Below are positions 1 through 42,267 of a stretch of 42,267 nt of DNA, piece after piece. The notes beneath the pieces are model-generated. The model did not search any database, was not told where the DNA came from, and worked only from the letters and a program-made list of their open reading frames with translations. Where the stretch lies: contig JAAYCV010000137.1 of the NCBI GenBank assembly GCA_012729605.1, forward strand, positions 1 through 42,267, in the 5' to 3' direction. This DNA is from Ramlibacter sp. Lineage in GTDB: Bacteria; Pseudomonadota; Gammaproteobacteria; Burkholderiales; Burkholderiaceae_C. Each line of letters opens with the position of its first letter. Within the stretch, counting starts at the first letter, position 1. The position numbers and the translations under genes were made by a program.

Positions 1-1681
<1,681 letters not shown>

Positions 1682-1708
1682 TTTTGTCCCCGTTTTTCGC
1701 CCTGTTTG

Positions 1709-1729
1709 AGGGCTGACCCGTTCAGCCCT
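1709..1729. terminator. Convergent hairpin between glnB and the LOG gene
   Basis: An 8-bp perfect stem (AGGGCTGA/TCAGCCCT) with a 5-base loop sits 28 bases after the glnB stop and overlaps the stop codon of the opposing gene. No good T-run follows on either strand, so termination here is only a suggestion. Confidence 0.4.
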
Positions 1730-2321
1730 GCACCAGGTATTCCAGCGTCGGCGCCACCTCGGTGCCCACGTGGATCATCTCCATCTGGTAAGGCTTCATG
1801 AAGCCGGCGTTCACCGAGCCTTGCAGAAAGGTCATCAGGTGGTCGTAATAGCCCGCCGTGTTCAGCACGGCCACCGGCTTGTCGTGGTAGCCCAGCTGCT
1901 TCCAGGTCCAGGCTTCAAACAGTTCCTCGAAAGTGCCGATACCGCCGGCCAGTGCCAGAAACGCCGTGCAGCGTTCGGCCATCATGTGCTTGCGCTGGTG
2001 CATCGTCTCCACGATATGCAGCTCGGTGCAGGCATGATGCGCCCACTCGCGCTCCACTAGCGCCTTGGGAATCACGCCCACCACGCGGCCGCCGGCCTGC
2101 AGTGCCGCATCAGCCACCACACCCATCAGGCCATTGTGGCCACCACCATAGACCAGCTGGCCGCCATGGCGCGCGATCCAGCTGCCGACTTCGCGTGCGG
2201 CGTCGGCAAAGCGTTCATCCACGCCCGGCTGCGAGGCGCAGTAGACGCAGATGGAAAAACGCGGATCCGGATCGGAAAACAGGCCTTGCACGCTGGAAGC
2301 GGGGCTGGGGCGGTCGGTCAT
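1722..2321 (-). CDS. LOG-family protein (nucleoside monophosphate phosphoribohydrolase-like), short form
   Basis: Predicted Rossmann-fold lysine-decarboxylase-like (LOG) protein. Characterised members split cytokinin riboside 5'-monophosphates or other nucleotides into base and ribose phosphate. It has 199 residues with SICVYCASQPG near the N-terminus, LVYGGGHNGLMGVVADAAL in the middle, and ALAGGIGTFEELFEAWTW as the signature loop (family consensus PGGxGTxxE; here the first position is Ala, which is a little unusual). I chose the ATG at 2321, preceded by GGAG at about 6 bases, rather than the ATG at 2351 that would overlap dgkA. It is the last gene of the RDD-dgkA-LOG minus-strand run. Its physiological substrate cannot be told from sequence. 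Confidence 0.85.
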   Translation of the reverse strand: MTDRPSPASSVQGLFSDPDPRFSICVYCASQPGVDERFADAAREVGSWIARHGGQLVYGGGHNGLMGVVADAALQAGGRVVGVIPKALVEREWAHHACTELHIVETMHQRKHMMAERCTAFLALAGGIGTFEELFEAWTWKQLGYHDKPVAVLNTAGYYDHLMTFLQGSVNAGFMKPYQMEMIHVGTEVAPTLEYLVQG

Positions 2322-2334
2322 GGCAGGCTCCGGT

Positions 2335-2754
2335 TCAGAACTGGTTGGCAAAGTGCACCCAGAGCATGGTGAACCAGGTCACTGCGCAGAGCAGGGTGCT
2401 CAGGAATACGGCGGCGCTGCCAAAGTCCTTGGCCATCTTGGCCAGCGGGTGCAGCTCCAGGCTGGTGTGGTCAATCGCGCACTCGATGCCGCTGTTGAGT
2501 AGCTCCACGATCATCATCAGCACCAGCACCGTGGACAGCACCACGGTTTCCAGCCAGGTGCGGCCCAGCAGGATCGCCAGCGGAATGCCGATCACGGTCA
2601 GGGTGAGCTCCTGGCGGAAGGCCGGTGACTCGCGCACGGCGGCACGCAGGCCGGCCCAGGAATACTGCGTGGCGTGCCAGAGCCGGCTCAGGCCGCGACG
2701 CGTCTTTTGCGGAATGACGGCCTCCTGGGCCTTGCGAACGTCGTCTTCAATCAT
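2335..2754 (-). CDS. dgkA: Diacylglycerol kinase, DgkA type
   Basis: Integral inner-membrane enzyme that phosphorylates diacylglycerol to phosphatidic acid, recycling lipid left from osmoregulated glucan or LPS modification. About 139 residues, slightly longer than the E. coli enzyme because of an N-terminal extension. The signature ELLNSGIECAIDH...LAKMAKDFGSAAV is present, with three hydrophobic spans. The start at 2754 overlaps the RDD stop codon as ATGA and has GGTGG upstream, which suggests translational coupling; an ATG at 2766 would add four residues. psd and pssA, which also act in phospholipid metabolism, lie within 6 kb, but in another transcription unit. Confidence 0.93.
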   Translation of the reverse strand: MIEDDVRKAQEAVIPQKTRRGLSRLWHATQYSWAGLRAAVRESPAFRQELTLTVIGIPLAILLGRTWLETVVLSTVLVLMMIVELLNSGIECAIDHTSLELHPLAKMAKDFGSAAVFLSTLLCAVTWFTMLWVHFANQF

Positions 2755-3314
2755 AGCTGCCACCATTTGCGCTCGCGTTCGGCGCGTGCCGGCGGCTTGC
2801 GGTAGACCAGCCGGGTACCGGCCAGCAGATCATGTAGAAATTGCTTGCCTGGCATCAGCAGGCTGAGCAGGGCCCATACAACCACCCAGCACACCAGCAG
2901 CAACACGGCCAGGCCGGCGTGTTCAGTCCAGTGGCTGCTGAACGACAGCAGCACCAGCGGTGGCAGGAACCAGATCCAGCCCAGCACATAGCGCAGGCAG
3001 GCACGCCCCAGTGTCACAGGCTGTCCGGACTTGTCCGTCATGCGGATATGCCAGGTCTTCATCGCCAGCGTATGGCCCTTGGTCCAGAAGAACACGAAAT
3101 ACAGGCCCAGCAGCAGGAATATGAACAGCTGCTGCCAGTGGCGGTTTTCCAGCGCATGGCGCTGACCAACGGCCACGGAAAACAGGAAGCCGCCCAGGAA
3201 GATCACGCCAAACAGCAGGATGCCCTCGTAGAACCAGCAGGCCATGCGACGTCCCAGGCCGGGCGTGATCATGGAGGTGTCGGGGGCAGGGGGGCGGGAC
3301 GGTGTGGTGCTCAT
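2751..3314 (-). CDS. RDD-family membrane protein
   Basis: Membrane protein of the RDD family, whose members include putative transporters; the substrate is unknown. It has 187 residues. The RDD-type start TPGLGRRMACWFYEG leads into a hydrophobic segment, followed by LFIFLLLGLYFVFFWTKGHTLAMKTW, the family's GxTxGxx-like region, and two more hydrophobic segments near the C-terminus. The ATG at 3314 fits family length. In-frame ATGs further upstream would add Cys-rich sequence unlike the family, so I rejected them, although the ribosome-binding site at 3314 is weak. It is the first gene of a minus-strand operon with dgkA and the LOG gene. Confidence 0.82.
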   Translation of the reverse strand: MSTTPSRPPAPDTSMITPGLGRRMACWFYEGILLFGVIFLGGFLFSVAVGQRHALENRHWQQLFIFLLLGLYFVFFWTKGHTLAMKTWHIRMTDKSGQPVTLGRACLRYVLGWIWFLPPLVLLSFSSHWTEHAGLAVLLLVCWVVVWALLSLLMPGKQFLHDLLAGTRLVYRKPPARAERERKWWQL

Positions 3315-3439
3315 GCGGTATCTGGAAGGCGGGCGCGCATCGGCACAGGCCGATGACCAACCCGGAAGTATATCGGCAGCGTGCGGCTCTGCTGCGACAG
3401 ACACAAACACCGGTAAACCATGCAAAGTGCAGCGAAAAG

Positions 3440-3468
3440 CTGACGAAACGCACGGACACTTGTAAAAT
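3440..3468 (+). promoter_or_regulatory. Candidate sigma-70 promoter for the ilv cluster
   Basis: CTGACG (3440-3445), a 17-base spacer, then TAAAAT (3463-3468): four of six consensus bases in the -35 box and five of six in the -10 box. It would give a transcript start near 3475 and a leader of about 178 bases before ilvI. A second -10-like GATAAT lies downstream, near 3495. Confidence 0.5.
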
Positions 3469-3474
3469 CCCATG

Positions 3475-3652
3475 TTTTTGCGGCGCAACAATGCGATAAT
3501 CTCGCAGTACACAACATATACGGCAAACGGGTCACTGCCCGGCGCGTTACAAAAGCGCCCATGGTTTTGGCCTCAAGTCTCGAAGCCATCTCACAAGGGT
3601 GGGCCGAGAGGCACCCAAGGTTTTTCTGCAAGAAATTCGCAAAGGTTCATCA
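3475..3652 (+). promoter_or_regulatory. Long leader of ilvI, possible attenuation region
   Basis: The gene-free stretch 3315-3652 (338 bases) holds the promoter above and this leader. A short stem GGGTG/CACCC (3597-3616) is followed by TTTTT (3621-3625) just upstream of the ilvI ribosome-binding site, as in a weak intrinsic terminator. Other small GC stems (CGGG/CCCG, GGCGC/GCGCC) precede it. I see no short leader reading frame with a run of Ile, Val or Leu codons, so ribosome-mediated attenuation is not demonstrated. Confidence 0.3.
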
Positions 3653-5425
3653 ATGGAAACTAGCAATACTCTCCCTGCTGCCAGCGCAGCCAAGTCTTCC
3701 CGTGCCCCCATGCTCATGGGCGCCGAAATCCTCGTCAAGTGTCTGGAAGCCGAAGGTGTCAAGCACCTGTGGGGCTATCCCGGCGGCGCCGTCCTCTATA
3801 TCTACGATGCCCTGTACAAGCAGGAATCGATCCAGCACGTGCTGGTGCGCCACGAACAGGCGGCCGTGCACGCTGCCGACGGCTTTTCGCGTGCCACCGG
3901 TGAAGTCGGCGTGGCCCTGGTGACCTCCGGTCCTGGTGCCACCAACGCCGTCACCGGCATTGCCACCGCCTACATGGACAGCATCCCGATGGTGATCATC
4001 ACCGGTCAGGTCGGCACTGCTGCCATCGGCTACGACGCCTTCCAGGAGTGTGACACCGTGGGCATCACGCGCCCGGTCGTCAAGCACAACTTCCTGGTCA
4101 AGGATCCGAAGGACATCGTCAGCACCATGAAGCGCGCCTTCCACATCGCGCGCAGCGGCCGTCCCGGCCCGGTGGTGGTGGACATTCCCAAGGATGTGTC
4201 CTTCCAGAAGGTGGCCTGGCACGGCTACCCGGAAACGGTCACCATGCGCTCCTACAACCCGGTGCGCAAGGGCCACGGCGGCCAGATCCGCAAGGCGCTG
4301 CAGCTGCTGCTGAACGCCAAGCGCCCCTACATCTACAGCGGCGGCGGCGCACTGCTGGGCAACGCCTGCAACGAGCTGCGCGCGCTGACCGACAAGCTGG
4401 GTGCTCCCTGCACCAGCACGCTGATGGGCCTGGGCGCCTTCCGCGCCGATGACCCGAAGTTCCTGGGCATGCTGGGCATGCACGGTACCGTCGAGGCCAA
4501 CAACGCCATGCAGAACTGCGACGTGCTGCTGGCCGTGGGTGCCCGTTTCGACGACCGCGTGATCGGCAACCCCAAGCACTTTGCCCAGAATGATCGCAAG
4601 ATCATCCATATCGATATCGATCCCTCCGTCATCTCCAAGCGCGTCAAGGTCGACGTGCCGATCGTGGGCGACGTGAAGGACGTGCTGACCGAGCTGCTGA
4701 ATGCGCTGGAAGAGTCCGAGACCAAGCCGGACCACAAGGCGCTCGAGCCCTGGTGGGAAACCGTCAACAAGTGGCGCAAGACCGATTGCCTGGCCTATGA
4801 CCGCGACAACAAGGACGTGATCAAGCCGCAGAAAGTGGTCGAGACCCTGTGGAACCTGACCAAGGACGATGATGTCTACGTCACGTCCGACGTCGGCCAG
4901 CACCAGATGTGGGCGGCCCAGTTCTACAAGTTCAACGAGCCGCGTCGCTGGATCAACTCCGGTGGCCTGGGCACCATGGGCGTGGGCGTTCCCTACGCCA
5001 TGGGCATCAAGCTGGCCAAGCCGCAGGCCGACGTGTATTGCATCACCGGCGAAGGCTCGGTGCAGATGAACATCCAGGAACTGTCCACCATCCTGCAGTA
5101 CGACACGCCGATCAAGATCTGTTCGCTGAACAACCGCTACCTGGGCATGGTGCGCCAGTGGCAGGAAATCGAATATTCCGGCCGCTACAGCCACAGCTAC
5201 ATGGATGCGCTGCCCAACTTCGTCAAGCTGGCCGAGGCCTATGGCCACGTGGGCCTGCTGATCGAGGACCCGCGCGACGTCGAGGGTGCACTGATCGAGG
5301 CGCGCAAGCTGAAGAACCGCACCGTGTTCCTGGACTTCCGTACCGATCCCACCGAGAACGTGTTCCCGATGGTGCAGGCCGGCAAGGGCATCACCGAAAT
5401 GCTGCTGGGCTCCGACGAGCTCTGA
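3653..5425 (+). CDS. ilvI: Acetolactate synthase, large catalytic subunit
   Basis: ThDP- and FAD-dependent enzyme that condenses two pyruvates to 2-acetolactate, or pyruvate with 2-ketobutyrate, at the first common step of valine, leucine and isoleucine synthesis. It has 590 residues. The N-terminal ThDP domain has VRHEQAAVHAADGFSRATG, with the catalytic Glu at about residue 68, and SGPGATNAVTGIATAYMDS. The central domain binds FAD, and the C-terminal domain carries GEGSVQMNIQEL...NNRYLGMVRQW, the metal/ThDP motif. I chose the ATG at 3653, preceded by AAAGG at 3641-3645, over an in-frame ATG at 3599. ilvH and ilvC follow. The gene could equally be called ilvB; its pairing with ilvH favours ilvI. 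Confidence 0.96.
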   Translation: METSNTLPAASAAKSSRAPMLMGAEILVKCLEAEGVKHLWGYPGGAVLYIYDALYKQESIQHVLVRHEQAAVHAADGFSRATGEVGVALVTSGPGATNAVTGIATAYMDSIPMVIITGQVGTAAIGYDAFQECDTVGITRPVVKHNFLVKDPKDIVSTMKRAFHIARSGRPGPVVVDIPKDVSFQKVAWHGYPETVTMRSYNPVRKGHGGQIRKALQLLLNAKRPYIYSGGGALLGNACNELRALTDKLGAPCTSTLMGLGAFRADDPKFLGMLGMHGTVEANNAMQNCDVLLAVGARFDDRVIGNPKHFAQNDRKIIHIDIDPSVISKRVKVDVPIVGDVKDVLTELLNALEESETKPDHKALEPWWETVNKWRKTDCLAYDRDNKDVIKPQKVVETLWNLTKDDDVYVTSDVGQHQMWAAQFYKFNEPRRWINSGGLGTMGVGVPYAMGIKLAKPQADVYCITGEGSVQMNIQELSTILQYDTPIKICSLNNRYLGMVRQWQEIEYSGRYSHSYMDALPNFVKLAEAYGHVGLLIEDPRDVEGALIEARKLKNRTVFLDFRTDPTENVFPMVQAGKGITEMLLGSDEL

Positions 5426-5462
5426 TCATCCACCCCCAAGATTGAATCTATTGTCCGCCAAG

Positions 5463-5512
5463 CCCGCGCATTACCGTGCGCGGGGGAGGGCGGCGAAAGC
5501 AGTGGCTTTCGC
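5463..5512 (+). ncRNA. Two adjacent perfect hairpins between ilvI and ilvH
   Basis: Stem 1 is CCCGCGCA/TGCGCGGG (5463-5470 with 5477-5484). Stem 2 is GCGAAAGC/GCTTTCGC (5493-5500 with 5505-5512) with a 4-base loop AGTG. Both are exact 8-bp stems in the 111-base gap, and the ilvH ribosome-binding site (GAGG at 5524-5527) comes 11 bases after stem 2. No T-run follows either, so this is not a normal terminator. A structured RNA called the ilvH motif has been reported from comparative genomics at this place in Betaproteobacteria; whether this is an example is inference. Confidence 0.55.
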
Positions 5513-5536
5513 GCTGACGAAAAGAGGAAAGACATC

Positions 5537-6028
5537 ATGAAACACATCATCGCCATCCTGCTGGAAAACGAAGCCGGTGCCCTGTCGCGAGTGGTCGGCC
5601 TGTTCTCGGCCCGCGGCTACAACATCGAGAGCCTGACCGTGGCTCCGACTGAAGACGAAAGCCTGTCGCGCATGACCATCGAGACCTCCGGTTCCGATGA
5701 CGTGATCGAGCAGATCACCAAGCACCTGAACCGCCTGATCGAAGTCGTGAAGGTGGTGGACCTGACCGAAGGTGCCTACATCGAGCGCGAGCTGATGATG
5801 GTCAAGGTGCGTGCCGTGGGCAAGGAACGCGAGGAACTCAAGCGCCTGTCCGACATCTTCCGCGGCCACATCATCGACGTGACCGACAAGAGCTATACCA
5901 TCGAGCTGACCGGCGACCAGGCCAAGAATGATGCCTTCCTGAACGCCATCGACCGTGGCGCGATCCTGGAAACCGTGCGTACCGGCGCCAGCGGCGTTGG
6001 CCGTGGCGAACGTATCCTGCGCGTGTAA
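5537..6028 (+). CDS. ilvH: Acetolactate synthase, small regulatory subunit
   Basis: Regulatory partner of IlvI; it activates the catalytic subunit and confers valine feedback inhibition. It has 163 residues, the usual length. The N-terminal ACT domain (MKHIIAILLENEAGALSRVVGLFSARGYNIESL) is followed by RMTIETSG and the C-terminal domain IVDVTD-like region, which here reads HIIDVTDKSYTIELTG. The ATG at 5537 has GAGG upstream. It lies between ilvI (111-base structured gap) and ilvC (51-base gap), in a co-directional operon. Confidence 0.96.
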   Translation: MKHIIAILLENEAGALSRVVGLFSARGYNIESLTVAPTEDESLSRMTIETSGSDDVIEQITKHLNRLIEVVKVVDLTEGAYIERELMMVKVRAVGKEREELKRLSDIFRGHIIDVTDKSYTIELTGDQAKNDAFLNAIDRGAILETVRTGASGVGRGERILRV

Positions 6029-7096
<1,068 letters not shown>

Positions 7097-7176
7097 TTGC
7101 CAGCCGGCAGGACACGGCCTGGCCGTGTCACAATCGCTGCTGAGCCTGCCGCGCAAGTGGCAGGTCTGGCGGCCCA

Positions 7177-7202
7177 GCAAAAGCCACCACGGTGGCTTTT
7201 GC
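7177..7202 (+). terminator. Inverted-repeat terminator after ilvC
   Basis: GCAAAAGCCACC and GGTGGCTTTTGC are perfect 12-base arms separated by two bases. The A-rich left and T-rich right ends make it work as an intrinsic terminator in either direction. It separates ilvC from psd, suggesting at least partial transcriptional separation. Confidence 0.65.
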
Positions 7203-7244
7203 CGTTTCTGGCGCTCCCCGCAGCGCATGACCCCTGTATACGAC

Positions 7245-7886
7245 ATGAACAAGCACTATCCCCATCCCATCCTGGCCCGCGAAGGCTGGCCCTTCATCGC
7301 CGGCAGCATCATCGTGGCACTGCTGCTGCATGTGTTCTTCAGTGGCTGGGTGGCCCTGCCGTTCTGGATCATCGCACTGTTCGTGGTCCAGTTCTTCCGT
7401 GACCCGGCACGTCCGATTCCGCAGCAGGCGAATGCCGTGCTGTCGCCTGCCGATGGCCGCATCGTCAAGGTCGAGAAGGTGCGTGATCCTTACGCCGACC
7501 GTGATGCGCTGCTGATCAGCGTGTTCATGAACGTGTTCAACGTGCACAGCAACCGCGCCGCAGTTGATGGCACGGTGACCAAGGTGCAGTATTTCCCTGG
7601 TTCCTTCGTCAACGCGGACCTGGACAAGGCCTCCACCGAAAACGAGCGCAATGCCGTGGTGATCGACAGCAACGGCACCACCGTGACGCTGGTGCAGGTG
7701 GCGGGTCTGGTGGCGCGTCGCATCCTGTGCTACGTCAAGCCCGGCGAGGTGCTGACGCGCGGCCAGCGCTACGGCTTTATCCGCTTTGGTTCACGCGTGG
7801 ACGTCTACCTGCCGCTGACGGCACAGCCGCAGGTCGCGCCTGGCGACAAGGTGTCTGCCACCACCACGATTCTGGCAGTGCTGTAA
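7245..7886 (+). CDS. psd: Phosphatidylserine decarboxylase proenzyme, short type
   Basis: Pyruvoyl-dependent membrane enzyme that makes phosphatidylethanolamine from phosphatidylserine. It has 213 residues, matching the short form rather than the roughly 320-residue E. coli form. Two N-terminal hydrophobic segments are followed by [17 protein letters not shown], and the self-cleavage site RFGS near the C-terminus. Cleavage before Ser183 would give a 31-residue pyruvoyl alpha chain. The start is uncertain: ATG at 7245 begins MNKHYPHPI and fits the family, while ATG at 7227 adds six residues, and neither has a clear Shine-Dalgarno. pssA, the preceding enzyme in the pathway, lies 55 bases downstream. 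Confidence 0.93.
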
Positions 7887-7941
7887 GATGCCATGACCGC
7901 CCCGTGCCAGCCGGGCAGGGGGCTTTTCCCGCAGGAATCGC

Positions 7942-8826
7942 ATGCAATCCGACGATCACGATATCGATACCCCACCCACCAGCGCGCCGGCGCGCAAGAC
8001 GCCGCGCAAGGGCATTTACGTGCTGCCCAACCTGTTCACGCTGGCAGCACTGTTTGGCGGCTTCTATGCCATCGTCATGGCGATCAACGGCCGTTTTGAC
8101 CTGGCCACCATTGGCGTGTTCGCCGCCATGGTGCTGGACAGCCTGGACGGCCGCGTGGCACGCCTGACCAATACCCAGAGCGCCTTTGGCGAGCAGATGG
8201 ATTCGCTGTCCGACATGGTCAGCTTTGGTGCGGCGCCGGCGCTGATTGCCTACCTGTGGGCACTGCAGCCGCTCGGCCGCTGGGGATGGATTGCTGCCTT
8301 CATCTACTGTTCCTGTGCCGCGCTGCGCCTGGCGCGTTTCAATGTCAACACCGGCGTGGTCGACAAGCGCTTCTTCCAGGGCCTGCCGTCGCCGGCCGCG
8401 GCCGCACTGGTCACCGGCTTCATCTGGCTGACCAACGAGATGATCACGGCGCACCGCGATGTGCCCTGGTTCAAGGCTTTCCTGGAGCTGTTCATTCGCC
8501 GCGGTGAGGATCTGGTGCGCGGCGACCTGTCCTGGGTCATGTTTGCCATCACGCTGTTTGCCGGCCTGACCATGGTCACCAACGTGCCGTACTACAGCTT
8601 CAAGGACTTTGGCGGCCGCCGCAGCGTCCCCTTTGTCTGGGTCGTGCTGCTGGTACTGCTGATTGCCCTGATCAATATCGAACCGCCGACCATGCTGTTC
8701 CTGCTGTTCGTGGCCTATTCGATCAGCGGTTATGGGCTGTATGTCTGGCGCAAGTCGCGCGGCCAGTACGTGAGCATCGTCGCCACCTCGACCGACGAGC
8801 CCGATGAAAAAGGCCTGCACCAATAA
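7942..8826 (+). CDS. pssA: CDP-diacylglycerol--serine O-phosphatidyltransferase
   Basis: Integral membrane CDP-alcohol phosphotransferase that makes phosphatidylserine from CDP-diacylglycerol and serine; Psd then decarboxylates the product. It has 294 residues with several membrane segments. The signature DGx2ARx8Gx3Dx3D is complete (Asp69, Gly70, Ala73, Arg74, Gly83, Asp87, Asp91), with Asp91 the expected catalytic base. AGGA lies 6 bases before the ATG. The psd-pssA pair between ilvC and leuA is a common Burkholderiales arrangement. The leuA leader starts 34 bases after its stop. Confidence 0.95.
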   Translation: MQSDDHDIDTPPTSAPARKTPRKGIYVLPNLFTLAALFGGFYAIVMAINGRFDLATIGVFAAMVLDSLDGRVARLTNTQSAFGEQMDSLSDMVSFGAAPALIAYLWALQPLGRWGWIAAFIYCSCAALRLARFNVNTGVVDKRFFQGLPSPAAAALVTGFIWLTNEMITAHRDVPWFKAFLELFIRRGEDLVRGDLSWVMFAITLFAGLTMVTNVPYYSFKDFGGRRSVPFVWVVLLVLLIALINIEPPTMLFLLFVAYSISGYGLYVWRKSRGQYVSIVATSTDEPDEKGLHQ

Positions 8827-8844
8827 ACGGGCTTTCATATTCTG

Positions 8845-8853
8845 TGCTACAGT
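8845..8853 (+). promoter_or_regulatory. Candidate extended -10 promoter for the leuA leader
   Basis: TGCTACAGT: a TACAGT -10 element (8848-8853) with the upstream TGN extension. No good -35 box is visible at 17 bases. Transcription would begin at about 8860-8861, which is the first base of the leader peptide, so the leader message may have almost no untranslated 5' end. Confidence 0.4.
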
Positions 8854-8860
8854 AAAACCC

Positions 8861-8914
8861 ATGAAAAGCTTTGCGATCTCCCTACTACTGGCCAACGTCC
8901 AACGGGCGGGGTAA
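8861..8914 (+). CDS. leuA leader peptide (attenuation)
   Basis: A 17-codon frame, MKSFAISLLLANVQRAG, ends at TAA (8912-8914). Three consecutive Leu codons, CTA CTA CTG, occupy 8882-8890; CTA is rarely used in the neighbouring genes, which favour CTG. A ribosome stalled there for lack of charged leucyl-tRNA would leave 8901-8907 free to pair with 8944-8950 and block the downstream terminator. The frame is too short for routine gene callers. No strong ribosome-binding site precedes it, consistent with a leaderless start. The leu operon of enteric bacteria works on the same principle (established); this instance is inferred from the sequence. Confidence 0.75.
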   Translation: MKSFAISLLLANVQRAG

Positions 8915-8941
8915 GTAGCGCGCGCAAAAACCTTTCAGCAC

Positions 8942-8971
8942 AGGCCCGTTTGCACCCGCAGCGGGCCTTTT
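8942..8971 (+). terminator. leuA attenuator terminator
   Basis: A stem of about 9 bp (8942-8950 with 8960-8968, one G-T pair) with a 9-base loop is followed by T bases to 8971. The competing antiterminator is AACGGGC (8901-8907, the last codons of the leader peptide) paired with GCCCGTT (8944-8950), which uses up the left arm of this terminator. leuA starts 69 bases further on. Confidence 0.75.
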
Positions 8972-9040
8972 CGTTGGTGTCGTCACGGGTGCTGAACCGA
9001 CCGTTCCATCCTTACCGCATACCAACCCAAGGAAAACACC

Positions 9041-10582
9041 ATGTCCGACAAGCTCATCATTTTCGATACCACCTTGCGTGACGGCGAACAGTCGCCCGGC
9101 GCTTCCATGACCCGTGACGAGAAGATCCGCATTGCGCGCCAGCTGGAGCGCCTGCGCGTGGACGTGATCGAGGCCGGCTTTGCCGCCAGCTCCAACGGTG
9201 ATTTCGAGTGCATCCAGGCCATCGCCAACACCATCAAGGATTCCACCGTCTGTTCGCTGGCGCGCGCCAATGACCGCGACATCAGCCGTGCGGCCGAAGC
9301 GCTCAAGGGCAGTGACCGTGCGCGTATCCACACCTTTATCGCCACCAGCCCGCTGCACATGGAGATGAAGCTGCGCATGACGCCGGAAGAGGTGCTGGAG
9401 CAGGCACGCCGCTCGGTGCGCTTTGCCCGCAACCTGGTAGCCGATGTCGAGTTCAGCGCCGAAGACGGCTACCGCAGCGACATGGACTTCCTGGTGCGCG
9501 TGTGCGAGGCGGTGATCAACGAGGGTGCTACCACCATCAATATTCCCGATACCGTGGGTTACGCCGTGCCCGAGCTGTATGGCAACTTCATCAAGACGCT
9601 GCGCGAGCGCGTGCCGAACAGTGACAAAGCGATCTGGAGCGTGCACTGTCACGATGACCTCGGCATGTCGGTGGCCAACAGCCTGGCCGGCGTGGCCATT
9701 GGCGGCGCACGCCAGGTCGAGTGCACCATCAACGGCCTGGGCGAGCGCGCCGGCAACTGCTCGCTCGAGGAAATCGTGATGGCGGTGAAGACGCGCAAGG
9801 ACTATTTCAACCTGGAAGTCGGCATCGACACCCAGCAGATCGTTGCGGCCAGCCGCCTGGTCAGCCAGATCACCGGCTTTGTCGTGCAGCCGAACAAGGC
9901 GGTGGTTGGTGCCAACGCCTTTGCCCACGCCAGCGGCATCCACCAGGACGGCGTGCTCAAGGCGCGCGACACCTACGAAATCATGCGTGCCGAAGATGTG
10001 GGATGGAGCGCCAACAAGATCGTGCTGGGCAAGCTCAGTGGCCGCAATGCCTTCAAGCAGCGCCTGGAAGAACTCGGTATCCAGCTCGAGAGCGAGGACG
10101 AGATCAACAAGGCCTTTGCCAAGTTCAAGGAACTGGCCGACCGCAAGAGCGAGATTTTCGACGAGGACATCATTGCGCTGGTGGGCGACGAATCCGTGAC
10201 CGGCGACAAGGAGTACTACGGCCTGGTGTCGCTGTCGCAAAGCAGCGTGATGGGTGCCCAGCCGCAGGCGGAAGTGGTGTTTACCGTGGGCGACCAGCAG
10301 GTCACCGGCAATTCCACCGGCAACGGCCCGGTCGATGCCTCGCTCAAGGCCATCGAGTCGCATGTGAACAGCGGTGCCGAAATGGTGCTGTATTCGGTCA
10401 ATGCCATCAGCGGCAATACCGAAAGCCAGGGCGAAGTGACGGTGCGCCTGCAGCAGGCCGGCCGTATTGTCAACGGTGTGGGTGCCGACCCGGATATCGT
10501 GGTGGCATCGGCCAAGGCCTATATCAGTGCGCTGAACAAGCTGCACAGCAAGGTCGAGCGCGTCCACGCACAAGGCGTCTGA
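9041..10582 (+). CDS. leuA: 2-isopropylmalate synthase
   Basis: Condenses acetyl-CoA with 2-ketoisovalerate, the first committed step of leucine synthesis; feedback inhibited by leucine. It has 513 residues. The TIM-barrel catalytic part has [16 protein letters not shown] at residues 8-23, the metal-binding [13 protein letters not shown], and [14 protein letters not shown]. The subdomain [14 protein letters not shown] follows, and the C-terminal leucine-binding regulatory domain begins at about residue 390. AAGGA precedes the ATG. A leader with attenuator features lies upstream and a strong terminator downstream, so leuA is probably a single-gene unit here; leuB, leuC and leuD are not in the window. 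Confidence 0.97.
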
Positions 10583-10606
10583 TGCCCGGCTAGCATTGCC
10601 CATACC

Positions 10607-10638
10607 ACGGCCTGTCTGCGGACAGGCCGTTGTTGTTT
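10607..10638 (+). terminator. Intrinsic terminator after leuA
   Basis: ACGGCCTGTC (10607-10616) and GACAGGCCGT (10621-10630) form a perfect 10-bp stem with loop TGCG, followed by TGTTGTTT. It lies 24 bases after the leuA stop. Confidence 0.85.
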
Positions 10639-10853
10639 ATGCGGGCGCGTTGCAATTGCCTGCAGTTGTTACACAAGCGGTCGCAACAGGCGTATAAATG
10701 GAGCTTGTCAGGTTTCTGAAAGACCATGTTCGCCAAATATTACAAATTAATGCTGTCTTAAGTTCATTTCCCAAGTCGTTGATATTGCGCCGGTTTTTAT
10801 AGGGTGTAAACTTCTGTCATCGACGATCGGAAATCATTTCAAGGAAGTACACC

Positions 10854-12833
10854 ATGTCCAATCGCCCCCAATTTGCGCAAAAAGGCTTTTTGACATTCCT
10901 TTCACAAGGTGCCTTGTGCGTAAGCGTGGCCTGTGCCACGCTGGCGCTGCCGGCACATGCCGCCAAGCCGGACGCCAAGGCCAAGCCGGCTGCGGCCAGT
11001 GCCAAGAAAACCAGCGTAGCCGCCAAGAGCAATGACAACAAGGCGGCTGACAAGGCCGCGCCCAAGGCAGAACGCGTTGCCAGGGGTAAGGCTGACAAGG
11101 ATGAAGTCAAGACCACCACCCGCGTAGCCAAGGCGGGCAAGGACGACAAGGCCGCTACCACCAAGGTAGCCGCACGTGCCGCCAAGGATGACAAGGCAGA
11201 AGCCCCGGTCAAGGGCAAGGCCGCTACGGCCGAGCGTGCCTCCACCCGCAAGGGCGTGCGTCAGGCAGACGACAAGCCGGTGCTGCAGGTGCGTTATGCC
11301 GCAGGTGGCGTGAGCAAGGGCACGGCCGTGAAAGAGCCGGAAGTCCGCGCCGGCAAAGGTGCCAAGGTGGCTGCAACAGCAGAGCGCCCGGCACGTCGCC
11401 TGGGCAAGGCCGAGCGCCTGAAGGCTGAGCGCGAAGCGCGCCTGGAAGCCGAAGAACTGGCGCGCAAGCAGGCCATCGAGGCCGAACGCGAAAAGCGCGT
11501 GGCCGAAGCTGCGCGCCTGGAGCGCCAGCGCGAACTGGACCGTCAGCGCGAGGCAGAGCGCCAGAAGCGCCTGGCAGCGGCTGCCAAGGCGAAGCGAGAC
11601 AACGAGCTGGAACAGGACCGCATTGCCACGTTGCTGGCCGAGCGCAACTCCAGGGTGCGTGAGGTAGGTGCGCCGGCTCCTTCCGTAGTGGCTGCGCCCG
11701 CAGCCGCTAGTGTGATCGCTCCGGCTGCCGTGCTGGCCGCCGCCAGCGCAGCACCAGCCCTGTCGCTGGTGCCGAGCCAGCCGGTCGCGGCCCGCCCGGT
11801 GGCAGCTCCGGCGGTGACTTACACCAGTACCCGCGTAGCCGCTCCGGCCGTGGTAGCAGCAGCGCCGGCACCGGCACCGATCGTGGTGGCGCCGGCTCCT
11901 GCACCGGTACGTACGCTGGTAGCCGCAGCCCCGGCACGCGTGCAACCCGAACAGAACCATTTCGTGCGCGTTTCCGTGCCGCAGCGTGATACCCTGGGCC
12001 GTATTGGTGGCCTGGGCAATGACAGCATGATGTCGCCGGCTGGCCTGCATTCCAGCGTGGCTTTCGTGATGGACCAGCAGACCGTCGAGGTGCTGCTGAA
12101 CAAGAATGGCCGCATGGTGAGTTCGATTGCCTCCATCACCAAGCTGATGACGGCCGTGGTCATCATGGACGCCAACCTGTCCATGGACGAGCGCATCACC
12201 ATCACCTATGACGACGTGGACCGCCTGAAAGGCAGCAGCTCGCGTCTGGCCGTAGGTACCACGCTGACACGCCAGGAGCTGTTGCACCTGACACTGATGT
12301 CTTCCGAGAACCGTGCGGCGCATGCACTGGGTCGTACCTATCCGGGTGGCATGAGCGAATTCGTGCGTACCATGAACATGCGCGCCATGATGCTGGGCAT
12401 GAATGACACGCGTTATGTCGAGCCGACGGGCCTGAACAGCGCCAACCGTTCCAGCGCACGTGACCTGGCGTTGCTGACCAAGGTCGCCTACAGCTATCCG
12501 TTGATTCGCAACTACACCACCTATCCGGGTGCCGAGTTTGCCGTCAATGGCCGTTCGACCCGTTTCAACAACACCAACCGCCTGGTGCACAGCGTCAACT
12601 GGGACATCGGCCTGCAGAAGACCGGTTTCATTTCCGAGGCAGGCCGTTGCGTGGTGATGCAGAGCAATATCAATGGCCGCAACGTGCTGATCGTGCTGAT
12701 GGATTCTTCCTCCAGCAACAAGCGCGTGGAAGATGCCGAGGCGATCCGCAACTTCGTGGAAGCCAAGTCGCGTGGTAGCCGTGGTTTTGCTTCCACCATC
12801 GCTTCGCGCGGCGCGGTGGACATGGCTTACTGA
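10854..12833 (+). CDS. pbpG: D-alanyl-D-alanine endopeptidase/carboxypeptidase (S11) with long low-complexity N-terminal region
   Basis: Penicillin-binding serine peptidase that trims peptidoglycan cross-links in the periplasm. The catalytic domain (about residues 380-650) has the complete triad of motifs: SITK at 427-430, SEN at 484-486 and KTG at 589-591. What is odd is the 659-residue length; PBP7-type enzymes are about 310-400. Between a signal peptide (residues 1-37, ending PAHAA) and the enzyme are a Lys/Ala-rich basic segment (38-185), a charged Arg/Glu/Ala coiled-coil-like helix (185-270) and an Ala/Pro/Val linker (275-365). AAGGA precedes the ATG. The gene is bounded by terminators on both sides. 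The symbol follows the family; dacA-type activity cannot be excluded. Confidence 0.88.
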   Translation: MSNRPQFAQKGFLTFLSQGALCVSVACATLALPAHAAKPDAKAKPAAASAKKTSVAAKSNDNKAADKAAPKAERVARGKADKDEVKTTTRVAKAGKDDKAATTKVAARAAKDDKAEAPVKGKAATAERASTRKGVRQADDKPVLQVRYAAGGVSKGTAVKEPEVRAGKGAKVAATAERPARRLGKAERLKAEREARLEAEELARKQAIEAEREKRVAEAARLERQRELDRQREAERQKRLAAAAKAKRDNELEQDRIATLLAERNSRVREVGAPAPSVVAAPAAASVIAPAAVLAAASAAPALSLVPSQPVAARPVAAPAVTYTSTRVAAPAVVAAAPAPAPIVVAPAPAPVRTLVAAAPARVQPEQNHFVRVSVPQRDTLGRIGGLGNDSMMSPAGLHSSVAFVMDQQTVEVLLNKNGRMVSSIASITKLMTAVVIMDANLSMDERITITYDDVDRLKGSSSRLAVGTTLTRQELLHLTLMSSENRAAHALGRTYPGGMSEFVRTMNMRAMMLGMNDTRYVEPTGLNSANRSSARDLALLTKVAYSYPLIRNYTTYPGAEFAVNGRSTRFNNTNRLVHSVNWDIGLQKTGFISEAGRCVVMQSNINGRNVLIVLMDSSSSNKRVEDAEAIRNFVEAKSRGSRGFASTIASRGAVDMAY

Positions 12834-12856
12834 AGCCGGTAGCCAGCACACACGAC

Positions 12857-12886
12857 AAAGGCGGGTTCGGATGAACCCGCCTTTTT
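12857..12886. terminator. Terminator after the S11 peptidase gene
   Basis: AAAGGCGGGTTC and GAACCCGCCTTT form a perfect 12-bp stem with loop GGAT, followed by TT, 23 bases after the peptidase stop. The A-run on its left side would also let it serve the convergent IclR gene. Confidence 0.88.
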
Positions 12887-12914
12887 CATGGGCACCCTGG
12901 GGGGCGTGCCGTGC

Positions 12915-13706
12915 TCAGGGACGATAGCCCATGTTGTGCGAAATTTCGTCGGCCGCTGTCTGCAGCTTGTCGACCCAGCCTTCATCGATGCGGTTGGCCG
13001 GTGCCGAGATCGACAGGCCGGCGATCAGCGTGCCCTGGTCGTTGTAGATGCCGGCGGCCATGCAGCGCACGCCCAGCTCCAGTTCCTCGTTGTCGCGTGC
13101 CAGGCCAATCTGGCGTACCTGCTGCAGCTCGCGCTCCAGCTGCGGCAGCTGGGTGATGCTGTTGCGCGTCTGGCCGCGCAGGCCGGTTCGCGTGGCGTAG
13201 GCACGCACGCGCTGGGCATCGTCACGTGACAGGAACAGCTTGCCGGTAGAGGTCAGGTGCAGCGGCGCGTGGGCACCGATGGCACGTACCACCTGCATGC
13301 CGGAACGTTCGCTGTAGGCGCGCTCGATATAGACGATTTCATCGCCCTGGCGCACGCTCAGGTTGATCGGCTGCTGGATCTGGCGGTGCAGCTCGCGCAT
13401 CACGCGCAGGGCGGCATCGCGCACGCTGATGCGTGCCTTGACCAGGTTGCCCAGTTCCAGCAGGTGCATGCCCAGGCGATAGCTGCCGGTATCGGGACGA
13501 TCGACAAAACCGCCGATCACCAGATCGTTCAGGATGCGGTGCGCGGTGCTGGGATGCAGCCCGGAGCGTTCGCTGATTTCCTTCAGGCTCAGTGGTTCGT
13601 CGCGCTCGGCCAGGATGTCGAGCAGCACGAACATGCGCTGCAGCACCTGGATGCTGATGTCGGCGTACTTGTCGGAATCGCCCGGAGAGGAGGTGTTTGC
13701 TTGCAT
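12915..13706 (-). CDS. IclR-family transcriptional regulator
   Basis: DNA-binding regulator with an N-terminal winged helix (about residues 25-85; helix-turn-helix SLKEISERSGLHPSTAHRIL) and a C-terminal IclR effector domain (about 100-260, with YIERAYSERSGMQ and LTSTGKLFLS). It has 263 residues, the family's usual length. Members bind small organic acids, often aromatic or central metabolites; the ligand cannot be told here. It lies 80 bases downstream of bpt on the same strand. No catabolic operon lies beside it, so its target may be elsewhere. Confidence 0.9.
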   Translation of the reverse strand: MQANTSSPGDSDKYADISIQVLQRMFVLLDILAERDEPLSLKEISERSGLHPSTAHRILNDLVIGGFVDRPDTGSYRLGMHLLELGNLVKARISVRDAALRVMRELHRQIQQPINLSVRQGDEIVYIERAYSERSGMQVVRAIGAHAPLHLTSTGKLFLSRDDAQRVRAYATRTGLRGQTRNSITQLPQLERELQQVRQIGLARDNEELELGVRCMAAGIYNDQGTLIAGLSISAPANRIDEGWVDKLQTAADEISHNMGYRP

Positions 13707-13786
13707 GGGGATGGCGTCAACGGAAAACCGTATGGGCTGCTGTGACAGTAAAACCCCATTCTACAATATGAAAAGATGACGGGTGT

Positions 13787-14545
13787 TCAGGGCCGTGGCT
13801 GAAACAGCGGCGCGCTGCAGTCGGCAAAGCGCATCCAGCGGTCGTCCAGGCGCAATTCGAATGGGCGGTAGCGCACCTTGTAGCGCATCTTGTCTGACTG
13901 CTCGATCCAGTAGCCCAGATAGACATGGCGGCGGCGCGTGCGACGTGCCAGCTCGATCTGCCAGAGTATGGCGTAGCTGCCATAGGAGGCACCGGCATCG
14001 GACTCGTAAAAGGTGTAGACGGCCGAGAGGGCGTTTGGCGTAACGTCGATGATGGAGACGATCTTGAGTTCGCCATACAGCCGGAATTCGACCAGCATGC
14101 TCTCCAGCGGGCTTTCGAGCAGGAAGTTGCGATAGTCTTCGGGCGTGTTGTCGTCCATGCCGCCCCCATTGTGGCGCGCGTGCTGGTAGCGGCGGTACAG
14201 GTCGTAGTGTTCGTCGGTGTAGGCCAGTGGCAGCAGTTCGGTGGTCAGGTCGCCGTGCTGGCGCAGGGCGCGCCGCTGGCTGCGATCAGGCCGGAAGGCC
14301 TGCACCGGAATGCGCATGGGGACGCAGGCATGGCATTCGTGGCAGGCCGTGCGGTAGGTGGTGACGCCGCTGCGGCGAAAACCCTGTTCCAGCAGTGCAT
14401 CGTAGCTCCAGGAATCGACTTTCTGGATCGGAACCACCACTTGCGATCGTGCCTCTTGTCCGGGCAGGTAGCCACATGCATAGCTGGCGGTGGAGCGCAG
14501 CTGAAACAGGTGTTGTTGCAAGGAATGCGGGCTGTGATCGGACAT
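13787..14545 (-). CDS. bpt: Aspartate/glutamate leucyltransferase
   Basis: N-end rule enzyme that transfers leucine from Leu-tRNA onto proteins with N-terminal Asp or Glu, marking them for ClpS/ClpAP. It has about 252 residues, similar to characterised Bpt. The N-terminal ATE domain has YACGYLPGQEARSQ and the Cys-rich YRTACHECHACVPMRIPV; the C-terminal domain has ESPLESMLVEFR and HVYLGYWIEQSDKMRYK. I chose the ATG at 14545 (MSDHS); an ATG at 14563 would add six residues, and neither has a strong ribosome-binding site. aat, the other leucyl-transferring N-end rule enzyme, lies less than 1 kb away beyond ung. Confidence 0.92.
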   Translation of the reverse strand: MSDHSPHSLQQHLFQLRSTASYACGYLPGQEARSQVVVPIQKVDSWSYDALLEQGFRRSGVTTYRTACHECHACVPMRIPVQAFRPDRSQRRALRQHGDLTTELLPLAYTDEHYDLYRRYQHARHNGGGMDDNTPEDYRNFLLESPLESMLVEFRLYGELKIVSIIDVTPNALSAVYTFYESDAGASYGSYAILWQIELARRTRRRHVYLGYWIEQSDKMRYKVRYRPFELRLDDRWMRFADCSAPLFQPRP

Positions 14546-14641
14546 GCTGTCATGGTAGCGCATGTCATGGATTGGTGGTAATCAGGTTTTCCATGACGTA
14601 TGATGCTGGCGCAAGAATAGGCCCTGCATAGGAGATTCGTT

Positions 14642-15301
14642 GTGCATACCTGGACCGACGCCATTGGCGCAGAAAAACAGCAGCCGTATTTCACCGATCT
14701 GTGGGCGCGCGTGCGCCAGGCGCGGCAGCAGGGTGCCACCATTTATCCGCCGACTGATGAGGTGTTCAGCGCGTTTTCGCTGACGCCGTTCGAGTCCGTG
14801 AAGGTGGTGATCCTGGGGCAGGATCCCTACCACGGGCCAGGTCAGGCGCACGGGCTGGCGTTTTCGGTCAAGCCCGGCATTGGCGTTCCACCATCGCTGC
14901 AAAACATCTACAAGGAGCTGGCGAACGATATTCCCGGCTTTGTCATGCCGCAGCACGGCTTTCTGCAGCACTGGGCCGAGCAGGGCGTGTTGCTGCTGAA
15001 CACGGTGCTGACGGTGCAGGCCGGGCAGGCACATTCCCATGCGAGCTGGGGATGGGAGACGTTTACCGACCGCGTGGTGGAGCAGCTGAACCAGGGCCGT
15101 GATGGACTGGTGTTCCTGCTCTGGGGCAGCCATGCGCAGCGCAAGGGCGCCATGATAGACCGGCAGCGCCATCTGGTGCTCAAGGCGCCGCATCCGTCAC
15201 CGCTGTCGGCCTACCGCGGCTTCTTTGGTTGCGGGCATTTTTCGAAGGCAAATGCCTGGTTGCAACAGCATGAACAGGCGCCGGTGGACTGGCAGGTGTG
15301 A
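14642..15301 (+). CDS. ung: Uracil-DNA glycosylase
   Basis: Removes uracil from DNA at the start of base-excision repair. It has 219 residues, family 1. [22 protein letters not shown] holds the catalytic Asp61, and [17 protein letters not shown] holds the catalytic His184. The start is GTG at 14642, supported by AGGAG about 7 bases upstream; no ATG suits the family N-terminus. It is divergent from bpt and convergent with aat. dut, the other uracil-exclusion gene, lies 17 kb away. Confidence 0.96.
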
Positions 15302-15480
15302 GACTCTGTGTTACGCGAAGAATGCGTTGCAAGCTATTGATATTACAAGATATGCTCGACTTCATGTAAAACATGAGGTGCAAGCCCGGTGCTTGTCATA
15401 TCATGTGAATCATGACATCACATATCTGATGTATCTACATGATATTCATCAATATTTAGGCCAAGTAACTGCCAATCATG
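15302..15480. other. AT-rich patch with repeated CATG words
   Basis: Between ung and aat, and running into the 3' end of aat, base composition drops sharply to AT-rich. CATG occurs at 15363, 15372, 15402, 15411, 15438 and 15477, with TCATGT/ACATGA forming a small hairpin (about 15362-15376). CAAGC/GCTTG nearby could be a weak convergent terminator. No gene is seen in the 116-base gap. Confidence 0.4.
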
Positions 15481-16197
15481 CCGTTCCGACTGCCAATGCA
15501 TGGCCGGCAGTTGTTGCTGGCGCCGGATGGAGCGGATAAAGTCTGCGCGCGGGATCGGGCTGGCGCCCAGACTGGCCAGATGCGGTGTCTCTTGCTGGCA
15601 GTCGATCATCTCCACACCATGGCGCAGGCACAGGCCGACCAGCGCTGCCAAGGCGATCTTGCTGGCATCGGGCACGCGCGTGAACATGCTTTCGCCATAC
15701 ACGGCGCGGCCCAGCGCCACGCCGTAGAGACCGCCCACCAGCCGGCTATCGATCCAGGTTTCCACGCTGTGTGCCAGGCCGCGTGCATGCAGTTCGCCGT
15801 AGGCGGCACGGATATCGTCGGTGATCCAGGTGCCGCCCTGGTCGGTGCGCGGACCGGCGCAGGCCAGCATTACCTCGTCAAAGCAGCTGTCGATACGGAT
15901 CTCGCAGCCGGGAGTCTGTATGAAGCGTTGCAGCGTCTTGCGCAGCGACTTGTGCAGGCGGAAGCTCCCGGGGCGCAGCACCATGCGCGGATCAGTACTC
16001 CACCACAGGATCGGCTGGTCGTCGCTATACCAAGGGAAGATGCCATGGGCGTAGGCCTGCTCCAGCGTATCGGCATCCAGCACGCCGCCGGCAGCGAGCA
16101 GGCCGGGAAAAGGGGTGTTGTCGTCCAGCGCCTGCGCGGGAGGCGGGAAGGGCTGGTGCGGGTCTAGCCAGGGAATGGTGAATTGGGAGGCGGGCAT
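15418..16197 (-). CDS. aat: Leucyl/phenylalanyl-tRNA--protein transferase
   Basis: Transfers Leu or Phe from charged tRNA to proteins with N-terminal Lys or Arg, creating ClpS-recognised degrons; cytoplasmic. It has 259 residues, a little longer than the E. coli enzyme (234), mainly at the C-terminus. Family motifs: AYAHGIFPWYSDDQPILWWSTDPRMVL, HSVETWIDSRLVGGLYGVALGRAVYGESMF and MIDCQQETPHLASLGA. The C-terminal tail (NIDEYHVDTSDM) is encoded by the AT-rich patch. It is divergent from the DUF302 gene. Confidence 0.95.
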   Translation of the reverse strand: MPASQFTIPWLDPHQPFPPPAQALDDNTPFPGLLAAGGVLDADTLEQAYAHGIFPWYSDDQPILWWSTDPRMVLRPGSFRLHKSLRKTLQRFIQTPGCEIRIDSCFDEVMLACAGPRTDQGGTWITDDIRAAYGELHARGLAHSVETWIDSRLVGGLYGVALGRAVYGESMFTRVPDASKIALAALVGLCLRHGVEMIDCQQETPHLASLGASPIPRADFIRSIRRQQQLPAMHWQSERHDWQLLGLNIDEYHVDTSDM

Positions 16198-16295
16198 CGT
16201 GATTTCCTGTTGCCTGTCATCTTAAGGCTGGCAAGGCTTGTGTTAGGCTGGATCAGCTTCCCTATCCCCATCCCTGCCTTTCAGGAGTCACGCTT

Positions 16296-16712
16296 ATGAG
16301 CCATCCAGTGCACACGACCATTGACGGACTGGTCCAGCGACCCAGCCCGCTCTCTGCCCGGCAAACCGCCGACCGGGTCGAATCGCTGGTCCGGGAGCGC
16401 GGCCTGACGGTGTTTGCGCGTATCGACCATGCAGCGGGTGCGGAGGCGGCTGGGTTGGCGCTGCGACCGACCGAGCTGTTCATTGTTGGCAATGCCATGG
16501 GCGGTACGCCACTGATGGTCAGCGCGCAGACTGCTGCTATCGATCTGCCGTTGAAGATCCTGGTCTGGGAAGACGAAGCAGGGCAGGTATGGCTGGGCTA
16601 CAACGATCCGGTCTGGATCGCGCAGCGCCATGGCGCGGCCGACAGCCCGGTGGGCCTGAAGCTGCGCGCCGTGCTGCAGCAACTGGCCGAAGCAGCCGTC
16701 CAGCAGACTTGA
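16296..16712 (+). CDS. DUF302-domain protein
   Basis: Small soluble protein of 138 residues made up of one DUF302 domain: RPSPLSARQTADRVESLVRE, then GLTVFARIDHAAGAEAAGL, LRPTELFIVGNAMGGTPLM, and DLPLKILVWEDEAGQVWLGYNDP. The fold resembles small alpha/beta ligand-binding proteins. The function is unknown, and no signal peptide is evident. It is alone between divergent aat and convergent rlhA. In the 156 bases between its stop and the rlhA stop I see no clear terminator. Confidence 0.85.
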   Translation: MSHPVHTTIDGLVQRPSPLSARQTADRVESLVRERGLTVFARIDHAAGAEAAGLALRPTELFIVGNAMGGTPLMVSAQTAAIDLPLKILVWEDEAGQVWLGYNDPVWIAQRHGAADSPVGLKLRAVLQQLAEAAVQQT

Positions 16713-16868
16713 GGCAGGCAAGCCGAAAGCTGAAATGCCGTTTTCTCGCAAGCAGGGCAGACGAAGCCGTGGCAGCTGACTAAACGGCTGGCCGGACAGC
16801 GCAGTTGCTGTACCGCGGCATCATCCTGCGTACGTTGCCCAAGGTGCAGCCCCGCCAGACAGCTCGCC

Positions 16869-18851
16869 TCAACCCTGCGTCCGGTAGAACTGGACTGGCA
16901 CTTCCATCGTCGCGCGGTCTGCGGCCGGTACCACGCCACGCTTCTTGATGTGCGGCTGCAGCTTGCCCATGACGTGCATCTCGCAAGGCTTGCAGTCGAA
17001 CTTGAGCGTATAGGTCTCGTCTTCGTGCGTGATGGTGAGCGGTTCGGCGCGCACCTGGCCTTGCACGCCTTTCACGCCCTTGGCTTGCTTCGGGCACATG
17101 CTGAGCGAGTAGCGCACGCAGTGCTTGGTGATCATGAGCGGCACTTCGCCTTCTTCCTCGTGCGCTTCGTAGGCTGAGGCAATCACCTGCACGCCATGCC
17201 TGGCATAAAAATCACGCGCCTGGTGGTTGAAGACGTTGGCCAGATAGGTCAGGGTGTCTTCCGGGAACTGAGCCGGTGGCTCGACTGGTGTGGCGCGTTG
17301 CGGGCGCTCGTAGCCCTGCAGGCGCGCTTCGTCGAGTGCCTCGATGGCGGCGCGACGCAACGCATTCAGCTGGGAGGCCGGGATGAACCAGGGCTGGGCC
17401 GTGGCCACATCGACCGATACGGCCTGGTAGCAGGTGGCGCCGAGTTTGGCCAGATGCTCTTCGAGTGCCTGCTGGCCACGGGCCAAATCGCGTGCCGGCT
17501 CCTTGCTGCAGGCCAACGTGGCGCTGCCGGCATGGCCTTCGGCATCAATCAGCTGCAGCTGCACGCCGTCATCCGTATCTTCCAGCCGGATCCAGACGGC
17601 GATGCGACGCTCGGCGCTCGGGCGCTCCAGCGTGCGCACCCAGTCCATGTCACGGTTGCGGTTGATGATGGTGTCGGCGCGCAGGTCACGCAGGCTGGTG
17701 ATCGGATCCTTGGGGAAGACGCGCCAGTGGCCGGCCTGGCCCAATGGCTCGGCACGGTTGATCTGCAGGCCAACCAGGTTGTTGCGCAGGTCGTGGTAGC
17801 ACAAGCCATCGCCGTTGTGCAGCACGCTGGCGGTGTCGTCGGTGATCAGGTCCACGCTGTCGGGGTTGACCTTGCGCACGTAGCCAATCGGGCGGCCCGG
17901 GTTTTTCGGGCTGTCAAAGGCGCCGATGGTCTGCTGGCGGCCATGGGTGAAGTAGTCGGTGCTGCCGCGGTTGAAGTTCTGCGCCGGATCGGGCGTGAAG
18001 CCGAAGCTGCACTGGCCGCTGCTGCCCGGCGCCAGTTCGGGGCGCTGTTCCAGGATCGCATCGAGCAGGCTGCGGTAGTGGGCGGTGATGTTCTTCACAT
18101 AGCCCATGTCCTTGTAGCGGCCCTCGATCTTGAAGCTGCGGATGCCGGCGTCGATCAGCGCTTCCAGGTTGGCGCTCTGGTCGTTGTCCTTCATGGACAG
18201 CACGTGCTTGTCCTTGGCGACGATGCGGTTCTGGCTGTCGGTGACTTGCCAGGGCAGGCGGCAGGCCTGGCTGCAGTCACCACGGTTGGCGCTGCGACCG
18301 GTGCTGGCATGGCTGATATAGCACTGGCCGCTGTAGGCCACGCACAGTGCGCCGTGGATGAAGTGCTCCAGATTGCAGCGCACCGGGTCGGTAGCGGCGC
18401 GGATGGCGGCGATCTGCTCCAGATCGAGTTCGCGCGCCAGCACGATCTGGCTGAAGCCGACGTCCTGCAGGAAGCGTGCCTTTTCCGGCGTGCGGATATC
18501 GGTCTGCGTGCTGGCATGCAGCTGGATCGGCGGCAGGTCGATCTGCAGCAGGCCCATGTCCTGGATGATCAGGGCATCGATACCGGCCTCGTAGAGCTGC
18601 CAGATCTGCCGGCGCACCGGCTCCAGCTCATCATCGCGCAGGATGGTGTTCTGCGTGACGAAGATGCGGGCATGGTAGCGGTGGGCAAACTCGGCCAGTC
18701 GCGCAATGTCCTGCACGCTGTTGGCGGCGTTGACGCGCGCACCATAGGCTGGCCCGCCGATATAGACGGCATCGGCGCCGTGGCGGATGGCCTCGATGCC
18801 GATGTCGGCGTCGCGGGCGGGGCTGAGCAGTTCAATCTGGTGCGGGAGCAT
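16869..18851 (-). CDS. rlhA: Peptidase U32-family protein, 23S rRNA 5-hydroxycytidine synthase RlhA type
   Basis: Predicted to act in prephenate-dependent hydroxylation of a 23S rRNA cytidine (C2501 in E. coli). It has 660 residues, matching RlhA/YdcP (about 650-670) rather than the shorter tRNA enzyme YegQ/TrhP (about 450). The U32 core has ELLSPARDADIGIEAIRHGADAVYIGG, FIHGALCVAYSGQCYIS and GRSANRGDCSQACRLPW. SMKDNDQSANLEALIDAGIRSFKIEGRYKDM and a Cys-rich C-terminal part (KHCVRYSLSMCPKQAKG, FDCKPCEMHV) follow. The Cys residues are conserved in the family and may bind iron-sulphur. A terminator separates it from the foldase gene upstream. Confidence 0.9.
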   Translation of the reverse strand: MLPHQIELLSPARDADIGIEAIRHGADAVYIGGPAYGARVNAANSVQDIARLAEFAHRYHARIFVTQNTILRDDELEPVRRQIWQLYEAGIDALIIQDMGLLQIDLPPIQLHASTQTDIRTPEKARFLQDVGFSQIVLARELDLEQIAAIRAATDPVRCNLEHFIHGALCVAYSGQCYISHASTGRSANRGDCSQACRLPWQVTDSQNRIVAKDKHVLSMKDNDQSANLEALIDAGIRSFKIEGRYKDMGYVKNITAHYRSLLDAILEQRPELAPGSSGQCSFGFTPDPAQNFNRGSTDYFTHGRQQTIGAFDSPKNPGRPIGYVRKVNPDSVDLITDDTASVLHNGDGLCYHDLRNNLVGLQINRAEPLGQAGHWRVFPKDPITSLRDLRADTIINRNRDMDWVRTLERPSAERRIAVWIRLEDTDDGVQLQLIDAEGHAGSATLACSKEPARDLARGQQALEEHLAKLGATCYQAVSVDVATAQPWFIPASQLNALRRAAIEALDEARLQGYERPQRATPVEPPAQFPEDTLTYLANVFNHQARDFYARHGVQVIASAYEAHEEEGEVPLMITKHCVRYSLSMCPKQAKGVKGVQGQVRAEPLTITHEDETYTLKFDCKPCEMHVMGKLQPHIKKRGVVPAADRATMEVPVQFYRTQG

Positions 18852-18868
18852 GGCAGAATCGGGTGCGG

Positions 18869-18910
18869 AAAAAATGTCAAAGGGCGAACCGCCATGGTAG
18901 CGGTTCGCCC
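18869..18910 (-). terminator. Terminator of the foldase operon
   Basis: GGGCGAACCGC (18882-18892) and GCGGTTCGCCC (18900-18910) form a perfect 11-bp stem with a 7-base loop. On the minus strand it is followed by TTTGACATTTTTT. It closes the yciB-bolA-foldase run before rlhA. Confidence 0.88.
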
Positions 18911-18935
18911 GGAAAATACCAGTGCTGGCGCGCGT

Positions 18936-19727
18936 TTACTGGATGCGTGCCTTGCTGATCAGGTCTTGCTGCATGGCTTCGACCTTGTCCTGCTGCAGCT
19001 TCTCGGCCAGCATGGCCTTGACCTGCTCGAACGGCGGGATGTTCTGTGCCGGACGCGCATCGTCCTGGCGGATGATGTGGTAGCCAAACTGGGTCTTCAC
19101 CGGCTTGCTGACTTCGCCTTTCTTCAGTGCCTGCAGGGCGGCCGAGAACTCGGGCACGTAGGCCGCTGCCGGCGCCCAGTCCAGGTCGCCACCGAGTACG
19201 GCCGAGCCCATGTCCTTGGACTTGCTGCGTGCCAGGGTTTCGAAGTTGGCGCCCTTGGCCAGTTCGGCCAGCACGGCATTCGCTTCTTCCTCAGTCTCGA
19301 GCAGGATGTGGTGCGAGCGGTATTCCTGCTGGTCGCCGACGGCACGGTCGTATTCGGCCTTGATCTCGGCATCGGTCACCGGATGCTGCTTCAGGTGGTC
19401 TTCGGCCAGCAGGTTGACCAGGATGGCGTCACGCGCACTTTGCATGCGGGTGGCGAATTCAGGCGTCAGGTTCAGGCCACGCTGCTCGGCTGCCTGTATC
19501 AGCGCGGCATCCTCGATCAGCTGCTTGCGCACGTTGGCTTCCATTTCGGGCGGAATCGGCTGGCCGCTGCGGGCGGCTTCGGCGCGCACCAGGTTCATCA
19601 CGCCTTCGAACTTGGCGATCGGCACCGGCTTGCCATTGACGATGGCGATGTTCTGCGCCAGCACGGCAGTAGCGGTCACGGCCAGTGCGATGCCGGTCAG
19701 GGAATACAGGACTTTTTTCTTGATCAT
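18936..19727 (-). CDS. Periplasmic parvulin-type peptidyl-prolyl isomerase
   Basis: SurA/PpiC-like chaperone-isomerase that helps fold exported proteins. It has 263 residues. A Sec signal peptide (MIKKKVLYSLTGIALAVTATAVLAQ, cleaved at about residue 25) leads to a SurA-like N-terminal helical domain (about 30-125) and one parvulin domain (about 130-230). In that domain SHILLETEEEANAVLAELAKGANFETLARSKSKDMG, GGDLDWAPA and VKTQFGYHIIRQDD are the usual core motifs. It is last in a run with bolA (22-base gap) and yciB. Confidence 0.92.
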   Translation of the reverse strand: MIKKKVLYSLTGIALAVTATAVLAQNIAIVNGKPVPIAKFEGVMNLVRAEAARSGQPIPPEMEANVRKQLIEDAALIQAAEQRGLNLTPEFATRMQSARDAILVNLLAEDHLKQHPVTDAEIKAEYDRAVGDQQEYRSHHILLETEEEANAVLAELAKGANFETLARSKSKDMGSAVLGGDLDWAPAAAYVPEFSAALQALKKGEVSKPVKTQFGYHIIRQDDARPAQNIPPFEQVKAMLAEKLQQDKVEAMQQDLISKARIQ

Positions 19728-19749
19728 GGAGTGCTCGGGGGAAAGGGAA

Positions 19750-20028
19750 TCAGTCTTTCAGGATGTCGATGGCGAGCGCGTGCAGGCCTGCCTCGATTTC
19801 TTGTTGCAGTGCATCATACACAAGGCGGTGGCAGGCCACGCGCGTCTTGCCGGTGAACACCGGGGCAGCGATGCGCACGCGGAAATGGGTGCCGTAGCCG
19901 AGGCCGTTGGCACCGGCGTGGCCGGCATGGTTGCCGGATTCGTCAATCACTTCCAGGCGCGTGGGTTGCAGGGCCTGCTCCAGCTTGTGTTGCAGCAGGT
20001 CGGCGGTTGGAATGGCGGCGGTGTTCAT
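19750..20028 (-). CDS. BolA-family protein
   Basis: Small (92-residue) BolA-like protein. Members partner monothiol glutaredoxins in iron-sulphur handling and affect cell shape. The family region [12 protein letters not shown]...[31 protein letters not shown] is complete, with the conserved His of ACHRLVY. The ATG at 20028 overlaps the yciB stop as ATGA and has AAGGA upstream. Whether it is the BolA or the IbaG/YrbA type is not clear from sequence alone. Confidence 0.92.
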
Positions 20029-20561
20029 GAGGGTTCCTTGTCCTTCCAGTGGCGGGCAATGTACAGGCCCTGTCCGATTACGAACAGGATCGGGAAGACA
20101 TAGCCCCAGAGCTTGAAATCGACCCATTGGGCAGTGGTGAAGTAGTGCGCGACGAGGCCGTTGATGGCGGCCATGAACAGGCAGTAGCCGATCCAGGCAA
20201 TTGTCAGGCGATGCCAGACCGGCTGCGGCAGCACCATCTGCGAGCCGAGCAGGATCTGCAGCACGTTCTTGCGCATGCCCCACAGCGCGACCGCCAGGGC
20301 GATGGCCATGGCGGCGTAGAGCACGGTGGGCTTCCACTTGATGAAACGGTCATCGCGCAGGATCAGCGTGAGTGCACCAAACACCAGGATCAGCGCCAGT
20401 GTCGCTTTCTGCATGGTGTTGAGCTGGCGGTCCATGGCGTAGAGGATGGCCATCTGCACCACGGTGGCAGCCATCAGCACGGCGGTGGCCGTATAGATGT
20501 CGCCCAGCTTGTAGGCGGCAAAGAACAGGATGATCGGGATGAAGTCCAGCAGTTGTCTCAT
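20025..20561 (-). CDS. yciB: Intracellular septation protein A-like membrane protein
   Basis: Inner-membrane protein of the YciB/IspZ family, linked in other bacteria to envelope integrity and septation. It has 178 residues, the usual length, starting [27 protein letters not shown], with about five hydrophobic segments. [22 protein letters not shown] and NFYVA-like region [22 protein letters not shown] are family features. An in-frame ATG at 20597 would add 12 residues with no family match. It is translationally coupled to the BolA gene. Confidence 0.92.
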
Positions 20562-20642
20562 GGGCGGTGCGCAAAAGCGGCCGCATGCAGCGGCCAAACC
20601 ACTATTCTCCCTGATTCAGGGATCATCCTGCAGACAAAAGGG

Positions 20643-21086
20643 TTACGGATGGTAGTCCGGATCAGTATCGTCGGGCTCGGCCGGCACGAAATCGAGCGAG
20701 GCCGAGTTGATGCAGAAACGGTCGCCGGTGGGCGCCGGGCCATCGGGGAAGACATGGCCCAGATGCGAGCCGCAGTTGCTGCACAGCACTTCCTCGCGGA
20801 TCATGCCATGGCTGGTGTCGCGGCGGCTGACCACGGCATCAGCGCTGATCGGCTGGTAGTAGCTCGGCCAGCCACAGCCGGCATCGAACTTGGTCTGGCT
20901 GGCGAATAGCGGCTGGTCGCAGCAGATGCAGCGGTAGACGCCTTCGGCATAGTGGTCGGCGTAGACACCGGTAAAGGCGTGTTCGGTGGCGGCTTCACGC
21001 GTGACCTGGTAGGCGACCGGTTCGGCGTTCTTGCTGGCGAGTACTGCTTCCCATTCGATCGGGGTTTTCTTGACGGGGAAATCCAT
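20643..21086 (-). CDS. msrB: Peptide-methionine (R)-S-oxide reductase
   Basis: Reduces methionine-R-sulfoxide in proteins. It has 147 residues, a single MsrB domain without MsrA fusion or signal peptide, so cytoplasmic. The zinc-binding Cys pairs are CICC and CSNC, the substrate region is [12 protein letters not shown], and the catalytic Cys is in [18 protein letters not shown] lies upstream of the start. It is 71 bases downstream of selO on the same strand, so the two oxidative-stress proteins may be co-expressed. Confidence 0.96.
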
Positions 21087-21157
21087 GGTTGCCTCCTTCG
21101 TGATGGTTTGTGCCAGTGTAGGACAAATGGCGGTGTGAATGTGTCAGACGGAGCCGC

Positions 21158-22636
21158 TCAGGACGAGCAGCTGATGGAGAGCTGGCTGGCCCAGTCCGGC
21201 GCCGGTTCGGCATAGGCGCTGCCATCCCAGCGCGTCTCATAAGGGTGGGTGCAGGCTTCGAGCAGGTCGCGCACGCCCTGGTCGTCGCCTTGTTCGGCGC
21301 GTTCGATGGCGAGCTGGCACAGGTGATTGCGCGGCACCACGGCCGGGTTGCTGCGCAGCATCTGCTGGCCGGCGTCGGGCAGGGCGTGCTGTTGCAGCAG
21401 GGTCTGGTAGCTGTCCAGCCAGGCTTGCAGGCCGGCACGGTCAGGCGTCAGCGCCAGCACGGCATCGAACTGGCCGGCACCGCCGTGCACTGCCAGCGAG
21501 AGCCGACGCCAGAAAGCGGTGACATCGATGCGGCCGGCCTGCATCAGCTGCTGCAGCTGCTGGCCCAGATCGCGCACCGGTGCATCGGCCTGCAGGCCCA
21601 GCTTGGCGGCCATGCGCTGCGCCAGGGCATCGGCATGCTGTTGTGCAAAACCGTCCAGCGCCTGCTTGGCCTGGTCCACCTCGCCAATCAGCGGCAGTAG
21701 CGCCTGGCCGAGCGCGTACAGGTTCCACAGCGCGACATCGGGCTGCTGCCCGTAGGCGTAGCGGCCATGGCTGTCGCTGTGGTTGCAGATATGGTTGGCA
21801 TCGAAGCCGTCCATGAACTGGTAGGGGCCGTAGTCGATCGTCAGGCCGAGGATGCTCATGTTGTCGGTGTTCATCACGCCGTGGCAGAAGCCGATCGCCT
21901 GCCAGTCGGCCAGCAGGGTGGCGGTGCGGCGCGTGACTTCCTGGAGCAGCGCGGCATAGGGCGATCCAGCTGCCTGGCGGCATTCCGGATAGAAGGTATC
22001 GATCACGTAATCGGCCAGCTGGCGCAGTTCGGTATCCATCTGGCGTGCGGCAAAGTGCTCGAAATGGCCAAAGCGTACAAAGCTCGGGGCAAAGCGCGTG
22101 ACGATGGCAGCCTGTTCCACGCGTTCGCGGTAGACCGGCAGTGGCGAGGCGCTCAGGCAGAGTGCGCGCGAGGTCGGGATACCCAGCGCTTGCATGGCTT
22201 CGGAGGCGATGAACTCGCGGATCGAGGAACGCAGCACGGCACGGCCATCGCCGCGGCGCGAGTAGGGCGTGAGGCCGCTGCCCTTGAGCTGGATTTCCTG
22301 CAGCTGGCCCTGCGCATCCGGCAGCGCGCCCAGCGTGAGCGCACGGCCATCGCCGAGCTGGCCGGCCCAGACGCCAAACTGGTGGCCGCTGTAGACGCTG
22401 GCCCAGGTCTGGCTGCCGGAAGGCAGGGCATTGCCGCTGAACAGCTGCAGCGCCTGCTCGCCCTGCAGCCAGGCCGGATCCAGGCCCAGGTCGGCAATCG
22501 CCTGCGGGCTGTGTGCGACCCAGCGCGGATCGGGCACCGGCACCGGTGGCAGCTTGCTGACAAAGGCATCGCCCAGGGCGGCCAGGCCGGGCTGCCACTG
22601 CGGTTCGTGCGGGAGGGAACGGGAATCGGCTTGCAT
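21158..22636 (-). CDS. selO: SelO-family protein adenylyltransferase (YdiU)
   Basis: Pseudokinase-fold enzyme that AMPylates proteins and has been linked to redox homeostasis (established for E. coli SelO). It has 492 residues. Motifs: GHQFGVWAGQLGDGRA, KGSGLTPYSRRGDGRAVLRSSIREF, and the Mg/ATP segment GVMNTDNMSILGLTIDYGPYQFMDGF. The last residues are CSS, matching the family's C-terminal redox position, which is selenocysteine in animals and Cys in most bacteria. I chose the ATG at 22636 over one at 22705 that would overlap the divergent gene's promoter region. msrB follows on the same strand. Confidence 0.94.
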   Translation of the reverse strand: MQADSRSLPHEPQWQPGLAALGDAFVSKLPPVPVPDPRWVAHSPQAIADLGLDPAWLQGEQALQLFSGNALPSGSQTWASVYSGHQFGVWAGQLGDGRALTLGALPDAQGQLQEIQLKGSGLTPYSRRGDGRAVLRSSIREFIASEAMQALGIPTSRALCLSASPLPVYRERVEQAAIVTRFAPSFVRFGHFEHFAARQMDTELRQLADYVIDTFYPECRQAAGSPYAALLQEVTRRTATLLADWQAIGFCHGVMNTDNMSILGLTIDYGPYQFMDGFDANHICNHSDSHGRYAYGQQPDVALWNLYALGQALLPLIGEVDQAKQALDGFAQQHADALAQRMAAKLGLQADAPVRDLGQQLQQLMQAGRIDVTAFWRRLSLAVHGGAGQFDAVLALTPDRAGLQAWLDSYQTLLQQHALPDAGQQMLRSNPAVVPRNHLCQLAIERAEQGDDQGVRDLLEACTHPYETRWDGSAYAEPAPDWASQLSISCSS

Positions 22637-22758
22637 GGCCGCATTGTGCGGCAGACTGCAATTTCCTTGTGCCAGACGGGATTGTCGCCAAGGCAAATAC
22701 GGCACAATGGAACAGGATAGCTATCGCTACATCATTACTACACACAAGGAGATTGCCC

Positions 22759-24387
22759 ATGCTAGGCCAGATGCAGGTTCAGCAACTGCTGATTTCGTCC
22801 CTGATCGAGTTTGCTGCCGCCAACCACAGCGATACCGAGATCGTGTCGCGCCGCGTGGAAGGTGATATCCACCGCTACACCTGGGCCGATGCGGCTTCGC
22901 GTTCGCGCCAGCTGGCGAATGCGCTGGACGCGCTGGGCCTCAGTAGCGATGCCCGTGTGGGTACGCTGGCCTGGAACGGCTACCGCCACCTGGAGCTGTA
23001 TTACGGCGTCAGCGGTACTGGCCGCGTGGTGCACACCATCAACCCGCGCCTGCACCATGAGCAGATGGCCTGGATCGTCAACGACGCTGGCGATGAGGCC
23101 CTGTTCTTCGAGATCAACTTTCTGCATCTGGCGCAGCAGATCCGCCCACTGTGCCCGGGCGTGAAGCACTGGGTCATGCTGTGTGATGACGAACACCTGC
23201 CGGCTGACCATGGCATTCCCGGCCTGGTCAGCTACGAAAGCCTGATTCGCCATCGCAACACCACCTACGACTGGCCCACGTTTGACGAGAACACCGCAGC
23301 CGGCCTGTGCTACACCAGTGGTACCACGGGCAACCCCAAGGGTGCGCTGTACTCGCACCGCTCCAACATCCTGCACGCCTACGCCGCCGTCATGCCCGAC
23401 GCCATGTGCCTGAGCGCGCGTGACGTGGCGATGCCGGTGGTGCCGATGTTCCACGTCAACGCCTGGGGTACGCCCTACAGCATGGCCATGATTGGCTGCA
23501 AGGTGGTGTTCCCCGGCCCCAATCTCGATGGCAAGTCGCTGTATGAGTTGATCGATTCCGAAAAGGTGACATTTGCCGCCGGCGTGCCGACGATCTGGCA
23601 GATGCTGCTGATGCACGTGCAGATGAACAAGCTGGAATTTACGCACTTCAAGCGCACCGTGATTGGCGGTTCGGCCTGTCCGCCGGCCATGATCGATGCT
23701 TTCGAGCAGATGGGTGTTACCGTGATCCACGCCTGGGGCATGACCGAGCTGTCGCCGCTGGGCGCGCTGAGCACGCTCAAGGCCAAGCACGACCAGTTGC
23801 CGCTGGCCGAGCAGAAGCGCCTGCTGGCCAAGCAGGGCCGCCCGATGTTTGGCGTCGAGCTCAAGATCGTCGATGCCGAAGGCCAGGCACGTCCGCATGA
23901 TGGGGTCGCCTATGGCAACCTGATGGCACGCGGCAACTGGGTGGTGGACCGCTACTTCGGTTTCGAAGAGAGCGCCCTGAGCGAAGACGGCTGGTTCCAC
24001 ACCGGCGACGTGGCCACCATCGATGCCGATGGCTATATGCAGATCACCGACCGCAGCAAGGACGTGATCAAGTCTGGCGGCGAGTGGATCAGTTCCATCG
24101 ATATCGAGAACATCGCCATGGGTCACCCGGCCGTGGCCATGGCCGCCTGCGTCGGCATGCCGCACCCCAAGTGGGACGAGCGTCCGGTGGTGGTGGTGGC
24201 ACTCAAGCCGGGCCAGCAGGCCACGCGCGAAGAGCTGCTGGCGTTCTACGATGGCAAGATCGCCAAGTGGCAGACGCCGGATGACGTGGTGTTTGTCGAC
24301 GAGATCCCGCTCGGCTCTACCGGCAAGATGCTGAAGAACAAGGTCCGCGACTTGCTGGGCGACTACAAGCTGCCCGATTTGCGCTAA
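22759..24387 (+). CDS. Acyl-CoA synthetase (AMP-forming), medium/long-chain type
   Basis: Activates a fatty acid to acyl-CoA through an acyl-AMP. It has 542 residues. The P-loop is [16 protein letters not shown], then [48 protein letters not shown], and the C-terminal catalytic Lys in [15 protein letters not shown]. The overall pattern resembles AlkK-like medium-chain or methylthiopropionate ligases more than E. coli FadD. AAGGAG precedes the ATG at 22759, which I preferred to an ATG at 22669. Substrate chain length cannot be settled. It is divergent from selO. Confidence 0.9.
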
Positions 24388-24423
24388 ACCCTGATCTTCC
24401 GGCTGCTGCGGTAGTTTGGATAA

Positions 24424-24462
24424 GACAACGGCCATGCAGTCATTCACTGCATGGCCGTTGTC
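24424..24462. terminator. Perfect 17-bp convergent hairpin
   Basis: The arms 24424-24440 and 24446-24462 are exact reverse complements with loop CATTC. It lies between the stops of the acyl-CoA ligase gene and the opposing secreted-protein gene. It lacks a T-run, so it may act as a shared convergent stop or an mRNA 3' end stabiliser. Confidence 0.65.
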
Positions 24463-24482
24463 ATTGGGGGCTGTCAGCGCGC

Positions 24483-25076
24483 TCAGTCGCGTCCCTTGCC
24501 ATTCCCTTTGCCGTTGTTGCCCTTGCCCTGGTGGCCGCGCTCGCCATCGCGGCGATCCCAGCGGCGCTTGTCGTCATCGCGGTGCCAGCGGCGATCATCA
24601 TCGCGATCTTTCAGGCGCACCGGCTGGCCGCGCGGATCCAGGTTGGCATTGCCGTTGTAGTACTTGCCTTTGCCGTAATGGCCATAGGCATTGCCGTTGT
24701 TCTTTTTCAGCGCCTTGGCGCGCGGGGAATTCGCGTTGACGAAATACACCGGGCGGTTGCAGCTCTTGTAGTCCTTGCAGTAACGTTTCCAGTCCTTGCG
24801 ATGCGCATCTGGCACATACAGATAGACCGGCTGGTTGATATAGCCGGTACGCGTGATGATGCGCGGATCGTTGTAGTAGACCGGCGGGCTGACGCGGCTG
24901 TCACCCAGCACGATCTGGCCATAGACGCCATGCGTCAGCGGGGCACCGACGGTGATGTTGTTGTACCAGGGGTTCACCGTGACGGTGGTCTGGGCCTGGG
25001 CACCCGTGGCAGCCAGCAGGCTGCCCATGCCGATGCCTGCAGCCAGCAGGATCTTGTGCGTGAGGCGGTTTGTCAT
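24483..25076 (-). CDS. Secreted basic protein of unknown function
   Basis: Not a family I recognise. It has 197 residues. A clear Sec signal peptide ends at about residue 29 (GAQAQ). The mature N-terminal part (30-140) is rich in Tyr, Pro and Val (NPWYNNITVG, PPVYYNDPRIITRTGY, YINQPVYLYVP) and contains two Cys in YCKDYKSCNRPVYF, which could form a disulfide. The C-terminal 60 residues are low complexity, Asp/Arg/Lys/Gly/Asn (for example DRDDDRRWHRDDDKRRWDRR), resembling the charged tails of RcnB-like periplasmic proteins. AAGGAG precedes the start. It lies 182 bases downstream of the dehydrogenase on the same strand, past a hairpin. Confidence 0.85.
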   Translation of the reverse strand: MTNRLTHKILLAAGIGMGSLLAATGAQAQTTVTVNPWYNNITVGAPLTHGVYGQIVLGDSRVSPPVYYNDPRIITRTGYINQPVYLYVPDAHRKDWKRYCKDYKSCNRPVYFVNANSPRAKALKKNNGNAYGHYGKGKYYNGNANLDPRGQPVRLKDRDDDRRWHRDDDKRRWDRRDGERGHQGKGNNGKGNGKGRD

Positions 25077-25214
25077 GGGACTCTCCTTGTTCTGTCGTCC
25101 AGGACTGGACGGATGTGACTCTTCGCGCATTGTGCGCCCGGCACCGGTTGCCGGTGTATGTGCCTGTAACAAGAGAAAACCAGCCCGGGCACAAGGCTGG
25201 GGCTGGCTTACGCT

Positions 25215-25241
25215 TGCGGACACTTGTTACCAGTGTCCGCA
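25215..25241 (-). terminator. Hairpin after the dehydrogenase gene
   Basis: TGCGGACACT and AGTGTCCGCA form a perfect 10-bp stem with a 7-base loop, 17 bases beyond the dehydrogenase stop. No T-run is present on the minus strand. Confidence 0.5.
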
Positions 25242-25258
25242 CAGGGCAGGGCGACGGA

Positions 25259-26017
25259 TCAGCGCATGCCCATGCGGATGGCGCCGTCCAGGCGGATCAC
25301 TTCGCCGTTGAGCATGTCGTTGTCCAGGATGTGCTTGACCAGCTTGGCGTAGTCATCCGGGCGGCCCAGACGGCTCGGGAAGGGTACGCTGGCAGCCAGA
25401 GAATCCTGCACTTCCTGCGGCATGCCGAACAGCATGGGCGTGCCCATGATGCCCGGGGCAATCGTCATGTTGCGCACGCCGTTGCGCGCCAGGTCACGTG
25501 CCACCGGCAGCGTCATGCCGATCACGCCGCCCTTGGACGAGGCGTAGGCGACCTGGCCGATCTGGCCTTCGTAGCCGGCAATGGAGGCGGTGGAGATCAT
25601 CACGCCGCGCTCGCCGGTCGGCTCGGGGTCGTTCTTGCACATGGCCGTAGCGGCCAGGCGAATCATGTTGAAGGAGCCGATCAGGTTGACCGTGATCACT
25701 TTCTGGAACAGTTCCAGGCTGTGCGGGCCGTTCTTGCCCACGGTTTTTTCGGCCGGTGCGATGCCGGCGCAGTTCACCAGACCGACCAGCTTGCCCAGAC
25801 CGGTGGCGGTATCGACCACTTTCTGGCCATCGGCCTCGTCCGCCACGTTGGCCTTGACGAACACGCCGCCCAGCTCGGCCGCCACGGCCTTGCCGCGCTC
25901 TTCATTCATGTCGGCGATGACGACCTTGCCGCCTTCGGCTGCCAGCATGCGAGCCGTGCCTTCACCCAGGCCCGATGCGCCACCCGTGACAATAAAAACC
26001 TTGCCCTTGATCTCCAT
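25259..26017 (-). CDS. Short-chain dehydrogenase, 3-hydroxyacyl-CoA dehydrogenase (HSD10) type
   Basis: NAD-dependent oxidoreductase, probably acting on 3-hydroxyacyl-CoA or 3-hydroxy-2-methylbutyryl-CoA. It has 252 residues. The cofactor motif TGGASGLGEG is at about residues 11-20, then VNCAGIAPAEK, the catalytic Ser in ISTASIAGYEGQIGQ, and YASSK with Tyr and Lys. The C-terminal part PFPSRLGRPDDYAKLVKHILDN is typical of HSD10-like enzymes. AAGGAG lies 7 bases before the ATG at 26017; longer versions are not credible. Neighbouring acyl-CoA ligase and phasin genes fit fatty-acid or branched-chain acyl-CoA breakdown. Confidence 0.92.
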   Translation of the reverse strand: MEIKGKVFIVTGGASGLGEGTARMLAAEGGKVVIADMNEERGKAVAAELGGVFVKANVADEADGQKVVDTATGLGKLVGLVNCAGIAPAEKTVGKNGPHSLELFQKVITVNLIGSFNMIRLAATAMCKNDPEPTGERGVMISTASIAGYEGQIGQVAYASSKGGVIGMTLPVARDLARNGVRNMTIAPGIMGTPMLFGMPQEVQDSLAASVPFPSRLGRPDDYAKLVKHILDNDMLNGEVIRLDGAIRMGMR

Positions 26018-26165
26018 GTTGTGCTCCTTGTGATTGACGTTTACGTAAAGGTAATGACTGATTGTAGTGGGACAGGGCGCTGTCCGCCATGTTTTTCTGC
26101 GCCTTGCCGATGATTGTGCATGAATCCTGTGCATCATCGGGATATTGAGACACAGAGGAGGACGC

Positions 26166-27089
26166 ATGTCGCGCATGCCCGGAAAAACCAAGCTGCTGGC
26201 CAGCTGTCTGCTGGCCGGCCTGATGACCCTGACGGGGTGTACCGTGACCACGCCGTATCCGGTGGTCAAGGAGCCGCCATCTCCGGTCGTGAACAGACCG
26301 GCCGTGGCGCGCAAGCCGGTATTGGCGCTGGCGCTCGGCGGCGGTGCAGCGCGCGGCTTTGCCCACGTGGGTGCGCTGCAGGCGCTCGATGCCGCCGGCA
26401 TCCGGCCCGATATCGTGGTCGGCACCTCGGCCGGCAGCGTGGTCGGTGCCATCTATGCCAGCGGCCTGCGTGGCGATGCCTTGCGCCAGGCCGCCGAGAA
26501 AGTGGAGCAGACCTCGATCACCGACTGGCAGCTGCCGCTGCTGAACCGTGGCGTGCTGCGTGGCGTCTCGCTGGAGCGCTTCATCAACGAGCAGGTTGGC
26601 AATCGCAACATCCAGTCCATGCCGATGCGGCTCGGCATCGTCGCCACTGACCTGCAATCGGGCGAAGGCATCCTGTTCCGCAGTGGCAACACCGGCCAGG
26701 CGGTGCGCGCTTCCAGCGCCGTGCCGGGCGTGTTCGAGCCGGTGCGTATTGGTACGCGCGATTATGTGGATGGCGGTCTGGTGGCACCGGTGCCGGTGCT
26801 GTATGCGCGCCAGATGGGTGCCGATGTGGTGGTTGCCATCGACATCAGCAGCAAGCCGGGCGATGCTGCCACCACCGGCCAGCTGCAGGTGCTGATGCAG
26901 ACCTTCACCATCATGGGCAAGACCATCAGCAAGTTCGAGCTGACCCAGGCCGACGTGGTGCTGCGTCCACAACTGACTGGCATGTCGAGCGCCGATTTCA
27001 GCAATCGCCAGAAATCCATCGAGGCGGGACGGGCGGCCATGCAACAGGCACTGCCGCAGATCCGGGCCGCGCTGCAGCCGAAGCGCTAA
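26166..27089 (+). CDS. Patatin-like phospholipase, predicted lipoprotein
   Basis: Serine lipid hydrolase with the patatin Ser-Asp dyad. It has 307 residues. A lipoprotein signal peptide ends in the lipobox LTGC (Cys25), so it should be lipid-anchored outside the cytoplasm. The oxyanion loop is LALGGGAARGFAHVGAL, the nucleophile is Ser88 in GTSAGS, and the acid is Asp202 in VDGGLVAPVPV. GAGGAGGA precedes the ATG at 26166. It is divergent from the dehydrogenase (148-base gap) and convergent with the phasin gene. RssA-like soluble patatins lack the lipobox. Confidence 0.93.
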   Translation: MSRMPGKTKLLASCLLAGLMTLTGCTVTTPYPVVKEPPSPVVNRPAVARKPVLALALGGGAARGFAHVGALQALDAAGIRPDIVVGTSAGSVVGAIYASGLRGDALRQAAEKVEQTSITDWQLPLLNRGVLRGVSLERFINEQVGNRNIQSMPMRLGIVATDLQSGEGILFRSGNTGQAVRASSAVPGVFEPVRIGTRDYVDGGLVAPVPVLYARQMGADVVVAIDISSKPGDAATTGQLQVLMQTFTIMGKTISKFELTQADVVLRPQLTGMSSADFSNRQKSIEAGRAAMQQALPQIRAALQPKR

Positions 27090-27111
27090 ACTAGCGACGG
27101 CTGTCGCAGAC

Positions 27112-27137
27112 AAAAAAAGCCCCGCACGAGGCGGGGC
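27112..27137 (-). terminator. Terminator of the phasin gene
   Basis: GCCCCGC (27119-27125) and GCGGGGC (27131-27137) form a 7-bp GC stem. Reading the minus strand it is followed by seven T (27118-27112), a classic intrinsic terminator. It lies 126 bases past the phasin stop and 23 bases past the patatin stop. Confidence 0.88.
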
Positions 27138-27262
27138 CAATTGCATCTGCTACCGGCATTGCACCGGGAACGAGACACAAGGAGACAACTGGTGTCTGGC
27201 TGCGGGTAGCTTTATCGAAAGTCCCGCAGCATGGAAGTTCTTGTTAAGAAGCGGAAGCCTGA

Positions 27263-27835
27263 TTACTTGGCAACCGGCTTCTTGGCAGCAGCAGCTGCAG
27301 AAGCAGTAGCCGTCTTGGTAGCGTTCACGGCGGTGTTGGCCATGGCGTTGAAGTTGGCTTCAGCAACGTCGGAAGCTTGCTTCACGGCTTTTTGCACGGA
27401 TTCGAAAGCGGTGTTGGCAGCAGACACGGCGTTCTTCATCATGGCAACGCCAGCTTCGGAACCAGCCGGAGCGTTCTTGCTCATGTTTTCAACAACGGCG
27501 TTCACTTTGCTCTGGGCTTCGGTCGTTTGTGCTTCGAACACCTTGGTGAACTCGGCAGCGGTACCGGAAGTGATGTCGTACAGGTGACGGCTGTAAGCAG
27601 CAGTCTTCTCAGCCAGGGGCTGGAACAGGGAAGCTTGCAGAGCCAGCAGTTCCTGGGCGTCCTTGACGGACATGGCAGCCTGGGTGGTTTCAGCAGCGTC
27701 GGTCAGGGCGGCCTTGGCAGCGCTCACGTTCAGGTCGATCAGCTTCTCAACGCTTTCGAAAGCCTTGTTGGTCAGACCAAACAGGGTTTCCATGTTAGCT
27801 TTGTGAGCGGCGGCGATTTGTTCAGCGGTCAGCAT
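27263..27835 (-). CDS. Phasin family protein (PHA granule-associated)
   Basis: Amphipathic helical protein that coats polyhydroxyalkanoate granules. It has 190 residues. The phasin_2 region begins [41 protein letters not shown], continues as long helices without Cys, and ends in an Ala/Lys/Thr tail ([14 protein letters not shown]). GGAG lies 8 bases before the ATG. Codon choice and the strong promoter upstream suggest high expression. No PHA synthase or phaR is in the window, but the gene implies that the organism makes PHA. Confidence 0.94.
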
Positions 27836-27934
27836 AGTAGTATCTCCAAAAATGCACTATCAGGTGAAGAACTGCGGTTGATTATCTGGAATCCTTGCAG
27901 ACCCCGCGCCGACGCCACAGCTTCCATCGGCTTT

Positions 27935-27951
27935 ATGTTGCGCTGCAACAT
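27935..27951. promoter_or_regulatory. Perfect palindrome at the phasin transcript start, candidate PhaR operator
   Basis: ATGTTGC-GCT-GCAACAT is a 7-3-7 perfect inverted repeat lying at about +1 to +17 of the predicted phasin transcript, where a repressor would block initiation. Related words occur upstream: TTGCAGCAA (28001-28009) and TTTGCAA near 28025. TGC/GCA-type repeats are known targets of PhaR repressors at phasin promoters; assignment here is inference. Confidence 0.55.
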
Positions 27952-27958
27952 GACTCGT

Positions 27959-27986
27959 ATTATAGGGGTGTTGTGTGACAGATCAA
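27959..27986 (-). promoter_or_regulatory. Sigma-70 promoter of the phasin gene
   Basis: On the minus strand TTGATC (27986-27981), a 16-base spacer and a consensus TATAAT (27964-27959). Predicted start near 27952, giving an untranslated leader of about 117 bases. The rmuC gene is divergent. Confidence 0.75.
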
Positions 27987-28092
27987 GCGATTTTTGTGCA
28001 TTGCAGCAAAAAACCACTGCAGCTTTGCAACACCTTGTATCTGCAACTGGCATGACCCCTTGTGCCTGCCCCTGTTTTCCCATTCGTAGCCC

Positions 28093-29481
28093 ATGTTTGA
28101 TACCGATCCCTTCCTGCTGGCCGGCCTGCTGTTGCTGCTGCTCAACCTGATCCTGCTGCTGGTGCTGTTGTGGCGCCTGCAGAATCGCCAGGCGCTGCAT
28201 GACATGCGTGAATCGCTGTTTGATGACCTGCGCGATCTGGTGCTGCACGGCAACGAGCGGCTGGAACGCGAACTGCGCCAGGAGCTGGCCGAAACCAGCC
28301 GCAGCAATCGCCAGGAGCAGGGCGATGCCCTGGCGCGCTTCCAGAACAGCCTGCTGCAACAGGGTGCCGAAGCGGCACGTAACCAGCACCAGCAGCTCGA
28401 TGCCATGGCGCAACAACTCGGCCAACTGCAGCACCGCCTGCTGGAAACACTGGGCCAGCAACTCGATCGTGTGCACCAGACCAGCGCCGAACAGCTGCAG
28501 GGCGTGCGCCAGACGCTGGAGGCGCAGCTGCAGCAACTGCAGGAAGGCAATACACGCAAGCTGGAAGAAATGCGCCAGACCGTGGACGAAAAACTGCAGT
28601 CCACACTGCACACGCGGCTGGACCAGAGCTTCCGCCAGGTCGCCGAGCGGCTGGAAATGGTGCAGCGCGGCCTGGGCGAAATGCAGGCGCTGGCGCAGGG
28701 CGTGGGCGACCTCAAGCACCTGCTGACCAATGTGAAGACGCGCGGCATGTTCGGCGAGGCGCAGCTGGGTGCCTTGCTGGAACAGGTATTTGCGCCGGAG
28801 CAGTACGCCAGCCAGGTGCAGCTGCACCCGGAAGGCCGCCATGCGGTGGACTTTGCCATTCGCCTGCCGGGCCGTGGCGATGCCAGCCAGCCGGTCTGGC
28901 TGCCGATCGATGCCAAGTTTCCGAATGAAGACTACGAGCGCCTGCTCGAAGCGCAGCAGCGTGCCGATGCCATGGCGGCGGATGAGGCAGCGCGCCAGCT
29001 GGAAACCCGCATCCGCCAGGAGGCCCGCGCGATTGCCGAACGCTATGTGCGCCCGCCGTACACCACCGATTTCGCCATCCTGTTCCTGCCGTCCGAAGGC
29101 CTGTATGCCGAGGTGTTGCGTCGCCCCGGACTGGTGGAAAGCCTGCAGCGCGAGCATCGCATCACGCTGGCCGGACCGACCACGCTGCTGGCCATGCTCA
29201 ACTCGCTGCAGATGGGATTCCGCACGCTGGCTCTGGAACAGCGCAGCAGCGAAGTCTGGCAGGTGCTGGGCGCGGTCAAGACCGAATTTGGCAAGTTTGG
29301 CGAGGTGCTGACGCGCGTCAAGAGCCAGACCCAGACCGTGCTGCGCACGCTGGACCAGGCCGAGGTACGCAATCGTGCCATGCAGCGCGTGCTGCGCCAG
29401 GCCGAAGCCTTGCCGCAGGACCAGAGCAGCGCGCTGCTGGGCCAGGACGATGCAGGGGATGGCGAATCGCAACAGCCCTGA
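28093..29481 (+). CDS. rmuC: RmuC family protein (DNA recombination/putative nuclease)
   Basis: Family member of RmuC, which limits inversions at short inverted repeats in E. coli and has a predicted nuclease core. It has 462 residues. An N-terminal membrane anchor (about residues 8-28, LLAGLLLLLLNLILLLVLLW) is followed by a long Gln/Leu/Glu coiled coil (30-210) and the RmuC domain (about 215-430), with KTRGMFGEAQLGALLEQVFAPEQY, WLPIDAKFPNEDYERL and DFAILFLPSEGLYAEVLRRPGL. No good ribosome-binding site is visible at the ATG, and a hydrophobic start is normal for the family. Confidence 0.93.
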   Translation: MFDTDPFLLAGLLLLLLNLILLLVLLWRLQNRQALHDMRESLFDDLRDLVLHGNERLERELRQELAETSRSNRQEQGDALARFQNSLLQQGAEAARNQHQQLDAMAQQLGQLQHRLLETLGQQLDRVHQTSAEQLQGVRQTLEAQLQQLQEGNTRKLEEMRQTVDEKLQSTLHTRLDQSFRQVAERLEMVQRGLGEMQALAQGVGDLKHLLTNVKTRGMFGEAQLGALLEQVFAPEQYASQVQLHPEGRHAVDFAIRLPGRGDASQPVWLPIDAKFPNEDYERLLEAQQRADAMAADEAARQLETRIRQEARAIAERYVRPPYTTDFAILFLPSEGLYAEVLRRPGLVESLQREHRITLAGPTTLLAMLNSLQMGFRTLALEQRSSEVWQVLGAVKTEFGKFGEVLTRVKSQTQTVLRTLDQAEVRNRAMQRVLRQAEALPQDQSSALLGQDDAGDGESQQP

Positions 29482-29486
29482 CAGCA

Positions 29487-29511
29487 CAAGGCCTGCACGC
29501 AGCAGGCCTTG
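29487..29511. terminator. Convergent terminator after rmuC
   Basis: CAAGGCCTGC (29487-29496) and GCAGGCCTTG (29502-29511) form a perfect 10-bp stem with loop ACGCA, six bases after the rmuC stop and 20 bases from the opposing lipoprotein stop. Confidence 0.7.
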
Positions 29512-29531
29512 CTGCAGGGCAGGTGGAGGTG

Positions 29532-29768
29532 TCAGTCGATGATGATCACGGCACCATCCGGACCGACGCTGCACTTGCCATTCTTCTGATGTCCCGGCGG
29601 GCAGAAGCCGCCACCAGGCAGGCAGTTGCCCTTCTTCGCCTGGCCGGGCGGACAGACGCCGGAATTGGCCGGGCCGCCGGAACCGTAGTAGCCACCATCC
29701 GGGCCTACTGCCACGGTGCAGCCAGCCAGCAGGGCGCCCAGAAAAGTCGCAGAGAGCAGGGCTTTCAT
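29532..29768 (-). CDS. Small Cys-rich lipoprotein with repeated CPPG motif
   Basis: No known family recognised. It has 78 residues. The signal peptide MKALLSATFLGALLAGC has a lipobox (LAGC, Cys17). The mature part has a duplicated pattern CPPGQAKKGNC...CPPGHQKNGKC, i.e. two copies of CPPGxxKxGxC joined by LPGGGF, flanked by two copies of VGPDG. Five Cys including the lipidated one leave four for two disulfides. AAGGAG precedes the start. Asp/Gly and Ile-rich ends (AVIIID). It is 99 bases downstream of the LOG gene on the same strand. Function unknown; an envelope role is likely from the lipobox. Confidence 0.82.
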   Translation of the reverse strand: MKALLSATFLGALLAGCTVAVGPDGGYYGSGGPANSGVCPPGQAKKGNCLPGGGFCPPGHQKNGKCSVGPDGAVIIID

Positions 29769-29867
29769 GTCGATCTCCTTGTCGTTGTTGCTATCCGCCC
29801 ATCCTGACATGCTTCGCGTAAGCCAATGGTTGCGACAGGTAGCTGCCGGTAACAACACGCAAGCAGA

Positions 29868-30812
29868 TCAGCCTGGTTGCTTTCCGTCCTCATCCAGTGC
29901 ACCGCAACCGGCATCGTGCAGGACGGATCGCACGCCCTCATCGTCGCAATTGAGCTGGTAGAACTCGCGGATGCAGCGCCAGGCATCTTCCGGCGTATCC
30001 ACGTAGCTGATCAGCTGCAGGTCTTCCGGCGAGATCATGCCTTCCTCGGCCAGCACTTCCAGATTCAGCACACGCTTCCAGTAATGGCTGCCATACAGCA
30101 CGATCGGGACCGACTTGGTCTTGCGCGTCTGCACCAGCGTCATTACCTCGAACAGTTCGTCCAGCGTGCCAAAGCCGCCGGGGAATACCACCAGGCCGAG
30201 TGCGCGCATCATGAAATGCATCTTGCGCAGCGCAAAGTAGTGGAACTTGAAGTTCAGCGCCGGCGTGACGTAGGGGTTGGAAAACTGCTCGTGCGGCAGC
30301 GTGATGTTCAGACCGATGGTGGGTTCACCGGCTTCGCTGGCACCGCGGTTGGCGGCTTCCATGATGCCGGGACCGCCGCCAGTACAGATATACAGATGCG
30401 TATCGCGCGGCTTGCCGATGCTGTATTCGGCCACCAGCCGGCCAAAGGCGCGTGCCGCCTGGTAGTGTTCGGCGCCGCGCGCCATGTGCTCGGCGCGCTG
30501 CAGCAGCGCCGGGTCGCCGCTGCGTTCAGCTTCCTGGCGCGCCTGGGTCGCCATTTCGGGCGAGGGCAGGCGGGCGCTGCCGTAGACCACGATGGTGTGG
30601 TCAATCTCGCGCTTGTCCAGCTCCATCTCGGTTTTCAGCATCTCGATCTGCAGGCGGATGCTGCGGGTTTCGCTGCGCAGCAGGAATTCGGGATCGGCAA
30701 AGGCCAGTCGATTCGAATCCGGATGCAGCAGCGTGCCCTGGTCGGTCAGGGTCTGCAGGTCGTTCCAGGCACGTGCCAGGCGTTCCTGGCTCAGGTTGAC
30801 AGTTTGTTCCAT
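29868..30812 (-). CDS. LOG-family protein, long form
   Basis: Second LOG/lysine-decarboxylase-like Rossmann protein in this window, with 314 residues. It has an N-terminal helical extension of about 100 residues (ERLARAWNDLQTL..., RSIRLQIEMLKTEMELDKREID) missing from the short paralog at 1722. The core has VVYGSARLPSPEMA, YICTGGGPGIMEAANRGASEAG, and the signature FPGGFGTLDELFEVMTLVQT. Known relatives are nucleotide 5'-monophosphate nucleosidases. It is read from upstream near the efp terminator. Substrate unknown. Confidence 0.88.
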   Translation of the reverse strand: MEQTVNLSQERLARAWNDLQTLTDQGTLLHPDSNRLAFADPEFLLRSETRSIRLQIEMLKTEMELDKREIDHTIVVYGSARLPSPEMATQARQEAERSGDPALLQRAEHMARGAEHYQAARAFGRLVAEYSIGKPRDTHLYICTGGGPGIMEAANRGASEAGEPTIGLNITLPHEQFSNPYVTPALNFKFHYFALRKMHFMMRALGLVVFPGGFGTLDELFEVMTLVQTRKTKSVPIVLYGSHYWKRVLNLEVLAEEGMISPEDLQLISYVDTPEDAWRCIREFYQLNCDDEGVRSVLHDAGCGALDEDGKQPG

Positions 30813-30852
30813 GCGAAAGCGGCTTTCAGGGTTTGGCTGGCGCGCAGGGCGC

Positions 30853-30886
30853 CCAAAACGACAAAAGGCTTCCGGAGAAGCCTTTT
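30853..30886 (-). terminator. Terminator of efp
   Basis: ACAAAAGGCTTC (30859-30870) and GAAGCCTTTTGT (30875-30886) form a perfect 12-bp stem with loop CGGA, 38 bases past the efp stop; T-rich sequence follows on the minus strand. It separates efp from the LOG gene. Confidence 0.85.
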
Positions 30887-30923
30887 GTTCACGATGTCTA
30901 GGTGACGGCTGTCACCTGTCATC

Positions 30924-31478
30924 TTATACGCGCTTGCGGTACTCGCCAGTGCGGGTGTCGATTTCGATGCGGTCGCCCTGGTTCACGAACAGCGGCACGG
31001 ACACTTCAAAGTCGGTCGCGATCTTGGCCGGCTTCAGCACCTTGCCGGAAGTGTCGCCCTTGACGCCCGGCTCGGTCCAGGTGATTTCACGCTCGACGCT
31101 GGTCGGCAGCTCCACGGAGATCGCCTTGCCGTCGTAGAACACGACTTCGGCTTCCATGCCTTCTTCCAGGTAGTTCAGGGCGTCACCCATGTTGTCGGAT
31201 TCGACTTCGTACTGGTTGTACTCGGAATCCATCCACACGTACATCGGGTCAGCGAAGTAGCTGTAGGTGCACTCTTTCTTGTCCAGGATGATGTGGTCCA
31301 TCTTGTCGTCGGCCTTGAACACGACTTCGGTACCGAAGTTGTTCAGCAGGCTCTTGAGCTTCATGCGCACGGTAGCAGCGCCGCGGCCGCCACGGGCGTA
31401 TTCGGTCTTCAGGACAACCATCGGGTCTTTGCCGTGCATGATCACGTTGCCGGCGCGGATTTCTTGTGCGATTTTCAT
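30924..31478 (-). CDS. efp: Elongation factor P (Arg32 type)
   Basis: Relieves ribosome stalling at polyproline by binding near the E site and P site. It has 184 residues with the three beta-barrel domains. The modification loop is [19 protein letters not shown] with Arg32 at the tip, so it belongs to the subclass activated by EarP rhamnosylation rather than the EpmA lysylation type, which has Lys34. The C-terminal [13 protein letters not shown] is conserved. earP is often next to efp in Betaproteobacteria but is not adjacent here. Divergent from the membrane-protein gene at 31648. Confidence 0.96.
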
Positions 31479-31647
31479 GATGAGTAACTGGGTTGTGCCG
31501 CGCGCATCGGGCGGCTGGTACAGGCAGGCCCGGTGCAGTCTCGTGCAGTATGATGGGCGCTGGAAGAGTTGCAGTTTACTAGCTGCAAACCCTTATTTTA
31601 CCCCTAATTGCCCCCCGCTTGTCCAGCCAGCACCCCTGGCTCCTGTC

Positions 31648-32121
31648 ATGGCATCCAACCCGATCCAGTCTCTGTTGCAACAGCTGTCCTCCGGACAGGG
31701 CTCCAGTGCCAGCCAGCCCTGGGCGCCGCCGCCGCATGGCGACTTCGAGCGCTATGCGCAGCAGCTGGTGCAGGACAACAACCGGGCGCTGCTGCAAGAC
31801 CTGCAGCGGCAGACCGGCAACACCGATCTGGGTTCCTGGCGCTGGCGACTGCAGCAGTGGGCCATGCAGCACAACCAAGGCCAACAGCCCGCCCGCCTGC
31901 CGGTGCCTGTCACCCCGCCTCCGGCACCAGCGGCCAGTACGCCTCCGGCAGCGCCGCGCCCGGCACGCCGCAAGTCGCGCATGCCCTCGATCATGATGTC
32001 GCTGGTAGTGCTGCTGATCGTGTTGCCGGATGACCTGAAACCGCTGCCGGTGGTCGGTTTTATCGCTGCCATGTTTATTCCGCCCATCCGCAACTGGCTG
32101 CTGCAGGACCAGCAGCCCTGA
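31648..32121 (+). CDS. Hypothetical Pro-rich membrane protein
   Basis: No family recognised. It has 157 residues. Gln/Ser-rich N-terminal half (NPIQSLLQQLSSGQGSS; HGDFERYAQQLVQDNNRALLQDLQRQ, predicted helical), a Pro/Ala/Arg linker (about 85-112), then two hydrophobic stretches at the C-terminus (MMSLVVLLIVLP and VVGFIAAMFIPP) separated by DDLKPLP, which could form a membrane hairpin. A short basic stretch ARRKSRM lies just before the first. dut begins 19 bases later, so the pair is probably co-transcribed. No clear ribosome-binding site at the ATG; the start is tentative. Confidence 0.65.
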   Translation: MASNPIQSLLQQLSSGQGSSASQPWAPPPHGDFERYAQQLVQDNNRALLQDLQRQTGNTDLGSWRWRLQQWAMQHNQGQQPARLPVPVTPPPAPAASTPPAAPRPARRKSRMPSIMMSLVVLLIVLPDDLKPLPVVGFIAAMFIPPIRNWLLQDQQP

Positions 32122-32140
32122 CTGATCCATTAGCTAGCCC

Positions 32141-32596
32141 ATGCCACCCCAAGTCGAACTCAAGATACTGGACGCCCGCCTGCACCAGCAAATGCCGGCC
32201 TATGCCACACCCGGCAGCGCCGGCCTGGACCTGCGCGCCTGCATCGATGCGCCGCTGGAGCTGGCGCCTAACGCCTGGCAGCTGGTACCCACCGGCATGG
32301 CGATCCACTTGGCCGATCCCGGCTATGCCGCCATGCTGCTGCCGCGTTCCGGCCTGGGGCACAAGCACGGCATCGTGCTCGGCAACCTGGTCGGCCTGAT
32401 CGATAGCGATTACCAGGGCCAGTTGATGGTCAGCCTGTGGAATCGCACCGATACACTGTTCGTGATCGAGCCGATGGAGCGCGTGGCGCAGATGGTGATC
32501 GTGCCGGTGCTGCAGCCGCAATTCACGCTGGTGGAAGAGTTCTCTGGCAGCAGCGCGCGCGGCGAGGGTGGCTACGGCTCGACCGGTCGCCAGTAA
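32141..32596 (+). CDS. dut: dUTP diphosphatase
   Basis: Hydrolyses dUTP to dUMP, keeping uracil out of DNA and supplying thymidylate synthesis. It has 151 residues, the trimeric form. All five motifs are present: [32 protein letters not shown] with the catalytic Asp, RVAQMVI and the C-terminal [15 protein letters not shown]. It follows the hypothetical membrane gene by 19 bases and converges with mnmC, their stops six bases apart. Confidence 0.97.
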
Positions 32597-32602
32597 GCCG
32601 GA

Positions 32603-34384
32603 TCAGCTTGTCTTGTCCAGCCAGCGGCTGGCCGCCAGCAGGCGCGCCAGCCGCTTTTCCAGTGGCCAGGGCTCGTCGTGCAGCTGCGCGGCCAGCAGCT
32701 CGCCCGCCAGCACCGACAAGCTGAGCCCGCGCGCGCCCATGCCGCAACTCAGTTGCAGGCCTTTCAACACTCCCGGCTGAACCGACAGGGCGCCAACGGC
32801 CGGCAGGCGGTCCGGCAGCGTGGCACGCACGCCGGCCCAGCCGTGACCCCGCGCGTGGTCAAAATCGTCGTGCAGGATATCGGCTGCAGCCGGGTGCAAA
32901 AGCTGCAGCTTCTGCCAGATCTCGGGAAATTCCTGTTTGCGCACATCAGGTGAATTATCAGATCGGGTAAAGGTGGATCCGGTAATCCAGATGGATCCGT
33001 TCTGCGCTGATGTCTGCCACGGAATATGGCAGGCCAGACTGCCCTTGCCGTTGACCGGCACGGCGGGCAAGGCGTCATGTGCCTGATCCTGCCAACCCCA
33101 GGCGACCTGGCCGCGCAAGGGGTTCAGCGGCAAGGTTTGCTGCAGCGATTGCAGCAGCTGGCGCGAATCGAATCCGGCTGTCAGCACCAGCAAGTCCGTC
33201 TCGCCGATCAGTGTGCCGGCGGCGTCCAGCAGCTGCCAGGGCGCATCGGCCTGGCTGCGTTGCAGCGCATGCACCGCCGTGTTGCCAATAAAGCGGATAT
33301 TCGGGTGCTCCAGCTGCGCCTGCACCAGCCGCCAGGGCTTGATCCAGGCGGCGCAGTCGTGCCAGACCGCGGTGGCATGGGCGGGCAGGCCGGCGTCCTG
33401 GATTTGCCGGGAGGTTGCGGCGCTGGCCCAGGGGTGGCTTGCGCTGATCCAGTCCGGGGCATCGTCCGCATCGGCTAGCCATTGGCGGGGCAGCTTGCTC
33501 TTGCCATCCACGCAGTGTTCCAGCACACCGGTAGCGGCCCAGTCCTCGCCGGGTTGCAGCAACTTCTGCGCGCGTTGCAGCGTGCTGCGGATGCCGGCAC
33601 GGATCACGCGTGATATCAGGGTGTCATCGGCCGAGCTGTGCGGCACCACCAGGCCAACCGGCAGGCCGGAAGCACCAGCGGCCGGACGCGCAGCCCGATC
33701 CAGTACCGTAACCTGCCAGCCGCGTTCGGCCAGGCTGCGCGCCACGGCACTGCCAGACAGGCCGGCACCGATGACGGTGGCCTGGCGTGGAACCGCAGCC
33801 GGTGCCGACGCCGTACGCCAACGCGGCGCAAAACGCAGGCTGCCGGCAGTCAGCTCGGTGGCCGGTTCCCAGCCGCGCGCGCGCAGCTGCGCCAGCCAGT
33901 CTTCAGGGAGAGGGGTATCGGCGCGATCCAGCTGCAGCAGCGTACCGTGCCGCGCCAGCGCACTCAGGCCGGCGGCCAGGCCTTCACGTTGGGAGCGATC
34001 GGCTTGCTGCAGCAGGTTGGCAGACAGGGTGATATGGGCAAAGTGTCCGCTGGCTTCACGCAGCAGCTGCCAGGGATCGCCAATAGCCAGATGCAGGTCC
34101 AGCCGGCCCGGCAGCAACGGCAGCCGATGCCAGCCCGGCAGCAACGGCAGCCGATGCCAGCCCGGCAGCAGACCCCAGGCCTGTTGCTGGATCGCCTGCT
34201 GCAATGGCACCTGTTCTTCAGGCGTTGCGGCCAGCGGCAGGCAGGCCTGTTGCAGCCACTCTGTGCTGGGGGCCGCAGGGCAGATCCAGACCAGTTGCCG
34301 GCTGCCCGGATGTTCCGTACGGACATGCGCGAGTGGCGGCAGGGCAGTCTGCCCCGGCGCGAAAATCGTCAGCGCATGCGGCAC
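32603..34384 (-). CDS. mnmC: MnmC-like tRNA modification enzyme with degenerate methyltransferase half
   Basis: MnmC finishes the mnm5s2U34 wobble modification: an FAD oxidase half removes the carboxymethyl group and a methyltransferase half methylates the amine. The oxidase half is intact (about residues 205-590; GAGLSGSAVARSLAERGWQVTVLDRAARPAAGASGLPVGLV; CGMGARGLSLSVLAGELLAA). The N-terminal half keeps only patches such as PGWHRLPLL...RLDLHLAIGDPWQLL and has no ETGFGLG SAM loop and no LDGFAP motif. It contains an in-frame 27-bp tandem repeat. The length is about 593 residues. Start uncertain: GTG at 34384, 13 bases after the yggX stop, or ATG at 34447 overlapping yggX. Confidence 0.85.
   Translation of the reverse strand: MPHALTIFAPGQTALPPLAHVRTEHPGSRQLVWICPAAPSTEWLQQACLPLAATPEEQVPLQQAIQQQAWGLLPGWHRLPLLPGWHRLPLLPGRLDLHLAIGDPWQLLREASGHFAHITLSANLLQQADRSQREGLAAGLSALARHGTLLQLDRADTPLPEDWLAQLRARGWEPATELTAGSLRFAPRWRTASAPAAVPRQATVIGAGLSGSAVARSLAERGWQVTVLDRAARPAAGASGLPVGLVVPHSSADDTLISRVIRAGIRSTLQRAQKLLQPGEDWAATGVLEHCVDGKSKLPRQWLADADDAPDWISASHPWASAATSRQIQDAGLPAHATAVWHDCAAWIKPWRLVQAQLEHPNIRFIGNTAVHALQRSQADAPWQLLDAAGTLIGETDLLVLTAGFDSRQLLQSLQQTLPLNPLRGQVAWGWQDQAHDALPAVPVNGKGSLACHIPWQTSAQNGSIWITGSTFTRSDNSPDVRKQEFPEIWQKLQLLHPAAADILHDDFDHARGHGWAGVRATLPDRLPAVGALSVQPGVLKGLQLSCGMGARGLSLSVLAGELLAAQLHDEPWPLEKRLARLLAASRWLDKTS
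34107..34170. repeat. 27-bp tandem repeat inside mnmC
   Basis: Two identical 27-base units (34107-34133 and 34134-34160), with the first 10 bases of a third unit following. In frame, it encodes a repeated PGWHRLPLL on the minus strand. The exact identity suggests a recent duplication or replication slippage. Confidence 0.9.
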
Positions 34385-34397
34385 GAAAGAGAAAGGA

Positions 34398-34670
34398 TCA
34401 GGCCTGCGGCGGCACGTAGCCGGCAGCCTGGTCGGCACCGGCGCCAAAGAAATGGTTTTCCATCTGGCGAGCCAGGTACTGGCGGGCGCGGGCGTCGGCC
34501 AGGTTCAGGCGGTTTTCGTTGACCAGCATGGTCTGGTGGCGCAGCCAGTCCATCCAGGCTTCCTTGCTGACGCTGTCAAAAATGCGCTGGCCCAGTTCAC
34601 CGGGGTAGGGCGCACGTGCCAGACCTTCGGCTTCCTTGCCCAGCTTGATGCATTGAACCATGCGTGTCAT
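34398..34670 (-). CDS. yggX: Oxidative damage protection protein / Fe(II)-trafficking protein
   Basis: Small YggX-family protein that protects iron-sulphur clusters and is thought to handle labile Fe(II). It has 90 residues, the usual length. The conserved Cys7 is in [17 protein letters not shown], then [36 protein letters not shown] and [14 protein letters not shown]. It is upstream of mnmC in the same direction and divergent from acs (281-base gap). Confidence 0.95.
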
Positions 34671-34853
34671 GTCGTATTCCTTTTCATTCAGTCAGTAGGG
34701 GAGCCGCCGTGGCGGCTTCGATGCGGGAATTGTAGCGACCAGCCGGCATTTGCCGGGCAAGCCCTGTTTCGCATAAGGCTTTGCCATGAAATCTCAGCCC
34801 TTGTGCAACTAGGGTTATCACGGTTCACGAAGCTGATGAATGTCATGGGCAGG

Positions 34854-34877
34854 ACACTTGCCAAGTGTTACTATTCT
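34854..34877 (+). promoter_or_regulatory. Inverted repeat and -10-like site upstream of acs
   Basis: ACACTT-GCC-AAGTGT (34854-34868) is a perfect 6-bp inverted repeat placed directly before TATTCT (34872-34877), a plausible -10 box; no good -35 box is seen, which suggests an activator-dependent or regulated promoter. The acs ATG is 75 bases further. Confidence 0.4.
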
Positions 34878-34951
34878 CGTCTAGGCAGATGCTGGCAAAA
34901 ACGCATCGCCAGGAAAATCACCAAGGAAAACCCACTGTCCAGGAGACAAGC

Positions 34952-36949
34952 ATGACAGCACAACCCGGTGCAATTGAATCGGTTTTGGTTGAAAACCGTG
35001 TATTCCCCCCGTCCGAAGCCACCATGGCTGGCGCCCGTATCAAGGGCATGGAGGCCTACCAGGCCCTGTGCGACGAGGCCGAGAAGGACTATGAAGGTTT
35101 CTGGGCACGCCTGGCCAAGGAATACGTGGTCTGGGACAAGCCCTTCACCAAGGTCCTGAATGAATCCGAAGCGCCTTTCTTCAAGTGGTTTGAAGACGGC
35201 GAGCTGAATGCTTCCGCCAACTGCCTGGACAAGCACATGGGCACCCCGGTCGAGAACAAGACCGCCATCATCTTCGAGGCCGACGGCGGCGAAGTGACCA
35301 AGGTGACCTACAAGGAACTGCTGGCCCGCGTCAGCCAGTTTGCCAACGCGCTCAAGGCCGAAGGCGTCAAGAAGGGCGATCGCGTCATCATCTACATGCC
35401 GATGACGATCGAGGGCATCGTGGCCATGCAGGCTTGTGCCCGTATCGGCGCCACCCACTCCGTGGTATTTGGCGGCTTCTCCTCCAAGGCGGTGCAGGAG
35501 CGTATCGTTGACGCTGGCGCCGTGTGCGTGGTTACCGCCAACTACCAGATGCGCGGCGGCAAGGAACTGCCCCTGAAGGCCATCGTCGATGAAGCCCTGC
35601 AGGAAAAGGGCACCGATTGCGTCAAGAGCGTGCTGGTGTTCGAGCGCACCCCCACCAAGTGCAATATGGTGGAAGGCCGCGACAAGACCTTCTCCCAGGT
35701 GCTGGAAGGCCAGAGCACCGAGTGTGTGCCTGAATCCGTCGAGGCCGAGCACCCGCTGTTCGTGCTGTACACCTCCGGCTCTACCGGCACGCCCAAGGGT
35801 GTGCAGCACAGCACCGGCGGCTATATCCTGGGTGCCAACCTGACCATGCACTGGACTTTCGACATCCGTCCGGATGACGTGTTCTGGTGTACCGCTGACA
35901 TCGGCTGGATCACTGGCCACACCTATATTGCCTACGGTCCGCTGGCTGCCGGCGCCACCCAGGTGGTGTTCGAGGGCGTGCCCACGTACCCCAATGCCAG
36001 CCGCTTCTGGAAGATGATCCAGGATCACAAGGTCACCATCTTCTACACGGCACCCACGGCCATCCGTTCGCTGATCAAGATGTCCGACAATGATCCGTCC
36101 GTGCATCCCAACCAGTTTGACCTGTCCAGCCTGCGTATCCTGGGCAGCGTGGGCGAACCGATCAACCCCGAAGCCTGGATGTGGTACTACAAGAACGTTG
36201 GTGGCGAACGCTGCCCGATCGTGGATACCTTCTGGCAGACCGAAACCGGTTCGCACGTGCTCACGCCGCTGCCGGGTGCCACGCCGCTGGTGCCGGGTTC
36301 CTGCACGCTGCCGATTCCGGGTGTGCAGGTCGCCATCGTGGACGAGTCCGGTCAGGACATGCCCAACGGTGCTGGCGGTATCCTGGTGATCAAGCGTCCG
36401 TGGCCGAGCATGATCCGTAACGTCTACGGTGATCCCGAGCGTTTCAAGAAGAGCTACTTCCCCGAAGAGCTGGGTGGCTACTATCTGGCTGGCGACGGTG
36501 CCGTGCGCAGCGAAGACCGTGGCTACTTCCGCATCACCGGCCGTATCGATGACGTGCTGAACGTGTCCGGCCACCGCATGGGTACCATGGAAATCGAATC
36601 CTGCCTGGTGGCCAAGTCCGACCTGGTGGCAGAAGCTGCCGTGGTGGGCCGTCCCGACGAAGTGTCCGGCGAAGCCATCTGCGCCTTCGTGGTGCTGAAG
36701 CAGGGTCGCCCGGCAGATGACGAATCTGCGAAGCGCATTGCCAAGGAACTGCGTGACTGGGTCGCCCACGAAATCGGCCCGATCGCCAAGCCCAAGGACA
36801 TCCGCTTTGGCGACAACCTGCCCAAGACCCGGTCCGGCAAGATCATGCGCCGCCTGCTGCGCAGCCTGGCCAAGGGCGAGGAAATCACGCAGGACACCTC
36901 CACGCTGGAGAACCCGGCGATCCTGGGTCAGCTGGGTGATACCTACTGA
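34952..36949 (+). CDS. acs: Acetyl-CoA synthetase
   Basis: AMP-forming enzyme that makes acetyl-CoA from acetate, feeding central metabolism and PHA synthesis. It has 665 residues. Motifs: [52 protein letters not shown], and the C-terminal [14 protein letters not shown], with Lys630 being the family's regulatory acetylation site. AGGAGA lies 6 bases before the ATG. It is divergent from yggX and faces fbp across a terminator. Confidence 0.97.
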
Positions 36950-36997
36950 TCCGGTGAGACAGGCGGCAGGCTGAATCTGTCGCCTGAACTGCGCAAG

Positions 36998-37033
36998 CAA
37001 CAACAAGGCCACCCTCGGGTGGCCTTGTTGTTG
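36998..37033. terminator. Convergent terminator between acs and fbp
   Basis: A perfect 17-base inverted repeat (36998-37014 and 37017-37033) separated by two bases. The TTGTTGTTG right side and the matching left side make it bidirectional. It lies 48 bases after the acs stop and 37 bases from the fbp stop. Confidence 0.82.
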
Positions 37034-37070
37034 TCATCCCCGCTGACTGTGCCAGCTGGGAAGAGGCGGC

Positions 37071-38090
37071 TTATTCACCGGCAGCTTCCTGGTGGTACTG
37101 CGCCACACGCTCCACCTCATTCTTGCTGCCCAGGATCACGCTCACGCGCTCATGCAGCTGCGTGGGTTGCACATCCAGGATACGCTGCGTGCCGGTGCTG
37201 GCAGCACCACCCGCCTGTTCGATCAGCCAGGACATCGGATTGGCCTCGTACAGCAGGCGCAGCTTGCCCGGCTTGTTCGGCTCGCGCTTGTCCCAGGGAT
37301 ACATGAAGATGCCGCCGCGCGTCAGGATGCGGTGCACGTCGGCCACCATGCTGGCAATCCAGCGCATGTTGAAGTTCTTGCCGCGCGGGCCTTCCTCGCC
37401 GGCCAGGCACTCGTCGATATAGCGGCGCACCGGCGGCGCCCAGTGGCGCATATTGCTCATGTTGATGGAAAACTCTTTCGTGTCTTCCGGGATGCGCACG
37501 TTTTCCTGCGTCAGCACAAAGCTGCCCAGCTCGCGGTCCAGCGTGAACATGGCCACGCCATCGCCCACTGTCAGCACCAGCGTGGTTTGCGGGCCATAGA
37601 CGCAGTAGCCGGCTGCCACTTGCTGGCGGCCCGGCTGCATGAAGTCGGCTTCGCTCACGCCATCGTGGCTGGCATCTTTCCTGAACACGCTGAAGATGGT
37701 GCCGATGCTCACGTTCACATCGATGTTGCTGGAGCCGTCCAGCGGATCGAACATCAGCAGGTATTCACCGTGCGGGTAGCGGTTGGGCACCAGGTAGATG
37801 CCGTCCATCTCCTCGGACGCCATGGCGGCCAGGTGGCCACCCCATTCGTTGGCCTCGATCAGCACCTCGTTGGCGATGATGTCCAGCTTTTTCTGCACCT
37901 CGCCCTGCACGTTTTCGCTGCCGGCAGTGCCCAGCACCTCGCCCAGCGCGCCCTTGTTCACGGCAAAGCTGATGCGCTTGCAGGCGCGCGCCACCACTTC
38001 CAGCAGCAGGCGCAGCTCGCCGGGAATGCGGCCGTCCAGGCGCTGTTGTTCGACAAGATAGCGGGTCAGGCTGATATTACGGGAGGGCAT
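37071..38090 (-). CDS. fbp: Fructose-1,6-bisphosphatase, class I
   Basis: Gluconeogenic phosphatase converting fructose 1,6-bisphosphate to fructose 6-phosphate; Mg-dependent. It has 339 residues. [10 protein letters not shown] and [26 protein letters not shown] form the metal and phosphate site. [37 protein letters not shown] is the C-terminal signature. I chose the ATG at 38090 ([12 protein letters not shown]); longer frames upstream are not family-like. It is next to acs, which fits growth on acetate. Confidence 0.96.
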
Positions 38091-38126
38091 GGTCGTCTCG
38101 ATACGAAAAAAGTCAGTGATCTCGAG

Positions 38127-38132
38127 ATTATA
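38127..38132 (-). promoter_or_regulatory. Candidate -10 box for fbp
   Basis: On the minus strand a consensus TATAAT lies about 37 bases before the fbp ATG; no good -35 match. Predicted transcript start near 38120. The gene-free stretch 38091-38529 (439 bases) holds this site, the infA promoter and the long infA leader. Confidence 0.5.
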
Positions 38133-38204
38133 GGGAAGCCGGTGGCTGCCGTTGCCAGCACGGGACGGGTAGCGCGCGGTGGCGTGCCGGTCAAGGGATA
38201 ACCC

Positions 38205-38233
38205 TTGACGTAGCCAGAATAAAGTTGTAAAAT
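38205..38233 (+). promoter_or_regulatory. Sigma-70 promoter of infA
   Basis: TTGACG (38205-38210), a 17-base spacer and TAAAAT (38228-38233): five of six consensus bases in each box. Predicted start near 38240, which gives an untranslated leader of about 290 bases before infA. The leader has small stems such as CTGGCA/TGCCAG and GGTGTT/AACACC but no recognised riboswitch. Confidence 0.75.
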
Positions 38234-38529
38234 CCAATTTTTGCTGCTGCATTCATTTACTTCCGCAAGCAGCCACAGTTGTACAGCCTCTGGCATCTGC
38301 TGCCAGATCCCGCGTCAGCCCGTTCCGGCAGCGGTGTTCACAGGCTGAGAGGTTTCTTCACCATGCCAACACCTGTAGGCCAGCATCCCGCTGAAGCCCG
38401 CGGCGGCGGCGTTTTCCTCTGTGGTTTCTGATTGCGTGTGAATTTTCGGCCCACCAGGCCGCCAGGCACAGCCGGTCATCCCGCCGGTGCCCACACAGCA
38501 GCCGTATGAAACCAATACAGGAGAATCTC

Positions 38530-38790
38530 ATGGCCAAGGAAGAGCTGATTGAAATGCAAGGTGTCGTGGACGAAGTGCTGCCCGACTCCCGTTACCGCGT
38601 GACCCTGGAAAACGGCCACCCCATCGTGGCGTACTCCAGCGGCAAGATGCGCAAGCACCACATCCGTATTCTGGCGGGTGATACCGTGTCCCTGGAGCTG
38701 TCGCCCTACGACCTGAACAAGGGCCGCATCACTTTCCGTCGTCTGGAGCCGCGCACCGGTGGTAGTGCTCCGGCCTACCGTCGCCGCTGA
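38530..38790 (+). CDS. infA: Translation initiation factor IF-1 (second, longer type)
   Basis: Binds the ribosomal A site during initiation. It has 86 residues against 72 for the usual IF-1. The OB fold [53 protein letters not shown] is complete, and the extra C-terminal tail is basic ([17 protein letters not shown]). AGGAGA precedes the ATG. This stand-alone form, outside the ribosomal protein clusters, is common in Betaproteobacteria alongside a normal infA; whether another copy exists here cannot be seen. Confidence 0.95.
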
Positions 38791-38829
38791 TCACTGCGCG
38801 CCGCCTGCCTGACAGGTAGCACATAGAAG

Positions 38830-38865
38830 AAGAGCCTGGCAGCTTGGCTGCACAGGCTCTTTTTA
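38830..38865 (+). terminator. Terminator after infA
   Basis: AAGAGCCT (38830-38837) pairs with AGGCTCTT (38854-38861), with an inner GCAGC/GCTGC stem, followed by a T-rich run to 38867. Lies 39 bases past the infA stop and is convergent with pepN. Confidence 0.88.
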
Positions 38866-38923
38866 TTTGCCTATGGGGATGGCGACTTGCCCCTGCCAGG
38901 CAGGCAAGGGCAAGCTGCAGGCA

Positions 38924-41617
38924 TCAGTCTGCCAGCGCGCGCTCCACCACTTCACGCACATCCGGGCTCAGCTCCTTCTTGCCAGCGACGCGGCGGATCG
39001 CTTCGCCAGCGGCGGTGCGGTAGGGCTCGGCCAGGCGTTTCCAGTGGTCCATGGCACGTGCCAGGCGGGCTGCGATCTGGGTGTTGATGGCATCAAGTGC
39101 CAGCACCTGATCGGCCCAGAACACGTAGCCGGCGGCATCGCGGCGGTGAAAGGCGCCGGGGTTGCCGTGGCAGAAGGCCGAGACCAGGCTGCGCACGCGG
39201 TTCGGATTGGTCAGCTGGAAGGCCGGGTGCTGCATCAGCTGGCGCACCTGCGGCAGTACGTCGCCGCTGGCATCGCTGCGCGTGGCCTGCATGGCAAACC
39301 ACTTGTCTACCACCAGCTGTTCGCCCTGGAACTGCTGGTAGAAGCGCTCCAGCGCCGGCTGCGCCAGCGGGCTGCGTGCCTGCAGCAGCGCCTGCAGCGC
39401 GCCGATGCGATCGGTCATGTTACCGGCATCCTTGCTGCGCTGGTAGGCCTTGCCCGGCCAGACGCTGTCGCCATGGTCGGCGGCGGCGCGGCACAGGTTT
39501 TGCAGCGCCAGATTGGCCAGCGCGCGGCGGCCAACGCTGACAGGGTCCAGGCGGTAGGCGCCGGTATCCTGGTGCGCGTGCCACAGAGCTTCCCATTCAC
39601 CGGCCAGCGCATGGGCGATCTGCTGGCGCAGGGCTTCGCTGACTTGCTGGATGCGCTGCGGATTCACCACATCCAGCTGTTCGGCGATTTCGTGCTCGGA
39701 CGGCATGCCCAGCAGCAGGTGCTGGAAGGCCGGATCCAGTTCCGGGTGCAGCAGCACGGTGCGCAGCGCGTCCAGCGTGGCGCTGTCCAGTACCTCGGTC
39801 ACCTCACCATCGGCGCGTATGGCAGCCAGGATCTGGCGCATGATCAGGCGTTGCGCGGCTTCCCAGCGGTTGAAGGCATCGCTGTCGTGGGCTAGCAGGT
39901 GCAGCTGGCTGGCGGCGTCTTCACCTGCCACTTCCAGCTGTACCGGCGCGGAGAACTGGCGCAGCAGCGAAGGCGTGGGCGCGGCGCTCAGGCCGGTAAA
40001 GCGGAACTGTTGCTCGGCCTCGGTCAGCACCAGCACGCGCTCCAGCGGGGCATCGGTATCACCTTCCAGCTGCAGCGGCACCGGCTGGCCGCTGGCATCG
40101 ATCAGGCCCATGCGCACCGGGATCAGGAAGGGCTGCTTGCTGGCCTGGCCGGGCGTGGCCGGGCAGGACTGGCGCAGCGTGAGTGTGTACGTGCCGCTGG
40201 CGGCATCGAACTGGCCATTGGCCTGCAGGCGCGGCGTACCGGACTGGCTGTACCAGCGCTTGAACACGTCGAGCTGCTGTGCCAGCGCGCTGTCCGGATT
40301 GGCATCGGCCATGGCCTGGGCAAAGTCGTCGCAGGTGACGGCCTGGCCGTCATGGCGCTCGAAGTACAGATCCATGCCGCGGCGGAAACCGTCACGGCCG
40401 ACCAGGGTCTGAACCATGCGCACGACTTCGGCTCCCTTCTCGTACACGGTGGCGGTGTAGAAGTTGGAGATCTCCTGGTACTGGTCCGGGCGCACCGGGT
40501 GTGCCATCGGGCCGGCGTCTTCGCTGAACTGGTGGCTGCGCAGCACGCGCACATTGCCGATGCGGCAAACGGCGCGCGCGCTGGGCGTATGCGCCAGGTC
40601 TTCGCTGAATTCCTGGTCACGGAAGACGGTGAGGCCTTCCTTCAGACTCAGCTGGAACCAGTCGCGGCAGGTGATGCGGTTGCCGGTCCAGTTGTGGAAG
40701 TACTCGTGGCCGATCACGCTTTCGATACCGTCAAAATCGGCATCGGTGGCGGTTGAGGGCTTGGCCAGCACATACTTGGTGTTGAAGATGTTCAGGCCCT
40801 TGTTTTCCATGGCGCCGGCGTTGAAATCGCTGGTGGCCACGATCATGAAGCGCTCCAGATCCAGCTTGAGGCCGAAGCGCGCTTCGTCCCAGGCGATGGC
40901 GTTCTGCAGCGAGCGCATGGCGTGCTCGGTCTGGTCCAGGTCGCCCGGGCGTACGTAGACCTGCAGCAGGTGCTCCTGGCCGTCACGCGTGCGGATGCGC
41001 TGCTCGCGCGCCACCAGCTTGCCGGCCACCAGCGCAAACAGGTAGCTCGGCTTGCGGAACGGGTCTTCCCACACGGCGTAGTGGCGGCCGTCGTCCAGCG
41101 TGCCCTGTTCCAGCAGGTTGCCGTTGGACAGCAGCACCGGGTAATCGGCCTGGCTGGCGCGCAGCGTCACCTTGTAGGTGGCCATCACGTCCGGGCGATC
41201 CAGGAAGTAGGTGATGCGGCGGAAGCCCTGGGCCTCGCACTGCGTGAAGAAGCAGCCCTGGCTGGTGTACAGGCCCATCAGCTCGGTGTTCTTGCTGGGG
41301 TTGCAAGTGGTGAAGATTTCCAGCGCGATCGGATCGTTGCCTTCGGGCAGGTTTTCCAGCACCAGCTGGTCACCGTCCAGCTTGAAGGAGCAGCCCTGGC
41401 CGTTGACCAGCACGCGCGCCAGGTTGAGCGCCTCGCCGTCCAGGCGCAGCGGTTGCAGCGGCACATCGGGATTGCGGCGCAGCGTCATGCGGTTGAGCAC
41501 GCGCGTCTTGACCGGATCCAGGTCGAAGGTCAGGTCCACATGGTCGATCCAGAACGCCGGGGAGGCGTAATCCTGGCGGTAGACCGTGGGGGAGGGGGTT
41601 TGGGCTTCTCGGTACAT
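38924..41617 (-). CDS. pepN: Aminopeptidase N (M1 family)
   Basis: Zinc aminopeptidase that degrades cytoplasmic peptides, the final stage of ATP-dependent proteolysis. It has 897 residues, slightly longer than E. coli PepN (870). The exopeptidase signature GAMENKGLNIFN is at about residues 267-278, and the zinc site HEYFHNWTGNR (His304, Glu305, His308) is followed by LSLKEGLTVFRDQEF with the third ligand. The C-terminal half is helical, as in the family. It follows prfB by 30 bases on the same strand and is probably co-transcribed. Confidence 0.96.
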   Translation of the reverse strand: MYREAQTPSPTVYRQDYASPAFWIDHVDLTFDLDPVKTRVLNRMTLRRNPDVPLQPLRLDGEALNLARVLVNGQGCSFKLDGDQLVLENLPEGNDPIALEIFTTCNPSKNTELMGLYTSQGCFFTQCEAQGFRRITYFLDRPDVMATYKVTLRASQADYPVLLSNGNLLEQGTLDDGRHYAVWEDPFRKPSYLFALVAGKLVAREQRIRTRDGQEHLLQVYVRPGDLDQTEHAMRSLQNAIAWDEARFGLKLDLERFMIVATSDFNAGAMENKGLNIFNTKYVLAKPSTATDADFDGIESVIGHEYFHNWTGNRITCRDWFQLSLKEGLTVFRDQEFSEDLAHTPSARAVCRIGNVRVLRSHQFSEDAGPMAHPVRPDQYQEISNFYTATVYEKGAEVVRMVQTLVGRDGFRRGMDLYFERHDGQAVTCDDFAQAMADANPDSALAQQLDVFKRWYSQSGTPRLQANGQFDAASGTYTLTLRQSCPATPGQASKQPFLIPVRMGLIDASGQPVPLQLEGDTDAPLERVLVLTEAEQQFRFTGLSAAPTPSLLRQFSAPVQLEVAGEDAASQLHLLAHDSDAFNRWEAAQRLIMRQILAAIRADGEVTEVLDSATLDALRTVLLHPELDPAFQHLLLGMPSEHEIAEQLDVVNPQRIQQVSEALRQQIAHALAGEWEALWHAHQDTGAYRLDPVSVGRRALANLALQNLCRAAADHGDSVWPGKAYQRSKDAGNMTDRIGALQALLQARSPLAQPALERFYQQFQGEQLVVDKWFAMQATRSDASGDVLPQVRQLMQHPAFQLTNPNRVRSLVSAFCHGNPGAFHRRDAAGYVFWADQVLALDAINTQIAARLARAMDHWKRLAEPYRTAAGEAIRRVAGKKELSPDVREVVERALAD

Positions 41618-41647
41618 CTCTCTCGTTCTCGGGTTGCTGTGGCGCGC

Positions 41648-42267
41648 TTACGCGCTGCCCACATTGGCCTTCAGGGAGGCTTCGATGAACACGTCCAGAT
41701 CGCCATCCAGCACTTTCTGGGTGTTGTTCACCTCGACGTTGGTGCGCAGGTCCTTGATGCGGCTGTTGTCCAGCACATAGCTGCGGATCTGGTGGCCCCA
41801 GCCCACATCGCTCTTGGTGGATTCGAGCTTTTCCTGCTCTTCCATGCGCTTGCGCATTTCGTGCTCGTACATGCGCGAACGCAGGCGCTGCCAGGCCATG
41901 TCACGGTTGCTGTGCTGGCTGCGGCTGTCCTGGCACTGCACCACGATGCCGGTCGGCACGTGCGTCAGGCGCACGGCGGAATCGGTCTTGTTGATGTGCT
42001 GGCCACCGGCACCGGATGCGCGGTAGGTGTCCACGCGCACGTCGGCCGGGTTGATGTCGATTTCGATCGAGTCATCGATTTCCGGGTAGACGAACACGCT
42101 GGCAAAGCTGGTATGGCGGCCACCGGAGGAGTCGAACGGCGACTTGCGCACCAGGCGGTGCACGCCGGTTTCGGTACGCAGCAGGCCAAAGGCGTATTCG
42201 CCATCGATCTTCAGGCTGGCACTCTTGATGCCGGCGACGTCGCCCGGGGTTTCCTCCTGGATCTCGA
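41648..42267 (-). CDS. prfB: Peptide chain release factor 2 (N-terminal part outside window)
   Basis: RF2 ends translation at UGA and UAA. The frame is open to the window edge, so about 206 C-terminal residues are present of roughly 367. The stop-codon recognition tripeptide SPF is in [12 protein letters not shown], and the catalytic GGQ (41999-42007) is in [22 protein letters not shown]. The end, [40 protein letters not shown], is RF2-type. An internal GTG at 42163 is not the start. The usual programmed +1 frameshift site of prfB lies near codon 25 and is outside the window. Confidence 0.96.

Follow-up and report, generated by a model that had tools for sequence, protein, structure and literature searches.

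The window analysed here, a 42,267-nucleotide stretch of Ramlibacter sp. DNA, carries an mnmC-like gene with two very different halves. We consider it fairly probable that its product combines a working cmnm5(s2)U34 oxidase with a dead methyltransferase scaffold, that modification in the window species stops at nm5(s2)U34, and that within the genus the methyltransferase was lost first, with a later branch gaining MnmM.

The gene lies on the reverse strand (32603..34384) and encodes 593 aa from a GTG start. A longer open reading frame (34447-32603, reverse strand) encodes 614 aa from a TTG codon, and the original prediction had adopted this whole extent. The frame itself is right, but its 5′ end is not: TTG 34447 falls within yggX, the end of which is at 34398. 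GTG 34384, on the other hand, is the start position common to the related genomes G002 (VPH), G003 and G005 (both MSH), and the open frame of G002 opens just 4 codons upstream of the GTG equivalent. For these reasons, the protein probably begins at GTG 34384. The upstream neighbour, yggX, encodes an Fe(2+)-trafficking protein (34398..34670, reverse strand; PF04362, 141.7 bits), and the convergent neighbour is the dUTPase gene dut (32141..32596, forward strand; PF00692, 120 bits). The window's own genome (G000) is assembled in 295 contigs and is 94.9% complete.

The oxidase half looks intact. Its FAD-dependent MnmC(o) domain spans residues ~204-593 (32603..33775, reverse strand), scores 142.7 bits as DAO in Pfam and passes TIGR03197 (MnmC_Cterm) with 220.7 bits, above the 174.2 required. 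The counterparts of E. coli Gly518, Arg567 and Gly619 are present in the window protein and in 52/52 homologues, as are glycines 271 and 273 of GxGxxG, which, from their position in the oxidase, we take to be the FAD motif. The complete FAD domain that had been predicted is thus borne out by the TIGR03197 score and by the retained FAD-binding residues. In the available excerpt of PMC3648344, Gly518, Arg567 and Gly619 of E. coli MnmC are labelled FAD-binding, and a table labels residues 271 and 273 SAM binding. The window protein has in common with monofunctional MnmC(o)/MnmC1 a predicted cmnm5(s2)U to nm5(s2)U activity, but it adds an N-terminal pseudo-methyltransferase domain of ~200 residues with a predicted fold. 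Such single-domain orthologues are mentioned in the accessible part of PMC3936742.

The first half appears to have lost its methylating activity and to be catalytically dead. In the Pfam search of the window protein, the PF05430 methyltransferase model did not match this pseudo-methyltransferase domain (residues 1-~203; 33776..34384, reverse strand) at E≤1; the protein also remained below the cut-off of the bifunctional MnmC model NF002480 (268.2 of the required 540 bits). Where E. coli has ESGFGTG, the aligned window protein reads TIFAPG, without the GFGxG motif. Glu101, the catalytic Asp178, Gly179 and Pro182 (E. coli numbering) have become C, S, A and Q; Gly66 and Gly68 are likewise substituted, and Phe67 and Gly70 of the SAM loop coincide by letter. 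Lys236, labelled RNA binding in PMC3648344 as excerpted, has no counterpart. The altered loop, the serine at position 178 and the missing PF05430 match agree with the earlier claim that the SAM loop and catalytic region are absent, and the alignment places PGWHRL and LDLHLAIGD, named in the same prediction as position-matched survivors, in the E. coli register. Like bifunctional MnmC (E. coli, Y. pestis; 3awi, 3ps9, 3pvc, 3sgl), the window protein has the oxidase domain, the domain order, the predicted overall fold and the beta6 interface strand, but the GFGxG loop, Glu101 and Asp178 are gone, as are the first ~58 residues.

The original prediction described the methyltransferase half as decayed. 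This stands for the motifs but not for the half as a whole, since a fold is predicted and part of the sequence is constrained. The AlphaFold2 model, made from 53 sequences with intact enzymes included, which may bias it towards the intact fold, reached a pLDDT of 90.2 and a pTM of 0.92. Its best solved matches were four MnmC entries (Z 41.0-42.2). For 3awi, Z was 42.2 over 541 aligned residues at 3.4 Å, with residues 1-593 of the model placed on residues 59-659 of the chain. The model thus predicts that the N half still adopts a methyltransferase-domain fold, aligned in register with its E. coli MnmC counterpart and in the same domain arrangement. This structure prediction, suggested as a check when the decay was proposed, therefore speaks against decay throughout.

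Between G000 and its sister G002, the N half had a dN/dS of 0.34 (95% 0.22-0.50) and the oxidase one of 0.18 (0.125-0.23), and the N half exceeded the C half in 500/500 bootstraps. Within the N half, residues 1-40 gave 0.74, and residues 81-120, which include beta6, gave 0.11 with 90% identity. Between G003 and G005, the halves are alike (0.20 vs 0.205; the N-half dS is high, 1.7), so relaxation is not evident across the whole genus. The relaxed selection that had been proposed is therefore borne out in only part of the half and finds no support in residues 81-120 or in the G003-G005 pair. These values show an N half that is partly relaxed, in its first ~60 residues, and partly constrained, in the beta6 strand.

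The retained beta6 hairpin comprises residues 78-101 (the second PGWHRL copy plus GRLDLHLAI; 34082..34153, reverse strand) and corresponds to the E. coli interdomain strand 137-143. In the available text of Kim and Almo, beta6 (137-143, methyltransferase half) and helix alpha10 (319-340, oxidase) form the core of the interdomain interface of E. coli MnmC, Gly137 is conserved in >90%, and the stand-alone A. aeolicus MnmC2 is without beta6 (PMC3648344). The WGLLPGWHRL scrap maps to beta6, and E. coli Gly137 corresponds to Gly84 of the window protein. This position is Gly in 52/52 homologues of the A2 set and in all six genus proteins; Asp178 is found in 31/52 homologues. Of the E. coli residues near the interface, Leu95 has been replaced by Arg in the window protein; this position varies across the genus (R/R/H/H/L/L) but is Leu in 51/52 homologues.

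Column conservation within the dead half is highest around this strand. With 4 partial rows and E. coli left out, and with rows called intact or decayed by approximate labels from two motif patterns, mean column identity over 37 decayed rows was 0.583 for residues 78-101, 0.356 for residues 1-28 and 0.476 for the oxidase; the averaged parts of the N half other than residues 78-101 gave 0.285-0.356. Out of 167 blocks of 24 residues in the decayed rows, the best six start at positions 64-77, and each overlaps beta6. In the 17 intact rows, residues 1-28 (the SAM-loop region) and 78-101 gave 0.758 and 0.724. PG.HR is present in 33/37 decayed and 16/17 intact rows. Outside beta6, Gly147, Gly171, Pro187 and Trp189 are invariant across the 37 decayed rows.

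Directly at this strand, the window gene carries a 27-nt in-frame tandem duplication (LLPGWHRLP twice; 34102..34155, reverse strand) that adds nine residues ahead of beta6; pLDDT is 60 in residues 71-80 of the model, where the duplication lies. The repeat had been read as consistent with relaxed selection. We rejected it as a sign of long-term relaxation: the five same-genus relatives have the stretch in single copy, so that of the six genus proteins compared only the window's carries the repeat, and such a private event says little about long-term selection.

The loss of the methyltransferase motifs is not confined to the window. MnmC of G002, G003, G004, G005 and G007 shows the same loss, and the letters at the lost SAM-site and catalytic positions differ among the six genus members (S/S/G/G/H/H at the Asp178 position). 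The matches of all six are free of internal stops. PF05430 found no match at E≤0.1 in MnmC of G002, G003, G004 and G005; for G007, it gave E 0.021 over 51 columns. The six decayed proteins form one clade (support 99, starred), in which G000 and G002 (100, starred) are split from the other four (90, not starred). Since five further genomes carry the loss and the six form one clade, it is no sequencing accident. In G001 (62% complete) and G006 (83% complete), no MnmC match was found at E≤1e-10. G008, the MnmC of which scores 110.9 bits with PF05430, was considered as a case of an intact methyltransferase within the genus and rejected: its mnmC (L016, G008:C1) is carried by a contig of 3003 bases and joins Giesbergeria-type MnmC in a clade of 6 rows (100, starred). 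On these grounds the mnmC contig is probably a contaminant, although the mnmM of G008 groups with the genus copies.

Beyond the genus, 147 of 250 family genomes have PF05430 at a best E≤1e-15. Among the other 103, there are 56 with an MnmC oxidase match at E≤1e-55; 35 of these match PF05430 more weakly (E up to 1e-3), through what may be a worn remnant or an unrelated methyltransferase, and 21 do not match it (all counts were read by eye from match tables and then re-added). In a tree of 119 oxidase domains, built without L023 and both L024 pieces, the intact and not-intact states of 113 rows require 14 or more changes, the two-state count leaving out 6 "partial" rows; starred branches alone demand no fewer than 7 changes of the "intact" label. 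As far as profile matches and tree can tell, loss of the methyltransferase is recurrent and common in the family. The named relatives found are mostly Comamonadaceae/Burkholderiaceae. In our search of open-licence PMC literature, no description of an MnmC with a dead methyltransferase half turned up.

In four of the 119 tree rows (L056, L058, L065 and L072), the oxidase follows yggX immediately and lacks the N-terminal domain, so in these the scaffold is dispensable. L053 groups with them (support 91, not starred). A frame artefact was considered and rejected for them, as 0 of 12, 10, 12 and 15 translated N-half matches, respectively, cover the PGxHR place and yggX is directly upstream; in L095 and L103, such matches do cover it (48/57 and 47/62). 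Separately, MnmC is split over two frames in G011 (L024), and the match in G009 (L023) contains one stop; it is possible that the oxidase has also been lost at these two loci.

The original prediction stated that the cell would need a separate methyltransferase or stop at nm5s2U34. Such a need is supported, and neither candidate enzyme was found in the window's genome. Stand-alone MnmD (MnmC(m)) would supply the missing step. The genome search for it, likewise suggested at the outset, returned a single PF05430 match of 22.9 bits in another ORF, which we take from its sequence to be spermidine-synthase-like, and this candidate was rejected. In the family genomes G204, G093, G176, G259 and G101, the methyltransferase domain occurs in a separate short ORF (250-282 aa), located 3 Mb from the oxidase match in G204 and on a different contig in G093.

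MnmM is the nm5s2U methyltransferase typical of Gram-positive bacteria/Firmicutes. In the window's genome, PF06962 gave no match and the G003 protein as a query gave at best 22.6 bits; G002 (99% complete) has neither MnmD nor MnmM above the cut-offs, and MnmM was also not found in G004 (86% complete). MnmM (PF06962) is nevertheless present in 6/9 genus genomes, in which this enzyme, also called YtqB and unrelated to the MnmC gene (4pon, 8h0s; PMC9976899), could perform the missing methylation. The family survey found it in 2/250 genomes, both from the genus (four genus members sampled), and in 0/246 others. The G003 protein passes the NF053511 equivalog (238.1 bits vs a cut-off of 135) and matches solved YtqB proteins. 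All seven copies from this betaproteobacterial genus (L132-L138) form one clade among 19 MnmM proteins (100, starred); two of the copies come from G006, which has 5% contamination. Our search of open-licence PMC literature found no report of MnmM in this family. These data suggest that the sister species probably restored methylation by an imported MnmM.

The genomic place of mnmM differs within the genus. It adjoins what we take, by recognition of the sequence, to be radC in G003 and G005, and lies elsewhere, beside a helicase-like gene (presumably a DEAD-box helicase), in G001, G006, G007 and G008. The G000 contig with radC ends right after that gene, and we considered whether mnmM is hidden beyond the end; in G002, a 5S rRNA gene, not mnmM, follows radC. 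Because of this 5S rRNA gene, a repeated rRNA operon would explain contigs that end after radC.

Cho et al. describe mnmM and mnmC as mutually exclusive in the available excerpt of PMC9976899. In our class survey, MnmM occurs in 30/369 genomes, four of which give an MnmC profile match (E≤1e-15), and 4/4 of these matches cover the oxidase only. With all four oxidase-only, the exclusivity seems to concern the methyltransferase half and to fail only in genomes that lack it. Three of the four belong to genus g319 (L176-L178; G637, G432, G542), and the two g319 oxidases that were scored pass TIGR03197 (218.6 and 216.9 bits); the fourth, G367, is weak (59.3 bits). An oxidase-only MnmC together with MnmM apparently arose independently in g319.

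In the reading we favour, MnmC(o) would be active and convert cmnm5(s2)U34 to nm5(s2)U34. The dead half would be kept as a scaffold, with beta6, which is under purifying selection, docking onto the oxidase, and would stabilise the oxidase or help to hold the tRNA. In the available part of PMC3936742, E. coli MnmC domains set apart have a lower in vivo stability than the full protein, and MnmC(o) on its own folds and is functional. The ancestor of the genus would have lost the methyltransferase before any MnmM arrived. MnmM would then have been gained, and methylation restored, in the branch that unites G003, G004, G005 and G007 (support 90, not starred) but not in G000 and G002. The lack of MnmM in G004 would reflect a loss or genome gaps. 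A later loss of MnmM in G000 and G002 fits too. Since neither MnmD nor MnmM was found in its genome, the window species probably ends at nm5(s2)U34, although an unrecognised methyltransferase could be doing the step. The wider history, in which the whole genus passed through an nm5(s2)U34 end state, one branch was repaired by horizontal MnmM, the window species stayed unrepaired and g319 acted independently, is one we put forward tentatively, at somewhat below an even chance.

Several other readings have to be weighed against a retained scaffold. The N half may be a functionless relic in ongoing decay, to be lost as in the clade free of the N domain. The roughly doubled N-half dN/dS between G000 and G002, with 0.74 in residues 1-40, would fit this, as would the private duplication, the unkept interface Leu95 and the four rows already without the domain. 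We nevertheless regard plain decay as unlikely: the bootstrap upper bound of dN/dS is only 0.50, residues 81-120 stand at 0.11, the six genus matches are free of stops, PG.HR is nearly as frequent in decayed as in intact rows, and the fold is predicted with high confidence. It is quite unlikely that the dead half has taken on a role beyond docking, such as tRNA holding or regulation by another ligand. The four invariant residues outside beta6 point that way, but they may serve the fold and the linker, and Lys236, with its RNA-binding label, lacks a counterpart.

Two further readings would leave the last methylation in place. MnmD or MnmM could lie in the unassembled part of the window's genome, the pathway still ending at mnm5(s2)U; an assembly of 295 contigs at 94.9% completeness leaves room for this, and its contig stops after radC, the neighbour of mnmM in G003 and G005. 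The nearly complete sister G002 has neither enzyme above the cut-offs and 5S rRNA after radC, and the MnmM query covered the whole G000 genome with a best score of 22.6 bits, which makes a hidden gene very unlikely. That the N domain itself still methylates, by way of a reconstructed SAM site or with a partner protein, we consider extremely improbable. A Rossmann-like fold is predicted to persist and Phe67 and Gly70 match by letter, but Gly66, Gly68, Glu101, Asp178, Gly179 and Pro182 are replaced by letters that vary across the six members, and the conservation of residues 1-28 is 0.356 in decayed rows against 0.758 in intact ones.

A retained scaffold beside a working oxidase would have consequences beyond this gene. 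The genus looks like an exception to the exclusivity of MnmC and MnmM, and an explicable one, since its MnmC lacks just the methyltransferase half. It offers a natural series, with an intact half, a dead half without a replacement and a dead half with MnmM, in which the need for the last U34 methyl can be tested. The window protein is a clear candidate for a tRNA methyltransferase retained as a scaffold, and the annotation "bifunctional MnmC" can mislead on the first activity in this family. If our reading is true, the genus uses a mixed MnmC(o) and MnmM route in its repaired branch.
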